NCBI RefSeq assembly: GCF_005047655.1
Contig: NZ_SUKF01000002.1
Coordinates: 186,001 to 250,000 of the forward strand
Length of the DNA stretch: 64,000 nucleotides
Source: Sinimarinibacterium arenosum
GTDB taxonomy: Bacteria > Pseudomonadota > Gammaproteobacteria > Nevskiales > Nevskiaceae
Direction of reading: 5' to 3'
Of the stretch, positions 1-64,000 are shown piece after piece. A model generated the notes under the pieces. That model saw only the letters and a program-made list of their open reading frames with translations. It was not told the DNA's origin and searched no databases. Both the position numbers and the translations under genes were made by a program. The first letter of the stretch is position 1; every line of letters starts with the position of its first letter.

Positions 1-58
1 ACACCGCCAGCAGCAGCGCGCCAAACAGCGGAAGACCGAGCAGGATCAGCAGTTCCAA
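1..58 (-). CDS. hyfF: Hydrogenase-4 component F-like membrane subunit, N-terminal fragment
   Basis: Only the first 19 codons lie in the window; the gene runs off the left edge. Reading starts at TTG (58-56), six bases after a strong AGGAGG (70-65), and gives a hydrophobic start (LELLILLGLPLFGALLLAV), the kind of first membrane helix seen in NuoN/ND5-like antiporter subunits. It begins 1 base past the stop of the HyfE-like gene, in the hyfB-C-E-F order of hydrogenase-4 type operons. The identity as HyfF rests mainly on gene order, because so little of the protein is visible. Confidence 0.5.
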   Translation of the reverse strand, partial: MELLILLGLPLFGALLLAV

Positions 59-59
59 C

Positions 60-722
60 TCAATCCTCCTTCAGGGTTTCCAGATGGTGCAGGTCGAGGC
101 TCTCGAACTGCTCGCGAATCTGGAAGAAGAAAATGCCGAGGATGAATACGCCGACCAGCACGTCGAGCGCGATGCCCAGCTCGACCACCATCGGCATGCC
201 GTAGGTCGCACTGGTCGCGGCGAAGAACAGGCCGTTCTCCATCGCCAGGAAGCCAACCACCTGCGACACCGCCTTGCGTCGCGTGATCATCATCAGGAAC
301 GCCAGCAGCACCACCGCAATGGCAATGCCGAGCGTGCTCCGCGTCACCGTATCTGCAAATTGCGAAATTGGCTGCGCCAGTCCAAACGAGAAGATCACCA
401 CCAGCAGGCCGATCAGCAGCACGGTCGGGATGTTGACCAGGGTCTCGGTGTCCCACTGCACTTCAAGGCGCCGGATCAGCCGATGCAGGATCGCCGGCAG
501 CAGGAAAACTTTCAGGACCAGTGTCATCGCCGCCGAGTAGTACAGATGATGCTGACCGCTGCTCCAGGCCACGATCACCGTGGACACCACCAAGGTCGCA
601 CCCTGCGCCGCGAACAGATTGACCAGCGAACGCACGCGGCGTTGCGCCAGCATCGCGAATGACAGCAACAGCAGCAGCGCTGCAGAGAGATGAATCAACT
701 GTGCGGACCATGGCAGTGTCAT
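60..722 (-). CDS. hyfE: Hydrogenase-4 component E-like (NuoK-like) membrane protein
   Basis: A 220-residue integral membrane protein, close to the usual length of HyfE. It is strongly hydrophobic with about seven predicted helices and a short charged C-terminus (DLHHLETLKED). HyfE subunits resemble NuoK and help form the proton-translocating membrane arm. The start chosen is the ATG at 722, which follows the hyfC-like stop by four bases; an in-frame upstream extension to 824 is arginine/serine-rich and overlaps hyfC, so it was rejected. The gene is part of one minus-strand operon with hyfB, hyfC and the hyfF fragment. Confidence 0.85.
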   Translation of the reverse strand: MTLPWSAQLIHLSAALLLLLSFAMLAQRRVRSLVNLFAAQGATLVVSTVIVAWSSGQHHLYYSAAMTLVLKVFLLPAILHRLIRRLEVQWDTETLVNIPTVLLIGLLVVIFSFGLAQPISQFADTVTRSTLGIAIAVVLLAFLMMITRRKAVSQVVGFLAMENGLFFAATSATYGMPMVVELGIALDVLVGVFILGIFFFQIREQFESLDLHHLETLKED

Positions 723-726
723 GTCT

Positions 727-1677
727 CTAGCTCCTGAGTAGCAGTCGCACGAGCAGCCCCAGGACCGCGAGCAGGAACGCCATCGCCAGAAATTCTGGCG
801 CGCGGAAGATGCGCAGCTTGGCACTGAGCGTTTCCATCAACGCCAGTCCGGCACCGGCAACCACAAGCTTGAGCAGCAACAGACCGAACGCCAGCAGCAA
901 GCCCTCCGCTCCAGCCGAGGCTGGCGCCAGCCCCCAGGGCAGGAACAGCGCAAATCCAATGCAGGCGTAGTTGAACAGCTTCAGTGCACTCGCCCATTCG
1001 ATCAGCGCGAGGTGACGTGCCGAATACTCGAGCACCATCGCCTCGTGGATCATCGTCAGCTCGAGATGCGTGGTCGGGTTGTCGATCGGAATGCGCGCAT
1101 TCTCCGCCAGCAGCACCATCACGAAGGCGACAGCGGCGAAGGCCAGACTCGGATAGATCGCCACCGCACGGCCGGCCAGGGTTTCAGCCATCACCGGCAA
1201 CTCGGTACTGCCGACGATCAGCGAAGCGGTGAACACCACCATCAACAGTGCCGGCTCGGCCAGAAAGCCGATCATCATTTCGCGCCGCGCACCCAGCGTG
1301 CCAAACGCAGTGCCAATGTCCATTGCGGCCAGCGCGATGAATACACGCGCGGTGGCAAACAACCCGACCAGGGCTATGGCGTCGGCACTTTTACCGAACG
1401 GCAATGCCGTCGACAGCGAAGGCACGATCGCTGCAGCGGTTGCCATCGCACCGAACAGCAGGTACGGCACCGCGCGGAACAACGGCGATGCGCCTTCGGC
1501 GATCACGGCGTCCTTGTGCAACAGCTTGCGGATCGTGCGGTATGGCTGCAGCAGCGACGGCGCAGTCCGGTTCGATAACCACGCGCGGCACTGATTGACC
1601 CAGCCCAGAAACAGCGGCGCCAGCGCCACGCCGATCAGCACGCTGAGCAACTGTGTCAGCACCGTGATGGCGTTCAT
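727..1677 (-). CDS. hyfC: Hydrogenase-4 component C-like (NuoH/HycD-like) membrane subunit
   Basis: A 316-residue multi-pass membrane protein of the NuoH/HycD/HyfC family, which links the soluble redox arm of complex-I-like enzymes to the antiporter subunits. Visible family traits include the N-terminal helix followed by GWVNQCRAWLSNRTAPS, the acidic loop ENARIPIDNPTTHLELTMIH typical of this family, and eight or so hydrophobic segments. Its ATG overlaps the hyfB stop (ATGA, 1674-1677), so the two are translationally coupled. A redox or NiFe subunit is not in the window; whether the complex is a true hydrogenase cannot be decided from here. Confidence 0.88.
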   Translation of the reverse strand: MNAITVLTQLLSVLIGVALAPLFLGWVNQCRAWLSNRTAPSLLQPYRTIRKLLHKDAVIAEGASPLFRAVPYLLFGAMATAAAIVPSLSTALPFGKSADAIALVGLFATARVFIALAAMDIGTAFGTLGARREMMIGFLAEPALLMVVFTASLIVGSTELPVMAETLAGRAVAIYPSLAFAAVAFVMVLLAENARIPIDNPTTHLELTMIHEAMVLEYSARHLALIEWASALKLFNYACIGFALFLPWGLAPASAGAEGLLLAFGLLLLKLVVAGAGLALMETLSAKLRIFRAPEFLAMAFLLAVLGLLVRLLLRS

Positions 1678-3677
1678 AGCACGATCACCAGAAGGGCAAT
1701 CAGGGTCACGAAGCTATACAGCAGATAGATGCCGATACGACCGTGCTGCAGCCGGCCGACCAGAGCAGCAACACGCAACACCGCGCGTGCAATCGGCAAG
1801 TACAGCGCCGCCCAGAATCGGTCCAGCACTTCCACCCGATAGCGCGGTGCTTTATCGAATGGAGTCGGCAGCTCACGCCGCATGCTGAAAAAAGGTTCGA
1901 AGATATGGCGGATCGGCTGGCCGAAACCTTCAGCCGTGTCCTGCATCCGTGAGGTCTGCAACGGATACCCGCAATCCCAGGCCGGCGCCCGCCGCACGCG
2001 GCCGTGATACAGCCGACGCACACCGAACACCGTCAGACCCACCACCAGGACCGCGCCCAGCAGGAACACGATCGGGCTGTAGGCGGCGCGCTCGGAGGAC
2101 ATCGGCACCAAAGCCCACACGCTACGACCCTGCAATTCCAATCCGCTGCCCAGCAGCAGCACATTGACCCGGTCGATCTGCAACAACACCCAGGCCGGCA
2201 CCAGACCCAGCAGCACACAACCGACCGACAACCACACCAGGCCCACGCGCTCCAGCACGCTGCAGTCACGCGCCTCGGCCAGCTGCGGCTCGCGATGCTG
2301 CCCCAGAAACACCACGCCGTAGAACTTCACCATCACGTAGGCTGCGAGCGCCGCCGTCAGTGCCAGCGCCGCCGCGCCCAACGGAATCATCATGTTCGCG
2401 AACGGCTGCGGCAGCTGCGGTGTGAACAGGAAGCTCTGCAGCAACAGCCATTCCGATACGAAGCCGTTCAACGGCGGCAAGCCAGCGATCGCAAAAGTAC
2501 CGATCAGAGCGGTCCACGCCACCCACGGCATACGCCGGATCAATCCACCGAGCTTGCCCAGGCTGCGCTCGTGCGTGGCATGCAGCACAGAGCCGGTCGC
2601 CAGAAACAACAGACTCTTGAACAGCGCGTGATTGAGGCTGTGATACAGCATCGCTGCCAATGCCAGCGCAGCCAGCGCAGGCATGCCGGAGCAATGGAAC
2701 AGGATCGCAAGACCGAATGCAGCGAACGCGATCCCGATGTTCTCGATCGAGGAATACGCCAGCAGGCGCTTCATGTCGGTCTGCACGGCGGCGAACACCA
2801 CGCCGAACAGGGCGGTGAACAGGCCCGCGGCCAACGCCACCGCACCCCACCACCACAGCTGCGCATGCAACAGATCAAAGCTGACGCGTAGCACGCCGTA
2901 CAAAGCGGTCTTCAGCATCACGCCGCTCATCAGCGCCGACACCGGCGAAGGCGCTGCGGGATGGGCCTCCGGCAGCCAGACGTGCAACGGCACCAGACCC
3001 GCCTTGGCGCCGAAGCCGAACAACGCCAGGAAGAACGCAGCGCTGGCCCAGGTCGGTGACAGCTGCGCCTGTCGCATCGCGTCGAAAGCAAACTGCCACT
3101 GTCCGCCCTGCAGCACGCCGAAGGACAGCAGGATGCTGATTGCACCAACGTGCGCCAACAACAGATACAGGAAGCCTGCGCTGCGGATCTCGGCGATACG
3201 ATGCTGCGTCGTCACCAGGAAATACGACGACAGCGCCATCGTCTCCCACGCCACCATGAAGCCATAGGCGTCGTTTGCCATCAGCACCAGCGCCATGCTG
3301 GCCAGGAACACGTGGTATTGAAGACACAGCAGTCCCGGCGCCGTGCCCTCACCGTCGCGGAAGTAGCCGGCAGAGAAAATCGAGATGCCGGCCGACGCCA
3401 CCCCCAGCAGGACCAGGAAGAACGCGCTCAAGGCATCCAGGCGCAAATGAAACGGCAGGTCCGGCAAACCCAGCGGCAGGGTCACACTGATCGGGTCCGC
3501 TGACAGCGCCGGAAACGCGCAGGCCATCAGCGCCACGCCCCCCGCTGCACCCAGCGGGAACAAGACTCGCGCGACGATCCGTGTGCTCTGCGGCCGCAGC
3601 AGGCCCGCCAGACCAATCAGCAACCAAGCCACCACCACCGCCAACGGCCCGCCGATCCCAGCCATCAGCGCAGTCAC
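1674..3677 (-). CDS. hyfB: Hydrogenase-4 component B-like proton-antiporter subunit
   Basis: A 667-residue polytopic protein of the ND5/NuoL/Mrp antiporter family, near the usual HyfB length. The family's ion-channel residues are visible: the glutamate in FMVAWETMALSSYF, and the lysine/histidine stretch GFGAKAGLVPLHVWLPEAHP followed by APSPVSALMSGVMLKTALYG. The start is GTG at 3677, preceded at seven bases by AAGGAG; an ATG two bases upstream is immediately closed by a stop. It is the first gene of the operon hyfB-C-E-F. Homologous operons occur both in real formate-hydrogenlyase-type hydrogenases and in hydrogenase-related complexes without NiFe ligands. Confidence 0.9.
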   Translation of the reverse strand: MTALMAGIGGPLAVVVAWLLIGLAGLLRPQSTRIVARVLFPLGAAGGVALMACAFPALSADPISVTLPLGLPDLPFHLRLDALSAFFLVLLGVASAGISIFSAGYFRDGEGTAPGLLCLQYHVFLASMALVLMANDAYGFMVAWETMALSSYFLVTTQHRIAEIRSAGFLYLLLAHVGAISILLSFGVLQGGQWQFAFDAMRQAQLSPTWASAAFFLALFGFGAKAGLVPLHVWLPEAHPAAPSPVSALMSGVMLKTALYGVLRVSFDLLHAQLWWWGAVALAAGLFTALFGVVFAAVQTDMKRLLAYSSIENIGIAFAAFGLAILFHCSGMPALAALALAAMLYHSLNHALFKSLLFLATGSVLHATHERSLGKLGGLIRRMPWVAWTALIGTFAIAGLPPLNGFVSEWLLLQSFLFTPQLPQPFANMMIPLGAAALALTAALAAYVMVKFYGVVFLGQHREPQLAEARDCSVLERVGLVWLSVGCVLLGLVPAWVLLQIDRVNVLLLGSGLELQGRSVWALVPMSSERAAYSPIVFLLGAVLVVGLTVFGVRRLYHGRVRRAPAWDCGYPLQTSRMQDTAEGFGQPIRHIFEPFFSMRRELPTPFDKAPRYRVEVLDRFWAALYLPIARAVLRVAALVGRLQHGRIGIYLLYSFVTLIALLVIVL

Positions 3678-3758
3678 ATCCCTGCTCCTTCAGGCATACC
3701 GGAGCATGCGCATGCGACAACCCACAGACGCAGGGAGGCTACGGCGCTCAATTGACAG

Positions 3759-3777
3759 ATGATAATAGGATTATCAT
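3759..3777. promoter_or_regulatory. Palindromic operator candidate between hyfB and the RHH gene
   Basis: A perfect inverted repeat, ATGATAAT-AGG-ATTATCAT, sits in the AT-rich gap between the divergent hyf operon and the small ribbon-helix-helix gene. A further half-site (ATTATCA, about 3784-3790) follows. A TTGACA (3752-3757) overlaps its left edge and could be a -35 element for the plus-strand gene. The likely ligand is the neighbouring RHH protein; this is inference from position and symmetry. Confidence 0.55.
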
Positions 3778-3813
3778 GCTACACATTATCAGTTTAAATA
3801 TGATGTACACGCA

Positions 3814-4020
3814 ATGCCCCTAGAACAGCGCACCGCGCGACTGACAGTGCTGATCGATCCCGGCAAGAAAGCCGTCTTTGAACGCCTGTGCGCGCTGGAA
3901 GACCAGACCCCGTCGCAAGTCGTACGGCGCCTGATGCGGGAATACATCGAGCAGAAGCTCGGGCGCCCCTGGACGCCGGACACCTCCGTCGACGACATCA
4001 AACGACCGATATCCGAATAA
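3814..4020 (+). CDS. Small ribbon-helix-helix (CopG/MetJ-type) DNA-binding protein
   Basis: A 68-residue protein. The N-terminal beta strand (RTARLTVLID) followed by two helices (KKAVFERLCALEDQTPSQVVRRLMREYIEQKL) matches the ribbon-helix-helix fold of CopG-like repressors, which bind operators as dimers. The C-terminal tail (SVDDIKRPISE) is short and polar. It is transcribed divergently from the hyf operon, with a perfect 8+8 bp palindrome between them, so autoregulation or control of hyf is plausible. No toxin gene is next to it, which argues against a classic antitoxin role. Confidence 0.75.
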   Translation: MPLEQRTARLTVLIDPGKKAVFERLCALEDQTPSQVVRRLMREYIEQKLGRPWTPDTSVDDIKRPISE

Positions 4021-4222
4021 GCTGCGCGGAACTTCGCCGCCGGCCTCAATAGCAGCATCACGCCGATCCAATTGATCTGCCGCGAGGCAGGCACGCCCGC
4101 ACCCGCTCCGGGCCATTTGCCGACAGCGCCGGCCAGCGCTATAAACACCGTCAGCTGAGCCCTTCAGCAGGTTGCCGACAGACGCAGCCGCTGAAACACA
4201 GAGCCCACGGGAGGGCATGCAA

Positions 4223-4540
4223 ATGCAAAAGTCGGTTTTCCATCTGTTGCCGCTTGGCATCACCAGCCTGCTGATGTGCGCATGCTCAACCATGAGTTCC
4301 GCGCCCTACATGTCGCAGACCAGCCCCAAATTCTTCACGGGAACACGCCTGAACATCGCGGCAATCGGTGAGGACTACGAAACGTTGTCCCACTTCGGGC
4401 GCTACGGAATGAAGCCTGCAAAGTACCCCATCGTTGACCTGCCACTGAGCGGCGCATTCGACATCGTTCTCCTGCCTTACATCGCCGGTTGCGCCATCGA
4501 GCCATTTGGCCAGGATTTCAGTTGCTTCGCCGGACCGTGA
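4223..4540 (+). CDS. YceK/YidQ-like small lipoprotein
   Basis: A 105-residue lipoprotein. The signal peptide ends in a lipobox (LLMCACS), and the mature part carries family features of YceK/YidQ (DUF1375): a GTRLNIAAI-like strand after the lipid anchor, the LDLPLS-type motif (IVDLPLSGAFDIVLLPYIAG) and a short tail. The ATG at 4223 is preferred because GGGAGGG (4209-4215) lies seven bases upstream; the ATG at 4217 is too close to it. It should sit in the outer or inner membrane as a lipoprotein; the function of the family is unknown. Confidence 0.72.
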   Translation: MQKSVFHLLPLGITSLLMCACSTMSSAPYMSQTSPKFFTGTRLNIAAIGEDYETLSHFGRYGMKPAKYPIVDLPLSGAFDIVLLPYIAGCAIEPFGQDFSCFAGP

Positions 4541-4546
4541 CAGTCA

Positions 4547-4564
4547 TCAGCCGCATTCGGCTGA
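4547..4564 (+). terminator. Short hairpin after the YceK-like gene
   Basis: TCAGCCG-CATT-CGGCTGA is a perfect seven-base-pair stem with a four-base loop starting seven bases after the stop codon. There is no U-tract, so it is a weak or factor-dependent terminator at best. Confidence 0.35.
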
Positions 4565-4851
4565 GAGGCGCAGCCGCCGCCGAACCACGCAGCGGAAGTG
4601 CCCCTCACTAACCGCAGGTTCACGCAGGCATTCGACCAAACCAGGGCACTCCAACTGACTTGATCGAAGCAGCAGCAAAACGTGCCCCAAGGAGGCTGTT
4701 CACCGGCTTGGACGGATAGATCTCTGTAGGGATTCAACGTCTTGTGTAGGTTTTTTCTTACATTCATGCAGGTGTGTTTATGAGAAAATCACGCACGATC
4801 AGTAAATTGCGAAATTTACAAGCACCTAATGCATTGCGTGGAGTGAGACAG
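4565..4851. other. Gene-free spacer upstream of the esterase lipoprotein
   Basis: No credible coding sequence was found. The last 100 bases before the esterase are noticeably AT-rich (around TTTTTTCTTACATTC and AAATTGCGAAATTTAC) and are the probable promoter and leader. In-frame GTG/ATG codons at 4774 and 4780 exist, but the encoded extension does not look like a signal sequence. Confidence 0.5.
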
Positions 4852-5955
4852 ATGGATCAGAAGAGCCGAACGAACGTGTGGAGAAGCAGTTGGATTACCG
4901 TTTTATCGATCTCCCTTCTCGCTCTTGTCAGTGGGTGCAGCAACGACAGCAACAATGACTCGGCGGGCGGCGGCAGCGGCACCGCGAAGTCCTGCCAGCA
5001 GTCATACAGCCCCGAGCTTGCACAGGCCGGCGATGATTGCACCCCGCAGTACGGCGTCTATTGTCCGGACATCTCTAGCTCTGTACTCAACAGCACCGAA
5101 GCGACGCCTTGCGACGGCGTGAACATCTCAGAGGGCAGTGCTGAAGTCGATGGCCTGACCTCCGACTTCCTGGTGCTGACCCCGGCGGGAACCAACACCT
5201 ACGCAGGCACTTACCTAGCCCTGCACTGGGCCGAAGCCAACGCGCCGACAATGGTCGACCGCATGCGGCTGGGCGAGCTGGCCAAGGCACGCAATCTGCG
5301 CGTCGTGGTACCGACCGCACCGGGCCCCGTCCGCAGCTGGGGCAACTCGGTCGTGATTCCGCTCAATAGCGTTGATCAGCGCATCGCAATGGTCGACGCG
5401 GTTCTGGCGGCGGCTGACGGCATCTCCAAGGCCAACGGCCCGCTGATCGTCGGCGGCGTCTCCGGCGGCGGCATCCTGGCTTTCCAGTACGCCTGCGCTC
5501 GCGCTCCCGCCGTTACCGGCGCGATCATTGTTGCCGCGGAAATCCGCGCCGGCGACTTGGACACCTGCCAGCCGGCCGGGCCGTTCGCCAGCATCCAGGT
5601 GCATGGCACTGCCGACTTGGTTGCGCCATACATGGCCGTTCCCGTCCTGTCGGCGGGCGCCGAGGAAATCTTCCAGCGCCTGTACGAGAACAACGGCTGC
5701 ACCGCCGACAACGTCCAGACCACGCAGATGGCCACCGACAGCAATCCGCTGATCTCCGAGATCGATGTCGCCTGGGCCAAGGACGGCTGCACCACCGGCA
5801 AGGGCAGTTCACTGATCTCCGTGCAGAACGGCGGCCACAACTGGCCGGGCTACAGCGGCCCGCTGGATCTACCGGTCAACCTCTATGGCCCGACCGCAGA
5901 CGGATTCGATACCACCCTGCAGGGCTACGATCTGATCAAGTATCTCGGCGGCTGA
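4852..5955 (+). CDS. Secreted lipoprotein esterase of the PHB-depolymerase/LpqC type
   Basis: A 367-residue alpha/beta hydrolase. The start at 4852 gives a good signal peptide with lipobox (LALVSGC), preceded by GGAG eight bases upstream. A poly-glycine/asparagine linker follows the lipid-anchored cysteine. The catalytic triad is readable: Ser204 in GGVSGGG, Asp255 in GTADLV, His329 in GGHNWPG; the last motif is a hallmark of the LpqC/feruloyl-esterase-like PHB depolymerase family. It probably cleaves an ester substrate outside the cytoplasm; the substrate is unknown. A paralogue with the same triad is at 54527-55432. A strong terminator follows. Confidence 0.8.
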   Translation: MDQKSRTNVWRSSWITVLSISLLALVSGCSNDSNNDSAGGGSGTAKSCQQSYSPELAQAGDDCTPQYGVYCPDISSSVLNSTEATPCDGVNISEGSAEVDGLTSDFLVLTPAGTNTYAGTYLALHWAEANAPTMVDRMRLGELAKARNLRVVVPTAPGPVRSWGNSVVIPLNSVDQRIAMVDAVLAAADGISKANGPLIVGGVSGGGILAFQYACARAPAVTGAIIVAAEIRAGDLDTCQPAGPFASIQVHGTADLVAPYMAVPVLSAGAEEIFQRLYENNGCTADNVQTTQMATDSNPLISEIDVAWAKDGCTTGKGSSLISVQNGGHNWPGYSGPLDLPVNLYGPTADGFDTTLQGYDLIKYLGG

Positions 5956-5981
5956 TCAGCTCGCCAGTACGACAGAGATAC

Positions 5982-6015
5982 GAAAGAGGCCGCAGAGAAA
6001 TCTGCGGCCTCTTTC
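5982..6015. terminator. Strong hairpin terminator after the esterase gene
   Basis: Arms 5982-5996 and 6001-6015 form a perfect 15-base-pair stem closed by a GAAA tetraloop; the arm begins GAAAGAGGCCGCAG. The mixed A-rich 5' end and T-rich 3' end make it usable on either strand. It lies 26 bases after the esterase stop. Confidence 0.85.
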
Positions 6016-6267
6016 ATTGGGTAGAAGAAAGAAGCGCCCTCACCAATCGGCACACCGGTCAGCCCATCGGCAGTTGCGCATGGAAGGCGCAGGTTCACCC
6101 CCATTGTCGTCGACAGCGAGATGCAGGCTGCGTAATGCGTTGGTCGAAACGGTTCCTGTGCCGCATGCAGTCCACTTCATTGAAAAAGCGCACCGCAGAC
6201 CAGTAAGCCGTCCACGATAGGTTTCCGTCGCGTAACCTCAGGCCGAACCGACTGAGGAGCGATACGC

Positions 6268-6681
6268 GTGGTCCCAATGATTCTGATGATTATCAGCTCA
6301 GGCATCATGCTTGCTCTGGGCGCAGCCCATCTGCTGTTTACATTCCATGGACCGAAGCTGACACCGCGCGATCCGGCACTGCAAACAAGCATGCAGCAGG
6401 TCTCACCTGTCATTACCTCACAAACAACAATGTGGAATGCCTGGCTGGGCTTCAACGCCAGCCACAGCATGGGAGCCATTCTTTTTGGCTTGATTTACGG
6501 TTTCCTCGCGATCCAGCACGGATCACTGCTGTTTCAATCGGCGTTTCTGCTCTCGGCCGGATTGGCCATGCTCGGAGGGTATCTGGCGCTGGGAAAGCTC
6601 TACTGGTTCCGTGTTCCGTTCACTGGCATCACAGTGGCCCTGGTCTGCTATATCGCCAGCGTTGCACTGTCACTGCGCTGA
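6268..6681 (+). CDS. Four-helix membrane protein, LIC_13387-like family
   Basis: A 137-residue protein with four hydrophobic segments (roughly residues 3-24, 64-84, 88-106 and 114-134). Conserved-looking features are the first-helix GAAHLLFTF, the polar LTPRDPALQTSMQQVSP loop, and WNAWLGFNASHSMGAILFG, which I associate with small membrane proteins named LIC_13387 family. No enzyme motif is seen. It stands alone with gene-poor DNA on both sides. Confidence 0.65.
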   Translation: MVPMILMIISSGIMLALGAAHLLFTFHGPKLTPRDPALQTSMQQVSPVITSQTTMWNAWLGFNASHSMGAILFGLIYGFLAIQHGSLLFQSAFLLSAGLAMLGGYLALGKLYWFRVPFTGITVALVCYIASVALSLR

Positions 6682-7036
6682 AGCCCTGCCAAATCATCGA
6701 TCACCATGCCCCACACGCACCGACTCCTGAAACGATTGTGGTGCACGCGGCCTGAACGTTGCCCAGCGATCACACCCATTGCCCCATTCGACAGCTTAGA
6801 TGCGCGATATGCAGGGAATTTTTCGCCGCAGCCTTGCTCACAACATCCACATCGAAGTTGGCACCGCGCTTGCTTTTCTCCAAGAAGCAGAAAAGTATGC
6901 ACCCCCACCTGATGCGTGCATGACAAGCAGCAAGCTTGTGTTCGCGCTGCAAATGTCGACTGCACCAGGCTGGTTTATGGCCAATATATGGTCCGACGGA
7001 GGGAGACAGGACTGATGAAATCGGCAGGCAGCCGCC
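6682..7036. other. Gene-poor stretch, nothing recognised
   Basis: Several short open frames exist on both strands, but none has a ribosome site plus a plausible protein sequence, and base composition is uneven compared with flanking genes. It may be decayed coding DNA. A purine-rich GGAGGGAGACAGG lies at 6998-7010 and resembles a ribosome site, but it opens only a nine-codon frame. Confidence 0.45.
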
Positions 7037-7204
7037 ATGGATGAAAAAGCGGAAGCGTCAATCGCACAGGTATGGCGTGAGCGCAGCTACTGGTATGACT
7101 ACTCCCCGCAAACAGGCTGGGTCCTGAATCGCACCCGAGTCTCGAGAGTGTGGTTCCTCGCATCGGTGATCATTGCGCAGAGTCTCGACTCTGTTCCCCT
7201 CTGA
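7037..7204 (+). CDS. Possible small protein (55 residues)
   Basis: ATG at 7037 opens a 55-codon frame with an ordered composition: a charged N-terminus, the aromatic-rich core RSYWYDYSPQTGWVLNR and a hydrophobic end (VWFLASVIIAQSL). The ribosome site is weak. I do not recognise a family. It could be a real small protein or a fragment of a decayed gene. Confidence 0.3.
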   Translation: MDEKAEASIAQVWRERSYWYDYSPQTGWVLNRTRVSRVWFLASVIIAQSLDSVPL

Positions 7205-7684
7205 CGCTCTAGCGCGCCAGATCTACAGACATCAAGAACCACTCGCATATGACGGCGCTCGTAAGGTCTTGTGCGTGCACGGACGTGAACTGCGGCATCG
7301 TCTGCGCACAGACCACAGCAACTCAGTTCGGTCCCGAGGCTGGACCGGGCAACCATCATCGCCATCACGTCTGTGGGAACCACGCCGGCCAACTTGGCGT
7401 CGGCGACTTTCTGGACAAACCCATCGACGATGGGCGACCTGGCATTGAGCCGTCTTGCCGCCACCGCCACGTTGTTCGGCCCGACACCCATGTGCATCCT
7501 CGCCTTTCCGCAGCGCGCCGCACAGCGATCGCGCTGACGCTCAAGTTCAAACTGCGCATGCGTTGATGACGTGCAGGCACATCGTTGGAATCCCTACACG
7601 GCCGCGCGGGCATGTCGTGAAAGAATGGACCCGTTGCGCTCGCACAGCCCACGCGTCAAACATCCAAATGCCTAGGGAGGTTCC
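7205..7684. other. Gene-poor stretch before a small lipoprotein gene
   Basis: No supported gene. A minus-strand frame (7497-7099) starts with a protein-like segment (VAVAARRLNARSPIVDGF, then KLAGVVPTDVMAMMVA) but degrades into cysteine/arginine-rich sequence, which suggests a decayed gene rather than an intact one. The last bases (CTAGGGAGG, about 7671-7679) are the ribosome site of the next gene. Confidence 0.4.
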
Positions 7685-8044
7685 ATGTTCAGACGAATGA
7701 TCACGCTCCTGTTCTGCATCGCTGCAGCAGGATGCTCAACCACCGGTCACTTCAAGGTTCCGGCCAATTCCAAGTTGTATATCTACGAGCGACCCGAACC
7801 GGTACAGGTTCAGGCGGACGGCAGCGTGACGACGACACCGTTCTTCTGGACCGCTGCCGGCATCCCTCCGAACAGCGGCATACCCTATCGGCTGGAACAA
7901 GACGGGCAAACCACGCAGCAGGGTCGTCTGCGCGCCCAGTTCCGTGTGGTTTCGATTTTCTGGCCCCCGCTCGGCGCAATTTACTGGCCGATGGGCTTCA
8001 ATCCGGACGTCACCTACGATCTGGTCAACCAAACGCAGGAGTAA
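7685..8044 (+). CDS. Small lipoprotein of unknown function
   Basis: A 119-residue lipoprotein with a short signal peptide and lipobox (AAAGCS, Cys17). The mature protein is beta-rich (KLYIYERPEPVQVQADGSV, then a proline/tryptophan-rich TPFFWTAAGIPP) and has a hydrophobic stretch near the C-terminus (VVSIFWPPLGAIYWPMGF). GGGAGG lies about six bases before the ATG. Likely attached to an envelope membrane. I do not recognise a named family with certainty. Confidence 0.7.
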   Translation: MFRRMITLLFCIAAAGCSTTGHFKVPANSKLYIYERPEPVQVQADGSVTTTPFFWTAAGIPPNSGIPYRLEQDGQTTQQGRLRAQFRVVSIFWPPLGAIYWPMGFNPDVTYDLVNQTQE

Positions 8045-8142
8045 CCGCGCCCCTGCGCTGAGACTCCGTGTATCACCGGGGTGCACCCAATCGTGCACTC
8101 CGGATCATTCACCAGTTCAATTGCCTGACGGGCACTGACCGC

Positions 8143-8415
8143 ATGCCGATCGAAATTCCGAAACCCCTGCGCGCGACCGCGGTGTCGTCAATCCAGCGTT
8201 ACTTTGCAGAGAACATGGAGGAACCCATCGGCAACATCGCTGCGGATGGGCTGCTCGACTACTTCCTGCAGGAGATTGGTCCCTTGGTCTACAACCAGGC
8301 GATCAGTGACGCGCAGACACGGATGCAACAACGCGCAGCCGAACTGGATATCGAACTGCACGAAGAGCCCATGCAGTACTGGATCAAAGCAGACCGAGGT
8401 CGCAAATCACGCTGA
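8143..8415 (+). CDS. DUF2164 family protein
   Basis: A 90-residue soluble protein whose core follows the DUF2164 pattern: SIQRYFAENMEEPIGNIAAD, then GLLDYFLQEIGPLVYNQAIS and DAQTRMQQRAAELD. The start at 8143 (MPIEIPKPLR) was taken because conserved sequence begins just after it; upstream in-frame codons look non-coding. Function is unknown; the family is widespread in proteobacteria. Confidence 0.78.
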   Translation: MPIEIPKPLRATAVSSIQRYFAENMEEPIGNIAADGLLDYFLQEIGPLVYNQAISDAQTRMQQRAAELDIELHEEPMQYWIKADRGRKSR

Positions 8416-8553
8416 ACGATGCACCCGAAGGCAAACGCGGGTTGTGCCTGTGCCGTCAACGCGCACTGCCCGCGCATCCTGCGCCGCCTACCCATCAGCC
8501 CTGCCCGCGCTTACACGCTAAGCTGACAGCATTGTCCACAGCGGATCGGGGCC

Positions 8554-9984
8554 ATGGGCCAGGAAATTTCACACTCGCAATTCAGCGCGGAAGAGCACGC
8601 GGCCTTTCACGCCCGCTTGCGTGAAGAAACCAAGACGCTGAAGCACTGGTTCGATCAGCGCGCTTTTGATGGTGCGGCGCAAGCCACCAGCGGCCTCGAA
8701 GTCGAAGCCTGGCTGCTGGACCAGAACTACCTGCCCGCAGCACGCAACGCCGAATTTCTTGCTGCGGTGGATCATCCATATGTCGTGCCGGAGCTGTCGC
8801 AGTTCAACTTCGAACTGAACTCCGACCCGCTGGCATTGGAGGGCGATTTCCTGAGCCGGACCCTCGCCGGTCTGAGCGACACCTGGCAGCGCTGCAAAGT
8901 TGCCGCAGAGCAATTGCAGCTGCAGCCTCTGGCGATCGGCATTCTGCCAACCGTGCGTGACGAGATGCTGCAACCCGAGCACATGTCCGCGTCGCACCGC
9001 TATCAGGCGCTGAATCAGGAATTGCTGCGCCTGCGCCAGATGACACCGCTGCACATCGACATCGCCGGCAAGGACACGCTGAACTATCACTGTTCGCATT
9101 TGATGCTGGAGGCCGCCTGCACCTCGCTGCAGGTGCATTTGAAGCTTCCGCAGGATCTGGCGCCGCGCTTCTACAACGCCGCAGTCATGGCCGCAGCCCC
9201 GCTGATCGCCGCGACCGCCAACTCGCCCTTTCTCTACGGCAAGTCGCTGTGGGCGGAAACCCGGGTGCCCGCGTTTGAACAGGTCACGGCAGCGCACGGA
9301 TTCAAGGATGCGGAAGGACGCGAGGTCGGACGCGTCACCCTGGGCACCGGCTATCTGCGGCATTCGTTGCTCGAACTTTTTCTGGAAAACCTGAGCTACC
9401 CGACGCTGCTGCCCGAACTGGGCAGCGCCTCGACACCCCTGTCGACGCTGCGCCCGCACAACGGCACGATCTGGCGCTGGTGTCGCCCGATCGTCGGCTT
9501 TGAAGCCGACGGCACGCCGCACCTGCGGATCGAACACCGGGTAATGCCCGCCGGACCGACAATGGTCGACATGGTCGCCAACATGGCGTTGTGCCTCGGC
9601 CTCAGCCTGGTCCTCGGCCACGCCGACATCGCACCCGAGCTATGGACACCGTTCGAGGACGCGCGCTCGAACTTCTATACCTGCGCCCGCGACGGACTCG
9701 AAGCCCAGGTTCGCTGGTCAGGCACGCAAGGCTCCGTGCAATCGCTGCTGCTGGATCGCCTGATACCCGCCGCCAAGACCGCGCTCGCGGACGCCGGCCT
9801 CGACCGCAAGGATCTGGATTACTACTTCGACGAAGTCCTGCATCCGCGCGTACTGACCGGGATCAACGGCAGCACATGGCAGCGTCGCTATATTCAGACT
9901 CATGGCTGCGATTTCCAGGCGCTGACCGAACGCTATGCAACGCTGCAAGAACTCGGCGCTCCGGGACACACATGGCCGGTATAG
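8554..9984 (+). CDS. GCS2-type carboxylate-amine ligase (glutamate-cysteine ligase family)
   Basis: A 476-residue protein of the GCS2/YbdK-like ATP-dependent carboxylate-amine ligases, which join a carboxylate (often glutamate) to an amine. Readable family features include GLEVEAWLLD near residue 47, ELSQFNFELNSDP around 80, HIDIAGKDTL and, late in the protein, LRIEHRVMPAGPTMVDMVAN. It is longer than YbdK. It is followed by an M14-type deacylase gene in the same direction (96 bases from stop to the chosen start), which suggests a ligase/hydrolase pair acting on one amide-linked product. True gamma-glutamylcysteine synthesis is possible but not shown. Confidence 0.78.
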   Translation: MGQEISHSQFSAEEHAAFHARLREETKTLKHWFDQRAFDGAAQATSGLEVEAWLLDQNYLPAARNAEFLAAVDHPYVVPELSQFNFELNSDPLALEGDFLSRTLAGLSDTWQRCKVAAEQLQLQPLAIGILPTVRDEMLQPEHMSASHRYQALNQELLRLRQMTPLHIDIAGKDTLNYHCSHLMLEAACTSLQVHLKLPQDLAPRFYNAAVMAAAPLIAATANSPFLYGKSLWAETRVPAFEQVTAAHGFKDAEGREVGRVTLGTGYLRHSLLELFLENLSYPTLLPELGSASTPLSTLRPHNGTIWRWCRPIVGFEADGTPHLRIEHRVMPAGPTMVDMVANMALCLGLSLVLGHADIAPELWTPFEDARSNFYTCARDGLEAQVRWSGTQGSVQSLLLDRLIPAAKTALADAGLDRKDLDYYFDEVLHPRVLTGINGSTWQRRYIQTHGCDFQALTERYATLQELGAPGHTWPV

Positions 9985-10080
9985 CCGGACACGTTATCCC
10001 GTCGATTGGATCGCATCCCTGTTCCCTTTCCAGTACCAACAATACCGGCACTCACTGCACCCGGTTTTCGGAAACATCGC

Positions 10081-11091
10081 ATGAGGCTTGACCGCCTGAA
10101 CCATCTGCCGGCACAACTGCTCGATATCGCCCCGCGCGAAATCCGGCGCGTATTTCCGCACCCGACGCTGATCACTGTCGAAGGCCGCCATCGCGAGCCA
10201 CTGTTTCTGGCAACCGTGCTTCACGGCAACGAAACCACGAGCTTCTACGTCCTGCAGGATCTCGCGCGCCGCTACGCGCACACGCCGCCACCGCGCAGCC
10301 TGATGATCTTCGTCGGCAACGTTGACGCTGCGGAAGCCGGCGTCCGGCGCCTGCCCGGACAGCATGACTTCAACCGTATCTGGGCTGGCGGTGATGGCCC
10401 ATTGTTCGAACTGGCGCAGACGGTGCTGCAGACCGCACGCGACGCGCGCCCCTTCGCCAGCATCGACATCCACAACAATACCGGCACCAATCCGCACTAC
10501 GGATGCGTCAACAGCATGCGCCCCGCTGCGCTGCATCTGGCCGCGCTGTTCTCACGCATTGGCGTGTACTACCGCAATCCGCTGACAACGCAGTCGCTTG
10601 CGTTCACGGCGTTCTGTCCCGCGGTGACCATCGAGTGCGGCCGCCCGGACGATGCCGCGGGGGTAACACAGGCCATCAACCTTGTGGACGCGGTCCTGCA
10701 CATGGATCACCTGCCCGAGCGCATGCCCGCTCCCAGTGATCTGACGCTGTACGAAACGGTGGGCCGCGTGGTCGTTGACGAGGGCCGCAGTTTTTCGTTC
10801 GGTGACAATGGCACCGATCTCGCGCTCAGCACCGAACTGGGCCGGATGAATTTTTCGGAAATGCCCGCCGGTGCAATCTGGGGGCATTCACTGTGCTCCC
10901 GCTCGCCGCTGCGGGTGTACGACGAAAACGACGTCGACCTCACGGACCAGTTTTTCAGCCGGCATGACGCGACGATCCAGCTTACGCGCGCGGCAACCCC
11001 GGCCATGATCACGCCCGACCTCGAGGTGATCCGCCAGGATTGCCTGTGTTACTTGATGCAGCCGCTGCCGTATCCGGAGATCGTGCAGTAG
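10081..11091 (+). CDS. M14-family zinc deacylase/carboxypeptidase (AstE/aspartoacylase-like)
   Basis: A 336-residue cytoplasmic zinc hydrolase. Metal ligands are readable as His48 and Glu51 (LHGNETTS) and His131 (SIDIHNNTG); Glu185 in TIECGRPDD is the likely catalytic acid of this group. These motifs match succinylglutamate desuccinylase/aspartoacylase-like M14 proteins, which remove acyl or amino-acid groups from amides. The ATG at 10081 is preferred over an upstream TTG-like frame because the family sequence starts right after it. Gene order after a GCS2 ligase suggests it trims or recycles that enzyme's product. Confidence 0.78.
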   Translation: MRLDRLNHLPAQLLDIAPREIRRVFPHPTLITVEGRHREPLFLATVLHGNETTSFYVLQDLARRYAHTPPPRSLMIFVGNVDAAEAGVRRLPGQHDFNRIWAGGDGPLFELAQTVLQTARDARPFASIDIHNNTGTNPHYGCVNSMRPAALHLAALFSRIGVYYRNPLTTQSLAFTAFCPAVTIECGRPDDAAGVTQAINLVDAVLHMDHLPERMPAPSDLTLYETVGRVVVDEGRSFSFGDNGTDLALSTELGRMNFSEMPAGAIWGHSLCSRSPLRVYDENDVDLTDQFFSRHDATIQLTRAATPAMITPDLEVIRQDCLCYLMQPLPYPEIVQ

Positions 11092-11122
11092 AACGCGGCC
11101 CTGCGTCAGAGCCCAGGACGAT

Positions 11123-14100
11123 TCAGGGTGCGGGCGCCTTGATGACGCCGAGCTTCACGACCACCCATCCGCGCTGATCCAGTTCCGCCGTCTCCACGGC
11201 CTTGATCTGAACACGCCCTGCAGCAATCGCACCGCTTTGCGTCAGCGCCGCAACCACCGCCTGCGCACGCGCGGTAGCAAGCGCCTCAAGGTCCGCATCG
11301 CTGATCGCTTCGGCCTGCTCCAGCCGGCCCTGCAGCTCCGACACGTACGCCGACTCGTCGAGCTGCGGTTTACCCTGCGGATCATCCGGCGGCGGACGCC
11401 GGAAGCCGGCCTGCAAATCCTTCAGCGAATCATCCGGAAAGCGTGCATGGAACAGCTCCTCGACCACCTTGCGCTGCAATACCGTGCGGCTCTGTTCACG
11501 TGACTTGCCTGCGCGCAACGCTTCGATCGCGGACTCGATCTGCGCAGTCACACGCTGCGCCTGCAACGCTGCGCGATCGGGTGCGGCCACAAATGCGCCC
11601 GGCACCTCCAGCGCCAGATTCGGCCGCTTCTGCAACGCCTCGGTCAGCTTGGACAGCTGTTCCAGTGCCGGCGGCGGCACCTCGGACAATCCCGGTTCGA
11701 ATGCGATCTGATCGAACTGTTCGGAGTCCATGCCGACCAGACTGCCGAGAAAGCGGAACGGCGACGTCACCACACCAGTGATCAGTTGCACGATGGCATT
11801 GCGGATGACGCCGCCAAGTTCGAACTGCGGATCGTCGATGTTGCCGCGCACCGGCAGATCGACCTGGATCTTGCCGTCCGAGTCCTTCAGCAGTGCAATC
11901 GCCAGCCCCAGTGGCAGGTTCATCGCGTCCGGCTGATCCAGCTTTTCACCAAGCTGAAGATCGCTGATGACCACGCTGTTGTCGCCCTTCAAGGCGCCGC
12001 CCTCGATGCGGTACTGCAGGCTGACTTCGAGCCGACCGCTATCGATGCGGCGCCCGGCAAACTTGACCGTGTACGGCGACAGATCCGGGAATTCGATATT
12101 GCGGAACAGCACACGGATGTCGGTGTCGACCGTGGGATCGAAGGGGGTCAGCTTGCCCTGGATGCGCGCGACGCCGTAGTCATTGACCTGTCCATTCAGA
12201 CGCAGCTTGGCCGGATTGCGGCTGGTCGTCGACAGCGTCGACACCTCGCCTTCCAGCTGGGTGATGTGGGTGGCAAACGGCAGCGGCAATGAACGATCGG
12301 CGAAATCGGCCGATCCCTTCGACAGGCTGATCTTGCCAATCGTGACCGCCGTTGACGCGCCGCTGTCCTTGTCTCCCGACTTGTTCGCGGCAGCAGGTTC
12401 CGCACGCTTCACCAGCAACTGCTGCACATTGGTGGTCTGGTCGGCATTGACCTGCACTCGCGCATACGGCGCGCTGAGCGCCACCTCCGAAACGTCGAAC
12501 GCGTTGTCCGCCATGCGGTAGGCGTAGTGGTCGACCGCCAGCTGCCGCCAGGCCAACAGGCGCTTGCCATCCGCCGCATCGCGTACATCAAGACCCGCGA
12601 AGCTCAGATTGCCTTCGACTGCCAGCGCATCAATCGACGGCATCGCCACCTGCGTCTCGAAGCCCAGCGCACCGCCGTCGATCCGCACACGCGCGAACTC
12701 GCTCGCATAGGGCTGAATCACCGCCACGGCGAGGTCACTCCCCTTGATGCTTGCGTCCAGAGTCGGCTGCGGCAGCACGGAGAATGTCCCGTCCGCCTTC
12801 ACACTGCCCCCGGAATCCAGCGTCAGGCCGAGGCTCAGCGGAAACTTCGCACCCGCGGCGTTGCTCAGGGATTTCGCCGTCAGCGCGATCTTCGAAACCG
12901 TCACGCTGGCCGGCGTCTTCGGCACCTTGTCGACAAACCGCAGGCGACCCTCTTGCAGCGACGCACTGCCCAGCTGCAGCGTCCAGTCCGCCATCGGCGC
13001 AGCAGGCTCCGACTCAGTCACGCTCGACACGGCAGCCACAGCCGCAGTGTCCTGCTTCGATTCAGCGGGCGCCTTCGCCTTCACCAGCTGCGCCAGACTC
13101 AGGGTGCCCTGGGCGTTGCGTGAGGCACGCAGATCCAGTCCCGACAGCGTCAGGCTCTCGGCGCGGACCACCTTGCCCGGCCACTCGAAGTGCCCACCGG
13201 CGAGTCGCAACTGCGGCAGCTGCAGAAACGGCGTGTCGTCGCCATTCGCACGCAGGGCCAGATCCTGCAGCACCAGCTCCAGCTGATCGACACTGACGGC
13301 AATACCGCCATCGGCGTGTGATCCGACCTGATAGTCCAGGTTCAGCGTCGTCTTCGATTCACCCGCTGTGAAATTCACTGCATCCTGCAGGTAGCGGCTC
13401 AGCACCGTGACATAGGCGCCGCTGGCGGCAATGTGTCCGCTCGATTGCAGCGGACTCAGCTGCAGACTGCCGCCCCAGGCCAGACGCCCACCGTCCTCGG
13501 TGTCGATCACGATCTGATGCGTGCCGGTCTGCTCGGGCAGCGTGCTCAGATTGTGCGCTTCGAGACTGACCGGACCGACGTGCGTGGCGAAAGCCGGCGT
13601 GCGCGAGTCATCACGGATATCCGCATTGAAATCGACCATCGCCAGCGACTGGATCACCAGCCGCACCCTGCGGCCATCGGCCTCCGGTTCAGGTTCGGGC
13701 GCCGGCTCATCGGTCGCGGGGGCGGCCGGAATCGCCGCGATCATGCGACCGATATTGGTGTCTCCATCGGCGTAGCGGATCAGGTCGCTGCTGGCGCCTT
13801 CGAGCCGGATCTCGCGGAAGGTCCAGGCCCAATGGAACAGACTGCTGAGCTGGAAATCGACATAGAAGCGATCGAACCCGAACAGCGGCGCTCCATCCGG
13901 CTCGCTGACGCGCAAGCCACGCACCTCGGCGCTCAGTGCATAGGGATTGAAACGAACCTGCTCGACCTGCGCCGGCCGTCCCAGATTTTTTTCGATCGCC
14001 GCAACGATCTGTCGCTGCGCAATCCATGGCACCAGGAAGAACCCAGCCAGGGTGTATGCCAACACGGCGACGAGCAGCCAGAAGCGCTTGTGTCGCGGAC

Positions 14101-14170
14101 TGACCCAGGCGCGGGGATCTGCCAGCTGCTGAAGGGCTGCGCGCCAATCGAATGTTTGCTTGCCGATCAC
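11123..14170 (-). CDS. DUF748 (AsmA-like) envelope protein
   Basis: A 1015-residue protein with one N-terminal transmembrane helix (about residues 29-49) and a long beta-rich periplasmic body, the layout of AsmA-like/DUF748 proteins. Recognisable elements are IEKNLGRPAQVEQVRFNPY after the helix, an alanine/proline/glutamate-rich linker near residue 150, and a final domain ending in AGRVQIKAVETAELDQ. Members are thought to help lipid transport between membranes or envelope homeostasis. It faces the M14 gene tail to tail and is divergent from the Tat phosphoesterase gene. Confidence 0.85.
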   Translation of the reverse strand: MIGKQTFDWRAALQQLADPRAWVSPRHKRFWLLVAVLAYTLAGFFLVPWIAQRQIVAAIEKNLGRPAQVEQVRFNPYALSAEVRGLRVSEPDGAPLFGFDRFYVDFQLSSLFHWAWTFREIRLEGASSDLIRYADGDTNIGRMIAAIPAAPATDEPAPEPEPEADGRRVRLVIQSLAMVDFNADIRDDSRTPAFATHVGPVSLEAHNLSTLPEQTGTHQIVIDTEDGGRLAWGGSLQLSPLQSSGHIAASGAYVTVLSRYLQDAVNFTAGESKTTLNLDYQVGSHADGGIAVSVDQLELVLQDLALRANGDDTPFLQLPQLRLAGGHFEWPGKVVRAESLTLSGLDLRASRNAQGTLSLAQLVKAKAPAESKQDTAAVAAVSSVTESEPAAPMADWTLQLGSASLQEGRLRFVDKVPKTPASVTVSKIALTAKSLSNAAGAKFPLSLGLTLDSGGSVKADGTFSVLPQPTLDASIKGSDLAVAVIQPYASEFARVRIDGGALGFETQVAMPSIDALAVEGNLSFAGLDVRDAADGKRLLAWRQLAVDHYAYRMADNAFDVSEVALSAPYARVQVNADQTTNVQQLLVKRAEPAAANKSGDKDSGASTAVTIGKISLSKGSADFADRSLPLPFATHITQLEGEVSTLSTTSRNPAKLRLNGQVNDYGVARIQGKLTPFDPTVDTDIRVLFRNIEFPDLSPYTVKFAGRRIDSGRLEVSLQYRIEGGALKGDNSVVISDLQLGEKLDQPDAMNLPLGLAIALLKDSDGKIQVDLPVRGNIDDPQFELGGVIRNAIVQLITGVVTSPFRFLGSLVGMDSEQFDQIAFEPGLSEVPPPALEQLSKLTEALQKRPNLALEVPGAFVAAPDRAALQAQRVTAQIESAIEALRAGKSREQSRTVLQRKVVEELFHARFPDDSLKDLQAGFRRPPPDDPQGKPQLDESAYVSELQGRLEQAEAISDADLEALATARAQAVVAALTQSGAIAAGRVQIKAVETAELDQRGWVVVKLGVIKAPAP

Positions 14171-14375
14171 GGAATTTGTTTGAGGTTATTGAGAGCTGCA
14201 CCGACCGACGCCGCATCGAGCTGCGTCAATCGGAATATACGGGCTGAGGACGCAAGCGGATGACGAAGTATACCGCCGCTCGCCGGTGGTAAATCCGCAC
14301 CACGCACGCAGCTTCCATGCGTCGCTGTCATCAAACCGTGATGAGATTCCGCAGGGACACTTACAGGGGCGAACC

Positions 14376-15743
14376 GTGGCACCACCGATGGATCGAAGGG
14401 ACTTTCTGCGCCAGACCGGCATGATTGGCGCCGGCATGGCCTCCGGCCTGCTTGCCGCCTGCGGCGGCAGCGATGATGCGGCATCCGCCGTTGCGCAGCC
14501 GCGCAGCCTGCCGGCGCCGGAGGATTCCGGCATCGATCACATTGTCGTGGTGACGATGGAGAACCGCTCCTTCGACCACATGCTCGGCTGGGTGCCGGGC
14601 GCCAACGGACGTCAGGCCGGATTGCAGTACCCGGACACCAACGGCGTGATGCAGTCCACGCACCACCTGACGCCGGACTATCAGGGCTGCGGCCTCGAAG
14701 ATCCGCCGCACGGCTACGATCACGGCCACGCCATTCTCAATGGCGGCAAGATGGATCAGTTCCTGCGCGACACCCCGGTCGGCGATCTGTTTCCCATCGG
14801 CTACTACACCGCCGACGATCTGCCGTTCTACAAGGGCTGCGCCGAACACTGGACCATCTGCGACCGCTATCACAGCGCGATGCTGGCCTCGACCCAGTCC
14901 AACCGCATGTACATGCACAGCGGCCAGTCCGACCGCACCAACAACAGCAGCGGCGCACTCGACCCGATCCCCAAGATCTCGACCCTGCCGACGATCTGGG
15001 ACGATGCCCGCGCCGCCGGCGTGCGCACCGGCTACTACTACAACAACCTGCCGTACACGGCGATCTGGGGCACAAAGTACCTCGGCATCTCGCGGCCGTA
15101 TGCCAGCTTCGCGCTGGAAGCCGCCGCCGGCCTGTTGCCCAACATCACCTATATCGACCCGTTCTTCTACCAGGACGGACTCGATCATCTGTGCAACGAC
15201 GATCACCCGCACGCCGACGTGCGCAATGGCCAGGCGTTTCTCAACGATATCTACAACGCCCTGCGCAACGCTCCGACCTGGGACAGGACACTGCTCGTCA
15301 TCAACTACGACGAATGGGGCGGCTTCTTCGATCATGTCGAACCGCCGTTGATGCCGGTGTCCGAGGAAGAAGCCGCGATTGGCAACGACGGCCGCCTCGG
15401 CATCCGCACGCCGTGCGTGCTGATCGGCCCGCGCGTGCGCAAGGGCTACGTCGAGAAGGCGCTGCTGGAACCCAACTCCATTCTCAAGTTCATGGAATGG
15501 CGCTGGGGCCTGCCGCCGCTGGGCGTGCGTGCGGCGACCACGAACAATCTGGCCTATGCGCTGGACTTCGACAGCGCCCCGCGCAGCGATGCTCCGGCCT
15601 TCGACGTCCCGAGCAATGCCGGTCAGTCGCAGATCTGCGCGTTCACCAGCAAAGCCGCCGGCATGACCGACTCAATGGCCGCGCATGCCCGCGAGATCGA
15701 AAGCCTGCAGGCGCTGGCACGCAGCCAGGGATTTGCCTGTTAG
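14376..15743 (+). CDS. Tat-exported phosphoesterase (phospholipase C/acid phosphatase AcpA-like)
   Basis: A 455-residue exported phosphoesterase. The N-terminus carries a twin-arginine motif (DRRDFLRQTG) and a hydrophobic stretch ending in a lipobox-like LLAAC. The catalytic core shows the family signatures MENRSFDHMLG (Glu62), a TQSNRMYMHSG segment and NYDEWGGFFDHVEPP. Members cleave phosphate esters of lipids or nucleotides. The GTG at 14376 is chosen because AGGGG lies six bases before it; ATG 14388 is the alternative and leaves the Tat motif unchanged. With the PhoD-like gene at 18034 it makes a phosphate-scavenging pair. Confidence 0.85.
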   Translation: MAPPMDRRDFLRQTGMIGAGMASGLLAACGGSDDAASAVAQPRSLPAPEDSGIDHIVVVTMENRSFDHMLGWVPGANGRQAGLQYPDTNGVMQSTHHLTPDYQGCGLEDPPHGYDHGHAILNGGKMDQFLRDTPVGDLFPIGYYTADDLPFYKGCAEHWTICDRYHSAMLASTQSNRMYMHSGQSDRTNNSSGALDPIPKISTLPTIWDDARAAGVRTGYYYNNLPYTAIWGTKYLGISRPYASFALEAAAGLLPNITYIDPFFYQDGLDHLCNDDHPHADVRNGQAFLNDIYNALRNAPTWDRTLLVINYDEWGGFFDHVEPPLMPVSEEEAAIGNDGRLGIRTPCVLIGPRVRKGYVEKALLEPNSILKFMEWRWGLPPLGVRAATTNNLAYALDFDSAPRSDAPAFDVPSNAGQSQICAFTSKAAGMTDSMAAHAREIESLQALARSQGFAC

Positions 15744-15836
15744 GCGCCGCGCACAGCCCGCTGACCCAGATCAAGGCACCGCCGGCTGCGACCATGGAGA
15801 CTTGATGCACAACCTAACCCTCATGGAAGTGATGCC

Positions 15837-16106
15837 ATGTCCCGACTCGATACCGCTCTTCAGAACGACCTCAAACTGCTCAAGCTGCTGCGCGACGAAA
15901 TCAAGCTGCAGTCGCACCTGCTCGCCGCCGAAGCCAAGGACCGCTGGCAGGCTCTGGAAGCGCAGTGGAGTGAACTTGAAGCCAAGGTCAAGCACGCCGA
16001 AGCCGCAGCAGGCGAATCCACCAAGGACGCCGAAACCGCCGTCGGCATGATGGTCGACGCGCTGAAGACCGGCTACGCCAACGTCAAATCCGCGTTGAAG
16101 CACTAA
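15837..16106 (+). CDS. Small coiled-coil protein
   Basis: An 89-residue, highly helical protein rich in Leu, Lys, Glu and Ala (KLLKLLRDEIKLQSHLLAAE, then WQALEAQWSELEAKVKHAE) with no cysteine and no membrane segment. It resembles small conserved coiled-coil proteins of proteobacteria without assigned function. GGAAG lies near the start. A terminator hairpin follows at 16138-16166. Confidence 0.7.
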   Translation: MSRLDTALQNDLKLLKLLRDEIKLQSHLLAAEAKDRWQALEAQWSELEAKVKHAEAAAGESTKDAETAVGMMVDALKTGYANVKSALKH

Positions 16107-16137
16107 ACGCTTCAACCGCTCCTGTCTCTCTGCCCCT

Positions 16138-16174
16138 GCGGGCGTCATGCTTGGCGTGACGCCCGCTCTTCTTT
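16138..16174 (+). terminator. Rho-independent terminator after the coiled-coil gene
   Basis: GCGGGCGTCA (16138-16147) pairs perfectly with TGACGCCCGC (16157-16166) around a nine-base loop and is followed by TCTTCTTT. It sits between convergent genes and probably ends the plus-strand transcript. Confidence 0.8.
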
Positions 16175-17846
16175 AGAAAATTCCGGCTGGAGCTCGGCGG
16201 CGGCGCAATGCCGCCAACGCACTCAAGCCCAGCAGCGTCGTCAGCCCTGCGGCCCCACCGCTGCTCTCCCTGAAATCCGCGCCCAGGCCAGCACCGAGAT
16301 CGCTGCAACCGGCCCGAATGTCGTCGCAGACATGGGCCTGTCCGCCACGGTCAGGGAACACCCTCGCGGAGCGGTAGTAGAAGCTGTAGCGTTCCTGCCA
16401 ATCGGCATCGGCCAATAATCGCGCATCCGCATCGGCAAAACCGGTCTCGCCGCCGCGCTTGAGCCAGCGGTCGAACCACGCCAGCGTGTAGTGCTCGATC
16501 ATCGGCCGTCCCCAGCCTCCGACACAGGTGTTGTCGACCACCTCCGGACACCACGACGTCGCCGGGAATGTCGGCAGCAATGAAAAATCCAGATGCGTGC
16601 TGCCAGCAATGACGATCTCCGCCACTGGCACATTCACCGCGCGCCACGCCGCCACCGCACGCCCGGTGAACCGGTCCGGATCGGGCGGCGCGGTATACGG
16701 CCCGATCGCAAAACCATATTCGGAGGTGAAGCCCAGACTCGGCACGCGCGGCACGATCGCCGGCACCGGCGTCGCCACCAGCCCGCCGAGCAAGGCATTG
16801 ATCCCCGGCGTACTGAGCACGAAGTCCTCCAGCGGGGTGCCGACCAGCAGACTGCCGTCGACAGCGCCGCCGCTTTCGTCCACCGGCAGCGCACCCAGCG
16901 CATTGGCGTTGAGCGGATGCGCCGGATCGCCCAGCGCATCCCAGGCCACGACCGCGTCGACCGGATTGCTCGCGTCGATCAAGCCCGGCCACGGCTCCGC
17001 GCCCTCAGCACCGTAGCTCTGCACGATCGTGACCGCACCGGCCCCCATCGAATGCCCGGCAATGCCCAGCCGCGTGTGATCCAGACGCTCGCCCAGCGGA
17101 TTGAACGCGGTGACCTCAGTCGGGTACGTGCCGGCACAGCTCAGGTTGTGCGGGTATGGCTGCACGCTGCTGGAGTGGAAGAAATCGATGGCGTCGACCA
17201 ATCCCTCCCAGAACACCGACGGATTCAAATTGGTGCCTGGCTCGCCGCTGGGCGCGGTGTTGTCGGAGCGGCCCTGCCCGCGCGGGTCGAAGGTCATCAC
17301 CTGATAACCCGCCTGCACCAGCAGCTTGGCCGCCCACCAATACAAAGTCTCCGGCGCCTGTACCGAGCCGTTGATGATGACGATGCCCGGCAGATTCGTG
17401 CCCTGCTTCGGCGACCACACCCGGCCAGACAGACGCGCGCACTCACGGTCGTAGAACACCACCGGCGCAACGTCGATTTCGTCGTAGACCGCATCGATGC
17501 CGGGATAGATGAACGGATCACCGGTGCATGGCAATGACCAGGTGGCGCATAACGGCGCCACTGGCAGATTCACCGCGCCGGAGAGCGACCAGCTCGGATC
17601 GTCGATGCTGCGCTGCAGATAGGACTGGAAGTTCAGCAGGCTCTGCTCAGTCCAGCGCACACCCAGCGCCGGGTTGCTCACCGGCTCGCTGACGCCCGCG
17701 CCCATGCGCGCGAAATTCTCCGCCTCGCGCGCAGTCCACTCCGGTGACGGATAGTCCGGACCTTCCGGAATCGCCAGCGCCAGCTGCGGCAGCAGCAGCG
17801 CGGCCAGTAGCAGGGGCCGCAACCACAGTGTCGGCATCGGGCGCAT
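16173..17846 (-). CDS. Secreted alpha/beta hydrolase with GlyGly-CTERM-like sorting tail
   Basis: A 557-residue exported hydrolase. Start 17846 gives a clear signal peptide (LWLRPLLLAALLLPQLALA) and has AGGAG upstream. The fold markers are the oxyanion region VIINGSV, FDPRGQGRSDN and the nucleophile elbow GHSMGAGAV; a late ASTHLDF-like segment (AGSTHLDF) may hold the catalytic histidine. The C-terminus reads SSGGAAGLTTLLGLSALAAL followed by RRRR, a glycine pair, hydrophobic helix and arginine cluster like the GlyGly-CTERM signals processed by rhombosortase on the way to type II secretion. Substrate unknown. Confidence 0.8.
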   Translation of the reverse strand: MRPMPTLWLRPLLLAALLLPQLALAIPEGPDYPSPEWTAREAENFARMGAGVSEPVSNPALGVRWTEQSLLNFQSYLQRSIDDPSWSLSGAVNLPVAPLCATWSLPCTGDPFIYPGIDAVYDEIDVAPVVFYDRECARLSGRVWSPKQGTNLPGIVIINGSVQAPETLYWWAAKLLVQAGYQVMTFDPRGQGRSDNTAPSGEPGTNLNPSVFWEGLVDAIDFFHSSSVQPYPHNLSCAGTYPTEVTAFNPLGERLDHTRLGIAGHSMGAGAVTIVQSYGAEGAEPWPGLIDASNPVDAVVAWDALGDPAHPLNANALGALPVDESGGAVDGSLLVGTPLEDFVLSTPGINALLGGLVATPVPAIVPRVPSLGFTSEYGFAIGPYTAPPDPDRFTGRAVAAWRAVNVPVAEIVIAGSTHLDFSLLPTFPATSWCPEVVDNTCVGGWGRPMIEHYTLAWFDRWLKRGGETGFADADARLLADADWQERYSFYYRSARVFPDRGGQAHVCDDIRAGCSDLGAGLGADFRESSGGAAGLTTLLGLSALAALRRRRAPAGIF

Positions 17847-18033
17847 GGGGGACTCTCCTCGCATCAATCTCGTTATGGCACCAGTGTACGAGCAGCGATG
17901 CCACAGCCCCAATGACGACGCTGCCAACCCCGACGGTCCGGCCGGTCAGCTTCCACACAGCTGACATGCGGCGGTGGCACACTGCGGCGGGCTGTGCCGC
18001 ATCACGCGGACGATCGAACGGACACACCAGACC

Positions 18034-19974
18034 ATGATGAAACGTCGCCAATTCCTCAAATCCGGCGCACTGCTGCTGACCGCACCGCTGCTGCCCGGCT
18101 GCGGCGACAGCAGCGGCCCCGGCCGCTCGGGATCATCAGGCGGCAATCTGGACGACACCGGCATGGACTTTCCGCTGGTGCTGCCGCTGCCGTTCGCGCA
18201 CGGCGTCGCCTCGGGCGATCCGCTGGCCGACCGCGTGATCCTGTGGACGCGCATCACCGAATCCACCCCATCGGCGTCACAGATCCCGGTCGACTGGGAA
18301 GTCTCGGCGACGCCGGATTTCGTCAGCGTGCTCAAGTCTGGCACCCAGCTCACCGAAGCCTCGCGCGACTGGACCGTGAAGGTCGACGTCACCAGCCTGT
18401 CGCCGGCCACGACCTACTACTACCGCTTCCACGCGTTCGGCCAGACGTCCATCGTCGGCCGCACCCGCACCGCGCCGGCAACGATGGTCGAGGAAGTGCG
18501 CTTCGCCGTGCTCGCCTGCTCCAGCTACTGGTCCAGCTACTGGAGCGGCCTGGGCCATCTGGCCGACCGCAACGATCTGGATCTGGTGCTGCATTGCGGC
18601 GACTACATCTACGACTTCGTCGACGAAGACGAAGAAGTCCGCGCCCGCAAGGACATCAAGGACACCGCCTACGTCGACTACCGTGACTGGCTGAACCTGG
18701 ACGAAGTGCGCCGCCGCTACGCGCTGTTCCGCTCGGACCCGAACCTTCTGCGCGCACACCAGCAGCATCCGTGGATGATCGTCTGGGACAACCACGATCT
18801 CAGCACCGGCTATGGCAACGAGCTGGCCAGCGACATCGATCCGGCCACCAGCACCTGCACCCTGGACGACACCACCCGCGCGTTCTACGAGTGGACGCCG
18901 ACGCGCCCGGTCAAAGCCGACGGCTCCGGTGAGTTCATTCTGGTCAACGACGGCAGCTACCCCGCACCGCCGGACGCCAAGCTCATCTACCGCAAGCTGC
19001 CCTACGGCCCGATGGTCGACTTCTTCGGCATCGACACGCAGAGCAATCTGCCCGGCTACGGCCTGCCGGTCGACGCCAGTCACCTCGCCGATGGCGCGCC
19101 CAGCCTGTTCGGGCGCCAGCAGTTCGAATGGTTCACCGGCCATATGGTCGCCTCGCAGCAGAACGGCGTGCGCTGGCGTGTGGTCAACAACCAGACCTGG
19201 CTCGCGCCAGTGGACATTCCGGATGTGGTCGACGGCATCCCCACGCCCAAACTCGGCATCTCCCGCTGGACCGACTACGCCCAAGAAAGAACCCTGCTGT
19301 GCCAGACCCTGCGCGGCGACAACGCGCAGAGCCTGCGCGTGCGCAACAACGTCTTCGTCTCCGGCGACGCCCACGGCAACCTCGGCTCGGATCTCATCGA
19401 AGACACCGCCCTGCTGAGCAGCTACGTCTCAGGACTGCCGGTGCCGAACCCGCGCCAGGGCTCGACAACGATCAACGTGCCCGCCGGCTACCTGCGCGCC
19501 ACCACCGCCGCGCTCGGCCCCATCAGCACGCGCGCCGATTCCGTTGGCGTCGAATTCGCGCCCAGCTCCATGGGCCGCGGCGGCGCGGATGAACTGGTGA
19601 CCAACGCGCTCAGTCTCGAACCCGGCAATCCTCTCGGCGTCGTCGGCGCCCGTGCCATCGAACTCGCGCTGATCACCGCCAACAAGAACGTGCAGTTCGT
19701 CGAGTGGGTGGATCACGGCTACGGCATCGTCAGCCTCACCGACGAACGCGCGATCTTCGAATACTGGTGGCAGGACAAACTCACGCCGGAATCCCCGGAC
19801 GTGCTCGGCAATCAGATGGTGAGCTGGGCCGAAGAAAACACCAGTGCCCTGCCCGCCCGCTTCCCGGATCAGATCGACAGCGTCATCGCGCACGGCATGA
19901 CCGTCAGCGCGACGCAGGGCAACCGCAGCGCCGAGCCGGCGCCGCTGGATACCGCACTGCTCAACCCGCGTTAG
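18034..19974 (+). CDS. PhoD-like alkaline phosphatase, Tat lipoprotein
   Basis: A 646-residue PhoD-family metallophosphatase. The N-terminus has a Tat-like KRRQFLKSG and a lipobox (LLPGC), then a PhoD_N beta domain (FAHGVASGDPLADRVILWTR). The metallophosphatase core shows CSSYWSSYWSG, LHCGDYIYDF, WDNHDLSTGYGNE and FVSGDAHGNL, the Asp/His metal ligands of the family. It should release phosphate from phosphodiesters or monoesters outside the cytoplasm. ATG codons at 18034 and 18037 are equally possible. It is divergent from the GlyGly-CTERM hydrolase and close to the other Tat phosphoesterase; a Pho-regulon site was not seen. Confidence 0.88.
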   Translation: MMKRRQFLKSGALLLTAPLLPGCGDSSGPGRSGSSGGNLDDTGMDFPLVLPLPFAHGVASGDPLADRVILWTRITESTPSASQIPVDWEVSATPDFVSVLKSGTQLTEASRDWTVKVDVTSLSPATTYYYRFHAFGQTSIVGRTRTAPATMVEEVRFAVLACSSYWSSYWSGLGHLADRNDLDLVLHCGDYIYDFVDEDEEVRARKDIKDTAYVDYRDWLNLDEVRRRYALFRSDPNLLRAHQQHPWMIVWDNHDLSTGYGNELASDIDPATSTCTLDDTTRAFYEWTPTRPVKADGSGEFILVNDGSYPAPPDAKLIYRKLPYGPMVDFFGIDTQSNLPGYGLPVDASHLADGAPSLFGRQQFEWFTGHMVASQQNGVRWRVVNNQTWLAPVDIPDVVDGIPTPKLGISRWTDYAQERTLLCQTLRGDNAQSLRVRNNVFVSGDAHGNLGSDLIEDTALLSSYVSGLPVPNPRQGSTTINVPAGYLRATTAALGPISTRADSVGVEFAPSSMGRGGADELVTNALSLEPGNPLGVVGARAIELALITANKNVQFVEWVDHGYGIVSLTDERAIFEYWWQDKLTPESPDVLGNQMVSWAEENTSALPARFPDQIDSVIAHGMTVSATQGNRSAEPAPLDTALLNPR

Positions 19975-20241
19975 CCAGTCGCGCCCCGCCCCGTTCGTAT
20001 TGAGTAGCCCCGTAACACGGGGGCGTATCGAGAATCCGCAAAGATGGCACTGGATAGTGGCTCCCGGGCCCAGGGCTTGTGGCAACGCCGAGGGGCGGAA
20101 GATCAAGTGGGCAAACTCGCCCACGCGTAGTAGATTTACCGAAAAAAGGGGGGGGCATGCGGCAAGGAGATTTCCACCAACGCAGGGGGCATAGAAGCAG
20201 CCCAGCCGTTCGTCGGCACTATTGAATATATCGTCCGCGAT
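19975..20241. other. Spacer of atypical composition before the toxin gene
   Basis: No gene is supported. It contains an A6G8 run (20142-20155) and several short GC-rich hairpins (for example CCCCGTAACACGGGG, about 20008-20022). Composition shifts to more AT towards the toxin gene, marking the left edge of a probably transferred patch. Confidence 0.4.
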
Positions 20242-20667
20242 ATGGAATACTCCGCCGCGCCACACTATACCCTTTGCCTTCACGACGACTGTAAGTTGGA
20301 TCTGGAGGAGTTGTGGAACTCGGACCCGGAAGCTGCTGCAGACATTGTCACCTTTCTAGAAGAGGCGAAGACCAATCAGCAGATTCTCGACGACCTCACT
20401 CGGAGTCGATTCATCAGATACGGCAAGGCGCCATATCAGCCTTACTCGGCGCAACATTTTGTGGCGCTGCGGTATCCCAGATACAACATCTGGCGCTTGA
20501 AGTTTTTGGAACTCGAATCACTGAAGAAATATCGCATTTTGTATGCCTTTCACAGTGGCGAGCACCGGTACTACGTACTCGCCATTGTCCGGCGGGACAA
20601 ATACGACTATGAGCTCAACAACCCAATTACGAAACGAATCCAGTCCGCTTACGACGACCTCGTTTGA
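20242..20667 (+). CDS. RelE/HigB-like toxin
   Basis: A 141-residue protein whose C-terminal half fits the RelE/ParE-like fold: LRYPRYNIWRLKFLELE, then KKYRILYAF and YYVLAIVRRDKYDYE, the arginine- and tyrosine-rich strands of ribosome-dependent RNases of this group. The N-terminus (LDLEELWNSDPEAAADIVTF) is a helical region. It precedes an Xre regulator in the toxin-first order typical of HigBA. Base composition and codon use are more AT-rich than in the flanking genes, in line with acquisition by transfer. Whether it is an active mRNA interferase is untested. Confidence 0.72.
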   Translation: MEYSAAPHYTLCLHDDCKLDLEELWNSDPEAAADIVTFLEEAKTNQQILDDLTRSRFIRYGKAPYQPYSAQHFVALRYPRYNIWRLKFLELESLKKYRILYAFHSGEHRYYVLAIVRRDKYDYELNNPITKRIQSAYDDLV

Positions 20668-20677
20668 CGGGCCGCGG

Positions 20678-21088
20678 ATGAAGCGTTTCGGCGTGTCCGG
20701 CACGTCCGAGAGCGGAACTGCGATCAAGCTGTTCCAATATGTAGTTACCGCGGCGCCTATGCGTACAGGCTATACCGATATCAATGACTACGTTCGTGAA
20801 CAGGAATTGCTCCCTGCCCGCGCGAATGCGTTGGCCCGGGCAAGACAGAGGCTAGCGGCAGCCGCACAGCCAGATAAGAGCAAACGCACTCTAAGTCACT
20901 TACGCCTCGCGAAAGGCATATCGCAAACACGTTTGGCAGAGATGATTGGCACATCCCAACCTCACCTGAGCAATGTCGAGCAAGGGCGTAGCGAGCCAAT
21001 GTTGTCGACGGCAGATAAGCTCTCTGAGGCCCTAGGGGTTCCGTTGGCGGAAATTTCTCACGCGATTAGGAATTCGAGAGGCAAATGA
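20678..21088 (+). CDS. Xre-family antitoxin/regulator
   Basis: A 136-residue protein with a C-terminal Cro/C1 helix-turn-helix (LSHLRLAKGISQTRLAEMIG then TSQPHLSNVEQGRSEPML). The preceding region (YVREQELLPARANALARARQ) is helical and likely binds the toxin. Two starts are possible: ATG 20678, ten bases after the toxin stop, or ATG 20759; neither has a clear ribosome site. Likely represses its own promoter and neutralises the upstream RelE-like protein. Its stop overlaps the DUF6941-like gene by four bases. Confidence 0.72.
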   Translation: MKRFGVSGTSESGTAIKLFQYVVTAAPMRTGYTDINDYVREQELLPARANALARARQRLAAAAQPDKSKRTLSHLRLAKGISQTRLAEMIGTSQPHLSNVEQGRSEPMLSTADKLSEALGVPLAEISHAIRNSRGK

Positions 21089-21552
21089 CTCTTTCAGTTC
21101 CAAAGCATGTCACGGCGATCTTTTGCGATGACATACGCACGGAGATGGGCAATAAGCTCTCATACATGGGAGTGTATTCAAGCGATCTTGTCGTTCAGTC
21201 AATGCCCAAAACGCTGCCTAAGCTATGTGTTGCGGTGACCGTCGTCACGCCGGCAGATGAATTACCGAACACGCTTCGAATATTGTTACTGAGAGACTCG
21301 TCTGTTTTAGTTGATACCGGCGTTATTCGCGACGAACTAACGCAAGCCAGCGAAGATATTGCGACAGACCCTGGAGCTGATAGCGTTGCAAGAAATGCTG
21401 TGAGCTACCAGTTTCAATTTGTCCTTGAGCACTTTTCGATTGAACGACCGTGTCGGCTACGACTACAGGTCGACACAGACGGAGAAACAATGCCGTCACC
21501 CTCGCTGAACATTCGGTGCATAAATCCTGCTCAGGCGAATACAGGCCAATAA
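21085..21552 (+). CDS. DUF6941-like protein, third gene of the toxin-antitoxin operon
   Basis: A 155-residue soluble protein beginning KHVTAIFCDDIRTEMGNKLS and YMGVYSSDLVV, which matches my memory of the DUF6941 pattern (CDDIR-E, GvYss). The rest is beta-rich, with no catalytic motif I recognise. The ATG overlaps the antitoxin stop (ATGA, 21085-21088), so it is translated from the same transcript. A three-gene toxin/Xre/DUF6941 arrangement is unusual; the protein could be a chaperone-like or sensing partner, but this is inference. Confidence 0.6.
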   Translation: MTLSVPKHVTAIFCDDIRTEMGNKLSYMGVYSSDLVVQSMPKTLPKLCVAVTVVTPADELPNTLRILLLRDSSVLVDTGVIRDELTQASEDIATDPGADSVARNAVSYQFQFVLEHFSIERPCRLRLQVDTDGETMPSPSLNIRCINPAQANTGQ

Positions 21553-21569
21553 ACATGGCGCAATAGCGC

Positions 21570-21771
21570 AATAGGTGACAGACCACGATTGTTACGGCGC
21601 TACCGCGCCCGCCGTCGATGGAAACTGCATTTTTCACTTCTCGGCGATCAGCTCGGGACGCCAGAGTCAGTGCGGCGTGAGGCTCGCCGACGCCGTGACG
21701 CGACCATAGGTCGGCTCCGCATATTCCGGACTGGTCAGGCTTTTCATAACAATAGGGGACAGACCCCAATT
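21570..21771. repeat. Pair of related 21-bp repeats about 180 bp apart
   Basis: AATAGGTGACAGACCACGAT (from 21570) and AATAGGGGACAGACCCCAAT (from 21751) differ at only a few positions. The second contains GGGG-ACAGA-CCCC. Similar ggggtctgtcccc-type sequences are, as I recall, often found around REP-associated transposases, so these may be the remains of a mobile element; no transposase gene remains. Confidence 0.5.
21703..21747 (-). pseudogene. 3' fragment of a cytochrome c peroxidase gene
   Basis: Read on the minus strand the segment encodes MKSLTSPEYAEPTYG, almost the same as the C-terminal KSLTSPEYAEPAYRG of the intact di-haem peroxidase whose stop is at 23968. A 22-base stretch (21725-21746) is identical in DNA to 23996-24017. 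No upstream part of a peroxidase is present, so this is a detached tail of a related gene, lying between the two 21-bp repeats. Confidence 0.7.
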
Positions 21772-21800
21772 ACTGTTCAGAACAGCTTGGAATAGATCAC

Positions 21801-22352
21801 ATGGCGACTCCCGCCCTAGCAAGGCATATTTGCGTCGCAGTGATCGTCGTTACGCTTTACGGCCCACCTGCTCAGGCCACACCCAACGACCCCAAGGACG
21901 TCGCGGCAATCCAACAAATCGTCGAACGCTTCGGCGCCGCATTCCGGAACAAGGATGTCGATTCGTTTCCAGACTTGTTCTACTCGGCCAATCCGGACGA
22001 GGTCATCTGGCAATTCGTGGTCGAAGACACCCGGCTGGCCCGGATACAGAAGTTCAAACCCAAGGCCCGCAAGACCCGCCGGCTTCCCGGGAATAACTAT
22101 CTGACGGCCATCCAGGGCATTGCCGCTGATCCGCTACCTACCGAAGAGAAGTTCTTCAACGTCAAGATCGACACCGATGGCGAAGTCGGCTCGGTCAACT
22201 TTGACTACATCGTCCTGGTCGGAGGTGAGGAGAAGAACTGGGGCCGCGAGATGTGGCATCTCGTTCGCACTGACCAGGGCTGGAAGATCATCTCCGTGAT
22301 TTTCTCCGCACGGGACCCGTTGCCGAAGGAACAGCAACCGTCAGTGCGATAA
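21801..22352 (+). CDS. Exported NTF2-like (SnoaL-type) protein
   Basis: A 183-residue protein with a signal peptide (cleavage likely after PPAQA, about residue 26) and an NTF2/SnoaL-like domain: VAAIQQIVERFGAAFRNKDV at the start, the pocket region, and MWHLVRTDQGWKIISVIFSA at the end. Such domains bind small ligands or act as weak enzymes; no active-site residues can be assigned. A related exported NTF2-like protein is at 23433-23885. Confidence 0.68.
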   Translation: MATPALARHICVAVIVVTLYGPPAQATPNDPKDVAAIQQIVERFGAAFRNKDVDSFPDLFYSANPDEVIWQFVVEDTRLARIQKFKPKARKTRRLPGNNYLTAIQGIAADPLPTEEKFFNVKIDTDGEVGSVNFDYIVLVGGEEKNWGREMWHLVRTDQGWKIISVIFSARDPLPKEQQPSVR

Positions 22353-22369
22353 GCGTCGCCGAACTTTCG

Positions 22370-22414
22370 ATGCCGCATTCAGCGAATCTCCTAGCAATCC
22401 GCTGAATGCGGCAT
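22370..22414. terminator. Long perfect inverted repeat between convergent genes
   Basis: ATGCCGCATTCAGCG (22370-22384) and CGCTGAATGCGGCAT (22400-22414) are perfectly complementary around a 15-base spacer. It lies between the convergent NTF2-like and SRPBCC genes and could serve as a two-way transcription stop, although no clear U-tract follows either arm. Confidence 0.6.
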
Positions 22415-22457
22415 GACCAGCATTCGCCCTCCAATTTGAATAGCGTGCCTCCTGCGC

Positions 22458-22913
22458 TCAGACCAGATTCGCTCTGACGTAAGCCTCCAGCTTCGCCAAG
22501 TGCTGCTTGCCGCCTTCGATCGCACCGTACTTCTCGACCACCTCGTCACGCTCCGCCTTGCTCGGGAACAGATGGCGCAGGGTGATCAGCGTGCCGTGGC
22601 CGGTGTCCTGCAGCACGATGGTCGATGCGAACCAGATGCGCTGGCCGTCGCCCTGATCGAAGGCCAGCTTTGACGGCGGCGTGACCTCGGTGAATACGGC
22701 GTGATTGGGGAAGCGCGTGCCGTCCGGTCCGATCATGTCGAAGGCCCAGACGCCACCGACGCGCAGATCGATCGACAGGTTCTCGACGGTGAAGCCGTCC
22801 GGCCCCCACCAGTGCGGCATGTGCTGCGGATCGGTGATCGCGGTCCAGATCAGTTCCGGCGGGAACGGCATCTCCCACTGCAGTACCACTTCGCGATCCT
22901 GTTCGTTCGTCAT
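22458..22913 (-). CDS. SRPBCC (AHSA1-like) family protein
   Basis: A 151-residue START/SRPBCC-fold protein. Key pattern: LQWEMPFPPELIWTAITDPQ, HMPHWWGPDGFTVENLSIDL, RVGGVWAFDMIGPDGTRFPN and a C-terminal helix KQHLAKLEAYVRANL, as in AHSA1-like proteins that bind hydrophobic ligands in a deep cavity. It overlaps the upstream ArsR gene by four bases (22910-22913), a very common pairing in bacteria. Ligand unknown. Confidence 0.85.
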   Translation of the reverse strand: MTNEQDREVVLQWEMPFPPELIWTAITDPQHMPHWWGPDGFTVENLSIDLRVGGVWAFDMIGPDGTRFPNHAVFTEVTPPSKLAFDQGDGQRIWFASTIVLQDTGHGTLITLRHLFPSKAERDEVVEKYGAIEGGKQHLAKLEAYVRANLV

Positions 22914-23257
22914 CGTTTCTTCCTCGGTTGTTTGTCCAGGGAATGCAGGTAGGTTTCAAGGCGATCCAGCCGCGCTTCCCACACCTTGCGTTGTTCTTCG
23001 ATCCATCCGGAGGCCTCGTTCAACGGCGTTGTTTCCAGCCGGCACGGCCGCCACTGCGCGTTGCGGCCGCGGCTGATCAGCCGGGCGCGCTCCAGCACCT
23101 TCAGATGCTTGGTCACGGCGGGCATGGACATGTCCAGCGGCTCCGCCAGCTCACTGACCGTAGCGTCGCCCCGCCCCAGCCGCGCGAGCATCGCGCGCCG
23201 CGCCGGGTGCGCCAGCGCTGTAAAGACCGCATCCAGTTGTGCTTCGTATTTAACCAT
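22910..23257 (-). CDS. ArsR-family repressor of the SRPBCC operon
   Basis: A 115-residue winged-helix protein: ALAHPARRAMLARLGRGDAT, SELAEPLDMSMPAVTKHLKV, then LERARLISRGRNAQWRPCRL. It lacks metal-binding cysteine pairs of ArsR/SmtB and belongs to the subgroup paired with SRPBCC genes. A perfect palindrome covers its start codon (23249-23266), consistent with tight autorepression. Confidence 0.87.
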   Translation of the reverse strand: MVKYEAQLDAVFTALAHPARRAMLARLGRGDATVSELAEPLDMSMPAVTKHLKVLERARLISRGRNAQWRPCRLETTPLNEASGWIEEQRKVWEARLDRLETYLHSLDKQPRKKR

Positions 23258-23266
23258 ATGGTTAAA
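23249..23266. promoter_or_regulatory. Palindromic operator over the arsR start codon
   Basis: TTTAACCATATGGTTAAA is a perfect 18-bp palindrome whose centre contains the minus-strand ATG of the ArsR gene. The AACCAT/ATGGTT half-sites resemble operators of ArsR/SRPBCC operons. Binding here would block initiation of both transcription and ribosome loading. Confidence 0.75.
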
Positions 23267-23432
23267 TTAATCAGGCGAAAGCGAGCTGTCAATTACCGCG
23301 GCGCGCAAGCTGTTGCGTGCTGCAATTCAAACGTTTTTCCTGCACCCGGCATCTGATGGTCTGGCGCGTCACACCAAAGCCGCAGTCGTCCCCCGCGCAC
23401 CGAACCGCTCAGACCCCATCAGTGAGAACACC

Positions 23433-23885
23433 GTGAGAAAAATGATCGTCCTCGTATTACTTGCAACCGCCACGCTGTTCAGCGGTGCGTACGCAAGCGC
23501 AGAGGAGAACCTGAAGGACACGATTCTCAAGATGGACGCCCGATTGTTCGATGCGTACAACCACCAAAGGCTGGACGACATGAAGGCCCTCTTCGATGAG
23601 GACCTGGAGTTCTATCACGACACCGGGGGGCTCTCGGACTATCAGCAGACCCTCGATGCCTTCGCACGGATATTCATGCAGGAGAACCCGCCCGTGCGCA
23701 CGCTGATTGCAGACAGTACGGAGATCTATCCGATCAAGGATTACGGCGCCATTCAGATCGGCGCCCATCGCTTCTGTCATGTCGAGAACGGCGTGAACGA
23801 CTGCGGCGTCTTCAAGTTCGTGCAGGTCTGGCACAACGATGACGGCATCTGGAAGCTGACGCGCATCATCAGCTACGGGCACTGA
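23433..23885 (+). CDS. Exported NTF2-like (DUF4440-type) protein
   Basis: A 150-residue protein with a signal peptide (MIVLVLLATATLFSGAYASA) and a DUF4440/NTF2-like domain (MDARLFDAYNHQRLDDMKAL, then HDTGGLSDYQQTL and VQVWHNDDGIWKLTRIISYG). GTG 23433 gives an N-terminal VRKM with positive charge ahead of the hydrophobic core; ATG 23442 is the alternative. Role unknown. Confidence 0.7.
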   Translation: MRKMIVLVLLATATLFSGAYASAEENLKDTILKMDARLFDAYNHQRLDDMKALFDEDLEFYHDTGGLSDYQQTLDAFARIFMQENPPVRTLIADSTEIYPIKDYGAIQIGAHRFCHVENGVNDCGVFKFVQVWHNDDGIWKLTRIISYGH

Positions 23886-23967
23886 TTTTCCGTCACCCGC
23901 ATCTCGGAACGGAGCGCGGGTGTAGCGATCCCGGAGCTTCAGCAAAGGGCGGCATTCGCCAACGCAG

Positions 23968-25098
23968 TCACCCCCGATAGGCCGGTTCGGCGTACTCCGG
24001 ACTGGTCAGGCTTTTCAGAAACGCCACCAGATCACGCTTCTGCTCCGCGCTCAGATTGAGCGGACGGATCAGTGGTGACTGGAACGGGTTCGGCCCCGGA
24101 TCGCGCGGATTGAGCTTGCCGCCGTTGTTGAAGTACTCGACCACCTTTTCCAGCGTATTCAGACTGCCGTCGTGCAGATACGGCGGCGTGCGTGCGATGT
24201 TGCGCAGGCTCGGCGTCTTGAATGCGCCCAGGTCTTCGCGCCGCCCGGTCACGGCGAAGCGCCCCAGCTCCGACGCCTCGCGGTCGCTCAATACGCGTTG
24301 ATCAATATTGGCTGTCCGGGCCTGCATGAATTCCGCGGCACGCCGTTCCGGATCAGCGCCGAGCAAGGCAAAGCTGGCGTTGGCATTGTGGAAGGCCTGA
24401 TCGGTGAACAGCGCGTACTGCCGCGTCACGGTGTGGCATTGGGCGCAGTGACCAGGGCCTGTAAACACTTCAAATCCGCGCTTGGCCGAATCACTCATCG
24501 CGGTCAGGTCGCCGCCGTAGTACCAGCGGTCGAACGCAGAGTCCCCGGAGATCAGCGTGCGTTCGTAGGCAGCGATGGCCTGCGTGAGATGAGTGATCGT
24601 AATGGATTGCGCAGAGGCGCCGAATGCTTCGGCGAAGCGCGCGACGTAGTTGGCGTCGCGCCGCACGATATTCAGAATCTCGTCTTCGGAACGCAGCCCG
24701 TGTTCGATCGGATTCAGCAGGGGTTGCAGCGCCTGCTGCTCCAGCGTCTGCGCGCGACCGTCCCAGAACTGATAGTCGTAATACGCCGCGTTGACGACGG
24801 TCGGCGCGTTGCGTGTGCCCCGCTGCATGCGCACGCCTTTGGCGACGGGTCGGCCGTCGTGGAAGGCAATGGCATCCAGATGGCAGTTCTTGCAGGCGAT
24901 CTCGCCAGTGCTGCTGAAGCGTGCGTCGTGAAACAGGGCATCGCCGAGCGCGATCTTGGCCGGCGTCTGCGGATTGTCTGCCGGGATCGGCAACGGCGGC
25001 AGGCCCAGAGGCGGTGCCCCGGCCCATGCACCACAACACAGCAGGGCAGCCATCATCGCGGGCACGCGCACACCTTGGCGCATCAAAACCTCGATCAC
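23968..25098 (-). CDS. Di-haem cytochrome c peroxidase (MauG/CcpA family)
   Basis: A 376-residue periplasmic protein with a signal peptide (ending about AWAGA) and two c-type haem motifs: CKNCH (Cys69/Cys72) in the N-terminal domain and CAQCH in the C-terminal domain. Family sequence such as GDALFHDARFSSTGEIACKN, QFWDGRAQTLEQQAL and FKTPSLRNIARTPPYLHDG is plain. These enzymes reduce H2O2 using cytochrome c or oxidise other targets. Start GTG 25098 has AGAGG nearby; ATG 25083 gives an equally good signal peptide. A copy of its last codons occurs as a fragment at 21703-21747. Confidence 0.88.
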   Translation of the reverse strand: MIEVLMRQGVRVPAMMAALLCCGAWAGAPPLGLPPLPIPADNPQTPAKIALGDALFHDARFSSTGEIACKNCHLDAIAFHDGRPVAKGVRMQRGTRNAPTVVNAAYYDYQFWDGRAQTLEQQALQPLLNPIEHGLRSEDEILNIVRRDANYVARFAEAFGASAQSITITHLTQAIAAYERTLISGDSAFDRWYYGGDLTAMSDSAKRGFEVFTGPGHCAQCHTVTRQYALFTDQAFHNANASFALLGADPERRAAEFMQARTANIDQRVLSDREASELGRFAVTGRREDLGAFKTPSLRNIARTPPYLHDGSLNTLEKVVEYFNNGGKLNPRDPGPNPFQSPLIRPLNLSAEQKRDLVAFLKSLTSPEYAEPAYRG

Positions 25099-25324
25099 AC
25101 GAACCTCTCCATCGCCTTCGCACCGCCCCCCACGGTTTGGCGAGCAAACACCATGCCTTCCGGGTTTTTCACTGCGGACAGCAGGCCGCCCGCCCCGGAA
25201 AGGTCAGCCTGACGCAAATCAATGCATCATTCCTGCCCGCTCAAATACGCTTTGGCACTCAAACAAAAAAGCGCCGCCGGGCGTCATTGCCGGCAGTTCA
25301 GACATCAAAACCAAGGTGCGCGAA

Positions 25325-25519
25325 ATGGAGACTGAGAAACTGCGGTCCGCGCCAAGCTGGGACCGCCTGCATGCGGATATGGCGCGCATCTTTGCGCCGA
25401 ATCAGCAGCCAGAGTCCTGGGACAACGACAGCGAATCCGAGCCTGCGGCAAGAATCTGGGTGGTCAGTGCCGAAGGAACGTATGCGCTTTCGCTCGACGA
25501 CTACCAGCATTGGCGCTGA
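25325..25519 (+). CDS. Small acidic protein of unknown function
   Basis: A 64-residue acidic protein (ARIFAPNQQPESWDNDSESE, then AARIWVVSAEGTYALSLDDY) with no signal sequence. Start at ATG 25325; GTG 25316 is possible. It has protein-like composition and fits the local codon use, but no family is recognised. It is followed by a DUF2238 gene 58 bases later. Confidence 0.45.
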   Translation: METEKLRSAPSWDRLHADMARIFAPNQQPESWDNDSESEPAARIWVVSAEGTYALSLDDYQHWR

Positions 25520-25577
25520 GTGACACCGCGTCCGGTCGCCGGCCGCAGCGTCGGCAGGCCAGCTGCACCCTTTGCAC

Positions 25578-26240
25578 ATGAATCCGCACGCTGCGATGTC
25601 CAATCGCTGGCCAGCGATTGCCGCCGCGATCTTCGCCGTGGTGTGGCTGATCTGCGCGTGGAAGCCATGGTTTCCCGAGGACTGGGCGCTGGAGAATGTG
25701 CTCTCGCTGCTGACGGCCTGGTGGCTGCTGCGCCGCCATCGCCGTGCACCGCTGAGCAACACCGCCTATGCGCTGCTGCTGACATTCGGCATTGCGCACG
25801 AGATCGGCTCGCACTTCACCTATGCCGAAGTGCCGTATGACGCACTGGCGCAATCGCTGTTCGGCATCTCGATCAGTGAACTACTCGGCGTGACGCGCAA
25901 CCACTACGACCGGCTGGTGCACTTCTCCTTCGGACTGCTGTGCTACCGGCCATTGGCCGAAGTGCTACGCCCGCAGCTGATGGGCGCATCGAGCGCAGTA
26001 CGCATCGTCGCGCCCGTCACCGTGGTCGCCACGATTTCGCTGATTTACGAGACGATCGAATGGTCCGCCGCCGAGGTGTTCGCCTCGGATCTTGGTCAGG
26101 CCTATCTCGGCACCCAGGGCGATGTCTGGGATGCGCAGAAGGACTCGGGCCTGGCACTGCTTGGCGCCGTGATTGCCGCAGGCCTCTCGACAAGCTGGCG
26201 CCGCCACCTTCGCAGGCGTCCCGATCGAGACCCAGGCTGA
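25578..26240 (+). CDS. DUF2238 (YjdF-like) membrane protein
   Basis: A 220-residue protein with about six hydrophobic segments and the DUF2238 signature: GIAHEIGSHFTYAEVPYD, RNHYDRLVHFSFGLL, SLIYETIEWSAAEVF and GTQGDVWDAQKD. The conserved His/Asp/Glu residues inside the membrane regions are family traits, but the activity is unknown. ATG 25578 chosen; 25596 also possible. Confidence 0.82.
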   Translation: MNPHAAMSNRWPAIAAAIFAVVWLICAWKPWFPEDWALENVLSLLTAWWLLRRHRRAPLSNTAYALLLTFGIAHEIGSHFTYAEVPYDALAQSLFGISISELLGVTRNHYDRLVHFSFGLLCYRPLAEVLRPQLMGASSAVRIVAPVTVVATISLIYETIEWSAAEVFASDLGQAYLGTQGDVWDAQKDSGLALLGAVIAAGLSTSWRRHLRRRPDRDPG

Positions 26241-26335
26241 TGACTCAGATCAACGCCGGCGCCGACTCTGCGGGCCGATGATGCCGACTGCGGCGATATC
26301 CGTGTATGTCACCAATCGTGCTCGTGGAGGCGTCT

Positions 26336-26797
26336 ATGACTTACTCAAATCCCCCTGTTTCCGATGTTGAGGTTTCGGTTCTGGTCGCCGACCGCACGCG
26401 TGCGACGCTGTACCGCGGCGCCAGCCACAACGCCGTGCTGATCGAAGTCGAATCGCTGGCGCATCCCGAAAGCCGGCTGAAGGATCAGGAGCTGGTCAGC
26501 GACAGCCCCGGACTGAGCGTGGGCATGGCACGCCCTCAGGGCTCGGCCACGCAGGCATATTCTCCGCATGAGCGCGAAGCGCAGCAGTTTGCGCAACAGA
26601 TCGCCGAACGCCTGGGCGCGCTACGGACCTCCAACCAGGTGCATCGGTTGTATCTGGTGGCCGAACCGCATTTCCTCGGACTGTTGCGCGCGGCGCTGGA
26701 CGTCCCGACGCAGAAGCTGATCGCCGGTGACGTGCCGCATCGGCTGACCGATCTCGATCCCGCGGCCTTGCGTGCGGAGCTGCCGCAGCACCTGTGA
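26336..26797 (+). CDS. Host-attachment family protein (Host_attach)
   Basis: A 153-residue protein starting at ATG 26336, five bases after GGAGG. The sequence VSVLVADRTRATLYRGASHN, then VESLAHPESRLKDQEL, EREAQQFAQQIAERL and LYLVAEPHFLGLLRAALD fits the family named for an Agrobacterium host-attachment protein. It resembles eRF1/archaeal release-factor-like folds in other members; the cellular role here is unknown. Confidence 0.75.
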   Translation: MTYSNPPVSDVEVSVLVADRTRATLYRGASHNAVLIEVESLAHPESRLKDQELVSDSPGLSVGMARPQGSATQAYSPHEREAQQFAQQIAERLGALRTSNQVHRLYLVAEPHFLGLLRAALDVPTQKLIAGDVPHRLTDLDPAALRAELPQHL

Positions 26798-27026
26798 GAG
26801 GCAGCTCAGACTGATCTCGCGATCCGACAACGACCACCGGATCAAGGCCGCGCTCTCGCGGCGAGGCGTCGTGTGCGCGCGGCGTCCTGATCAGGCCTTG
26901 GATCACGCCCCGTGGCCATCGCATGGGCCTTCTTCGCTACGCTGAACCTGACCGCATGCAGCCACGCCGCTGAATCAGGTACTGTCGGCGCTTCCGCGCT
27001 CCAGCGCAGAACCGACCGACTCCCGC

Positions 27027-27821
27027 ATGCGCCTGATCACGATCCCGATGAGCCACTACTGCGAGAAAGCGCGCTGGGCGCTGGATCATGCCGACGTGGA
27101 CTATGTCGAAGACGCGCATCTGCAGGTGTTCCACTACCGCGCGAGGCGCGCCATCAAAGCGGGTGACTTTGTGCCGGTGCTGGTCGATGGCGCGAACGTG
27201 GTCGCCGATTCCACCGCGATCCTGAAGTTTCTGGATGCGCGCCTGAGCGAGCGGCGCAAGCTCTACCCTGCCGCGCTGCGCGCGGAGATCGAGTCACTGG
27301 AAGACGACTTTGACGAAAACCTCGGCGTCGAGACGCGTCGCTGGGTCTACTATCACTGGATCACGCAGCCGGCGCGTGAGGTGCTGGACATCGCAACGCA
27401 GGGAACGCCGCGCTGGCAGCAGCGTGTCGCACCGCTGCTGTTCCCGATGCTGCGCATTTTCCTGCGCAGACATCTGCAGGTTTCGAGCGACGCCGTTGCT
27501 CAGGGGCTTCAGGTCGTGACGGAGAGCTTTGACCGCGTGGCCGAGCGCCTCAGCGACGGGCGCCCATTCCTGTGCGGCGATCAGTTCACAGCGGCCGATC
27601 TGAGCTTTGCATGCATGGCCGCACCAGTATTGCTCCCGCGCCAATATGGGATTCGCCTGCCGACGCTGGAGCAGACCCCTTTGGCCGCGCGCGCGGATGT
27701 CGAGCGATTCTGCGCGCATCCCGCCGGGCAGTTCGGCTTGCGCCTGTTCCGCGAACAGCGCCTGCGCCGCGTCACCGGTTCAACCCACGCGGACACGGCC
27801 GGAAGCGCATCCGCCGGTTGA
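27027..27821 (+). CDS. Glutathione S-transferase family protein
   Basis: A 264-residue GST. The N-terminal thioredoxin-like domain shows ITIPMSHYCEKARWALDHAD with a Ser/Cys pair, FVPVLVDGANVVADSTAILK (cis-proline and glutathione gamma-glutamyl contact) and the C-terminal helical domain ends with RPFLCGDQFTAADLSFACMA. Likely cytoplasmic; substrate unknown. It stands alone between a spacer and the convergent SDR operon. Confidence 0.8.
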   Translation: MRLITIPMSHYCEKARWALDHADVDYVEDAHLQVFHYRARRAIKAGDFVPVLVDGANVVADSTAILKFLDARLSERRKLYPAALRAEIESLEDDFDENLGVETRRWVYYHWITQPAREVLDIATQGTPRWQQRVAPLLFPMLRIFLRRHLQVSSDAVAQGLQVVTESFDRVAERLSDGRPFLCGDQFTAADLSFACMAAPVLLPRQYGIRLPTLEQTPLAARADVERFCAHPAGQFGLRLFREQRLRRVTGSTHADTAGSASAG

Positions 27822-27844
27822 TCATCCGCCTTACAGCATGGCCG

Positions 27845-27899
27845 CCACGGCAACGCTTGCTTCGAGCGTGAGCCTGCCGAACGGCAAGCGCCACCGTGG
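27845..27899. terminator. Imperfect inverted repeat between convergent genes
   Basis: CCACGGCAACGCTTGC (27845-27860) pairs with GCAAGCGCCACCGTGG (27884-27899) at 13 of 16 positions. It lies between the GST gene and the convergent SDR gene, so a two-way terminator role is plausible. Confidence 0.4.
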
Positions 27900-27919
27900 T
27901 GTCCTGTGTGCCGCGTGTA

Positions 27920-28738
27920 TTACCAGCCGCCGGTGACTTCGATCACCTGACCGGAAACATAATCGGACTCCGGCAGGCACAGCATGACGACGGCGCCGGC
28001 CGCCTCGGCGGGTGTTCCAGCGCGCCCCATCGGGATCATCGTCGTGATCGCTGCGACGTTGTCCTTGGGAATGCCAACGCCGATCTTGCGGCCTTCGACC
28101 TCGATCTCCGATTTCGCGTCGGTCGCCTCGGTCAGGCGCGTATTGATGTAGCCGAAGGCGATCGCGTTGACGTTGACCTTGTAGCGCCCCCACTCCTTCG
28201 ACAGCGTGCGCGTGAGCCCCGCGATGCCCGCCTTGGCAGACGAATAATTGGTCTGTCCCGCGTTGCCGCGCGTCCCGGCGACCGAAGAAATGTTCACCAC
28301 CTTGCGAATCACCTCCCGCCCTTGATTCGCCTCTTCCTTGGCCTTGATCCGGATCACTTCCGACGCCGCCTTCAGAATCTTCCACGGCGCTTTCAGATGC
28401 ACGTCGATCATCGCGTCGAACTGCTCTTCGCTCATCTTCTGGATCATCGCGTCCCAGGTGTAGCCGGCGTTGTTGACGATGATGTGGACATCGCCAAAGG
28501 CGTCAATCGCGGAATCGACGAAGCGTTCTGCAAAACCGGCCGCCGTGACACTCCCGGCGCAGACCAGTGCCTCGCCTCCGGCAGCCCGGATCATCTCCGC
28601 GGTTTCCTGTGCGGGAGCCTCGTCAAGATCGTTGATAACGACCTTTGCACCATACGCCGCGAGCTGAAGCGCAATCTGTTGCCCAATGCCCCGACCCGAA
28701 CCGGTAACCAGAGCGACTTTTCCCTTGAGTTTCTGCAT
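27920..28738 (-). CDS. Short-chain dehydrogenase/reductase (3-hydroxyacyl/FabG-like)
   Basis: A 272-residue SDR. NAD(P)-binding VALVTGSGRGIGQQIA, NNAG motif (IIVNNAGYTWDAMI), catalytic Ser in VVNISSVAGTRGN and YxxxK in NYSSAKAGIAGL are present. It is the last gene of a four-gene operon with two MaoC-type hydratases and a thiolase, so it probably oxidises a 3-hydroxyacyl-CoA in a beta-oxidation-like route. NAD versus NADP preference: the Asp after the second strand (VVINDLDEAP) favours NAD(H). Confidence 0.88.
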   Translation of the reverse strand: MQKLKGKVALVTGSGRGIGQQIALQLAAYGAKVVINDLDEAPAQETAEMIRAAGGEALVCAGSVTAAGFAERFVDSAIDAFGDVHIIVNNAGYTWDAMIQKMSEEQFDAMIDVHLKAPWKILKAASEVIRIKAKEEANQGREVIRKVVNISSVAGTRGNAGQTNYSSAKAGIAGLTRTLSKEWGRYKVNVNAIAFGYINTRLTEATDAKSEIEVEGRKIGVGIPKDNVAAITTMIPMGRAGTPAEAAGAVVMLCLPESDYVSGQVIEVTGGW

Positions 28739-28753
28739 GAGTGATATCCCGAA

Positions 28754-29176
28754 TTAATGACCGAGCGCGACGACCGCTTCACCGATGAGCTTGACGTCGT
28801 TGTCCTGATTGACTGCCTTGAGTTCGATCCTGGCACGATGCTCGCCGTTGTCGACGAACTTCTCCGTGATCCGGCCCTGACAGGTAATGCTGTCTTTGAG
28901 CTGCGTAATGGAAGAGAACCGCACGGCGAACGACCGCAGCGCACTTTGCGGCACCCAGTGCGTCAGCAACTGACCGAGGTACGCCATGGACAACATGCCG
29001 TGCGCGAAGACGTCCGGCATTCCCGCGGCCCTGGCAAAATCGATGTCGACGTGAATGGGGTTGTGATCGTTTGAAGCGCCGCAGAACAGGGCCAAGGTAT
29101 GCCGGGTGATCGGCGGCTTCTGCAGCGGCGGCAGCATGTCGCCTACTTGTACAGAGTCGAAGTTGGGAAGATTCAT
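28754..29176 (-). CDS. MaoC-like (R)-enoyl-CoA hydratase, catalytic hot-dog subunit
   Basis: A 140-residue hot-dog protein carrying the hydratase-2 motif LFCGASNDHNPIHVDIDFAR with catalytic Asp and His, followed by FAHGMLSMAYLGQLLTHW. It pairs with the neighbouring 146-residue protein that has the hot-dog fold but no such motif; heteromeric MaoC pairs are known from actinobacterial steroid degradation (ChsH1/ChsH2). Likely hydrates an unsaturated acyl-CoA. Confidence 0.85.
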   Translation of the reverse strand: MNLPNFDSVQVGDMLPPLQKPPITRHTLALFCGASNDHNPIHVDIDFARAAGMPDVFAHGMLSMAYLGQLLTHWVPQSALRSFAVRFSSITQLKDSITCQGRITEKFVDNGEHRARIELKAVNQDNDVKLIGEAVVALGH

Positions 29177-29187
29177 GATCAGCTCCT

Positions 29188-29628
29188 TCAGTTCCGGACC
29201 ACCGTGCTGGAGGTCATGACTCCGACCAGTTCCTGCCGCTGGTTGGTCACCGTGGTGCGCTGAACCAGAAACTCCAGGGCCCCGTTCTTCTTGTCATAGA
29301 TATCGACCACTTCTGCCTGCAGCGTGATGACGTCGCCGGCATAGATCTGGCCGAAATACTCAAACTTCTGCTCGCCGTGCAGCACGCGCCCGAGATCAAT
29401 GTCGAGTTCTTTGATCCAATCGAACGGGTCCGGCTTGGCCAGACCGAGACTGAACGCGAACGTCGGCGGCGCCGGCAGTGCCGGATGTCCGGCCTGACGC
29501 GCCGCCGCTTCGTCGAAGTAGACCGGATCGGTGGTGCCGGTGGCCAGGGCAAAGAACTTCAGTTGCCCTTTCTCCACCTCCACGCTCGATGGCGCGAATC
29601 GATGTCCAATGAATTTTCGATCAATCAT
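29188..29628 (-). CDS. MaoC-like N-terminal hot-dog subunit (FAS1-DH-like)
   Basis: A 146-residue hot-dog domain protein (MIDRKFIGHRFAPSSVEVEK, TGTTDPVYFDEAAARQAGHP, HGEQKFEYFGQIYAGDVITL) of the MaoC_dehydrat_N type. It lacks the D-x4-H catalytic motif and is expected to bind the acyl chain in a heterodimer with the 28754-29176 product. Eleven bases separate the two genes. Confidence 0.83.
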   Translation of the reverse strand: MIDRKFIGHRFAPSSVEVEKGQLKFFALATGTTDPVYFDEAAARQAGHPALPAPPTFAFSLGLAKPDPFDWIKELDIDLGRVLHGEQKFEYFGQIYAGDVITLQAEVVDIYDKKNGALEFLVQRTTVTNQRQELVGVMTSSTVVRN

Positions 29629-29640
29629 CTCGACCGCCCC

Positions 29641-30822
29641 TCAAGCCTGATACAGGGTGACCACGCACGCGCCGCCAAGGCCAAGGTTGTGCTGCAAGGC
29701 GGTTTTCGCCCCCTCCACCTGGCGTGCCTCTGCGCGCCCGCGAAGCTGCTGCGTGAGTTCGTAGCATTGCGCCAGTCCGGTCGCGCCCAGCGGATGTCCT
29801 TTCGAGAGCAGTCCGCCTGAAGGGTTGGTCACGACCTTGCCGCCATAGGTGTTGTCACCGTCGGCGATGAATTTCTGGGCGCCACCTTCCGGACACAGAC
29901 CCAGCGCCTCGTAGGTGATGAGTTCGTTGTGGGCAAAGCAGTCATGGAGTTCCACGACGTCGACATCGTCCGGTCCGATTCCTGCAGCCTCGTAGACCTT
30001 TCGGCTCGCTTCGCGCGACATGTCGTACCCAACCACTTTCATCATGTCGCGGCTGTCGAAGGTGCTGGGGAAGTCGGTGGTCATGGCCTGTGCGGTGAGC
30101 CGCACCGTGTTCTTCAGGCCGTGCTTGCGGGCAAAGGTGTCGGATACGAGGATCGCCGCAGCGCCGCCGCAGGTCGGTGGGCAGGCCATCAGACGCGTCA
30201 TCACCCCCGGCCACACCGGAGGCGACTGCAGCACCTGCTCCGCGGTAATGACATCGCGGAACAACGCCAGCGGATTGTTCGATGCATGCCGGCTGGACTT
30301 TGCGCGGATCTTGGCCAGGTCTTCCAGGGTGCTGCCGTACTTGTCCATGTGGACCTTCCCTGCGGCGCCGAACAGGCGCAGCGCCATGGGGACTTCACGC
30401 GCATTGGTCAACTCGTCACAGGCCGCATTGAAATCATCCAGCGGACTCGGGCGATCATCAAAAATGCTGCCGAGCGCTCCGGGGCGCATCTGTTCGAAGC
30501 CCAATGCAATGACACAGTCCGCGCTGCCGTTTTCGATCGCCTGGCGCGCCAGAAACAGTGCGCTGGAACCGGTGGAGCAGTTGTTGTTGAGGTTGATGAC
30601 CGGAATGCCGGTCATGCCCACGTGATAGAGGGCTTTCTGTCCGCAGGTGGAGTCGCCGTAGACATAGCCGACAAAGGCTTGCTGCACTTGCGGGTACTGC
30701 AATCCGGCGTCGGCGAGTGCGGCGATGGCAGCCTTTGCCCCCATCACGTCATACGCTTCACTTTGGCCGGGCTTGGTGAACGGAATCATTCCGACACCGG
30801 CGACGAGAACTGCATGGGACAT
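29641..30822 (-). CDS. Thiolase-like lipid-transfer (SCP-x type) acyltransferase
   Basis: A 393-residue thiolase-fold protein of the group annotated as lipid-transfer proteins/SCP-x thiolases. Visible motifs: NNNCSTGSSALFLARQAI with the nucleophilic Cys, the VELHDCFAHNELITYEALGL segment, and the late NPSGGLLSKGHPLGATGLAQ with catalytic His. It lacks the usual CxG near the C-terminus, as expected for this subgroup (GLGGACVVTLYQA). Likely cleaves a branched or steroid-like 3-ketoacyl-CoA. First gene of the operon, divergent from a TetR gene. Confidence 0.87.
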   Translation of the reverse strand: MSHAVLVAGVGMIPFTKPGQSEAYDVMGAKAAIAALADAGLQYPQVQQAFVGYVYGDSTCGQKALYHVGMTGIPVINLNNNCSTGSSALFLARQAIENGSADCVIALGFEQMRPGALGSIFDDRPSPLDDFNAACDELTNAREVPMALRLFGAAGKVHMDKYGSTLEDLAKIRAKSSRHASNNPLALFRDVITAEQVLQSPPVWPGVMTRLMACPPTCGGAAAILVSDTFARKHGLKNTVRLTAQAMTTDFPSTFDSRDMMKVVGYDMSREASRKVYEAAGIGPDDVDVVELHDCFAHNELITYEALGLCPEGGAQKFIADGDNTYGGKVVTNPSGGLLSKGHPLGATGLAQCYELTQQLRGRAEARQVEGAKTALQHNLGLGGACVVTLYQA

Positions 30823-30866
30823 GGGAGGCTCCTGGTCCGTGATGAGTGGGAGAATCGAAATCCGGC

Positions 30867-30908
30867 AACTACTTACCGATCGTTAATGGGATGACAAACT
30901 ACTTACCG
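30867..30908. promoter_or_regulatory. Two operator-like direct repeats between thiolase and TetR genes
   Basis: AACTACTTACCG occurs at 30867-30878 and again at 30897-30908, exactly 30 bp (three helical turns) apart. Each extends into a palindrome: TTACCGATCGTTAA at the first (one mismatched pair) and TACC-GTTT-GGTA at the second. The pattern is typical of TetR-family operators and lies between the divergent genes. Confidence 0.72.
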
Positions 30909-30954
30909 TTTGGTAGATTGTCAAGCTCAGTCGAGCCACCGTCAGGAATTCCCG

Positions 30955-31575
30955 ATGCCCAGCTTGGTCGAACGTTTCTCAAGCTATCCGCGACAGGGAT
31001 GCTTCGACGAAAAACGCGATCTCATCTTGCGCGAAGCCGCGCGTCTCTTTGTCGAGCGCGGCGTCCATGAAACCGCGCTGAGCGATCTGGCCGATCGCTT
31101 CAGCATTTCGAAACCGGCGCTGTACCACTACGCCCGCAGCAAGGACGACATCATCGCCCAGATTCTGCACAAGGCCTCTGAGGACAACCGCAGGATAGTG
31201 GCTGAGGTCAGACAGCTCCCCGGCACGGGCCGCGAACGTTTCCTGATGGCAGCCCGTGCGTACGGCAAGGCGCTGAATACGGAGTTCGGTCGCTGTCTGG
31301 CCACCATTCAACCCAGCACCTTCAGCAAGGCCACGCTGGAGCTCCACACCCGCACGCACCGCATCCTGCTCGACGGTCTCGCAGAGGTCATCGAAGAAGG
31401 CATTCGCGACAAGAGTCTGCGCCGCTGCCAGCCGAAGATCGTCGTACTGGCCCTCCTTAACGCCATGAACGCCGTAGTCCGCTGGCACAGGCCGGGCGGC
31501 GCGTTGAGTCACGAGGCCGTCATCGAAGAAATCATCGATTACTTCATCGAGGGGATCGCAGCACGTCCCAAATGA
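30955..31575 (+). CDS. TetR-family repressor of the thiolase/MaoC operon
   Basis: A 206-residue TetR protein. The N-terminal helix-turn-helix reads LILREAARLFVERGVHETAL, SDLADRFSISKPALYHYARS, KDDIIAQIL. The rest is an all-helical ligand domain. It is divergent from the thiolase operon, and two repeated sites fill the intergenic region, so it probably represses both and responds to an acyl-CoA. Start at ATG 30955. Confidence 0.86.
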   Translation: MPSLVERFSSYPRQGCFDEKRDLILREAARLFVERGVHETALSDLADRFSISKPALYHYARSKDDIIAQILHKASEDNRRIVAEVRQLPGTGRERFLMAARAYGKALNTEFGRCLATIQPSTFSKATLELHTRTHRILLDGLAEVIEEGIRDKSLRRCQPKIVVLALLNAMNAVVRWHRPGGALSHEAVIEEIIDYFIEGIAARPK

Positions 31576-31664
31576 CAAGGCGGGTCGACGACATCCCCCT
31601 TGAACTGAAAAACCGACTCATGCGGGCCCCACGCCTCCCCGCCCGCACCCATGAAGATTGCGCA

Positions 31665-32138
31665 ATGAATGAACGCGAGAAAGAGCTGCAGAGCTGGTTC
31701 CGGACAACCTGCCCGTTGTTCGACCATATCGGGCTGGTGGTCGAGTCTGCCTCGGACGGGGTGTTCCGCTGCACCGTTCCGCTGACCCCGGAAAACAGCA
31801 ATCACTTCGATACCGTGCATGCCGCGATCCAGTGGGCATCTGCTGAAGTCCTCGGCGGACTGGTCGTGATGTCGATCGTGCCGCTGGAACGGCGCACGCA
31901 GACCTTTGCCGCCGTGCGCTCGGTGAACATCGAATTTCTCCGGCCGGCACGAACATCGATCGTGGCGGAAACGCGGTTTGATCCCGCGGAGTCTGTCGCG
32001 ATCCGGGCCGCACTGGATGAGGGCCGGAACTCCGAATTCAGTCTCGAATCCACGGTGCGCGATGCCACCGGCGAACCCGTCGCGATCGCACAGGCCCGCT
32101 ATGTCCTGCGGCCGTGGCGTCAGTCAGCAACCGCGTGA
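31665..32138 (+). CDS. Hot-dog thioesterase-like protein (DUF4442/PaaI-like)
   Basis: A 157-residue hot-dog-fold protein: GLVVESASDGVFRCTVPLTP, NSNHFDTVHAAIQWASAEVL, and AAVRSVNIEFLRPARTSIVA. The NxxHxxTVHAA helix corresponds to the position used by PaaI-type thioesterases. Start 31665 fits the domain; an alternative start at 31572 overlaps the TetR stop by four bases and adds a basic 31-residue tail. It probably hydrolyses an acyl-CoA of the neighbouring pathway. Confidence 0.68.
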   Translation: MNEREKELQSWFRTTCPLFDHIGLVVESASDGVFRCTVPLTPENSNHFDTVHAAIQWASAEVLGGLVVMSIVPLERRTQTFAAVRSVNIEFLRPARTSIVAETRFDPAESVAIRAALDEGRNSEFSLESTVRDATGEPVAIAQARYVLRPWRQSATA

Positions 32139-32145
32139 AGCCGCG

Positions 32146-32754
32146 TCACTTGCTGTAGAACTGCGGCAGCCCGATATTCCAGCGGATCGCCGCAAGGCGG
32201 ACGCAGAAGATGGCCGAGCCCGCGATCAACGCGGCATTCCCCGGCGCCATTTCGAGCTGCATCAGGCCGATGAACACCAACGCCCCGCCCCATGAAGCGG
32301 TGGCGTACAACGTGCTCTGGAACACGACCGGCTCCTCATTGCACAGCATGTCTCTGAGGACCCCGCCCATGACGCCCGTCACCACGCCCATGAACGACGC
32401 CACAATCCACGGCGCATCCATCACCAGCGCGGCGCGGGTGCCGGTCACGGTAAACAGCGCCAGACCCATCGCGTCCGGCAGCAGGAACAGCTTCGCTGGC
32501 AACTTGGCCAGCCGCGCCAGCCCGAACGTCGCCAGCGCCGCGACGATGGTGGTGCCGAGATAAGTCGCGTCATGCACCCAGAACACCGGCCGCCCCAGCA
32601 GCATGTCGCGGATCGAGCCACCGCCGAGCGCCGCGCTGGTCGCCACCACGATCATGCCGAAAGGGTCATAGCGCTTCTTGCCGGCTTCCAGCACCGCGGC
32701 AGCCGCACAGCTGGCGACCGCGATCTGGCTCAGCAGGTACATCAGCAGGCTCAT
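32146..32754 (-). CDS. TRIC-type cation channel family membrane protein (UPF0126)
   Basis: A 202-residue protein with seven hydrophobic segments in two repeats. Each repeat carries the family's glycine/arginine-rich kink, ALGGGSIRDMLLGRPVFWVH and GVMGGVLRDMLCNEEPVVFQ. Prokaryotic TRIC homologues are homotrimeric cation channels. Start at ATG 32754; an upstream extension lacks hydrophobic character. Confidence 0.85.
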   Translation of the reverse strand: MSLLMYLLSQIAVASCAAAAVLEAGKKRYDPFGMIVVATSAALGGGSIRDMLLGRPVFWVHDATYLGTTIVAALATFGLARLAKLPAKLFLLPDAMGLALFTVTGTRAALVMDAPWIVASFMGVVTGVMGGVLRDMLCNEEPVVFQSTLYATASWGGALVFIGLMQLEMAPGNAALIAGSAIFCVRLAAIRWNIGLPQFYSK

Positions 32755-32882
32755 GGAAGGCGTCACGGCAAACGACTCGGGGCGATATGTTGCGCGAATT
32801 ATCCGTGATCGCCCTGCCACTGGCTGAAACTCAACGAATCGGGCGCCTTCGCTCGTCCGCGGATGTTCCGATCACCAGACGC

Positions 32883-32914
32883 AAAAAGTCGCCGCTTCGA
32901 GACGAAGCGGCGAC
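32883..32914 (-). terminator. Rho-independent terminator of the desaturase operon
   Basis: GTCGCCGCTTCG and CGAAGCGGCGAC form a perfect 12-bp stem with a three-base loop (32888-32914). On the minus strand the stem is followed by TTTTTG (32887-32882), a classical terminator, 20 bases after the desaturase stop. Confidence 0.88.
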
Positions 32915-32933
32915 GTTGCCAAACTGCGTTCGG

Positions 32934-34040
32934 CTACGCCAACACAGCCTGCGGCTCGAGGCTGCTGCCACCCGGCAGGCTCAGTCGCAGCACGCGCCAG
33001 GTGGTGGTGCCGAACTGGCGTGCCAGCGAGCCGGAGTTGTACGGCAGGCCGTAGCGCTCGCAGATCTCGCGCACGCGCGGTGCGACTTCCGCATAGCGGT
33101 TGCTCGGCAGGTCCGGGAAGATGTGATGCTCGATCTGGTGGCTGAGGTTGCCGGACATGATGTGGAAGATCTTGCCGCCCTCGATGTTGCAGGAGCCAAG
33201 CAGCTGGCGCAGGTACCAGCGACCACGGATTTCGTTTTCGATCTCCTCGGCCTTGAAGGTATGCGCGCCGTCCGGGAAGTGGCCGCAGAAGATGATCATG
33301 TACGCCCACAGGTTGCGCACGAAGTTGGCGACCACGTTGCCGCTGAAGACATACAGGAAGAACGGACCCGCCAGCAACGGGAACAGCACGTAGTCCTTCA
33401 GAGCCTGGCGGCTGGTCTTGCGGCCAACCGCTTTGAGTCGCGTCCAGGCGTCGCGCCAGCTCTTCTTGCCCTCGAGCACCCGATCGAATTCGACATCGTG
33501 CAGTGCGACGCCGTACTGGAACAGTCCTGCCAGCAGCGCGTTGTAGACCGGCTGGCCGAGGTTCCAAACCCTCCAGTCCTGATGTGCGCTCATGCGCAGG
33601 ATGCCGTAGCCGACGTCGCGGTCCATGCCGACGACATTGGTGTAGGTGTGATGCATGTAGTTGTGCGAGTGCTTCCACTGGTCCGCCGGGCATGCGGTGT
33701 CCCACTCCCAGCTGGTGGAATGGATCTTGGGGTCCTTCATCCAGTCCCACTGGCCATGCATGATGTTGTGGCCCACTTCCATGTTTTCGAGAATCTTGGC
33801 GACGCTGAGCATCGCGGTGCCGGCCAACCAGAATGGCGGCAGCACACCGGCGAACAGGCTCGCGCGTCCGGCCACTTCGAGTCCGCGCTGAATGCGGATC
33901 ATGCGATGGATGTAGGCCGCGTCCTTGGCACCGAGGCTGGCTTTGACTTCGTCGCGGATGGCGTCGAGTTCTTTACCGAAGGCTTCAGCCTGGGCATCGG
34001 TCAGATAGGTCGGATGTGTCATCGGGGTTCTCGGTTTCAT
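32934..34040 (-). CDS. Membrane acyl-CoA desaturase (DesA3/DesB-like)
   Basis: A 368-residue membrane di-iron desaturase. The three histidine boxes are HNIMH (residues 91-95), HSHNYMHH (124-131) and a late QIEHHIFPDLP. It introduces a double bond into a saturated acyl-CoA, probably at delta-9, using electrons from the ferredoxin-reductase fusion encoded just upstream. ATG 34040 is used; MTHPTYL at 34022 is a close alternative. Regulated together with the reductase by a DesT-like repressor. Confidence 0.88.
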   Translation of the reverse strand: MKPRTPMTHPTYLTDAQAEAFGKELDAIRDEVKASLGAKDAAYIHRMIRIQRGLEVAGRASLFAGVLPPFWLAGTAMLSVAKILENMEVGHNIMHGQWDWMKDPKIHSTSWEWDTACPADQWKHSHNYMHHTYTNVVGMDRDVGYGILRMSAHQDWRVWNLGQPVYNALLAGLFQYGVALHDVEFDRVLEGKKSWRDAWTRLKAVGRKTSRQALKDYVLFPLLAGPFFLYVFSGNVVANFVRNLWAYMIIFCGHFPDGAHTFKAEEIENEIRGRWYLRQLLGSCNIEGGKIFHIMSGNLSHQIEHHIFPDLPSNRYAEVAPRVREICERYGLPYNSGSLARQFGTTTWRVLRLSLPGGSSLEPQAVLA

Positions 34041-34084
34041 GGGATTGCTGTGAAGGGAATCCAGACGTGAATTCTTTGGGGATT

Positions 34085-35230
34085 TCAGAGTTCGAGGTCG
34101 ACGTCGCCGACCGGCGCACAGACGCAGATCTGCACCAGGTCGCCTTCTTCGTTGAACACTTCGCCGTTGCGCATGTCGCGCACGCAGCCGGCTTTGAGCG
34201 TGGTGGTGCAGCCGTGGCAGATGCCCATGCGGCAGCCGTGTTCCGGACTTAGGCCGGACGCTTCGGCCAGTTCCAGTAGGGACTGCGCTCCGTTTCCGGT
34301 AGCGGAGACGGCGCTGCGGCTGAACTGCACCTGCGCTTCCTTGACCTCACCCGGCACCGCGGCACGCAGCGCTGGGCGGAACCGCTCGACGTGCAGATGG
34401 TCGGCAATGCCGGCGGTGTCGAACTGCTGTTCGAGCGACTGCAGCAGCGCGTCCGGTCCGCAGGCCCAGACCTGGCGATCCTGCCAGTCGGGGCACAGGC
34501 GACTGAGCTTGGCCGGCGCAAAGCGGCCGCGGTGCTCGCCGGCATGCCGCGATTCGCCGGTGTGCTGCGTATAGAAGCGATGCAGGGTCAGACCCGCGTG
34601 GCGCTGTGCCATCTGTTCAAGCTCACTGCCGAAGATCATCGCCTCCGGCGACGGCGCGCTGTGAATGACGACGATATCGCCGATGCGATCCTTTGCCTGC
34701 AGGCTTTCCAGCATGCTGATGACCGGCGTGATGCCGCTGCCGGCTGCGATCAGCAACAGCTTCTGCGGCAGTTCCGTCGGCAGCACGAACTCGCCGGTCG
34801 GCTCGCCCAGCAGCACGACGTCGCCCTGCATCAGGTTGTCGACCAGATGATTCGACACGCGGCCGTTGTCGATCGCCTTGACGGTGATCGTGAAACAGCC
34901 GTCGTCACGCTCCGGCGCCGACGAGATCGAGTAGCAGCGCGTATGCCGCACGCCATCGATATCGACCCCCACATTGATGAACTGACCGGCCTGATGGCCG
35001 TGCCAGCCACGCGGGCAGCGCAGGGTGATGGTCGCGGCGTCCAGGCCGTTGCGCTCGATGTGCTCAACGCGGCCGCGCGCGGCGCGCGGGGTGTGCGGCA
35101 GCAGCGAATCGATGAAATCGCCGGGCGACAGCGGGTAGGTCAATGCGGAAACGGCACGCATCCACGGGGATGCAGCGGCGCGCTCTGCGGACGTGGAACG
35201 GCGGGTCGAGGCGGCATTGTGAAAGGACAT
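34085..35230 (-). CDS. Ferredoxin-NAD(P)H reductase fusion for the desaturase
   Basis: A 381-residue flavoprotein. Order: FAD-binding barrel (RCYSISSAPERDDG), NAD(P)-binding domain (LLIAAGSGITPVISMLESLQ) and a C-terminal plant-type 2Fe-2S domain (CRMGICHGCTTTLK with the fourth Cys in QICVCAP). It passes electrons to the adjacent desaturase, like DesB/Rv3230c-type reductases. An ATG at 35251 lies inside the operator palindrome and has no ribosome site; ATG 35230, with GGAG upstream, is preferred. Confidence 0.87.
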   Translation of the reverse strand: MSFHNAASTRRSTSAERAAASPWMRAVSALTYPLSPGDFIDSLLPHTPRAARGRVEHIERNGLDAATITLRCPRGWHGHQAGQFINVGVDIDGVRHTRCYSISSAPERDDGCFTITVKAIDNGRVSNHLVDNLMQGDVVLLGEPTGEFVLPTELPQKLLLIAAGSGITPVISMLESLQAKDRIGDIVVIHSAPSPEAMIFGSELEQMAQRHAGLTLHRFYTQHTGESRHAGEHRGRFAPAKLSRLCPDWQDRQVWACGPDALLQSLEQQFDTAGIADHLHVERFRPALRAAVPGEVKEAQVQFSRSAVSATGNGAQSLLELAEASGLSPEHGCRMGICHGCTTTLKAGCVRDMRNGEVFNEEGDLVQICVCAPVGDVDLEL

Positions 35231-35242
35231 GTCGTACACTCC

Positions 35243-35260
35243 AGTAAACATGTGTTCACT
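35243..35260. promoter_or_regulatory. DesT/FabR-type palindromic operator
   Basis: AGTAAACATGTGTTCACT is a near-perfect 18-bp palindrome (AGTrAACAyrTGTTyACT) just ahead of the reductase gene and close in form to the operators known for DesT and FabR. It overlaps the probable -10/leader of the minus-strand operon and is about 110 bp from the divergent TetR gene. Confidence 0.75.
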
Positions 35261-35373
35261 TTAGTGCGGTGCAACATGTGAGTCAACAGTCGTTTACCGA
35301 TTTTTCGTTTGTTATTGTTTTACTTGAAATTAATGTTATAAAACGACGCTTGATATGCTAAGCTTCGTTCACT

Positions 35374-36063
35374 ATGACGACAGCAGGCAGACGGCGGCGC
35401 ACACGCGGAGCCGATGATCCGGATTCCGGGCGACGCGACGACCGCAAGCGCCGCACCCGCCGCGGCCTGCTGGATGCCGCGCTGGAATTGCTTGAAGGCG
35501 AGCGCAGTTTCAGCAGCCTGAGCCTGCGCGAGGTCACCCGTGTCGGCGGCATCACCCCGGCTGGGTTCTACCGTCACTTCGCCGGCATGGAGGAGCTGGG
35601 TCACGCGCTGATCGAGGATTCGTTCGAATCGCTGCATCAGATGATGCGTGACGCACGCAAAGCCGGCCTGCCGCCCGCTCACATGATTCGCGCGTCGGTA
35701 ACGACGTTTCTGGATCACGTGCAGGCGCATCGTTCGCATTTCCGCTTTATCGCCAAGGAGCGCTATTCGGGCTCCTCGGTTCTGCGGATCGCGATCCGCA
35801 AGGAGATTCGCCTCTGGATTGGCGAGGTCGCGGTGGATCTGTCGCGCTTCCCGCTGCTACAGCGCTTCAGCAGCGACGATCTGCAGATGCTCGCGGGCAT
35901 GATGGTCAACATCGTGGTGGCGGCAACCGAGCTGCTGCTGGATGTCGAGCAGACCGATGCCGACGCGATTCAGCGCATCTACAAGAACGCCGAGAAGCAG
36001 ATGCGCCTGCTGATGCTCGGCGCCAGCCTGTGGGACAGCAGCCGCAGCAGCACGCCGGACTAA
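35374..36063 (+). CDS. DesT/FabR-like TetR repressor of unsaturated fatty acid genes
   Basis: A 229-residue TetR protein with a basic N-terminus (MTTAGRRRRTRG) and helix-turn-helix LLDAALELLEGERSFSSLSL, REVTRVGGITPAGFYRHFAG. The ligand domain (HRSHFRFIAKERYSGSSVLR) resembles DesT and FabR, which sense the saturated/unsaturated acyl-CoA ratio. It is divergent from the desaturase/reductase operon, with a matching palindrome between them. An imperfect inverted repeat also lies just before its start (35342-35370 region). Confidence 0.84.
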   Translation: MTTAGRRRRTRGADDPDSGRRDDRKRRTRRGLLDAALELLEGERSFSSLSLREVTRVGGITPAGFYRHFAGMEELGHALIEDSFESLHQMMRDARKAGLPPAHMIRASVTTFLDHVQAHRSHFRFIAKERYSGSSVLRIAIRKEIRLWIGEVAVDLSRFPLLQRFSSDDLQMLAGMMVNIVVAATELLLDVEQTDADAIQRIYKNAEKQMRLLMLGASLWDSSRSSTPD

Positions 36064-36163
36064 GCTGCCGCGCGCCGACTCGTTGAGTCCCCACGATGCG
36101 CGTGGAATCCCTGAGGATGTCAGCGCACTGCCGAAAGCATCAGCGCAGACAGCCCCTTGAGGC

Positions 36164-37063
36164 TCAAACCGATGCGATCTGCTGCAGGAATGCCGTCAAG
36201 GCCGGAGTACGTGGGCGATTGTTCAGCTCCAGGCGGTACAGCGGCCGCACACTCTGCGCCGGACCCGGCACTTTCAATACGCGCACCCGCCCGATCGCGA
36301 CCAGATCTGCGACCACAACGGCGGGCAGCACCGCGATTCCGGCACCACAGGCGACCGCCTGCGCAATCGCTTCGTTGCTGCCGATTTCGATACGCAACGC
36401 AGGACTGACCCCGAGCGCCGACAGCAGGGCCTCAGCGGCCTGACGCGTGCCGGAACCGGGCTCGCGCACCAGCCACGGTTCCGCACTCAGCGCCGCGGCA
36501 CGTGGTGCCCGTGCCAGCGGCGCGTCGGCGGCGGCAACGATCTGCAACGGGTCCTGGCGCCACGGCGTGGCGACGACACCGGCGATGTCGACCTGGCCCT
36601 CGACGAAAGCAACGTCGATCTGTCCGTCCTGGATCAGCCGGCTGATGCCGTCGGTATTCCCCACTTTCAGTTCAAATTCGATCTGCGGGTGCCGCCGCGT
36701 GAAGCGGCTTACGGCATCGGACAGGCAGTACGCCGCAACAGTGGTGCTGGCGCCTACGCGCAGGCGTCCGCGACGGAGTTCAACACGATCGCGAATGTCT
36801 TCGAGCGCCACGCGCTCCATAGCGAAGATGCCGCGAGCATGCTCGTACAGTGCGCGCCCGCTATCGGTGAGAACAATGCCGCGCGCGCCCCCAGCGACAC
36901 CGCTGCCGCGATCGATCAGGGGCAGGTCCAGCTGCGACTCCAGCTCGCGTATGCCCTTGGATACCGCCGGTTGGCTGACGCACAAGACCGCAGCGGCCCT
37001 CGAAAAGCTTTGCTGCTCGACAACCACGCGGAACATCCGCAGCAGATGGAGATTGAGTCGCAC
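36164..37063 (-). CDS. LysR-family regulator divergent from yeiH
   Basis: A 299-residue LysR protein: HTH at residues 5-64 (HLLRMFRVVVEQQSFSRAAA, VLCVSQPAVSKGIRELESQL) and a type-2 periplasmic-binding-like effector domain. It is divergent from a YeiH-type transporter, the same layout as E. coli yeiE/yeiH, so it probably controls that gene. Effector unknown. Confidence 0.85.
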   Translation of the reverse strand: MRLNLHLLRMFRVVVEQQSFSRAAAVLCVSQPAVSKGIRELESQLDLPLIDRGSGVAGGARGIVLTDSGRALYEHARGIFAMERVALEDIRDRVELRRGRLRVGASTTVAAYCLSDAVSRFTRRHPQIEFELKVGNTDGISRLIQDGQIDVAFVEGQVDIAGVVATPWRQDPLQIVAAADAPLARAPRAAALSAEPWLVREPGSGTRQAAEALLSALGVSPALRIEIGSNEAIAQAVACGAGIAVLPAVVVADLVAIGRVRVLKVPGPAQSVRPLYRLELNNRPRTPALTAFLQQIASV

Positions 37064-37191
37064 GCGCTTGCCGCTCCCGGATCAAATCAACTTCTTGCCA
37101 TAACTCTAACTCATGCTTATGTGAAAAATATGTATTTGTCTCATGCGCTCTCGGTGCCTAGATTGCATCGCCTCAGTGTTCCGAGACGCAC

Positions 37192-38253
37192 ATGAATCAC
37201 GCATCCACGAAGCAGATCCGCCATCCCGTCGCCATCACGCCCGCGACACTGTGGCCCGGAATCGGACTGACTGCCGTGTTGGCCGTGATCAGCATGACCG
37301 CTGCCACGAACTCGTTTGCCCAGCAACATGCGCTGAGCAGCCTGACGCTGGCGATCATGCTTGGCGTGGTGGTCGGAAACACGGTGTTCTCACGCATCGC
37401 CGCACAGACAGCACACGGTGTCGATTTTTCCCGTGGCTCGCTGCTGCGGCTGGGCGTCATGCTGTACGGCTTTCGCGTGAGTTTTCAGGACCTGGCCCAT
37501 GTCGGGCTGACCGGGCTCGCCATGGCGGCGCTGGTCGTCGCCGGCATCTTCAGCCTGTCGCGGCTGCTGGGCACCCGGGTGTTCCGGCTCGACCGGGAAA
37601 CGTCGATGCTGATCGGCGCCGGTGCCGCAATCTGCGGCGCCGCGGCGGTCATGGCGGCAGAGCCCGTAATCCGCGGACAGGCACACAAGGTGTCCGTCGC
37701 GGTGGCGACGGTCGTGGTATTCGGCTCCCTCGGCATGTTCCTCTACCCGACGCTGTATCCGTATCTCGGCCTGAGCGAACACGCCTATGGCATCTATGCC
37801 GGCGCCACGATTCACGAGGTGGCGCAAGTGGTGGTCGCCGGCAAGGCCGTGGGCGATGGCGCAGCCGCTGCAGCAGTCATCGAGAAAATGCTGCGCGTCA
37901 TGTTGCTCGCGCCCTTCCTGCTCACGCTGTCAGTAGCGCAACGCAAACGCGGCGCACTCACCGCAACGGGCGCGCAACACCGCATCACCGTGCCCTGGTT
38001 CGCACTTGGATTTATCGCCGTCAGCGGTTTGAACTCGATGCAGATCCTGCCGCCTGCGTGGACGCTCGCCATCACTCGGCTCGATACCGCGCTGCTATGC
38101 ATGGCGATGGCGGCGCTGGGCCTGCGCACGCATGTCGGTGCCATTCGTCAGGCTGGAGTCCGTCCGTTGCTGCTGGCTGCCACCTTGTTCGTGACCCTGC
38201 TCATCGGCGGATGGGCACTGAGCTTCGCGCTGTTTCAGCTGCACGCGATATGA
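37192..38253 (+). CDS. yeiH: YeiH-family (UPF0324) putative anion exporter
   Basis: A 353-residue protein with about ten membrane helices and the PSE/UPF0324 signatures: AIMLGVVVGNTVFSR, LLRLGVMLYGFRVSFQDL, ETSMLIGAGAAICGAAAVMA and YGIYAGATIHEVAQVV. These transporters are proposed to move sulfate or sulfonates, without firm proof. Repeated CTCATGC (37110 and 37140, 30 bp apart) in the intergenic region with the LysR gene may be a regulator site. Confidence 0.83.
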   Translation: MNHASTKQIRHPVAITPATLWPGIGLTAVLAVISMTAATNSFAQQHALSSLTLAIMLGVVVGNTVFSRIAAQTAHGVDFSRGSLLRLGVMLYGFRVSFQDLAHVGLTGLAMAALVVAGIFSLSRLLGTRVFRLDRETSMLIGAGAAICGAAAVMAAEPVIRGQAHKVSVAVATVVVFGSLGMFLYPTLYPYLGLSEHAYGIYAGATIHEVAQVVVAGKAVGDGAAAAAVIEKMLRVMLLAPFLLTLSVAQRKRGALTATGAQHRITVPWFALGFIAVSGLNSMQILPPAWTLAITRLDTALLCMAMAALGLRTHVGAIRQAGVRPLLLAATLFVTLLIGGWALSFALFQLHAI

Positions 38254-38313
38254 GCTCGCCGCACGGTTGCGCGAAAACGGAGGTTCCGCTGGCTGTCGCT
38301 CAGCGCACCGCCG

Positions 38314-39030
38314 TTATTCGGCACTGCTTGCGACGCCCGGACCAACCCCCATGATCGCGGCGCGGAACAGCAACAGGATCTCGTCAGTCACCACGTCCAG
38401 ATCGGGCGGCTGTGGCGCACGCAGCCATTCGCTCAACAGCTCATTGGATGCGCCGGCAACCGCAACACCGGCAAGATGAAAATCACGCCGCAGCAGCAGT
38501 CCGCGCGCGGCCAGATCTTCAGCATAGAGCTCGACCAGGCGCACGAACTCGTGAATCACTGCACTGCGCCGGACTGCTACGGCCTCGCTGACACCCACGA
38601 CTTCCAGGCAGGCGATGCGTGCGTAGCGCGGATCATCGGTATACGCACGGACAAAAGCACGGATCGCTGCTTCGATCGCCACTTCCGGTGGCGCCTCGCG
38701 GTGATCGTCCAAGGTCTGCAGGACCACCTGTTGGGTATGCGCAATCACCAGATCGAAGGCCGCCATCAGCAAGGCTTCACGACTGCCGAATGCTTCATAG
38801 AAGTGTCGCGTGGTCACACGCGCCTGCGCGCACAATGCTTCGATCGGCGTGTGGTGGTAGCCACGCGTGGCGAACAGCTCGATCGCGGCCTCAAGCAGAC
38901 GTTCATGGCGCTCCGCAGCCAGTTGGTCGGCACTGCGCCCGGCATAGCCGCGCCGTGGACGGGGCGTAGCTGCGGCTGCCGATTTGGTCGACGGTTTGCG
39001 CGGCGTTCCGGGAGGACTTGCGACAGCCAT
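38314..39030 (-). CDS. TetR-family regulator
   Basis: A 238-residue TetR protein with a long basic, alanine-rich N-terminus (TPRKPSTKSAAAATPRPRRG) before the helix-turn-helix (LLEAAIELFATRGYHHTPIE, ALCAQARVTTRHFYEAFGSR). Start ATG 39030. It is divergent from a metallo-hydrolase-like gene, and a GGGAAG-ATAA-CTTCCC palindrome lies immediately before its start, so it likely controls both. Confidence 0.84.
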   Translation of the reverse strand: MAVASPPGTPRKPSTKSAAAATPRPRRGYAGRSADQLAAERHERLLEAAIELFATRGYHHTPIEALCAQARVTTRHFYEAFGSREALLMAAFDLVIAHTQQVVLQTLDDHREAPPEVAIEAAIRAFVRAYTDDPRYARIACLEVVGVSEAVAVRRSAVIHEFVRLVELYAEDLAARGLLLRRDFHLAGVAVAGASNELLSEWLRAPQPPDLDVVTDEILLLFRAAIMGVGPGVASSAE

Positions 39031-39033
39031 GGC

Positions 39034-39049
39034 GGGAAGATAACTTCCC
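39034..39049. promoter_or_regulatory. Operator palindrome for the TetR gene
   Basis: GGGAAG-ATAA-CTTCCC, perfect 6+6 bp, begins three bases upstream of the minus-strand TetR ATG and lies in the divergent region with the metallo-hydrolase gene. Confidence 0.55.
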
Positions 39050-39117
39050 TGATCTTTCCGTGCCACACCGGCACCGGTTCACCATGACGGCGACCGCTGT
39101 CGTCCAGGAGTCACTCC

Positions 39118-40212
39118 GTGAGCATCATCCATCGACTGACCCCGTTCGACGGCACCCGCGATGCCAGCCGGCCGCTGGCGCGGATCGACAATATCCGTGA
39201 AGCGGCCAAGGACTTTCGACGCGCAATGCTGGCCGGCCCACACGTGCGCTACTACGAATCGATGGAACTGGTCCGAGTGCCCTATCCCACTCGATACGGC
39301 TATCTGAACGCGTTCAGTGCGCTGTCACCGTATCTGCATCTGGTCAATCGCCTGTTCGTGATCCAGTTCGACAGCGCCGACGGCATCAAGACGCTGCTGG
39401 CGTCGCCCTCGGATTGGGAGCATCAGCGCGACACGCCATTCTTCAAACGGCTGACCGACAGCATGGGTCCGGCCGCCGGCATCGGCGAAGCCATGGTGTT
39501 TCGCAAGACCGCGACCGTGCTCGACTGTCTTGCACGGCTGGGACTCAAACCCGAGGACATTGACTACCTCACCTACGACCATCTGCATACCCAGAATCTG
39601 ACGCGCTGGCTCGGGGGCCCTCAGCCAGTTTTCCCGAATGCCAAACTGCTGGTGATGCGCGAGGAATGGGAAAGCACGCAGTCACTGATTCCGTGGCAGG
39701 CGCAGTGGTATTGCCCCGGAGGCATCGACGGCATCGCCGAGGAACGCGTGATCCTGCTCGACCATGACGTCGCACTCGGCGACGGCTCGGTCGCACTGGT
39801 GCGCACCAAGGGGCATACCGAAGGCAATCACTCCATCGTTGCCAACACCCCGGAAGGCATCAAGGTCACCAGCGAGAACGGGGTCAGTCTCGATGCCTAC
39901 GTCCCAGAGCGTTCGAGCATTCCAGGCGTCGCCCACTACGCGCGCGTCACCGGATCCGAGGTCGTCCTCAACGGCAATACGCTGGAATACGGCATCGATC
40001 AGTACCTGTCGATGATTCAGGAAAAGTGCATCGCCGGCCCGAATCCGCGTGACGAGCGCTATCCGAATATCGCACCGTCCTCGGAGTCCGCGGGTTTCTG
40101 GCTGTTTCCGCAGACGCGCCCGAGCTTCCAGGTTGGCAACCTGAAGTACGGCAGCTTGCATCGACCCGCTGCGACAACCGACAGCACACCACGCAGACAA
40201 CGCGCCGCCTGA
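39118..40212 (+). CDS. Metallo-beta-lactamase-fold hydrolase-like protein with altered metal motif
   Basis: A 364-residue cytoplasmic protein. The central part looks like the MBL fold: LARLGLKPEDIDYLTYDHLH followed by TQNLTRWLG occupies the place of the usual HxHxDH motif, and LVRTKGHTEGNHSIV gives the second histidine position. The first motif reads DHLHTQN, so one or more of the normal zinc ligands are missing. Start GTG 39118, with AGGAG eight bases ahead. Divergent from a TetR gene. It may bind metal differently or be non-hydrolytic. Confidence 0.66.
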   Translation: MSIIHRLTPFDGTRDASRPLARIDNIREAAKDFRRAMLAGPHVRYYESMELVRVPYPTRYGYLNAFSALSPYLHLVNRLFVIQFDSADGIKTLLASPSDWEHQRDTPFFKRLTDSMGPAAGIGEAMVFRKTATVLDCLARLGLKPEDIDYLTYDHLHTQNLTRWLGGPQPVFPNAKLLVMREEWESTQSLIPWQAQWYCPGGIDGIAEERVILLDHDVALGDGSVALVRTKGHTEGNHSIVANTPEGIKVTSENGVSLDAYVPERSSIPGVAHYARVTGSEVVLNGNTLEYGIDQYLSMIQEKCIAGPNPRDERYPNIAPSSESAGFWLFPQTRPSFQVGNLKYGSLHRPAATTDSTPRRQRAA

Positions 40213-40244
40213 CCGGGCAGTACGGCGCACGCCAGCGTTGAACC

Positions 40245-41444
40245 TCAGCGCACGCCGGGACGATGCAACGACAAGGTCGCGGCAGCCGCGAATACCGCCC
40301 CAGCGATGAATGTCGCCGCGGGCCCGGCCTGGGACCACAGCACGCCGGCCAGCGTGCTGGCGACCAGCAGCAACACGCCGGTGAGCAAGTGAAACCAGCC
40401 GAAGGCAGCACCGCGATGTTCGGCCGGCGCGACGTCGGCAATCATGGCCGACAACAGTCCCTGCGACAGACCCAGATGCAGCCCCCACAAGGCAATGCCG
40501 GCAAACAGGGTCGGCAGGTTCGGTGCCCAGGCCAGCACGGCGTCGGCCAGCACCAGGACCACCAATGCCACCCGCAGGATCCGAACCCGTGCAACGCGAT
40601 CCGACAGTCGCCCCGCCGGATAGGCCGTCAGGCTGAACGCCAGATTCAAAGCCACCAGAATCAGCGGAGCGTAAGCGTCAGCCAGCCCCAGCGACTGCCC
40701 GCGCAAAACCAGAAACGCTTCGGAAAATCGCGCCAGGGTGAACAGCCCCCCAACCCACAACACACGCTGATAGTCGCGACCCAATGCCCATGCGCCGCGC
40801 AGCCCCAGTGCCAGGGGCGGTGAAGCGGCACCCGCGCGCGGTGGCTCGCGCACGAACAGCGCGAGCAACGCAACCGCCAACAGTGCCGGCACCACCGCGA
40901 CCCAGAACACCGCCCGAAAATCGCCGGCAAACAACACCATCAACAACAGGGCCAGTCCTGGGCCAACGAATGCACCCACCGTGTCCAGCGTCTGACGCAG
41001 GCCAAACGCTGCGCCACGAACGGCTGCCGGCGTCAGATCGGCGATCAATGCATCCCGCGGCGCGCCACGGATGCCCTTGCCGATGCGGTCGACAAAACGG
41101 GCCAGCAAAATCGCCGAGGCCGACCCCGCCAATGGAAACATCGGCTTGGTCAGCGCGGCCATGCCATAACCGAGCAGCGCCAGCGGCTTGCGCTTGCCCA
41201 TACGATCACTCAAGGCTCCCGAGAAGACCTTAGCCATCGACGCGGTCGCTTCGGCGATCCCTTCAATCGCACCGATGGTCACGGCGCTGGCACCGAGCAC
41301 GCTGACCATGAATACCGGCAATAGCGAATGAATCATCTCCGAAGAGACGTCCATGAACAGACTGACAAGACCCAAAGCCCACACCGCGTTCGGCAGGCCG
41401 GTCCTGGCGGTAGGTTCGCTCAAGCGAAATTGTCCTGAATGCAT
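40245..41444 (-). CDS. Major facilitator superfamily transporter
   Basis: A 399-residue protein with twelve hydrophobic segments. MFS markers: SGALSDRMGKRKPLALLGYG between helices 2 and 3, and the long ARFVDRIGKGIRGAPRDALI motif typical of a bacterial MFS group of uncertain substrate. ATG 41444 is chosen over 41480. It is divergent from the GAF/PAS protein gene across an FNR-like site. Confidence 0.82.
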   Translation of the reverse strand: MHSGQFRLSEPTARTGLPNAVWALGLVSLFMDVSSEMIHSLLPVFMVSVLGASAVTIGAIEGIAEATASMAKVFSGALSDRMGKRKPLALLGYGMAALTKPMFPLAGSASAILLARFVDRIGKGIRGAPRDALIADLTPAAVRGAAFGLRQTLDTVGAFVGPGLALLLMVLFAGDFRAVFWVAVVPALLAVALLALFVREPPRAGAASPPLALGLRGAWALGRDYQRVLWVGGLFTLARFSEAFLVLRGQSLGLADAYAPLILVALNLAFSLTAYPAGRLSDRVARVRILRVALVVLVLADAVLAWAPNLPTLFAGIALWGLHLGLSQGLLSAMIADVAPAEHRGAAFGWFHLLTGVLLLVASTLAGVLWSQAGPAATFIAGAVFAAAATLSLHRPGVR

Positions 41445-41485
41445 GCGCCCATCGTGCACCGTAGCGGCAAAGGTCTCCACCCGGA

Positions 41486-41499
41486 CTGACTTCGATCAA
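41486..41499 (-). promoter_or_regulatory. FNR/Anr-like half-conserved site
   Basis: Read on the minus strand this is TTGAT-CGAA-GTCAG; one half matches the FNR/Anr consensus and the other is degenerate. The same TTGAT-N4-GTCAG form recurs at 42939 and 49599. Its centre is about 60 bp before the GAF/PAS gene start. Confidence 0.45.
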
Positions 41500-41552
41500 T
41501 GCTGCAGCAGTAGACATCATCCAGTCTGGTGTTCGTCAGTCGGACAATATGA

Positions 41553-42914
41553 ATGACCAAGCCTGCATCACTCGACGCACTGTTTTATCCGCTCTACGTC
41601 AGCGCCGTGCGCGAGCCGCCTGCTGAGGGTGCGCTGGAACGCATCGCCCGCGGTGGTGCCGGACTGCTGGGCCTGCCGCTGCTGATGCTAGGACACTACG
41701 ACAAGCAGGGCACCATCAGCATTGTCGCCACCTCCAGTGACAACCATCTCTGGATGGACCTGCAGCGGGTTCCGGAACGTTGGGACGGTTCTGTCGTCGG
41801 TCGCGGCCTCGCAGCGATGGCGCTGGAATCGCGACAACCGGTCACACTCAGCCTTGACGACGAACGCTTCGTCTGCTGGTACGAGTCTGCGCGCAAGGAT
41901 CGTCTGGCCTGTGGGTGGGCCGTGTCGATCGAGACCACCGATGGTCGCTATCTGCTGCAGGCCTTCAGCAGCAACGCCAATGAATTCGCCGGCGATTCGA
42001 TGACGGCAAAGCTCGCCGAGCTGCGGGAACATATCGCGCAGTACCTGAACGATGTGGCCTACCTCGGACAGCAGCGGCTGCTGTCCGCCGCGCTCGACAG
42101 CGCCGGCAACGCTGCCTTCATCACCGATCGCGAAGGCACCATCGTCTGGTGCAACCAGGCGTTCACCCGCCTGTACGGACACACCCGTGAGGAAGCGATT
42201 GGCGAGAACCCGCGCTTCCTGAAATCCGGTCGCCAGGGCGTGCGCTACTACCGCGATCTGTGGAGCACGATCCGCTCAGGCAAAGTCTGGTCCGGAGAAA
42301 CAGTGGACCGTGATCGCGACGGAGTGGCGTATACAGTGCGCCAGACCATCTCGCCGATCACGGACGGCGACGCCTGGAGCTACTACCTCGCACTGCACGA
42401 TGACGTCAGTGAAGAAATCGCTCAGCGCCAGCGTCAGGAACTGCGTAGTGGCAGCGATCCGGTTTCGGGGCTGATGACCCGTGCTGCTTTCGAGCTCAAG
42501 CTGTCGGAGGATTGCGCGACGCCCGACGAACAGCCGTGGAGTGTGCTGCTGATCTCGCTTGCCGAATTCTACAGTGGCGTCAGTGCCATCAGTCTGGACA
42601 TTGCCGAAGCAGTCGTCGCGGAGATCGGGAAGAGAATCCGCTCGGCGCTGGACTCCGACGACTGCGCAGGCGTCATTGCTGCCGGCGAATACGCCGTTCA
42701 GCTTGTCGACCATGACGGCACACGCAGCGAACGCGTACGGGATGAACTGCTGGCAAAGTTGAGTGCCCCCATGCCGGATCTGACCGCCGACCTGACGCCA
42801 CAACCCCGCATTGCGATTGCCCGGTTCCCCGAGAACGGCAGCGACTATCACTCCCTGATACACCACGCCGACCATCATCTGGCGACGCGACCGATGGGCC
42901 GCGCGCATCGGTGA
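41553..42914 (+). CDS. GAF-PAS protein with degenerate GGDEF domain
   Basis: A 453-residue signalling protein: N-terminal GAF-like domain (about 20-170), a PAS domain (about 175-295, AAFITDREGTIVWCNQAFTR and LYGHTREEAIGENPRFLKSG) and a C-terminal GGDEF-like domain (302-450). The domain opens with DPVSGLMTR, like DxLTGLxNR, but the active-site motif is AAGEY (376-380) instead of GGDEF, so diguanylate cyclase activity is unlikely. It may sense a ligand and act by protein contact. It borders the low-oxygen island and has an FNR-like site upstream. Confidence 0.78.
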   Translation: MTKPASLDALFYPLYVSAVREPPAEGALERIARGGAGLLGLPLLMLGHYDKQGTISIVATSSDNHLWMDLQRVPERWDGSVVGRGLAAMALESRQPVTLSLDDERFVCWYESARKDRLACGWAVSIETTDGRYLLQAFSSNANEFAGDSMTAKLAELREHIAQYLNDVAYLGQQRLLSAALDSAGNAAFITDREGTIVWCNQAFTRLYGHTREEAIGENPRFLKSGRQGVRYYRDLWSTIRSGKVWSGETVDRDRDGVAYTVRQTISPITDGDAWSYYLALHDDVSEEIAQRQRQELRSGSDPVSGLMTRAAFELKLSEDCATPDEQPWSVLLISLAEFYSGVSAISLDIAEAVVAEIGKRIRSALDSDDCAGVIAAGEYAVQLVDHDGTRSERVRDELLAKLSAPMPDLTADLTPQPRIAIARFPENGSDYHSLIHHADHHLATRPMGRAHR

Positions 42915-42938
42915 GCCCCTCGATGTACTGACGGGCCA

Positions 42939-42952
42939 TTGATCCTCGTCAG
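42939..42952 (+). promoter_or_regulatory. FNR/Anr-like site upstream of the universal stress protein gene
   Basis: TTGAT-CCTC-GTCAG. The left half is perfect FNR/Anr consensus, the right half has two changes. Its centre is 55 bp before the GTG start, compatible with a class II activated promoter. Confidence 0.5.
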
Positions 42953-43000
42953 TGTCAACCGCAAGCCGCACGTCCACTCTGGACCGATGTCGGAGTCCGC

Positions 43001-43975
43001 GTGAAACCTGTCGAGAGGATCCTTGTCGTCGTCGATCGTGCCATGCACGAGACGCCGGCGCTGCAGCGCGGCATTGAGCTTGCGCGCAGCGCGAACGCGC
43101 GACTGCATCTGTGTCTGTGCGATCACGATGCGCTGATCGATGCCAGCGCCGACCTGATTCCCCCTCAGCAAGCGCAGCAGCTCAAGGCACACTTCATCGA
43201 GCGCCGCCGCGGCTGGCTGGAACAGACTGCACGGCGACTCATCGCGCAGGGACTCAACGTCCACATCGACAGCCGCTGGGCCCCCACCCTGCATGAGGCA
43301 CTGATTGATCGCGCCCTCGATCTGCGCCCCGATCTCGTGATCAAGGATGTCGGCAAGGACTCGACCCCTGCGCTGTCGCCGGCAGACTGGAAGTTACTGC
43401 GCTTCTGCCCAGCGCCCCTGATGCTGGTACGTTCCCCATCGACACTGTTGCCGCGGCGGATTCTGGCGGCGGTCGACACGACGCAGCGCAGCTCCCAGCT
43501 CAATGATTCCATTGTCGCCATGGCCCAGCAGCTGGGACTGTATGCCAACGCGACGATTGATCTCGCCCACGTCTTCACGCTGCGTCCGGTCGATGACGAC
43601 GTTCCACCCGGCTTGCGCGATCTTCACGAAGACCTGCGCCGCAACGACCACGACACCTTTCTCGAATTTGCATCGCGCCACTCCATTGCGGCCGATCAGC
43701 AATTTCTGCCAGACGGCGATCCAGCCCAGTCGATTGCTGCGCTCACGGCACTGCTGCGCACCGATCTGCTGGTCCTCGGCTCCCTGCACCGCAACTCCGC
43801 GGACCGCCTCTTTCTGGGCACCACCGCCGAGGCGATGATCAGCTGCACGACCTGCGATATCCTGCTGCTGCGCGCTCCGCGCCATACTACAAAGCTCGCC
43901 GAAGTGTTCGACCTGGAGGGATTGCACCGTCGCCAGAGCCTTCTGCAGCGCTCGCTTGTTCCCGTGGAGATCTGA
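43001..43975 (+). CDS. Tandem universal stress protein (UspE-like)
   Basis: A 324-residue protein with two Usp domains (about 1-145 and 150-300). ILVVVDRAMHETPALQRGIE opens the first and ILAAVDTTQRSSQLNDSIVA the second; DLLVLGSLHRNSADRLFLGT is the end of the second nucleotide-fold. The last residues form a charged tail. GTG start with GGAG five bases upstream. It overlaps the following beta-CASP gene by one base (TGATG). Usp proteins of this kind are common FNR/Anr targets under low oxygen. Confidence 0.84.
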   Translation: MKPVERILVVVDRAMHETPALQRGIELARSANARLHLCLCDHDALIDASADLIPPQQAQQLKAHFIERRRGWLEQTARRLIAQGLNVHIDSRWAPTLHEALIDRALDLRPDLVIKDVGKDSTPALSPADWKLLRFCPAPLMLVRSPSTLLPRRILAAVDTTQRSSQLNDSIVAMAQQLGLYANATIDLAHVFTLRPVDDDVPPGLRDLHEDLRRNDHDTFLEFASRHSIAADQQFLPDGDPAQSIAALTALLRTDLLVLGSLHRNSADRLFLGTTAEAMISCTTCDILLLRAPRHTTKLAEVFDLEGLHRRQSLLQRSLVPVEI

Positions 43976-45357
43976 TGCCTGAACTGCAGTTTCTAGGTGC
44001 CTGCGAACGCGTAACCGGTTCGTGTTATCTGCTCAGGACCGAACGGGCCTGCGTGCTGATCGACTGCGGCTTGATTCAAGGCAGCGATGCCGAGGATGCG
44101 CTGAACGCGGCTCCATTTGCGTTCGACGTTGATCAACTGGACGCGGTGATCCTGACGCATGCCCATCTGGATCACTCAGGTCGCCTGCCATTGCTGTACA
44201 AGGCGGGCTACCGCGGCCCGATCTTCACCCATCGCGCCAGCCGCGATCTGTGCCGGATCATGTTGCGCGATGCCGCCTACCTCAACGAGATGGATGCACG
44301 CCTCGAATCGCGCAAGCGCGTCCGGCGCGGTGACGCCCCAGTTGCCCCGCTATATACACAGCAGGATGCCACTGACGCCCTGAAGCTTTTCCGCGGCGCG
44401 CGATATGAAGAGGCCATCAAGGTGGCGCCAGGGGTGGTCGCGCACTTCCGCGACGCCGGCCACATTCTGGGCGCCGCGTTTGTCGAACTCAGCATCGGCG
44501 ACGGCGACAACACGCGACGCATCACCTTTAGCGGCGACCTGGGCAACGGCACGTCGCCGTTGATGCGCGCACCCGAGCGGCCACAGGCCACCGATCTGAT
44601 GCTGCTCGAAAGCACCTATGGCGACCGGATCCATCCGGCGTGGAACCGCACCGTTGAACATCTGCACGAAGTGCTGGATCAAGCCCATGCCGACGGCGGC
44701 ATCGTGCTGATTCCGTCCTTTGCAGTGGGACGCACCCAGGAGATCCTGCTGCTCCTGCACCAGCACTACGAGGACTGGAATCTCGATCGCTGGCGCGTGC
44801 ATCTGGATGGCCCGCTCGGCGTACAGGCGACATCGATCTATGCCCATCACGCCAGATTGCTCGGCGCCGATGCCGTTGAATTCGCGGACCAGCAGTTCCG
44901 TTTGCCGAACATGCAGTTCACGCGCACACCAGGCCAATCGCAGCAGCTCAACAATGCCAAGGGTGGAACGCTGATCATTGCCGGCGCCGGCATGTGCAGC
45001 GGCGGTCGCATCCGCCACCACCTGAAGCATCACCTGTGGAAGCCAAACACCCACGTGCTGCTGGTTGGCTATCAGGCCTATGGCACGCTGGGCCGGCGCC
45101 TGCAGGATGGCGCGCAATCGGTGTCATTGTGGGGCGAGACGATCAAGGTCGCGGCCAAGATCCACACGATTCACGGATTGTCGGCGCATGCCGATGCCAA
45201 CAACCTGTTGCACTGGTATCGTCAGTGCCCGAACCGTCCACGTGTGGCATTGGTGCACGGCGAGCCGCAGGCACAGGAGGCTCTGGCAGGAACGCTGGAA
45301 AGTCGCTGCGGCGCGACGACACTGATCCCGAAACTGGGCGAGCGGATCACGCTCTAG
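43975..45357 (+). CDS. MBL-fold beta-CASP RNA-processing exonuclease-like protein
   Basis: A 460-residue metallo-beta-lactamase with a beta-CASP insert. Zinc motifs: LTHAHLDHSGRLP (HxHxDH), FRDAGHILGAA and SGDLGNG; beta-CASP part SFAVGRTQEILLLLH, then IIAGAGMCSGGRIRHHLKHH and the final IHGLSAHADANNL. This is the Ysh1/CPSF73-like group, which cuts RNA. Co-translated with the Usp gene, so it may be a hypoxia-induced RNA decay factor. Confidence 0.87.
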   Translation: MPELQFLGACERVTGSCYLLRTERACVLIDCGLIQGSDAEDALNAAPFAFDVDQLDAVILTHAHLDHSGRLPLLYKAGYRGPIFTHRASRDLCRIMLRDAAYLNEMDARLESRKRVRRGDAPVAPLYTQQDATDALKLFRGARYEEAIKVAPGVVAHFRDAGHILGAAFVELSIGDGDNTRRITFSGDLGNGTSPLMRAPERPQATDLMLLESTYGDRIHPAWNRTVEHLHEVLDQAHADGGIVLIPSFAVGRTQEILLLLHQHYEDWNLDRWRVHLDGPLGVQATSIYAHHARLLGADAVEFADQQFRLPNMQFTRTPGQSQQLNNAKGGTLIIAGAGMCSGGRIRHHLKHHLWKPNTHVLLVGYQAYGTLGRRLQDGAQSVSLWGETIKVAAKIHTIHGLSAHADANNLLHWYRQCPNRPRVALVHGEPQAQEALAGTLESRCGATTLIPKLGERITL

Positions 45358-45914
45358 CGTCGCTGATCCATCGACGGGCCTTCATCCGCCTGGATATCGG
45401 CAAGTCGATGCAGCTCAACCGGCATCGCCGCCATCCTCCGGTAGATCCGCGACTGCCGTCGCCAATGCCAGTAGTCGAACAGAAACGTCTCCAGCGGACG
45501 CCACATCACGACCCAGCCGACGATGGTCAGTCCGTCGTACAGAAAATTGCCGAGGAGACCTCGCTCGCTGGCATTGCCCAGCAGTTCCGCCACGAGCAGA
45601 CACAAGGCCAGAAAGCCTATGCCGATCAGCAGATTGAAACGCCCCCGGCGTAACTGCTCGCGGGTCTCGGCATCGCGACCGAGCGCGCGGTCGGAAAAGT
45701 AGTGGTGGATTGCATCGCTGACACGCTGCTGCGGATCGATCAGATCGGGCCACTCCTGAAGATAGAGCGCCAGCGTCAATGGAGCGTCATGCGGAAGCTC
45801 CCTCGCCCAATCGACCAAATAGGTTTCCGCGCCGGGTTCCAGATCGCGCTCTGAAAATGGCGAGGGGTCGAGCGAATTAAACAGCTGCTGGATATTGCGC
45901 AGCTGAATCTGCAT
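45354..45914 (-). CDS. Two-helix membrane protein of unknown function
   Basis: A 186-residue protein with a soluble N-terminus (LNNSLDPSPFSERDL-type start, then ETYLVDWARELPHDA) and two hydrophobic segments (LLIGIGFLALCLLVAELLG and FLYDGLTIVGWVVMW). The C-terminus, RPLETFLFDYWHWRRQSRIY, is basic and aromatic. I have no family name for it. It faces the beta-CASP gene tail to tail and overlaps it by four bases. Confidence 0.65.
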   Translation of the reverse strand: MQIQLRNIQQLFNSLDPSPFSERDLEPGAETYLVDWARELPHDAPLTLALYLQEWPDLIDPQQRVSDAIHHYFSDRALGRDAETREQLRRGRFNLLIGIGFLALCLLVAELLGNASERGLLGNFLYDGLTIVGWVVMWRPLETFLFDYWHWRRQSRIYRRMAAMPVELHRLADIQADEGPSMDQRR

Positions 45915-45969
45915 TCGCCCGCGCCCCTCGGCGCTCGTTCCGGTCACCGCGACCGGCCCCAGACTCGGA

Positions 45970-46719
45970 TCAGGCTGCGATCGCCCAATCGCTGCTGATG
46001 CTGCTCAAGCCAACCGGCTCAGCCAGCTCGGTCAATCGTGCGTGATCGCGCACAGTCAAGGTCTTGTCGCGGGATTCGAGCACACCCTGATGCTCCAGTC
46101 GCGTGATGACGCGGCACACCGTTTCGGTCGCCAAGCGCAGGTAATTGCCAATGTCACGACGCGTCATCGGCAGACGGACGCGATCCGATGCGCCGCCCAG
46201 ACGGCTGGCCATCGACAGCACAAACGCGGCGACGCGTTGTTCTGCGGTGTAGTCGCCGGACAGAGACAGAGCAGCCGACAGCTCATGACTGGTGCGCTGC
46301 AGCAGGCGCTGCAACAGAATCGGGGACTTTGTCGCCAGCGCCGCAACCCGAGCGCGCGGAATGACGCAGACCTGCGAGGGTTCGACCGCTGCCGCGCCGC
46401 AGGGATGGCGATCGCGCGCCAGCGCGTCCAAACCCACTAGATCGCCCGGGAGATGGAACCCGCGAATGCGCTCATTGCCATCCTGATCGACGGTGTAGGT
46501 CTTGATGCAGCCGGCACGAACCAGATACAGATTTTCGGCGACGTCACCTGCCGAGAACAGCGCGCCATTACCCGGGAACACCGGCATGTGGGTTTGCACC
46601 GCGTCGTTCCACTGATTCAGCGCCTCCATCGAGACCCCACCAGTGAAACAGCGGCTGCCTGCGGGGCAGATCGAGCAATTGGGCTTGCAGCGCGAGCTGG
46701 GGGCTGAATCGAAGGCCAT
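45970..46719 (-). CDS. FNR/Anr-type oxygen-sensing transcription regulator
   Basis: A 249-residue CRP/FNR protein. Cysteines match the [4Fe-4S] ligands of FNR: Cys15-x2-Cys18-x5-Cys24 and Cys118 (QVCVIP). The effector domain (GDVAENLYLVRAGCIKTYTV) precedes the DNA-binding helix-turn-helix MTRRDIGNYLRLATETVCRV. In the recognition helix, the usual ESR contact reads E-T-V-C-R, with Cys where FNR has Ser212. It should dimerise and bind TTGAT-N4-ATCAA sites when oxygen is low. It lies just downstream of fixJ and upstream of no other minus gene in an obvious operon. Confidence 0.88.
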   Translation of the reverse strand: MAFDSAPSSRCKPNCSICPAGSRCFTGGVSMEALNQWNDAVQTHMPVFPGNGALFSAGDVAENLYLVRAGCIKTYTVDQDGNERIRGFHLPGDLVGLDALARDRHPCGAAAVEPSQVCVIPRARVAALATKSPILLQRLLQRTSHELSAALSLSGDYTAEQRVAAFVLSMASRLGGASDRVRLPMTRRDIGNYLRLATETVCRVITRLEHQGVLESRDKTLTVRDHARLTELAEPVGLSSISSDWAIAA

Positions 46720-46899
46720 GGTGCATCTCCCGGTGAACGTGAGACGCAGATTGATCTTTTTGCACGTCCGGAAACATTCGGACCTTCCGCAGACCCCACT
46801 GGGGGAACTACGTATTCACGGCAACGTCACACTGCCGCCCGTTTTGCTCTATTTGTTTTATTTTCAAAGGCTTGAAGCAAATATTTCCAGCATCACCCG
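46720..46899. other. AT-rich spacer between fixJ and the FNR gene
   Basis: No gene. It should contain the FNR gene promoter; a TTGATC (about 46751) half-site is present without a matching second half. A T-rich block (46849-46866) is close to the fixJ end and may be part of a terminator or the FNR promoter. Confidence 0.35.
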
Positions 46900-47514
46900 T
46901 CAAGCCTGGCGCAGCGTCATAACCAGCTTGACCAGCTGTGCCAACGACCGCACCTCCATTTTCTGCATCACCCGTGCCCGATGCAGCTCAACGGTGCGTT
47001 CGCTGATATCCAGATCCAGCGCGATCGCCTTGTTGGCACCGCCATCGACCAGCATCTGCGCCACTTCACGTTCGCGCGTGGTCAGTGAAGACCACCGCGC
47101 CTGAATCTCATCGGTGCGCTGGAGTTCCGCACGCTCACGCGCATCCTGTTCCAGCGCCTTCTGCACGCGGCGGATCAGATCCTCGTCATTGAACGGCTTC
47201 TGCAGGAAGTCGAACGCTCCGGCCCGCATGGCTTCCACTGCCATCGGCACATCACCATGCCCGGTAATGAAGATCACTGGCAGCGAGCAACGCCGCTCAC
47301 TCAGAACGCGCTGAACGTCCAGACCACTCATGCCTGGCATGCGCACATCGATCACCAGGCAGCCGGGGTGATCGGGCGTGTACTCCCGCAGGAACTGCTG
47401 CGGGTCGTTGAAGGTGCGCGTACGCAGCCCCACACTGCGCAACAGCAAGCTGACGCTGTCGCAGATTGGCTCCTCGTCATCGACAATGAAGACAGTGACT
47501 TCGCGGTCGTTCAC
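46900..47514 (-). CDS. fixJ: FixJ-type response regulator
   Basis: A 204-residue regulator: receiver domain with phospho-acceptor Asp56 ([12 protein letters not shown]), Lys106 (FLQKPF), and a LuxR-type helix-turn-helix ([20 protein letters not shown], then [20 protein letters not shown]). FixJ proteins phosphorylated by FixL turn on microaerobic genes such as fixK/anr. It overlaps fixL by four bases (47511-47514), so the pair is co-translated. Confidence 0.9.
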
Positions 47515-49037
47515 GACAGCTCTCCCTCATCTGCTGCCGGCAGCCGCAGCGCAAATGTCGTGCCGCCGTGTTCATTCAAGAAGTAGCTCAGCTCGCCACC
47601 ATGGGCGGCGGCGATCGATTTACAGATGGACAAACCCAGCCCCATACCCTGCGGCTTGGTGGTGAAAAAAGGCTCGAACAGACGCTGCACGACCGTTGGC
47701 GACAGCCCCGGACCACAGTCTGATACGCGGATCTCGATCCAGTGCAGCTCAGGCGTCAGCGTTTCCAGTGTAATGGCGCCAACAATGCCCGCGTCGTTCA
47801 TCGCTTCCATTGCATTGCGAACCAGATTGAGCACGATCTGCTGGATCTGGATGCCGTCGCCAGAGATCGGGGGCAAATCCGACTCCAGCCGCAAATGGAG
47901 ATCGAAACCGTCGCCGCGCAACTCAAACTCGACCAGGCGCGCGACATCGCGCACCAACTGGTTGCTGTCGAGCAACTTACGCTCGGCATCGGCACGCTTG
48001 GCCAACGCACGCAGCCCGCGGATGACCTGCCCGGCCCGTTCGGCCTGGGTCGCGATCTTTTCGAGAATGCTGAGCATCTCGCCCGCACTGGCCTGGTTGC
48101 CCAGCATCATGCGCCGGCATGCACTGGCATAGCTGGCAATGGCCGTTAGAGGCTGATTCACCTCATGCGCAATGCCACTGACCATCTCACCGAGCGTGCC
48201 GATACGACCAACATGCGCCAGACGATCACGCAGCTCGTCGGCTTCGCGGTTGGCCTCGAACAGCGCAGTACGATCGACGATTTCGCCAATCAGCATCTGC
48301 GGCAGTCCCCGCTCATCGTCAATGACCGCCGCGTAGTGCGTGGCATGGATTACGCTGCCATCCTTACGCAGGTAGCGTAGCTCACAGGTGCAGGAACCAC
48401 CCTCCAGGCTCATGCGCTGGAAGTGCTGCCGTGCAATCGCTCGATCATCGGGATAGATCAGATCGTCGTGGCGCGCACTCAACAACTCGTCGGGCGCATA
48501 GCTCAGCAGCTCCGACGCCGCACGGTTGACCTTGAGCAGATAGCCATCGAGGCTGGTAATGGTGATTGCTGTCGGCGCATGTTCGAACACCAGCCGCAAT
48601 TCCTCCGTACTGCGTCGGAGCTCCTCCTCCTGCCGCTTGCGCTGCGTGATGTCGCGCAGGATGCCGACGTAGCCATGTTCATCGCCGTCAGCAAACTCGC
48701 CAACCGACAGATCTATCGGAAAGGTGCTGCCATCAGCCCGCTGCGCGATAACTTCGCGCCCGATGCCGATGATTCGGGGTACGCCGGTGGCGTGATATCG
48801 ATTGAGGTAGCCGTCATGCTCGTCGCGAAAAGGTTGCGGCATCAACACGTTAACGTTGCGCCCAACAATTTCGGCAGGTCGGTAACCGAAAACGCGTTCT
48901 GCTGCCGCGTTGAAGCGCGTGATATTCCCGCACTCGTCAATCAGCACCATCGCATCAGCTGCCGCATCCAGCAGTGCAGACAGCTGGTCGCTCGAGGCAG
49001 CATGCGCAGAGGAATTCAAAGTCTCCATCGCCATCAT
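47511..49037 (-). CDS. fixL: FixL-type haem-PAS oxygen-sensing histidine kinase
   Basis: A 508-residue cytoplasmic sensor kinase without membrane helices. PAS-1 (about 18-135) keeps the residues of Bradyrhizobium FixL haem binding: His74 and Arg94 are 20 residues apart ([17 protein letters not shown]), matching FixL His200 and Arg220. PAS-2 (145-260) follows. The kinase has His291 ([14 protein letters not shown]), an N box ([15 protein letters not shown]) and G boxes ([18 protein letters not shown]). It should autophosphorylate when haem is deoxy and pass phosphate to FixJ. Hsp20 lies 28 bases upstream in the same direction. Confidence 0.9.
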
Positions 49038-49065
49038 TCTAACGGCGACGGAGAGCCGCCGGCAC

Positions 49066-49503
49066 TCAGGTTACCGTGATTTTTTTGGTCTCAGCCTTGG
49101 TCTTGGCGACCTTGGGCAGGTGCACGGTGACAACACCGTCCTGATAGTCCGCGGAGATTTGCTCGATAGCGACATTCTCCGGCAGCGCGAAACTGCGCGA
49201 AAAACCGCCGTAACTGCGCTCCACGCGATGGTGCTTCTCGTCCTTGTCCTCTTTCTCGAAGCGGCGCTCACCGGACAGCGTCAGAATCCCGTTGTCGACT
49301 GAAATGTCGACATCCTCGCGCTTGACGCCGGGCAATTCACCCTTGATCAGGTACTCGGTCTCCTTCTCGCTAATGTCTACGGCCGGCGCCCAATTGGCCA
49401 TATCCTTGCCCATTTCTGCCGGCATCCCGCGCCCGAAGCCACGACGCAGCGAATGGAACAGGTCATCCATCTCCCGCAAAGGATTCCAGACCACTGGTTG
49501 CAT
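49066..49503 (-). CDS. Hsp20 small heat-shock protein
   Basis: A 145-residue alpha-crystallin-type chaperone: N-terminal [16 protein letters not shown], crystallin domain ([40 protein letters not shown]) and the C-terminal IxI-like tail KKITVT. AGGAG lies seven bases before the ATG. It is upstream of fixL and likely shares its transcript; a perfect FNR box lies 73 bp ahead of its start. Confidence 0.88.
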
Positions 49504-49569
49504 GACAGGTCTCCTGGTGACCCCCCGGATCGGGCAGAAGAGTATTTCCCCGGCGCCGAAGCCTGTTCA

Positions 49570-49583
49570 TTGATTCTGATCAA
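49570..49583 (-). promoter_or_regulatory. Perfect FNR/Anr box upstream of hsp20-fixLJ
   Basis: TTGAT-TCTG-ATCAA matches the FNR/Anr consensus exactly and is symmetric. Its centre is about 73 bp before the hsp20 start. It would let the FNR protein activate hsp20 and, by read-through, fixL and fixJ. Confidence 0.85.
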
Positions 49584-49598
49584 TCGGACCCGCGCCCG

Positions 49599-49612
49599 CT
49601 GACGCGGATCAA
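49599..49612. promoter_or_regulatory. FNR/Anr-like site in the hsp20/deacetylase divergent region
   Basis: Read on the minus strand it is TTGAT-CCGC-GTCAG, the same half-conserved form as at 41486 and 42939. It lies between hsp20 and the histone-deacetylase-family gene and could serve either direction. Confidence 0.5.
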
Positions 49613-49744
49613 CGCATCCGCACATCCAGGAACCGACACTGTGCCGCTTGGCGAGGCGCGTCGATCAGACGATGATGAGATGTACCCCGAACCCTGCAGC
49701 CCAGACACCACCGCACGCGGATATCAATATCTAGAGGAGCCCCC

Positions 49745-50695
49745 ATGCGCGCCAACCTGCCCGTGGCCTGGATCAGCCATCCGGTCTGCAGCCGCCACCA
49801 GATCGACGAAGATCATCCGGAATCGCCACAGCGACTGGCCGCGATCGAGGATCGTTTACTGACCAGCGGCCTCGGCGACTTCGTTTGCCGGCATGAGGCA
49901 CCGGACGCGACCCGCGACCAACTGGAACGCGTGCACGAATCGAGTTACATCGACCACGTTCTGCGCCACCGCCGCATTGGCGACGTTCGCGTCGTGGTCG
50001 ACAACGACACCGCATTCAATCGCTACACCGTGGATGCGGCACTACGAGCCGCCGGCGCCGGTGTTCTCGGGGTCGATCTGGTGATGCGCGGCGAAGCCGG
50101 CCTGGCATTCTGCGCGGTACGCCCGCCCGGCCACCATGCCGAACGCGCACGCACGATGGGATTCTGCTTTTTCAACAATGTCGCCGTTGCCGCCGCGCAT
50201 GCACTCAGCTACGGACTCGAACACGTTGCCATCATCGATTTTGACCTGCACTACGGCAATGGCACGGCTGACATATTCAAAAACGATCCGCGGGTCTTGC
50301 TGCTTTCGACCTATCAGCATCCCCTGTATCCGTACTGGACTGGCGTCCCCGACGCAATCAATCTGATTGACGTCCCGCTCAGTCCATACACCCACGGCGA
50401 AGCTTTTCGAGCCGCCGTACTGAATGAATGGATGCCGGCACTGGAGCGCACCCGCCCCGAGCTGATTCTGGTTTCAGCCGGCTTCGACGCGCACGCGGCT
50501 GATCCGATGGGGGATTTGCGCCTGCAATACGAGGATTACCGCTGGCTTGGCTCGCTGATCAAGGATCTGGGCGAGTCGAGCGCGCAGAACCGCATTGTCG
50601 CGACGCTGGAGGGGGGATACGACCTGACCGCGCTGGCACGCAGCGTTGAAGCATTCCTGACGCCGTTCCTTGGCGGCGAAATGATGCCACTCTGA
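49745..50695 (+). CDS. Histone-deacetylase-family (class II type) amidohydrolase
   Basis: A 316-residue zinc deacetylase. Active-site signatures: RPPGHHAERARTMGFCFFNN, the zinc ligands in IIDFDLHYGNGT and SAGFDAHAADP, and the catalytic tyrosine in LEGGYDL. Bacterial members remove acetyl groups from polyamines, acetoin-pathway substrates or protein lysines. AGGAG lies upstream. It is the first gene of an operon with a Pat-type lysine acetyltransferase, so protein deacylation is a reasonable guess. Confidence 0.86.
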   Translation: MRANLPVAWISHPVCSRHQIDEDHPESPQRLAAIEDRLLTSGLGDFVCRHEAPDATRDQLERVHESSYIDHVLRHRRIGDVRVVVDNDTAFNRYTVDAALRAAGAGVLGVDLVMRGEAGLAFCAVRPPGHHAERARTMGFCFFNNVAVAAAHALSYGLEHVAIIDFDLHYGNGTADIFKNDPRVLLLSTYQHPLYPYWTGVPDAINLIDVPLSPYTHGEAFRAAVLNEWMPALERTRPELILVSAGFDAHAADPMGDLRLQYEDYRWLGSLIKDLGESSAQNRIVATLEGGYDLTALARSVEAFLTPFLGGEMMPL

Positions 50696-50731
50696 TCCCG
50701 ATCCACTGACACTCAGCCCCCCAAGCCACAC

Positions 50732-53107
50732 ATGAGCATCCGCCACCTCGACAGCCTGTTCCGCCCGCGCGGCGTCATTGTCATCGGCGAGCCACAGGAC
50801 GCCCCCTCGGTCGAGCTGCTACGCAGCCTGGACCCGCTGCCGGTCGAACGACGCAGCATGCTCGGCGCCAGTCGCGACGGCTGGACCACAGCACGACGCC
50901 CCTCGGACGTCGTCGACGGCGAACTCGCAGTGGTACTGGATCCCACTGCCATCAACCCTGCAGTGGTCCGCAAACTCGCCGCCCGCGGCTGCCGCGGCAT
51001 GATCTGGGTCAGCGACACACCGGTGCCGGCGCCGGTGCTGCGGGCCGGTCGCGAAGTCACCTTGCGCGTGCTCGGCCCCTACAGCTCCGGCGCCGCGCAC
51101 GCCTACGGCATCGGCGCGTCAGCGTGGCAGCTCCCCGCACCGGGCACCACCGCGCTGATTGCGCAGTCGCGCTCGATTGCCGGTGCCGCGCTGGATTGGG
51201 CGGCGGGCCACGCGCTCGGCTTTTCATGGCTCGCGGTGACCGGCGGCGAAGCCGACGTCGACGTTGGCGATCTGCTCGACTACGCCGCGCTGGACCCCCG
51301 CACCCATGCGGTCGTGCTGCAGCTGTCACGCATCGCCAGTTCGCGAAAATTCATGTCAGCCGCGCGCGCCTGCGCGCGCTCCAAGCCGGTCATCGTGCTG
51401 CAGACCCCATCGCAAGGGGCGGATGGGCAATTGCTCGATCCGGTGATGTCGGCAGCATTCCGCCGTGCCGGCCTGGTCGAAGTCGACCGCGTCACCGCGC
51501 TATTTTCCGCCCTGGCCGCACTGGAGCGTGTCGGCGAAGCCACCACCGGACGCATCGCGGTCATCGGCACCGGCTCCGGCATCTGCCAGCTGGCCCGCGC
51601 TGCGCTGATGCGCGAAGGGCTGACTCCGGGCGCCCCGGGCGACGGCATTGCCGAACGCATCGTCGAGCAGGCGCCGGGCGCGCAGGTTTCCGCAGCCTCG
51701 ATCGACATCGGCCTGGCCGACGACGCGCAGACCGTGGCGGTACTGCGCACTGCGCTGTCGACCCCCGAATTCGACACCGTGCTGTTTGTACGCAGCCCGA
51801 CCCCGGGACGTGACGATGCATTGCTGGCACAGGCGCTGGTCGATTCCGGGCTGCGCGAACGCTTGATCGTGGCGTTCATGGGCCAGGCCCGCACAGCGCC
51901 CGCCGTCCGGATCTGCGCCGAGTCGCGCATCGCTGCGTTCGCCTCCGTGGAGGCGGCCGCCCGCGCGCTGCGGTACCGCCGCGAGCACCGACGCACGCAG
52001 GAAATCCTGATGCAGACGCCCACCCTGGACCCGGTGGTGCACAAGAACGGCGCCCCGCCGAAACTGGTAGCGGCACCGCGCCGGGCCAGTCCACGAACCC
52101 TGACCGCGGAAGAAGCGCAGGCGTTGATGGCGGCCTACGGCCTGCAAGCCGCCGCGTGGATGGGCGGCGAAGGGCGCGGCCTGCGGGTGCGCCTGCGGCG
52201 TCATCCGCAACTGGGCATGCATCTGGAGCTGCGGCTCGATCCAGCGTCGATGTCCGCGCCAACCGTCTATGCCCTGCCGCCGCTGGATGATGTGCTGGCC
52301 GACATCAAGCTCCGTGAAGCGGGTCTCGGCTCGCGCAATGAAGCGCCGCCTGGACTGCGCGTGCGCGACTACGCCACCGCATTCGCGCGGCTGGCGCAGT
52401 TCGCGGTCGAACAGCCCTTGCTGCATGAGGCCGACATCCGTCTGGTGCCGGGCGACGAGATTGCCGAAATCGGTTCCGCGCGCATCCTGGTCGACTGCGA
52501 AGCGCCACCGGAACGCGACCGTCTGGCTTTGGCGCCCTATCCGGCGGAACTTGAACACAGCGCGCTGTTGCGCGACGGCCGCCCCTATCGCATCCGTGCG
52601 ATTCACCCGACCGACGAGCCGGCTCTGATCCGCATGCTGTCGCTGGCAGACCCCGAAGAGATCCGGCTGCGATTCTTCCGCTACATCCGCCAGTTCACGC
52701 ACACCATGGCCGCGCGCATGACGCAGATCGACTACGACCGCGAAATGACGCTGGTTGCCGTGCCGCAGGACGACGACGACACCGTCATCGGCCTGTCGAC
52801 CGTGGTGATGGACCCGGATCTGCAGGAAGCCGAGTACGCCGTGCTGGTGCATCACGATTACGTCGGTCAACGCCTTGGTCGCCAGCTGATGGAGGACATC
52901 CTGACTTACGCCGCCGCGCGCAAGGTGCCTCAGGTCTATGGCGACGTGCTGCTGGAAAACAGCGCCATGCTCGGCCTCGCCCAGCGTCTCGGCTTTACAC
53001 GTCAGCGCCACCCGGACGATCCCGGATGTGTGCGTGTCGTCATCCACCCGCGTCTACCTGGCTCGACTCCGCTATGGATCCGCTCGCTGCTCTCCGCATT
53101 TACCTGA
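50732..53107 (+). CDS. Pat-type protein lysine acetyltransferase (NDP-acyl-CoA synthetase-like plus GNAT)
   Basis: A 791-residue fusion: CoA-binding and ligase-CoA domains of NDP-forming acyl-CoA synthetases (about 1-420), a shortened ATP-grasp-like region (about 450-620) and a C-terminal GNAT domain (about 625-780; AVLVHHDYVGQRLGRQLMED binds acetyl-CoA). The synthetase part lacks the catalytic histidine of active enzymes (the HTGALAG-like segment reads PSQGADGQLLD), as in known Pat/YfiQ proteins, where it is a regulatory domain. Shorter than the usual near-890 residues. It follows the deacetylase gene by 36 bases; the pair would acylate and deacylate proteins. Confidence 0.84.
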   Translation: MSIRHLDSLFRPRGVIVIGEPQDAPSVELLRSLDPLPVERRSMLGASRDGWTTARRPSDVVDGELAVVLDPTAINPAVVRKLAARGCRGMIWVSDTPVPAPVLRAGREVTLRVLGPYSSGAAHAYGIGASAWQLPAPGTTALIAQSRSIAGAALDWAAGHALGFSWLAVTGGEADVDVGDLLDYAALDPRTHAVVLQLSRIASSRKFMSAARACARSKPVIVLQTPSQGADGQLLDPVMSAAFRRAGLVEVDRVTALFSALAALERVGEATTGRIAVIGTGSGICQLARAALMREGLTPGAPGDGIAERIVEQAPGAQVSAASIDIGLADDAQTVAVLRTALSTPEFDTVLFVRSPTPGRDDALLAQALVDSGLRERLIVAFMGQARTAPAVRICAESRIAAFASVEAAARALRYRREHRRTQEILMQTPTLDPVVHKNGAPPKLVAAPRRASPRTLTAEEAQALMAAYGLQAAAWMGGEGRGLRVRLRRHPQLGMHLELRLDPASMSAPTVYALPPLDDVLADIKLREAGLGSRNEAPPGLRVRDYATAFARLAQFAVEQPLLHEADIRLVPGDEIAEIGSARILVDCEAPPERDRLALAPYPAELEHSALLRDGRPYRIRAIHPTDEPALIRMLSLADPEEIRLRFFRYIRQFTHTMAARMTQIDYDREMTLVAVPQDDDDTVIGLSTVVMDPDLQEAEYAVLVHHDYVGQRLGRQLMEDILTYAAARKVPQVYGDVLLENSAMLGLAQRLGFTRQRHPDDPGCVRVVIHPRLPGSTPLWIRSLLSAFT

Positions 53108-54330
53108 TCAGCCTCGGCATTGGCTTACTGATCGGGCTGGAACGCGAACGCTCGCATGCGCAGGCCGCGGGCGTGCGCACGTATGCCCTGGTCGCGCTGC
53201 TCGGCACCACCGCGGCTGCGATCACGCAGTACGCCACAACCCCGTGGCTGATTCCCGCCAGCTTGATTTCAGTGATTGCGATTGCGATCGTCAGCTACCT
53301 GCGCGACCCGCAACGCGCGACCGATCCCGGCTACACCTCGGTGATCGCGCTGCTGCTGTGCCACCTGCTGGGTGTGCTGGTGTGGTACGGACAGACCGAG
53401 ATGGTCGTGGCTCTGGCGATTGCCACGACGCTGGTGCTGTACTTCAAGCCCGAGCTCCACGAATTTTCGGATCACGTATCCCGTGCCGACATGCTGTCGA
53501 TCCTGCAGTTCGCCGCCGTGGCCTTCATGCTGCTGCCGTTGCTGCCGGACCAGGGTTACGGCCCGTGGCAGGTCATCAATCCGTTTCGCATGGGCCTGAT
53601 GGTGGCGCTGATTTCAGGCCTGAGTCTTGCCGGTTACGCGGTACTGAAATGGTTCGGCGGTCAGCGTGCACTGGCATTGGTCGGCCTGCTCGGCGGCAGC
53701 GTATCGAGCACGGCCACGACCCTGGCGTTCTCACGCCACGTACGGGCCGGCACGGTCACTGCACAGAGCGCTGCGCTGGTGGTCCTGCTGGCCAATCTTA
53801 CGGTCCTGGTACGGCTGGGCCTGATTGCTGCGGCCATCGCTCCGGCGGTGCTGTCCTCGCTGATCCCGACGCTGCTGTGCGCACTCGCGGCGGGTTCAGT
53901 GCTCCCACTGCTGGCGCACCGCCGTCTCAAGGGCACCCAGATCACCGTCACACTGGATGTACGCAATCCGGCGGAGCTGCGTACCGCACTGACCTTTGCC
54001 CTGATGTTCACCGGCGTGATGGTGCTGGTTGCCTGGCTCAACGAAGCGGTTGGCGACGCCGGCCTGTACGCCGTTGCGCTGGTGTCCGGTCTGACCTACG
54101 TCGACGCCATCAGCCTTTCAGCCCTGCAGATGTTCCGTGGCGAGCGCATCGAGGGCAGCGTCGTTGCCGCCACCATCGCGATCGCGTATGCCTCGAATCT
54201 GGCGTTCAAATTCGGGGTCGTTGCCAGTATTGGCGGCCGTCAGATGGCCCTGATCGTGGCCAAAGGCTTCGGAGGTGTACTCGCCGGCCTGGTGATCGGC
54301 TACGGGCTTGGTCTGGTGATCTGGACCTGA
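53074..54330 (+). CDS. MgtC/SapB-like DUF4010 membrane protein
   Basis: A 418-residue polytopic protein. The N-terminal MgtC/SapB-like part (RIYLISLGIGLLIGLERERS, RTYALVALLGTTAAA) is followed by a DUF4010 domain (LVGLLGGSVSSTATTLAFSR, GLTYVDAISLSALQM). The ATG at 53074 lies 34 bases inside the Pat gene, so translation is probably coupled. It may be an ion transporter or regulator; the function is not established. Confidence 0.8.
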   Translation: MDPLAALRIYLISLGIGLLIGLERERSHAQAAGVRTYALVALLGTTAAAITQYATTPWLIPASLISVIAIAIVSYLRDPQRATDPGYTSVIALLLCHLLGVLVWYGQTEMVVALAIATTLVLYFKPELHEFSDHVSRADMLSILQFAAVAFMLLPLLPDQGYGPWQVINPFRMGLMVALISGLSLAGYAVLKWFGGQRALALVGLLGGSVSSTATTLAFSRHVRAGTVTAQSAALVVLLANLTVLVRLGLIAAAIAPAVLSSLIPTLLCALAAGSVLPLLAHRRLKGTQITVTLDVRNPAELRTALTFALMFTGVMVLVAWLNEAVGDAGLYAVALVSGLTYVDAISLSALQMFRGERIEGSVVAATIAIAYASNLAFKFGVVASIGGRQMALIVAKGFGGVLAGLVIGYGLGLVIWT

Positions 54331-54526
54331 AGCGGCACGTCGGCGCGGCAACTCGGCCCCAAGCAAGCCGCATGCAACCAAGCCAGGCATCGACTGTTAC
54401 TCGTTTTGCTCGCTGCCAGTACAGAGTTTTCCGACATTCCTTGTCGTCATTCTGCGACGAGGTCATCAACGTGCGACATGCGTCGCTCGCGTATCGTCAT
54501 CCCTAAGCTTGTGTCGGAAACGCCCG

Positions 54527-55432
54527 ATGACGCTTCGCCGGATCGTATGGATGGTTTGCGCAGTGATCAGCTGCGCGCACCTGACGCTGGCGTGGGCATA
54601 CGACGTCGCGGCAGTCGAGAACGTCTCCTCCCTGCGTGAGGAATTCAGCGTTGACGGACGCCAGCGCGAGGTTCTGTATCTCTACCCCACCGTAGCATCC
54701 GGCAGCAAGCCGCCGCCGGCGATCGTGCTGCTGCACTATCTCAACGGCACGCCGGCACCGATGGCCGACCTCACCGGCGTCGCCCGACTGGTGCGCGACT
54801 ACGGCGTCTGGGTCGTGCTGCCGCAGGCGCTCAGTGGCAAGTGGAACGCGAGCTCCACTTACGTCAAGTACGTCAACGACGTGCGTTACCTGGATGAAGT
54901 CATCGCGCACGCCAAGGCACGGGGCGTCGACGCCCGCCGCATCTACATGGGTGGCTACTCCGGCGGCGCGTTCATGACTGCGCTGTACGCCTGCCGCCGG
55001 CCGCAACTGATTGCCGCCGGCCTGATGGTCGGCGGTTCCTTGTATCACCTGGACGCCGACTTGTGCGATCCGACCCTGGGCACGCCGATGCTGATGATCA
55101 ACGGCACCGACGATCCGCTGACAGCATACGGCGGCAATCTGCTGCTGCAGTCGGTGCAGGACACCGCCGCATTCTGGGCCCGATCCAACGGCTGTGGCGG
55201 ATTCAGCGGCACCGAACTGCCGGACATCATCGACGATGGCACTCGGGTTCATTTGCGCGCTTACCCCAACTGCACGCAAGGCCAGGCTGTCGAGCTGTAT
55301 ACCGTCAGCGGGGGTGGGCACACTTGGCCAGGCGCGGTGGATTTCAGCCCGAGTCTTGGCGTGACCTCGCATGACATCAATGCGACCTCCCTGATGTGGG
55401 CATTCTTCCAGCGTTTCTCGCGCCAGCCATGA
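54527..55432 (+). CDS. Secreted esterase of the PHB-depolymerase/LpqC type
   Basis: A 301-residue exported alpha/beta hydrolase with a signal peptide (MVCAVISCAHLTLAWA) and no lipobox. Catalytic triad: Ser145 in GGYSGGA, Asp196 in NGTDDPLT and His265 in GGGHTWPG. It is a paralogue of the lipoprotein at 4852. It overlaps the next gene by four bases, so the esterase and a secreted repeat protein are co-produced. The substrate could be a polyester or a feruloyl/acetyl ester. Confidence 0.8.
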   Translation: MTLRRIVWMVCAVISCAHLTLAWAYDVAAVENVSSLREEFSVDGRQREVLYLYPTVASGSKPPPAIVLLHYLNGTPAPMADLTGVARLVRDYGVWVVLPQALSGKWNASSTYVKYVNDVRYLDEVIAHAKARGVDARRIYMGGYSGGAFMTALYACRRPQLIAAGLMVGGSLYHLDADLCDPTLGTPMLMINGTDDPLTAYGGNLLLQSVQDTAAFWARSNGCGGFSGTELPDIIDDGTRVHLRAYPNCTQGQAVELYTVSGGGHTWPGAVDFSPSLGVTSHDINATSLMWAFFQRFSRQP

Positions 55433-56724
55433 ACGTTTTTGCCACGCTGCCACGCATTGCTGTGTTCGTGTGGGCCCTGATCGCCGTCGCCAGCGCCGCT
55501 GCTGCTGTACCGATTCCGGCGGCACCCGCAGCCGAAGTGCTGGTCAACACCGAAACGACCAGTGCACAACAGAATCCGGCGCTGGCCTGCAACACGTCGG
55601 GCACCTGCATCGTGGCGTGGGAAAGCTTCGGCCAGGACGGTAGCCTGAGCGGCATCTACGCGCAGCGTTACTCGAGCGACGGCAGTCCGCTCGGCGATGA
55701 ATTCCAGGTCAACAGTCACACGAAGAATCATCAGTTCGCCGCCGAAGTGGCGATCGCCGCCGACGGCAGCTTCGTGATCGGCTGGGCCAGCAATGCGCAG
55801 AACGGTCCGGGGATCGGGCTGTATGCGCAGCGATATACAGCCAATGGCAGCCCAGACGGCGGTGAGTTCCTGCTCAACACCGACGGCCGCGACCTTGCCC
55901 CGCGGATGGCGCTCGGGATCGATGGCGACAATCGCCTGCTTGCCGTCTGGACCGAGACAATTCCGATCATCGTCGGCAGCGGCAAGATCTCATCCATCAT
56001 CGCTCAGCGCTATCTGGGCGACGGCCGTGCCGAAGGCCGGCAAAGAACGCTGGGTCAGTCGCTTTTGAAGAACATCCGCCGGCCATCGCTGGTCGTCTCG
56101 CGGGACGGCAGTTTCGTTCTGGTCGTGCACAACGACACGCCATCCGGCCTGATCTTTGGCGACGTCGCCATCGGCCGTGGAATCTATGCGCGGCGCTACG
56201 CGGCAGATTTCCGCAAGCTCGATCTGCTGCCGTTGCGGATCGATTCAGGCGGCGGCGAGCTGCTGCCAGATACTCCGGACGCTGATGAACTGGCTAACGG
56301 CGGCTTCGTCATCGCCTGGCATCAACGGCACGGCGACGACCTGCGCCACGCCGGCGTGGTTGCTCGTGCATACGACGCCAGCGGCCGCCCCTACTCCGAC
56401 GCGGTCCTGGTCGACGACCAGTCGATGCAACGCGACGCCAGCGTCGCTGGGACGGTGGATGGCGGATTTGCCGTCGCCGCCCAAGGCCGGGGAATCAGCC
56501 TGCGTTTCTGCTCGGCCGATGGCCGATCAATGTCCACGGTGATCCGCATTGACGGCAGTGCGAGCGACTACACCGAACTGCGTCCACGGCTCCGCGCATC
56601 AGGTAACAGCGTGCTCGCAGTGTGGCAAAGTTTGACCCGTCTCGGCGACGGTCAGCGTGACATCATGGCCCGCCGCCAGACATGCAGCGGAGGAGGATGC
56701 GCCCTTATTCCGCAAGGCGGCTGA
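55429..56724 (+). CDS. Secreted beta-propeller-like repeat protein
   Basis: A 431-residue exported protein with signal peptide (LIAVASAAAAVP). The body is built of repeats of about 45-55 residues with the pattern G-x-x-V-W-x-S-x-Q-D-G ... IYAQRY-S-x-G-x-P-L-G-x-E-F-x-V-N, clearest at IVAWESFGQDG, VIGWASNAQNG and LAVWTETIP. Such repeats make propellers or beta-solenoids in surface proteins. Starts at ATG 55429 (ATGA overlap with the esterase stop). Its end overlaps the convergent OsmC gene by 20 bases. Confidence 0.7.
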   Translation: MNVFATLPRIAVFVWALIAVASAAAAVPIPAAPAAEVLVNTETTSAQQNPALACNTSGTCIVAWESFGQDGSLSGIYAQRYSSDGSPLGDEFQVNSHTKNHQFAAEVAIAADGSFVIGWASNAQNGPGIGLYAQRYTANGSPDGGEFLLNTDGRDLAPRMALGIDGDNRLLAVWTETIPIIVGSGKISSIIAQRYLGDGRAEGRQRTLGQSLLKNIRRPSLVVSRDGSFVLVVHNDTPSGLIFGDVAIGRGIYARRYAADFRKLDLLPLRIDSGGGELLPDTPDADELANGGFVIAWHQRHGDDLRHAGVVARAYDASGRPYSDAVLVDDQSMQRDASVAGTVDGGFAVAAQGRGISLRFCSADGRSMSTVIRIDGSASDYTELRPRLRASGNSVLAVWQSLTRLGDGQRDIMARRQTCSGGGCALIPQGG

Positions 56725-57166
56725 GAATGCGGATTTCCGAAGTCAGGGTGCGATGGACCGGACACTTGTTGGCGATCGCCAGCAACTGTTCGCGCTGTTC
56801 GTCGCTCAGATCTCCTTCAAGCGTGATCACCCGCTCGATCTGATCGAGCTGACCTTCACGCGCGTGACATTCGGCGCAGTCCTGCGCGTGAATCTTTCTG
56901 TGACGCAAATCGACGGCAACGCGCGTTAGCGGCATCTGTTTGCGATCGGCATACATGCGCAAGGTCATGCTGGTACAGGCTCCCAGCGCCGCCAGCAGAA
57001 ATTCATAGGGGTTCGGCCCGCTGTTTTCGCCCCCGAGATCGACTGGCTCATCCGCCTGACTCAGATGCTGCCCCATGCGCACGTGCTGGCGATATTTGCC
57101 AACCGGAGCTTCAATCACCTGGACCTGCTCGTGCGGCAGTGGTGGCGGGATTTCGGTTAGCGGCAT
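56705..57166 (-). CDS. OsmC-family peroxide-resistance protein
   Basis: A 153-residue OsmC/Ohr-type protein (SGPNPYEFLLAALGACTSMT, then ANKCPVHRTL). The two redox cysteines are present, suggesting peroxidase activity on organic hydroperoxides using a dithiol reductant. Start ATG 57166 (MPLTEIPPPLPHEQVQV); an upstream frame is not protein-like. It faces the secreted repeat gene and overlaps it. Confidence 0.84.
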   Translation of the reverse strand: MPLTEIPPPLPHEQVQVIEAPVGKYRQHVRMGQHLSQADEPVDLGGENSGPNPYEFLLAALGACTSMTLRMYADRKQMPLTRVAVDLRHRKIHAQDCAECHAREGQLDQIERVITLEGDLSDEQREQLLAIANKCPVHRTLTSEIRILSRLAE

Positions 57167-57336
57167 GCAGGCTCCAAGGCGTTGGTTCGGTTGCAAAGCG
57201 GCAAAGCGTAGCGTGCGGGCGTCAGGCTTGCAGCGCCGCCACACGTTTCGATCGTCCTGCGTGCAGGATCGCACAGTCAGCCCCTGCCGGACTCGCCAGG
57301 ATTTGGCCCGCCGAGCGCCGCCGGCGGGCGCCAGGT

Positions 57337-57813
57337 TCAGCGCCCCGTGGGCCGAGCGCCCAGACCGGCAGTCTGGCGCTGCACCCAGTCGATCAGTCCA
57401 TTCAGACTCATGGCTCCGCTGATGCGGGCCAGTTCCTGTCCCCGATGGAACAGCACCAGCGTCGGAATGCTGCGGATGGCGTAGTTGGCCGCAATCGCAG
57501 TGTTGGCATCGGTTTCCAGTTTGCCGAAGCGCACCCGGGGCTCCATCGCCGCGGCCGCCCGTTCAAACACCGGTGCCATCGCGGTACACGGACCGCACCA
57601 CGATGCCCAGAAGTCGACCACAACGGGCAAATCGCTGCGCAAGACCTGAGTGTCGAAATTTCCGCCATGCAGGGTGATCGGATGCCCGGAGAACAAAGCC
57701 TGGTGACAGCGCCCACAGGCCGGCTTCTGGTCGAGGCGCAGGCGCGGCACTCGATTGATCGAATCACACTGCGGACAGACCACATGAATCCCGGCGTCCG
57801 TCGATTTATTCAT
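57337..57813 (-). CDS. trxC: Thioredoxin 2 (TrxC) with N-terminal zinc ribbon
   Basis: A 158-residue TrxC: zinc-binding cysteines Cys13, Cys16, Cys33 and Cys36 (CPQC, CGRC) precede the thioredoxin domain with active site WCGPC (residues 72-76) and the cis-proline IRSIPTLVLF. It reduces disulfides in the cytoplasm and is often induced by oxidative stress. ATG 57813. Lies 38 bases downstream of the SafE-type gene. Confidence 0.9.
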   Translation of the reverse strand: MNKSTDAGIHVVCPQCDSINRVPRLRLDQKPACGRCHQALFSGHPITLHGGNFDTQVLRSDLPVVVDFWASWCGPCTAMAPVFERAAAAMEPRVRFGKLETDANTAIAANYAIRSIPTLVLFHRGQELARISGAMSLNGLIDWVQRQTAGLGARPTGR

Positions 57814-57851
57814 TTTCGTTTCGCCCAATGCCACGGCGTTCCTCCAAATTC

Positions 57852-58517
57852 TCAGTACAAATGGCACCAGGCGGAAAAGGCCGCCGGATGCCACAACGCC
57901 AACCACGCACTCGTCACGCCCATCGCCACCAGGACGACTGCGCCGGTGCGGCGCATGGCCTGCAGACCACCGGCGTAGGCCACCAAAGCGCCACTGCCAC
58001 CGAGGACCGGCAATGAACCCAGTCCAAATGCCGCCAGCAAGGCGGCGCCAAATACGGCGCTGCCGGACAAGGCTGCCAGCCCCAGGACCGAATACAACAC
58101 GCCACAGGGCATGGCCGCCCACGCCACGCCCTGCATGAAAAGACGCAGGCTGGCCGGCAACGACTGCCATCGCCCTGGAGTCACCGGAGGATGGCAACCA
58201 CCACGGCGACGCTGTGGGCGCCGGTATTGATGCACGCCGACGCCGACCAGCAGCACCGCAGCGGCCAGCTGAATCCAGCGACCCCAGTCAGCCTGCGGCA
58301 GATCGCTCAACAGCAACTGCCCCAATGCCCCGGCAACCGCGCCGAATCCGGCATAGCCCACCACCCGACCGCAATGCAGCAAGGCTGCTGCACGCGCCAG
58401 CGGTACCCGTCCGCGGGTCTGCAACTGCGATACCTGGAACGCACCACACATCAAGCCGCAATGCGGACTGGCAGCGAGGCCGGCGGCGAACAGTGCGGGA
58501 ATGCTGAGTTCGATCAT
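57852..58517 (-). CDS. SafE/COG2836-type membrane protein (cbb3-associated copper handling)
   Basis: A 221-residue protein with six hydrophobic segments, the family motif SPHCGLMCGAF near the start and a second MPCGVLYSVLGLAAL. In many genomes this group sits among cbb3 oxidase maturation genes and is thought to move copper for oxidase assembly. Here it is in the same minus-strand run as the DksA/helical pair and trxC, close to ccoS, ccoI and ccoG. Confidence 0.8.
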   Translation of the reverse strand: MIELSIPALFAAGLAASPHCGLMCGAFQVSQLQTRGRVPLARAAALLHCGRVVGYAGFGAVAGALGQLLLSDLPQADWGRWIQLAAAVLLVGVGVHQYRRPQRRRGGCHPPVTPGRWQSLPASLRLFMQGVAWAAMPCGVLYSVLGLAALSGSAVFGAALLAAFGLGSLPVLGGSGALVAYAGGLQAMRRTGAVVLVAMGVTSAWLALWHPAAFSAWCHLY

Positions 58518-58527
58518 CGGATCCGCA

Positions 58528-58983
58528 TCAGACGTCCTGCAACTGCGCGACGTTGCGCGCCTTCAACCGCTCATCGCCGCGTTCCTGATCGAGCAAGCTG
58601 CGAAACAGCTCGCACACCTGGTCCGACTGACACGTGGCCGTGACGGCTTCGAGTAACTGCACCAGGTAATCGTCAAAAGCTTCGGACAGCACCAGCGCAT
58701 CATCCAGTGTCAGCGCGTCCTTTAGCTGCGGCAGCCGCAATGGGATCGCCTCCAGCTGGGGCAGATACTGCAGCCACTCCTGCATCAGCTTCGAGTTTTC
58801 GGGCGCCCGCTCGAAGGCCCGAACGGACTCGGCGATACGCCGCTCGTGCTCGGCAAGCCATTGCAGCAGCCACTCCACCTTGGTCTCGTCCGCCTCGCCC
58901 GCCATCGCCTCAAACTGCTTTGAAGCACGCTGGTGGAACGTGCGGATGAACTCCAGAATTTCACCGACGTTGCGAATACTCAC
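58528..58983 (-). CDS. Helical protein of unknown function in the FNR-linked operon
   Basis: A 151-residue, nearly all-helical protein ([60 protein letters not shown]). The histidines in the first two helices and its bundle-like pattern hint at a hemerythrin-like or ferritin-like shape, but a full metal set cannot be read. Start is GTG 58983, ten bases after the DksA-like stop. Homologues likely occur in similar islands; no family name is certain. Confidence 0.62.
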
Positions 58984-58993
58984 GGCAGCAAGC

Positions 58994-59320
58994 TCAGGCC
59001 GCCTCGGCGCAAGCGGTGCAGGCCGTCGCCTGCGGGAGCAGCGCCAACCTCCGCATGTCGATCGGCTCACCGCAGACCTCGCAGATGCCATAGGCCCCGC
59101 TTTCAGCACGTTGAATCGCGTGCTCGAACTGCCGCAACTGCTCAGCCGTGGACGGCTCCAGTCGATCCAGCACTTCATCGTTTTCACGCTGCTGCGCTTG
59201 ATCGGCAAAATCCGGAGACACCGGGCCGTCAGCCTGCGTACGGTCACGGTGGATGCGGTCGAGTCGCTCAGCAAGTTCAGCTCGGCGAGCATGCAGTAAA
59301 TCCAGCGTATCAGTGTCCAT
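58994..59320 (-). CDS. DksA/TraR-family RNA-polymerase-binding protein
   Basis: A 108-residue DksA/TraR protein: a long coiled coil ([20 protein letters not shown]), the tip with DFADQAQQ carrying the Asp pair used by DksA to act on the RNA polymerase secondary channel, and a C4 zinc finger (CEVCGEP, then CTAC). Shorter than DksA. It sits downstream of a perfect FNR/Anr box (59386), so it is probably induced at low oxygen and modifies transcription, perhaps with ppGpp. Confidence 0.84.
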
Positions 59321-59385
59321 CTAGTCGCGCCCTCTGGGATGTCTTTATGTGGACATCAGTGTGAGGGGACGGCTGGAATCAGCCA

Positions 59386-59399
59386 TTGATCCACGTCAA
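59386..59399. promoter_or_regulatory. FNR/Anr box upstream of the dksA-like operon
   Basis: TTGAT-CCAC-GTCAA fits the Anr consensus TTGAT-N4-RTCAA. Its centre is about 72 bp before the DksA-like ATG, the same distance seen at hsp20. It lies between the dksA-like gene and ccoS. Confidence 0.8.
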
Positions 59400-59438
59400 A
59401 TCAGTGACGCCACAAGCCTTGCTCGTGCCTTGACGCAC

Positions 59439-59579
59439 TCAAGGCTCATCGTCCGGCATGCGCCGGCCGATCGATTCAAGATCGTCGTACTGCCCCGACT
59501 TGACCGCCCAGATCAGCACGCCTGCTGCAATAGCGACCAGGGTGACGCCCAGGGGGATCAACACAAACAGGATTTCCAT
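59439..59579 (-). CDS. ccoS: CcoS, cbb3-type oxidase maturation protein
   Basis: A 46-residue single-helix membrane protein: MEILFVLIPLGVTLVAIAAG, then VLIWAVKSGQYDDLESIGRR. The hydrophobic helix followed by WAVKSGQYDDLE is the CcoS signature. CcoS is needed for haem/copper insertion into cbb3 oxidase. It overlaps the ccoI stop by one base (TGATG). Because of its small size it is easily missed. Confidence 0.93.
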   Translation of the reverse strand: MEILFVLIPLGVTLVAIAAGVLIWAVKSGQYDDLESIGRRMPDDEP

Positions 59580-61813
59580 CAGGCACACACCTCGGTGAGG
59601 GGGCTTTCGCCGGAATGCGACACACTGCCAAGTACACGGTCAGCCGCCCCCAGACGCAGCGCATTGCCCACGACCAGCAGCGACGACAGCGACATGCCAA
59701 GCGCCGCCATCCAGGGCAACAGCACGCCACCCAGGGCCAGCGGCAGCACCGCCAGGTTGTAGATCACCGCCCATGCAATGTTCTGACGAACGCGACGATC
59801 AGCCAAAGTGGCGATGCGTCGGGCCGGCGCCAGTGCCGCCAGCGAATCGCCCACCAGCAACAGGTCGGCTCGGGACTGCGTCAGTGCCGCGCCACGCGGC
59901 ATCGCGCAGGAGACATCTGCAGCAGCCAGGAACGGCGCGTCATTGATGCCATCTCCGACCGCGAGGACGACATGACCTTGCGACTGCAGTTCACGCAACC
60001 GTGCCAGCTTCTGCTCCGGCGTCTGCCGCGCGCGCACGCGCTCGATGCCGAGCTGCCGCGCCAGGTCCTGCGCCGGCGCGTCGGCGTCACCGGTCAGCAA
60101 TTCGATCGCAATCCCCTGCGCACGCAACGCGTCCAGCGTCGCCTCCGCATCGGGGCGGATCGTCGACGACAGTCTGAACGTCGCAAGACACTGTTCACCG
60201 CGATGCAACGCAACCAGCGTACTGCCGTCCTGAGCCTCCGGCGCCGACGCAGCCAACGCGCCCAGCCGATAGTCCTGCCCGTCGATGCGCCCCTTCACGC
60301 CACGACCCACTTCCTGGATCTGCTCCAGCGCGAACAGCCGGCTGGGAACGGCAGAAAATGCACGCGCGATCGGATGCGTCAATCCGCGTTCCAAGGCTGC
60401 CGCCAGCGCAAGGCAGGTGTCACGCTCGACATCCGCCTGTACCGTGACTTCGGAGATCGACAGCTCGCCCATCGTCAATGTGCCGGTCTTGTCGAACAGC
60501 ACGGTGTCGACTGCAGGCAATCGCGCCAGTACTTGCGGTCGTGCCGCCAGGACTCCGATCGCCGCCAGGCGCGATCCTGCTGCGGCAATTGCCGCCGGGA
60601 CCGCCAATGAGAGTGCACACGGACAACTGGCGACCAGTACCGCCAATGCCACGGACAGCGCGTGATCGATCCCGGCATGCCACCACAGCGCAGCACCGGC
60701 CGACGCCAGCACCAGCACGGCCAGAATGAATACACCGGCAAGACGGTCGGCCAGAATCTGGAACCGCGGCCGTTCAGTCTGCGCACGCTGCAACAGATGA
60801 GTGATCTGCGCCAGCCACGTTGCCGCACCGACACCTTCGGCCGTCAAACGCAGCGGGCTCTGGCCCAGATTCAGGCTGCCAGCAAGCAACCGCTCCCCTG
60901 CATGATGCACGACCGCCCGCGATTCTCCGGTCAGCAACGCCTCATCGAGCTCGGCCGCAGTGTCCAACAGCACGCCGTCAACCGGTACCGATTCTCCCGG
61001 CCCCACCACGATGCGCTCACCCGCCTGCAGCACACTGATCGGCACGGTCTCAATGCCCGCGGCGGTCTCGCGCTGGGCTGTCAGCTGCCGACTGCCAGCC
61101 AGACGCCGAAGGCGTTCGCCTGCCAGCGCTCGCGTGCGGCTTTCAAGAAAGCGACCGATCAGCAAGAACATCACGAACATCGTCGCGGTATCGAAATAGG
61201 TTTCACCGCTACCCGCAAGCGTGCGCCAGACCGACGCGCCGTAAGCGATCAAGATCGACAACGCCACCGGCACATCCATATTCAGACTGCGCGCCGAAAT
61301 CGCATGCCAGGCACCACGCAGGAAAGGCCTTCCCGCATAGAAAACCGCCGGCGTTGCGACGACCCATTGCGACCAGCGCAGCAATTGATCAATGCGCGGG
61401 TCAATCACGCCGCCATCGGTGTAGCTGGGCCATGCCAGCATCATCACCTGCATTGCACACAATACGGCAACACCGATGCGCGCAAGTGCATCGCGACGCT
61501 CGCCGACCATGGCGTTGAGGCCTCGGTCCTGCGCCAGCACCTGCGGCTTGAATCCGGCCCGATCCAGCCGCTCGAGCACCGATGACAGTTGCGTCTGATC
61601 CGGATCGAAACGGAACTCCAGCGTTCGGCTGGTCAGACTGATGCGCGGATCGGCGCAGTCTTCGGCCAGCAGCTTGCGAATACGCCCGACACAAGCCGCG
61701 CAGTGCATGCCGTCGACACCGATCAAGACCTCTCGGCGCCCACCAGCGACTGGCGCACTGACGGTGTCACGCAGCTCGTCACCGTCATAGACGGCATAGG
61801 CAGAGGCAGTCAT
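59579..61813 (-). CDS. ccoI: CcoI/FixI copper-transporting P1B-ATPase
   Basis: A 744-residue P-type ATPase: N-terminal heavy-metal domain with GMHCAACVGRI, eight or so helices including the SCPCAL motif, the phosphorylation site DKTGTLT, and the hinge GDGINDAP. FixI/CcoI ATPases move copper to the periplasm or membrane for cbb3 CuB. Start ATG 61813 (MTASAYAVYDGDELR). It lies between the small helix protein and ccoS. Confidence 0.92.
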   Translation of the reverse strand: MTASAYAVYDGDELRDTVSAPVAGGRREVLIGVDGMHCAACVGRIRKLLAEDCADPRISLTSRTLEFRFDPDQTQLSSVLERLDRAGFKPQVLAQDRGLNAMVGERRDALARIGVAVLCAMQVMMLAWPSYTDGGVIDPRIDQLLRWSQWVVATPAVFYAGRPFLRGAWHAISARSLNMDVPVALSILIAYGASVWRTLAGSGETYFDTATMFVMFLLIGRFLESRTRALAGERLRRLAGSRQLTAQRETAAGIETVPISVLQAGERIVVGPGESVPVDGVLLDTAAELDEALLTGESRAVVHHAGERLLAGSLNLGQSPLRLTAEGVGAATWLAQITHLLQRAQTERPRFQILADRLAGVFILAVLVLASAGAALWWHAGIDHALSVALAVLVASCPCALSLAVPAAIAAAGSRLAAIGVLAARPQVLARLPAVDTVLFDKTGTLTMGELSISEVTVQADVERDTCLALAAALERGLTHPIARAFSAVPSRLFALEQIQEVGRGVKGRIDGQDYRLGALAASAPEAQDGSTLVALHRGEQCLATFRLSSTIRPDAEATLDALRAQGIAIELLTGDADAPAQDLARQLGIERVRARQTPEQKLARLRELQSQGHVVLAVGDGINDAPFLAAADVSCAMPRGAALTQSRADLLLVGDSLAALAPARRIATLADRRVRQNIAWAVIYNLAVLPLALGGVLLPWMAALGMSLSSLLVVGNALRLGAADRVLGSVSHSGESPLTEVCA

Positions 61814-61838
61814 GGGCAGATCGGATGACGCATGGGCT

Positions 61839-62003
61839 TCAACGCCCGATGATGTGCTCGGCACCCGGCACCGGGGTGAAGCCCTGTTGCACCGCCAGCA
61901 CCGTGGTCACGGCACCGGCAATCAGTACGGCCAGCGGCAAACCGATCAACAGCAACAGCTCAACGACCGGTTTCGATTTCAGAACGGATTTATCAGTGCT
62001 CAT
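61839..62003 (-). CDS. Small single-helix membrane protein in the ccoH position
   Basis: A 54-residue protein: MSTDKSVLKSKPVVELLLLI, then GLPLAVLIAGAVTTVLAVQQ and a short tail. One transmembrane helix with a charged N-terminus. It lies between ccoG and ccoI, exactly where ccoH/fixH normally lies, and starts within the last codons of ccoG; the ATG at 62003 has GGAGC seven bases upstream. It may be a shortened CcoH: its helix resembles the FixH anchor, but the periplasmic domain is missing. Confidence 0.7.
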   Translation of the reverse strand: MSTDKSVLKSKPVVELLLLIGLPLAVLIAGAVTTVLAVQQGFTPVPGAEHIIGR

Positions 62004-63417
62004 TGTCATGCTCCGAGTCGTGACGCTCACTGGGCGCAAGGAAGGTTGCAACGTGATCATCGTGATGAGCGTCGGCATCTACAGCCTGCACCGTGAACTT
62101 CAGCTTCGACACACCCGGATGCGGATCGTCTGCGCGTGCGGTAATGGTGACCGATTCATGCGCGCCGGCAGCCGCGTCGAATTCCGAGGGGTCGAGTGAC
62201 ACATCCAGATCGTCGTCTTCGCCGTGCTGGTTGACGAAGACGGCACTCAATCGGTAGCGATGCGGCTGGTCGCTCTTGTTGGACAGCTTGATCTGGTAGA
62301 CGTTTTCCACGCCACCATCAACCATTTCGCGATACAGCTGCTTGCGGTCACGTACGACGTCAAAGCTGATCGGACTGCGGAAAAGCACCAGTACACCGAA
62401 TCCGGCACAGACCAGCAGCCAGATCACGCCATAGCCGATGGCGCGCGGGCGGAAGATATGGAAGTGCCCGGTTTCGTCGTGATGATCGCTGGTATAGCGA
62501 ATCAATCCACGCGGCTTGTTGACCGAATCCATGACGTCATTGCACGCATCGACGCAGGCCGCACAGGCGATGCACTCGTACTGCAGGCCATTTCGGATAT
62601 CGATGCCAACGGGGCAGACCTGCACGCAGATCGAGCAGTCAATGCAGTCACCGGCAGCCTTGCCCTCTTTCTTCGCAGCGCTCTTGCGCGGCTCGCCGCG
62701 CTTTTCATCGTAGGCGATGATCAGCGTGTCCTTGTCGAACATTGCCGACTGGAAGCGCGCGTAAGGGCACATGTACTTGCACACCTGCTCCCTGAGAAAG
62801 CCGGCATTGCCCCAGGTCGCGAAGCCATAGAACACGCTCCAGAACAGCGCCCATCCGGCAAGATTGAAATGCAGCGCATCTGCGAACAATTGTGGAGCGG
62901 GCACGAAATACGCGACAAAGGTCAGACCGGTATACAGTGCGAACATACCCCACAGCAGATGCTTGGCACTCTTGCGCAGGATCTTCTGTGCACTCCAGGG
63001 TGCGCGGTCGAGCTTGATGCGCGCGTAGCGGTCGCCTTCGGTGTAACGCTCGATCCACATGAACGCTTCTGTCCACACGGTCTGCGGGCACGCATACCCG
63101 CACCACAGGCGGCCTCCCACCGTTGTAAAGAAGAACAGCGTGAACGCCGCCATCGCCAGCATCGCGGTGAGCAGGTAGAAGTCCTGCGGCACCAAGGTCA
63201 AGCCGAAAACGTGAAAGCGTCGGTGCGGCAGGTCGAACAGCACGAACGGGGTACCGTTCCAGCTCAGCCAGGGCGTGACGTAGTAAAAGCCCAGCAACGC
63301 GAACATCGCGATGTTGCGCAGTCGCGCGTAGCGTCCACGGACCTCACGCGCGTAAATCTTGGCAGCCGACTGATAGAAAGTGACGGTCTGCTCGGGAGTC
63401 GAAACGGGCTTGTTCAT
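61993..63417 (-). CDS. ccoG: CcoG/RdxA cbb3-associated iron-sulfur protein
   Basis: A 474-residue membrane protein with several N-terminal helices, CGYACPQTVWTE between helices, and two ferredoxin-like [4Fe-4S] motifs (CIDCSICVQVCPVG and CIACAACVDACNDVM). A C-terminal periplasmic Ig-like FixG domain follows. CcoG is a copper(II) reductase needed for cbb3 oxidase assembly. Downstream of ccoP and a small two-helix gene; its 3' end overlaps the next gene. Confidence 0.93.
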   Translation of the reverse strand: MNKPVSTPEQTVTFYQSAAKIYAREVRGRYARLRNIAMFALLGFYYVTPWLSWNGTPFVLFDLPHRRFHVFGLTLVPQDFYLLTAMLAMAAFTLFFFTTVGGRLWCGYACPQTVWTEAFMWIERYTEGDRYARIKLDRAPWSAQKILRKSAKHLLWGMFALYTGLTFVAYFVPAPQLFADALHFNLAGWALFWSVFYGFATWGNAGFLREQVCKYMCPYARFQSAMFDKDTLIIAYDEKRGEPRKSAAKKEGKAAGDCIDCSICVQVCPVGIDIRNGLQYECIACAACVDACNDVMDSVNKPRGLIRYTSDHHDETGHFHIFRPRAIGYGVIWLLVCAGFGVLVLFRSPISFDVVRDRKQLYREMVDGGVENVYQIKLSNKSDQPHRYRLSAVFVNQHGEDDDLDVSLDPSEFDAAAGAHESVTITARADDPHPGVSKLKFTVQAVDADAHHDDHVATFLAPSERHDSEHDNEH

Positions 63418-63447
63418 GCGCCTGCCGAATGCCTTGTATAAGTGCCG

Positions 63448-63759
63448 TCAGTGACGACGGCGTGGAGGATCAAAAGCACCGGGCGACGGTTGAGCCAGCA
63501 TCGCGGCTGAGAGCGCTGGCACAGCGGCCAGCGCCCACAACACGATGAACACGCTGGCGAGACGACCGAATTCGATCGTCTCGTCGTCGTGAGGTATTGC
63601 CAGCAGCCACGCAGCCAGCAACACCACGGCGCCGAGAAACGACGACCAACCGGTGATTGCCAGCATGCGCAGCCCTGGTCGCGCGCCCAGTGCCCGCTCG
63701 CGGGCGGCGCGAAGAATCGCGTCAGCCGCATCGAACTGCGGGTCATTTATCTCCTTCAT
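63448..63759 (-). CDS. Two-helix membrane protein between ccoP and ccoG
   Basis: A 103-residue protein with two hydrophobic segments (WSSFLGAVVLLAAWLLAIPH and ASVFIVLWALAAVPALSAAM), a basic N-terminal region (ILRAARERALGARPGLR) and a C-terminal Arg-rich tail (DPPRRRH). ATG 63759 lies ten bases after the ccoP stop. It has no family I can name; position suggests a role in cbb3 oxidase assembly or stability. Confidence 0.66.
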   Translation of the reverse strand: MKEINDPQFDAADAILRAARERALGARPGLRMLAITGWSSFLGAVVLLAAWLLAIPHDDETIEFGRLASVFIVLWALAAVPALSAAMLAQPSPGAFDPPRRRH

Positions 63760-63769
63760 GTCGTCCGGC

Positions 63770-64000
63770 CTAGTTCTGCGACAGGCTGTAGACGTATGCA
63801 GCAACCACTTTGATTTCATCTGCGGACAACAGCGGCTGATGCGGCGGCATCTTGCCCTGGCGTCCCTTCATCAGCGTTTCGCGGATGCGATCCGTGCTAC
63901 CGCCATAGAGCCAGATGTTGTCGGTCAGATTCGGCGCGCCGAGAATCGGATTGCCGGTCCCGGTCGGGCCGTGACAGGCCATGCAGGTGATGTTGAATTG
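63770..64000 (-). CDS. ccoP: CcoP, cbb3 oxidase di-haem subunit, C-terminal part
   Basis: The last 76 codons of ccoP; the gene runs off the right edge. The second haem c site is present at the edge (TCMACHGPTGTG), followed by NLTDNIWLYGGS, GRQGKMPPHQPLLSADEIKV (distal Met ligand in KMPP) and the final AAYVYSLSQ. ccoNOQ should lie beyond the right edge. CcoP passes electrons from cytochrome c to the catalytic subunit. Confidence 0.93.
   Translation of the reverse strand, partial: QFNITCMACHGPTGTGNPILGAPNLTDNIWLYGGSTDRIRETLMKGRQGKMPPHQPLLSADEIKVVAAYVYSLSQN

Follow-up and report, generated by a model that had tools for sequence, protein, structure and literature searches.

How is a FixL-FixJ oxygen-sensing pair wired when a small heat-shock protein gene lies before it, an FNR-type regulator gene lies behind it and a perfect FNR-type box stands upstream? 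Rhizobia supply most of the known cases in which a haem kinase and a CRP/FNR regulator act in series, and the FixK at the receiving end of those cascades works without oxygen sensing by a cluster. Our preferred reading of the locus studied here, to which we give a probability of roughly 0.55, is a two-sensor low-oxygen module in which FixLJ would switch on fnr1 and the product of fnr1 would switch on hsp20, with read-through into fixLJ closing a positive loop.

Layout of the locus and its two predicted oxygen sensors

In the 64-kb window (the whole stretch of DNA that was analysed), hsp20, fixL and fixJ run head to tail on the minus strand, and the FNR-type gene lies downstream of fixJ. The gene hsp20 (49066..49503, minus strand; Pfam HSP20, 7.3e-25) encodes a small heat-shock protein of 145 aa and stands directly upstream of a gene for a FixL-type histidine kinase of 508 aa (47511..49037, minus strand) with a haem PAS, a second PAS, HisKA and HATPase domains. 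The gap between them is 28 bases, as the first-pass annotation had claimed, with coordinates and strands in agreement; the start codon of fixL is uncertain, several in-frame ATG/TTG candidates being present. Its further claims that fixL overlaps fixJ and that an FNR-type gene lies just past fixJ were borne out as well: the overlap measures 4 bases, fixJ (46900..47514, minus strand) encodes a response regulator of 204 aa with a receiver and a LuxR-type HTH, and after a gap of 180 bases follows fnr1 (45970..46719, minus strand), which encodes a four-cysteine FNR-type regulator of 249 aa. On the other side of hsp20, a divergent histone-deacetylase-like gene (49745..50695, plus strand; Pfam Hist_deacetyl, 3.5e-81) shares the intergenic region that holds the FNR-type box. 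Among the closest named records over FixL were those of a Nevskiales bacterium (67%), a Nevskiaceae bacterium (59%) and several Solimonas species (56-57%), records of the source genome possibly being excluded.

The FixL-type PAS is supported as a predicted haem O2 sensor. The first PAS matched solved FixL haem domains (best E 2.1e-35), and the His/Arg pair that had been claimed for it was recovered as H74 and R94, which align with those domains and are invariant in 14/14 aligned sequences, window included. The protein also carries the HisKA and HATPase transmitter, with fixJ linked. Since its score against the rhizobial FixL model NF041777 (350.4 bits) fell below the cut-off of 850, we name it FixL-type and do not file it as the rhizobial equivalog. 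FixJ has both the receiver and the GerE (LuxR-type) HTH and scored 233.6 bits against the FixJ model NF006900 (cut-off 255); among PDB entries it matched FixJ at 3.8e-47, with 1yio, which we take to be StyR, ranking higher at 4e-52. From what is known of the family, the haem PAS of FixL would lose O2 and the kinase would then phosphorylate FixJ.

The second sensor would be FNR1 itself. Its best PDB match was an "FNR type regulator" (5.7e-43, versus 1.8e-23 for FixK2), and all four cluster cysteines are present, aligned with those of that structure; in FNR these four cysteines are the ligands of the cluster. Scores reached 164.5 bits against the FNR model NF008365 (cut-off 228) and 95.3 bits against the FixK model NF050806 (cut-off 300). 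An assignment of FNR1 as FixK was rejected on the presence of the cluster cysteines and the missed NF050806 cut-off. The recognition helix of FNR reads E-x-x-S-R, with Ser at that position in E. coli FNR. The corresponding helix, TETVCR in FNR1, keeps Glu and Arg and has Cys for Ser in FNR1 and in 10/10 distinct FNR1-like proteins aligned; Ser stands at this position in the remaining FNR-type proteins of the alignment. Because of this Cys for Ser and the missed NF008365 cut-off, the gene is called FNR-type rather than FNR. Judging from the four cysteines, FNR1 would be active only with an intact iron-sulphur cluster, at low O2. The Cys in FNR1-like recognition helices weighs against the preferred reading; as an observation apart, it could make a redox-sensitive reading head.

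A FixJ-type site upstream of fnr1

The half of the circuit with the stronger support, a FixJ-type site before the FNR-type gene, went unnoticed in the first-pass annotation. Comparison of the stretch after fixJ among relatives revealed a conserved element that in the window reads TACGTAGTTCCC (46803..46814, minus strand) and continues to CCGAATGT at 46774-46781. Published FixJ sites include the SELEX-derived GTAMGTAG and GTAGTTTCCC as well as TAAGTAATTTCCCTTA of S. meliloti, and published FixJ elements lie at about -64 and -33, with a CSNAATWT motif at -33 (PMC4999443). The site before fnr1 fits these published FixJ sites, and CCGAATGT, which begins 33 bases after the start of that site, agrees with CSNAATWT in 7/8 positions. 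FixJ of R. palustris is likewise reported to bind the fixK promoter, which contains GTACGTAG (PMC13327599).

The pattern TACGTANTTNCC matches the element in the window and had no match in 100 shuffles of the window, and TACGTANTTCCC occurred as a single exact copy in the 4.54 Mb genome, located in the fnr1 promoter. Across relatives, TACGTANTTNCCGCA with up to 2 mismatches was found within 250 bp upstream of 35/39 FNR-type genes (60 shuffles: mean 0.02, max 1), namely 20/21 FNR1-like genes (at least 45% identity) and 15/18 more distant FNR-type genes. These 39 loci comprise 31 with an assigned locus and 8 seen near fixLJ, and are not all of the 46 listed matches; duplicates L055 and L137 were dropped, and the misses were L134, L170, L174 and L176. 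The predicted step from FixJ to fnr1 is well supported by conservation and is the best-supported arrow of the predicted circuit: phosphorylated FixJ would bind TACGTAGTTCCC at 46803-46814 and turn fnr1 on. Over much of the family a four-cysteine FNR-type gene seems to be directly under FixJ, so that the output there should need both sensors.

A FixJ regulon beyond fnr1 was considered and rejected, as TACGTANTTCCC with up to 1 mismatch matched 11 times in the genome and its reversed control 29 times. The element was also seen before FNR-type genes in genomes without a FixL match at 1e-60 (L167, L169, L172, L173, L175, L178 and L179); G003, which is among the genomes without such a match, has a weaker kinase-domain match (2.3e-51).

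FNR-type boxes upstream of hsp20 and fixL

The perfect FNR-type box TTGATTCTGATCAA (49570..49583) is the sole exact copy in the window, and the claimed distance of 73 bp to hsp20 is correct if counted from the box centre to the ATG. FNR-type boxes exceed chance in the source genome: perfect boxes numbered 16 in 4.54 Mb versus 0 for the reversed pattern, and the relaxed pattern TTGAYNNNNRTCAA 41 versus 5 for its reversed control. A weaker copy, TTGATCCGCGTCAG (49599..49612, minus strand; 1 mismatch to TTGAYNNNNRTCAA), lies 29 bp upstream of the perfect box, and relative G043 has a tandem pair as well. At promoters activated by FNR in the class II manner, the box is centred near -41.5 with a -10 element downstream. 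In the window the -10-like AATACT (49541..49546, minus strand; 4/6 to TATAAT) follows the box by 23 bases on the minus strand, a spacing that would put the box centre near -42 of an hsp20 start at about 49534; a sigma-70 consensus scan of 45900-50800 found no promoter pair. The box lies at an activating distance and is a predicted activating site of the hsp20 promoter, where FNR1 would bind 49570-49583 and activate hsp20 from about -42.

Which FNR-type protein would act at this box? The source genome has a second four-cysteine FNR-type gene, L134 (35% identity), with two FNR boxes upstream, and the regulator at the hsp20 box may be this protein and not FNR1. In G043, which has the gene order of the window, FNR1 is the only FNR-type gene at 1e-20 and boxes number 34 versus 4 reversed; this single FNR-type gene together with the box excess favours FNR1 as the protein that would act at the hsp20 box. 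As for L134, one of the misses for the FixJ-type element, it is likely autoregulated and outside the FixLJ arm. Box counts above the reversed control were found in 58/58 genomes, and the excess was rejected as proof of a single regulator, being present even in genomes without an FNR1 match at 1e-20; G042, for example, has no such match, yet has 28 boxes versus 0 for the reversed pattern.

We then asked of the family set how often such a box precedes hsp20 or fixL. Within 58 genomes, 26 had a FixL match at 1e-60 and 21 a near full-length FixL, partial matches (G009, G023, G047, G049 and G050) being left out of the latter set; start codons were set by alignment, so that distances in relatives are approximate. 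An exact TTGAYNNNNRTCAA lay within 300 bp upstream of hsp20 or fixL in 11/21 genomes (1000 shuffles: mean 0.01, max 1). As a local control, a box was present in 20/155 ORF-upstream regions of 16 of the same neighbourhoods, a figure that includes fixL and other likely FNR targets. No exact box was found within 300 bp of hsp20 or fixL in the other 10/21; six of these ten are of the window's own genus and have a thioredoxin-like gene just upstream of fixL (6/6 tested). The genomes without a box and the local control both weigh against the preferred reading.

The chaperone itself is a less constant part of the locus. The gene hsp20 stands between box and fixL in 3/21 genomes, the window (G000), G043 and G052, the latter two again with a box before hsp20. 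Two relatives from the genus of G052 illustrate its loss: G055 retains a 32-aa remnant of the hsp20 start in its place and G051 has lost it wholly, while in both the box is still there, along with a matching AGTCTA stretch at promoter distance, and fixL is next downstream. In a Steroidobacteraceae record (L112), hsp20 and fixL are divergent, and no box was found between them. The chaperone link of the sensor locus, proposed from the window, where hsp20 does precede fixL, is therefore not general; the locus offers a case of a chaperone gene gained or lost while the control box stayed.

Retention of the box in G051 and G055 despite the loss of all or most of hsp20 speaks for the box serving fixLJ. 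For G051, on the other hand, the retained box could instead serve the divergent deacetylase gene, and the same might be said more widely, the box serving the divergent deacetylase/acetyltransferase genes either alone or in addition to hsp20. The deacetylase gene does lie across the box in the window, G043, G052, G051 and G014, and in G051 its start is about 60 bp from the box (by eye). In the window, however, about 168 bp lie between its ATG and the box centre, and no -10-like hexamer is seen at activating spacing on that side (by eye), so that the hsp20 side fits better; we hold such a role to be improbable.

Beside these results, in the region 49745-53107 the deacetylase-like gene precedes a CoA-ligase-like/GNAT acetyltransferase gene, and the two are possibly a protein acetylation pair; G043, G052, G051 and G014 also carry this pair next to fixLJ, whether or not hsp20 is present. 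A DksA/TraR-like gene (58994-59320, minus strand) is preceded by TTGATCCACGTCAA at 59386-59399, the one other relaxed FNR-type box that the window contains; the centre of this box lies about 73 bp before the gene.

A probable start of fixL in the gap and the sign of any feedback

If FNR1 activates hsp20, would fixLJ be activated with it? The first-pass annotation placed hsp20, fixL and fixJ in one operon, but the end of the 28-base gap carries a -10-like element, TAGAAT (49036..49041, minus strand), which overlaps the first fixL ATG. Hexamers with at least 5/6 matches to TATAAT were found just before fixL in 8/21 genomes (shuffles: mean 1.55, max 6 in 1000), compared with 2, 0 and 0 of 21 when the windows were shifted upstream; a plain count of 4/6 forms gave 10 of the remaining 13 genomes. 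In G000, G043, G055, G009 and G002, an ATG follows 6 or 7 bases after the hexamer, a leaderless-like arrangement (by eye). TAGAAT is likely a promoter of fixL itself, and the message from it would perhaps be leaderless. Such a family-enriched element before fixL suggests that fixLJ is independent of the hsp20 promoter. A separate start between hsp20 and fixL, which the first-pass annotation had named as grounds against its operon, is thus favoured by the sequence, although an extra start does not prevent read-through.

A hairpin around the fixL start (49022..49054, minus strand; z -3.7) encloses TAGAAT and may hamper translation from the long transcript. The feature is weak: it is present in G000 and G043 and absent in G052. 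The G043 copy has two doubly changed pairs, and covariation as support was rejected as too weak with two sequences, since 2/14 pairs changed on both sides is matched by 117/500 shuffles. The hairpin is also terminator-like, and was rejected as an intrinsic terminator on its weak T tail and the lack of a T run in the G043 copy; a terminator scan of the region found 2 sites versus 3.1 expected in shuffles.

These features lend themselves to an account without any loop, in which FNR activates hsp20 alone, fixLJ is expressed from its own promoter in the gap, and the neighbourhood is a shared low-oxygen island. The excess of -10-like hexamers immediately before fixL and its disappearance in shifted windows, the hairpin that G000 and G043 have where fixL begins, and the absence of hsp20 from 18/21 genomes all fit it. 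We nevertheless put it below even odds, though it is a serious candidate, on the following grounds: i) the 28-base gap holds no convincing terminator; ii) G051 and G055 retained the box after hsp20 was lost; iii) six further genomes have the box directly before fixL. In the preferred loop, basal fixLJ expression would come from the promoter in the gap, and read-through of the 28-base gap from hsp20 would add to it, which would be the weakest step of the mechanism.

The position of the box in some relatives raises the opposite sign, that is, negative feedback in which FNR lowers fixLJ at very low oxygen. In G019, G020 and G024 (L141, L058 and L142), among the matches listed, the box stops 6 bp short of a TACAAT upstream of fixL, a position at which FNR should be expected to repress; moreover, repression of fxkR9 via an anaerobox has been suggested in R. 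leguminosarum (PMC7888657). In the window, by contrast, 23 bases separate the box from the hsp20 -10-like element, which is an activating spacing, and more than 500 bp separate it from that of fixL; we hold negative feedback to be improbable. From the arrangement in G019, G020 and G024, the sign of any FNR feedback on fixLJ may differ within the family.

The positive loop can be drawn in a fuller form: haem FixL-FixJ and the iron-sulphur FNR would close it together, FixJ reaching FNR directly and the chaperone riding on the return arm, with fixLJ made from two messages, a long FNR-driven one in which the hairpin holds the fixL start, and a short one that lacks the 5' arm and is perhaps leaderless. 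In all these particulars together it is doubtful. If true, a closed loop would give a sharp low-oxygen switch with memory. The overall reading of the first-pass annotation is partly supported, by the box at an activating distance, the FixL-type haem PAS, the neighbouring four-cysteine FNR-type gene and the boxes found in 11/21 genomes; that fixLJ would be expressed from the hsp20 promoter is the less well supported part.

Likeness to known cascades, and neighbouring genes

The locus appears, from its genes and sites, to vary the FixLJ to CRP/FNR cascade in a manner particular to the Solimonas family: most loci covered have a FixJ-type site directly before a four-cysteine FNR-type gene, and a few members add an hsp20 unit with its box ahead of fixL. 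With the classical FixLJ-FixK chain of rhizobia and Caulobacter it has in common a haem FixL, FixJ, a FixJ-type site before a CRP/FNR gene, boxes of the TTGAT-N4-ATCAA type and possible feedback on fixLJ. It differs in that hsp20 stands between box and fixL here, and in that its CRP/FNR partner has the FNR cysteines, FixK being described as without a cluster (PMC4999443). Feedback on fixLJ is not unprecedented, loops having been predicted in Caulobacter and R. leguminosarum: control of fixJ by FixK was predicted in C. crescentus, C. segnis and Caulobacter sp. K31 (PMC4999443), and in R. leguminosarum 3841 the haem sensor hFixL and FnrN act in series by way of an intervening FixK, and a negative loop has been suggested (PMC7888657). 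The hFixL-FxkR-FixK/FnrN system of that strain is like ours in its haem and FNR-type sensors in series and its suggested anaerobox feedback (PMC7888657). In contrast, FxkR is not a FixJ homologue, whereas here FixJ appears to reach a four-cysteine FNR-type gene directly.

In Burkholderia dolosa, FixLJ drives fixK (PMC5234846), whose product is a homologue of Anr2 (PMC9104464), so that, as here, FixLJ drives an Anr-like regulator; the hsp20-fixL linkage and the FNR box before fixLJ found here are not described in the available text on B. dolosa. Likewise, titles and abstract openings of the literature covered, which takes in few subscription journals, gave no hsp20-fixL linkage or FNR box before fixLJ in the family. 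In some members, FNR boxes seem to lead back to fixLJ, and their positions suggest different signs, which makes the design of an oxygen switch comparable within one gammaproteobacterial family.

A link between oxygen sensing and chaperones has counterparts elsewhere. The mycobacterial DosR dormancy regulon has a haem sensor kinase linked with universal stress proteins as well as a small heat-shock protein; unlike DosR, the kinase here belongs to a different family and acts with a different regulator, and the likeness is one of analogy only. The gene hspC2 of S. meliloti we take to be a small heat-shock protein gene. It is listed among FixJ-controlled genes (PMC13327599). In B. cenocepacia, the low-oxygen locus likewise includes genes for universal stress proteins and for a heat-shock protein, and the universal stress proteins of DosR are mentioned in the same source (PMC6127331).

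Two further neighbourhoods in the window deserve record. The gene at 43975-45357 encodes an MBL beta-CASP protein and adjoins a universal stress protein gene; its best NCBIfam match was type VII CRISPR Cas14 at 377.8 bits (cut-off 800), with aCPSF1 next at 300.4 (cut-off 580.2), below the cut-off in both cases. Genes for thioredoxin-like, DsbD-like, heavy-metal P-type ATPase and CcoG proteins occupy 57337-63417, beginning about 8 kb from fixL, and relatives of the P-type ATPase and CcoG genes are found shortly upstream of fixL in L056, L062, L137 and L138.
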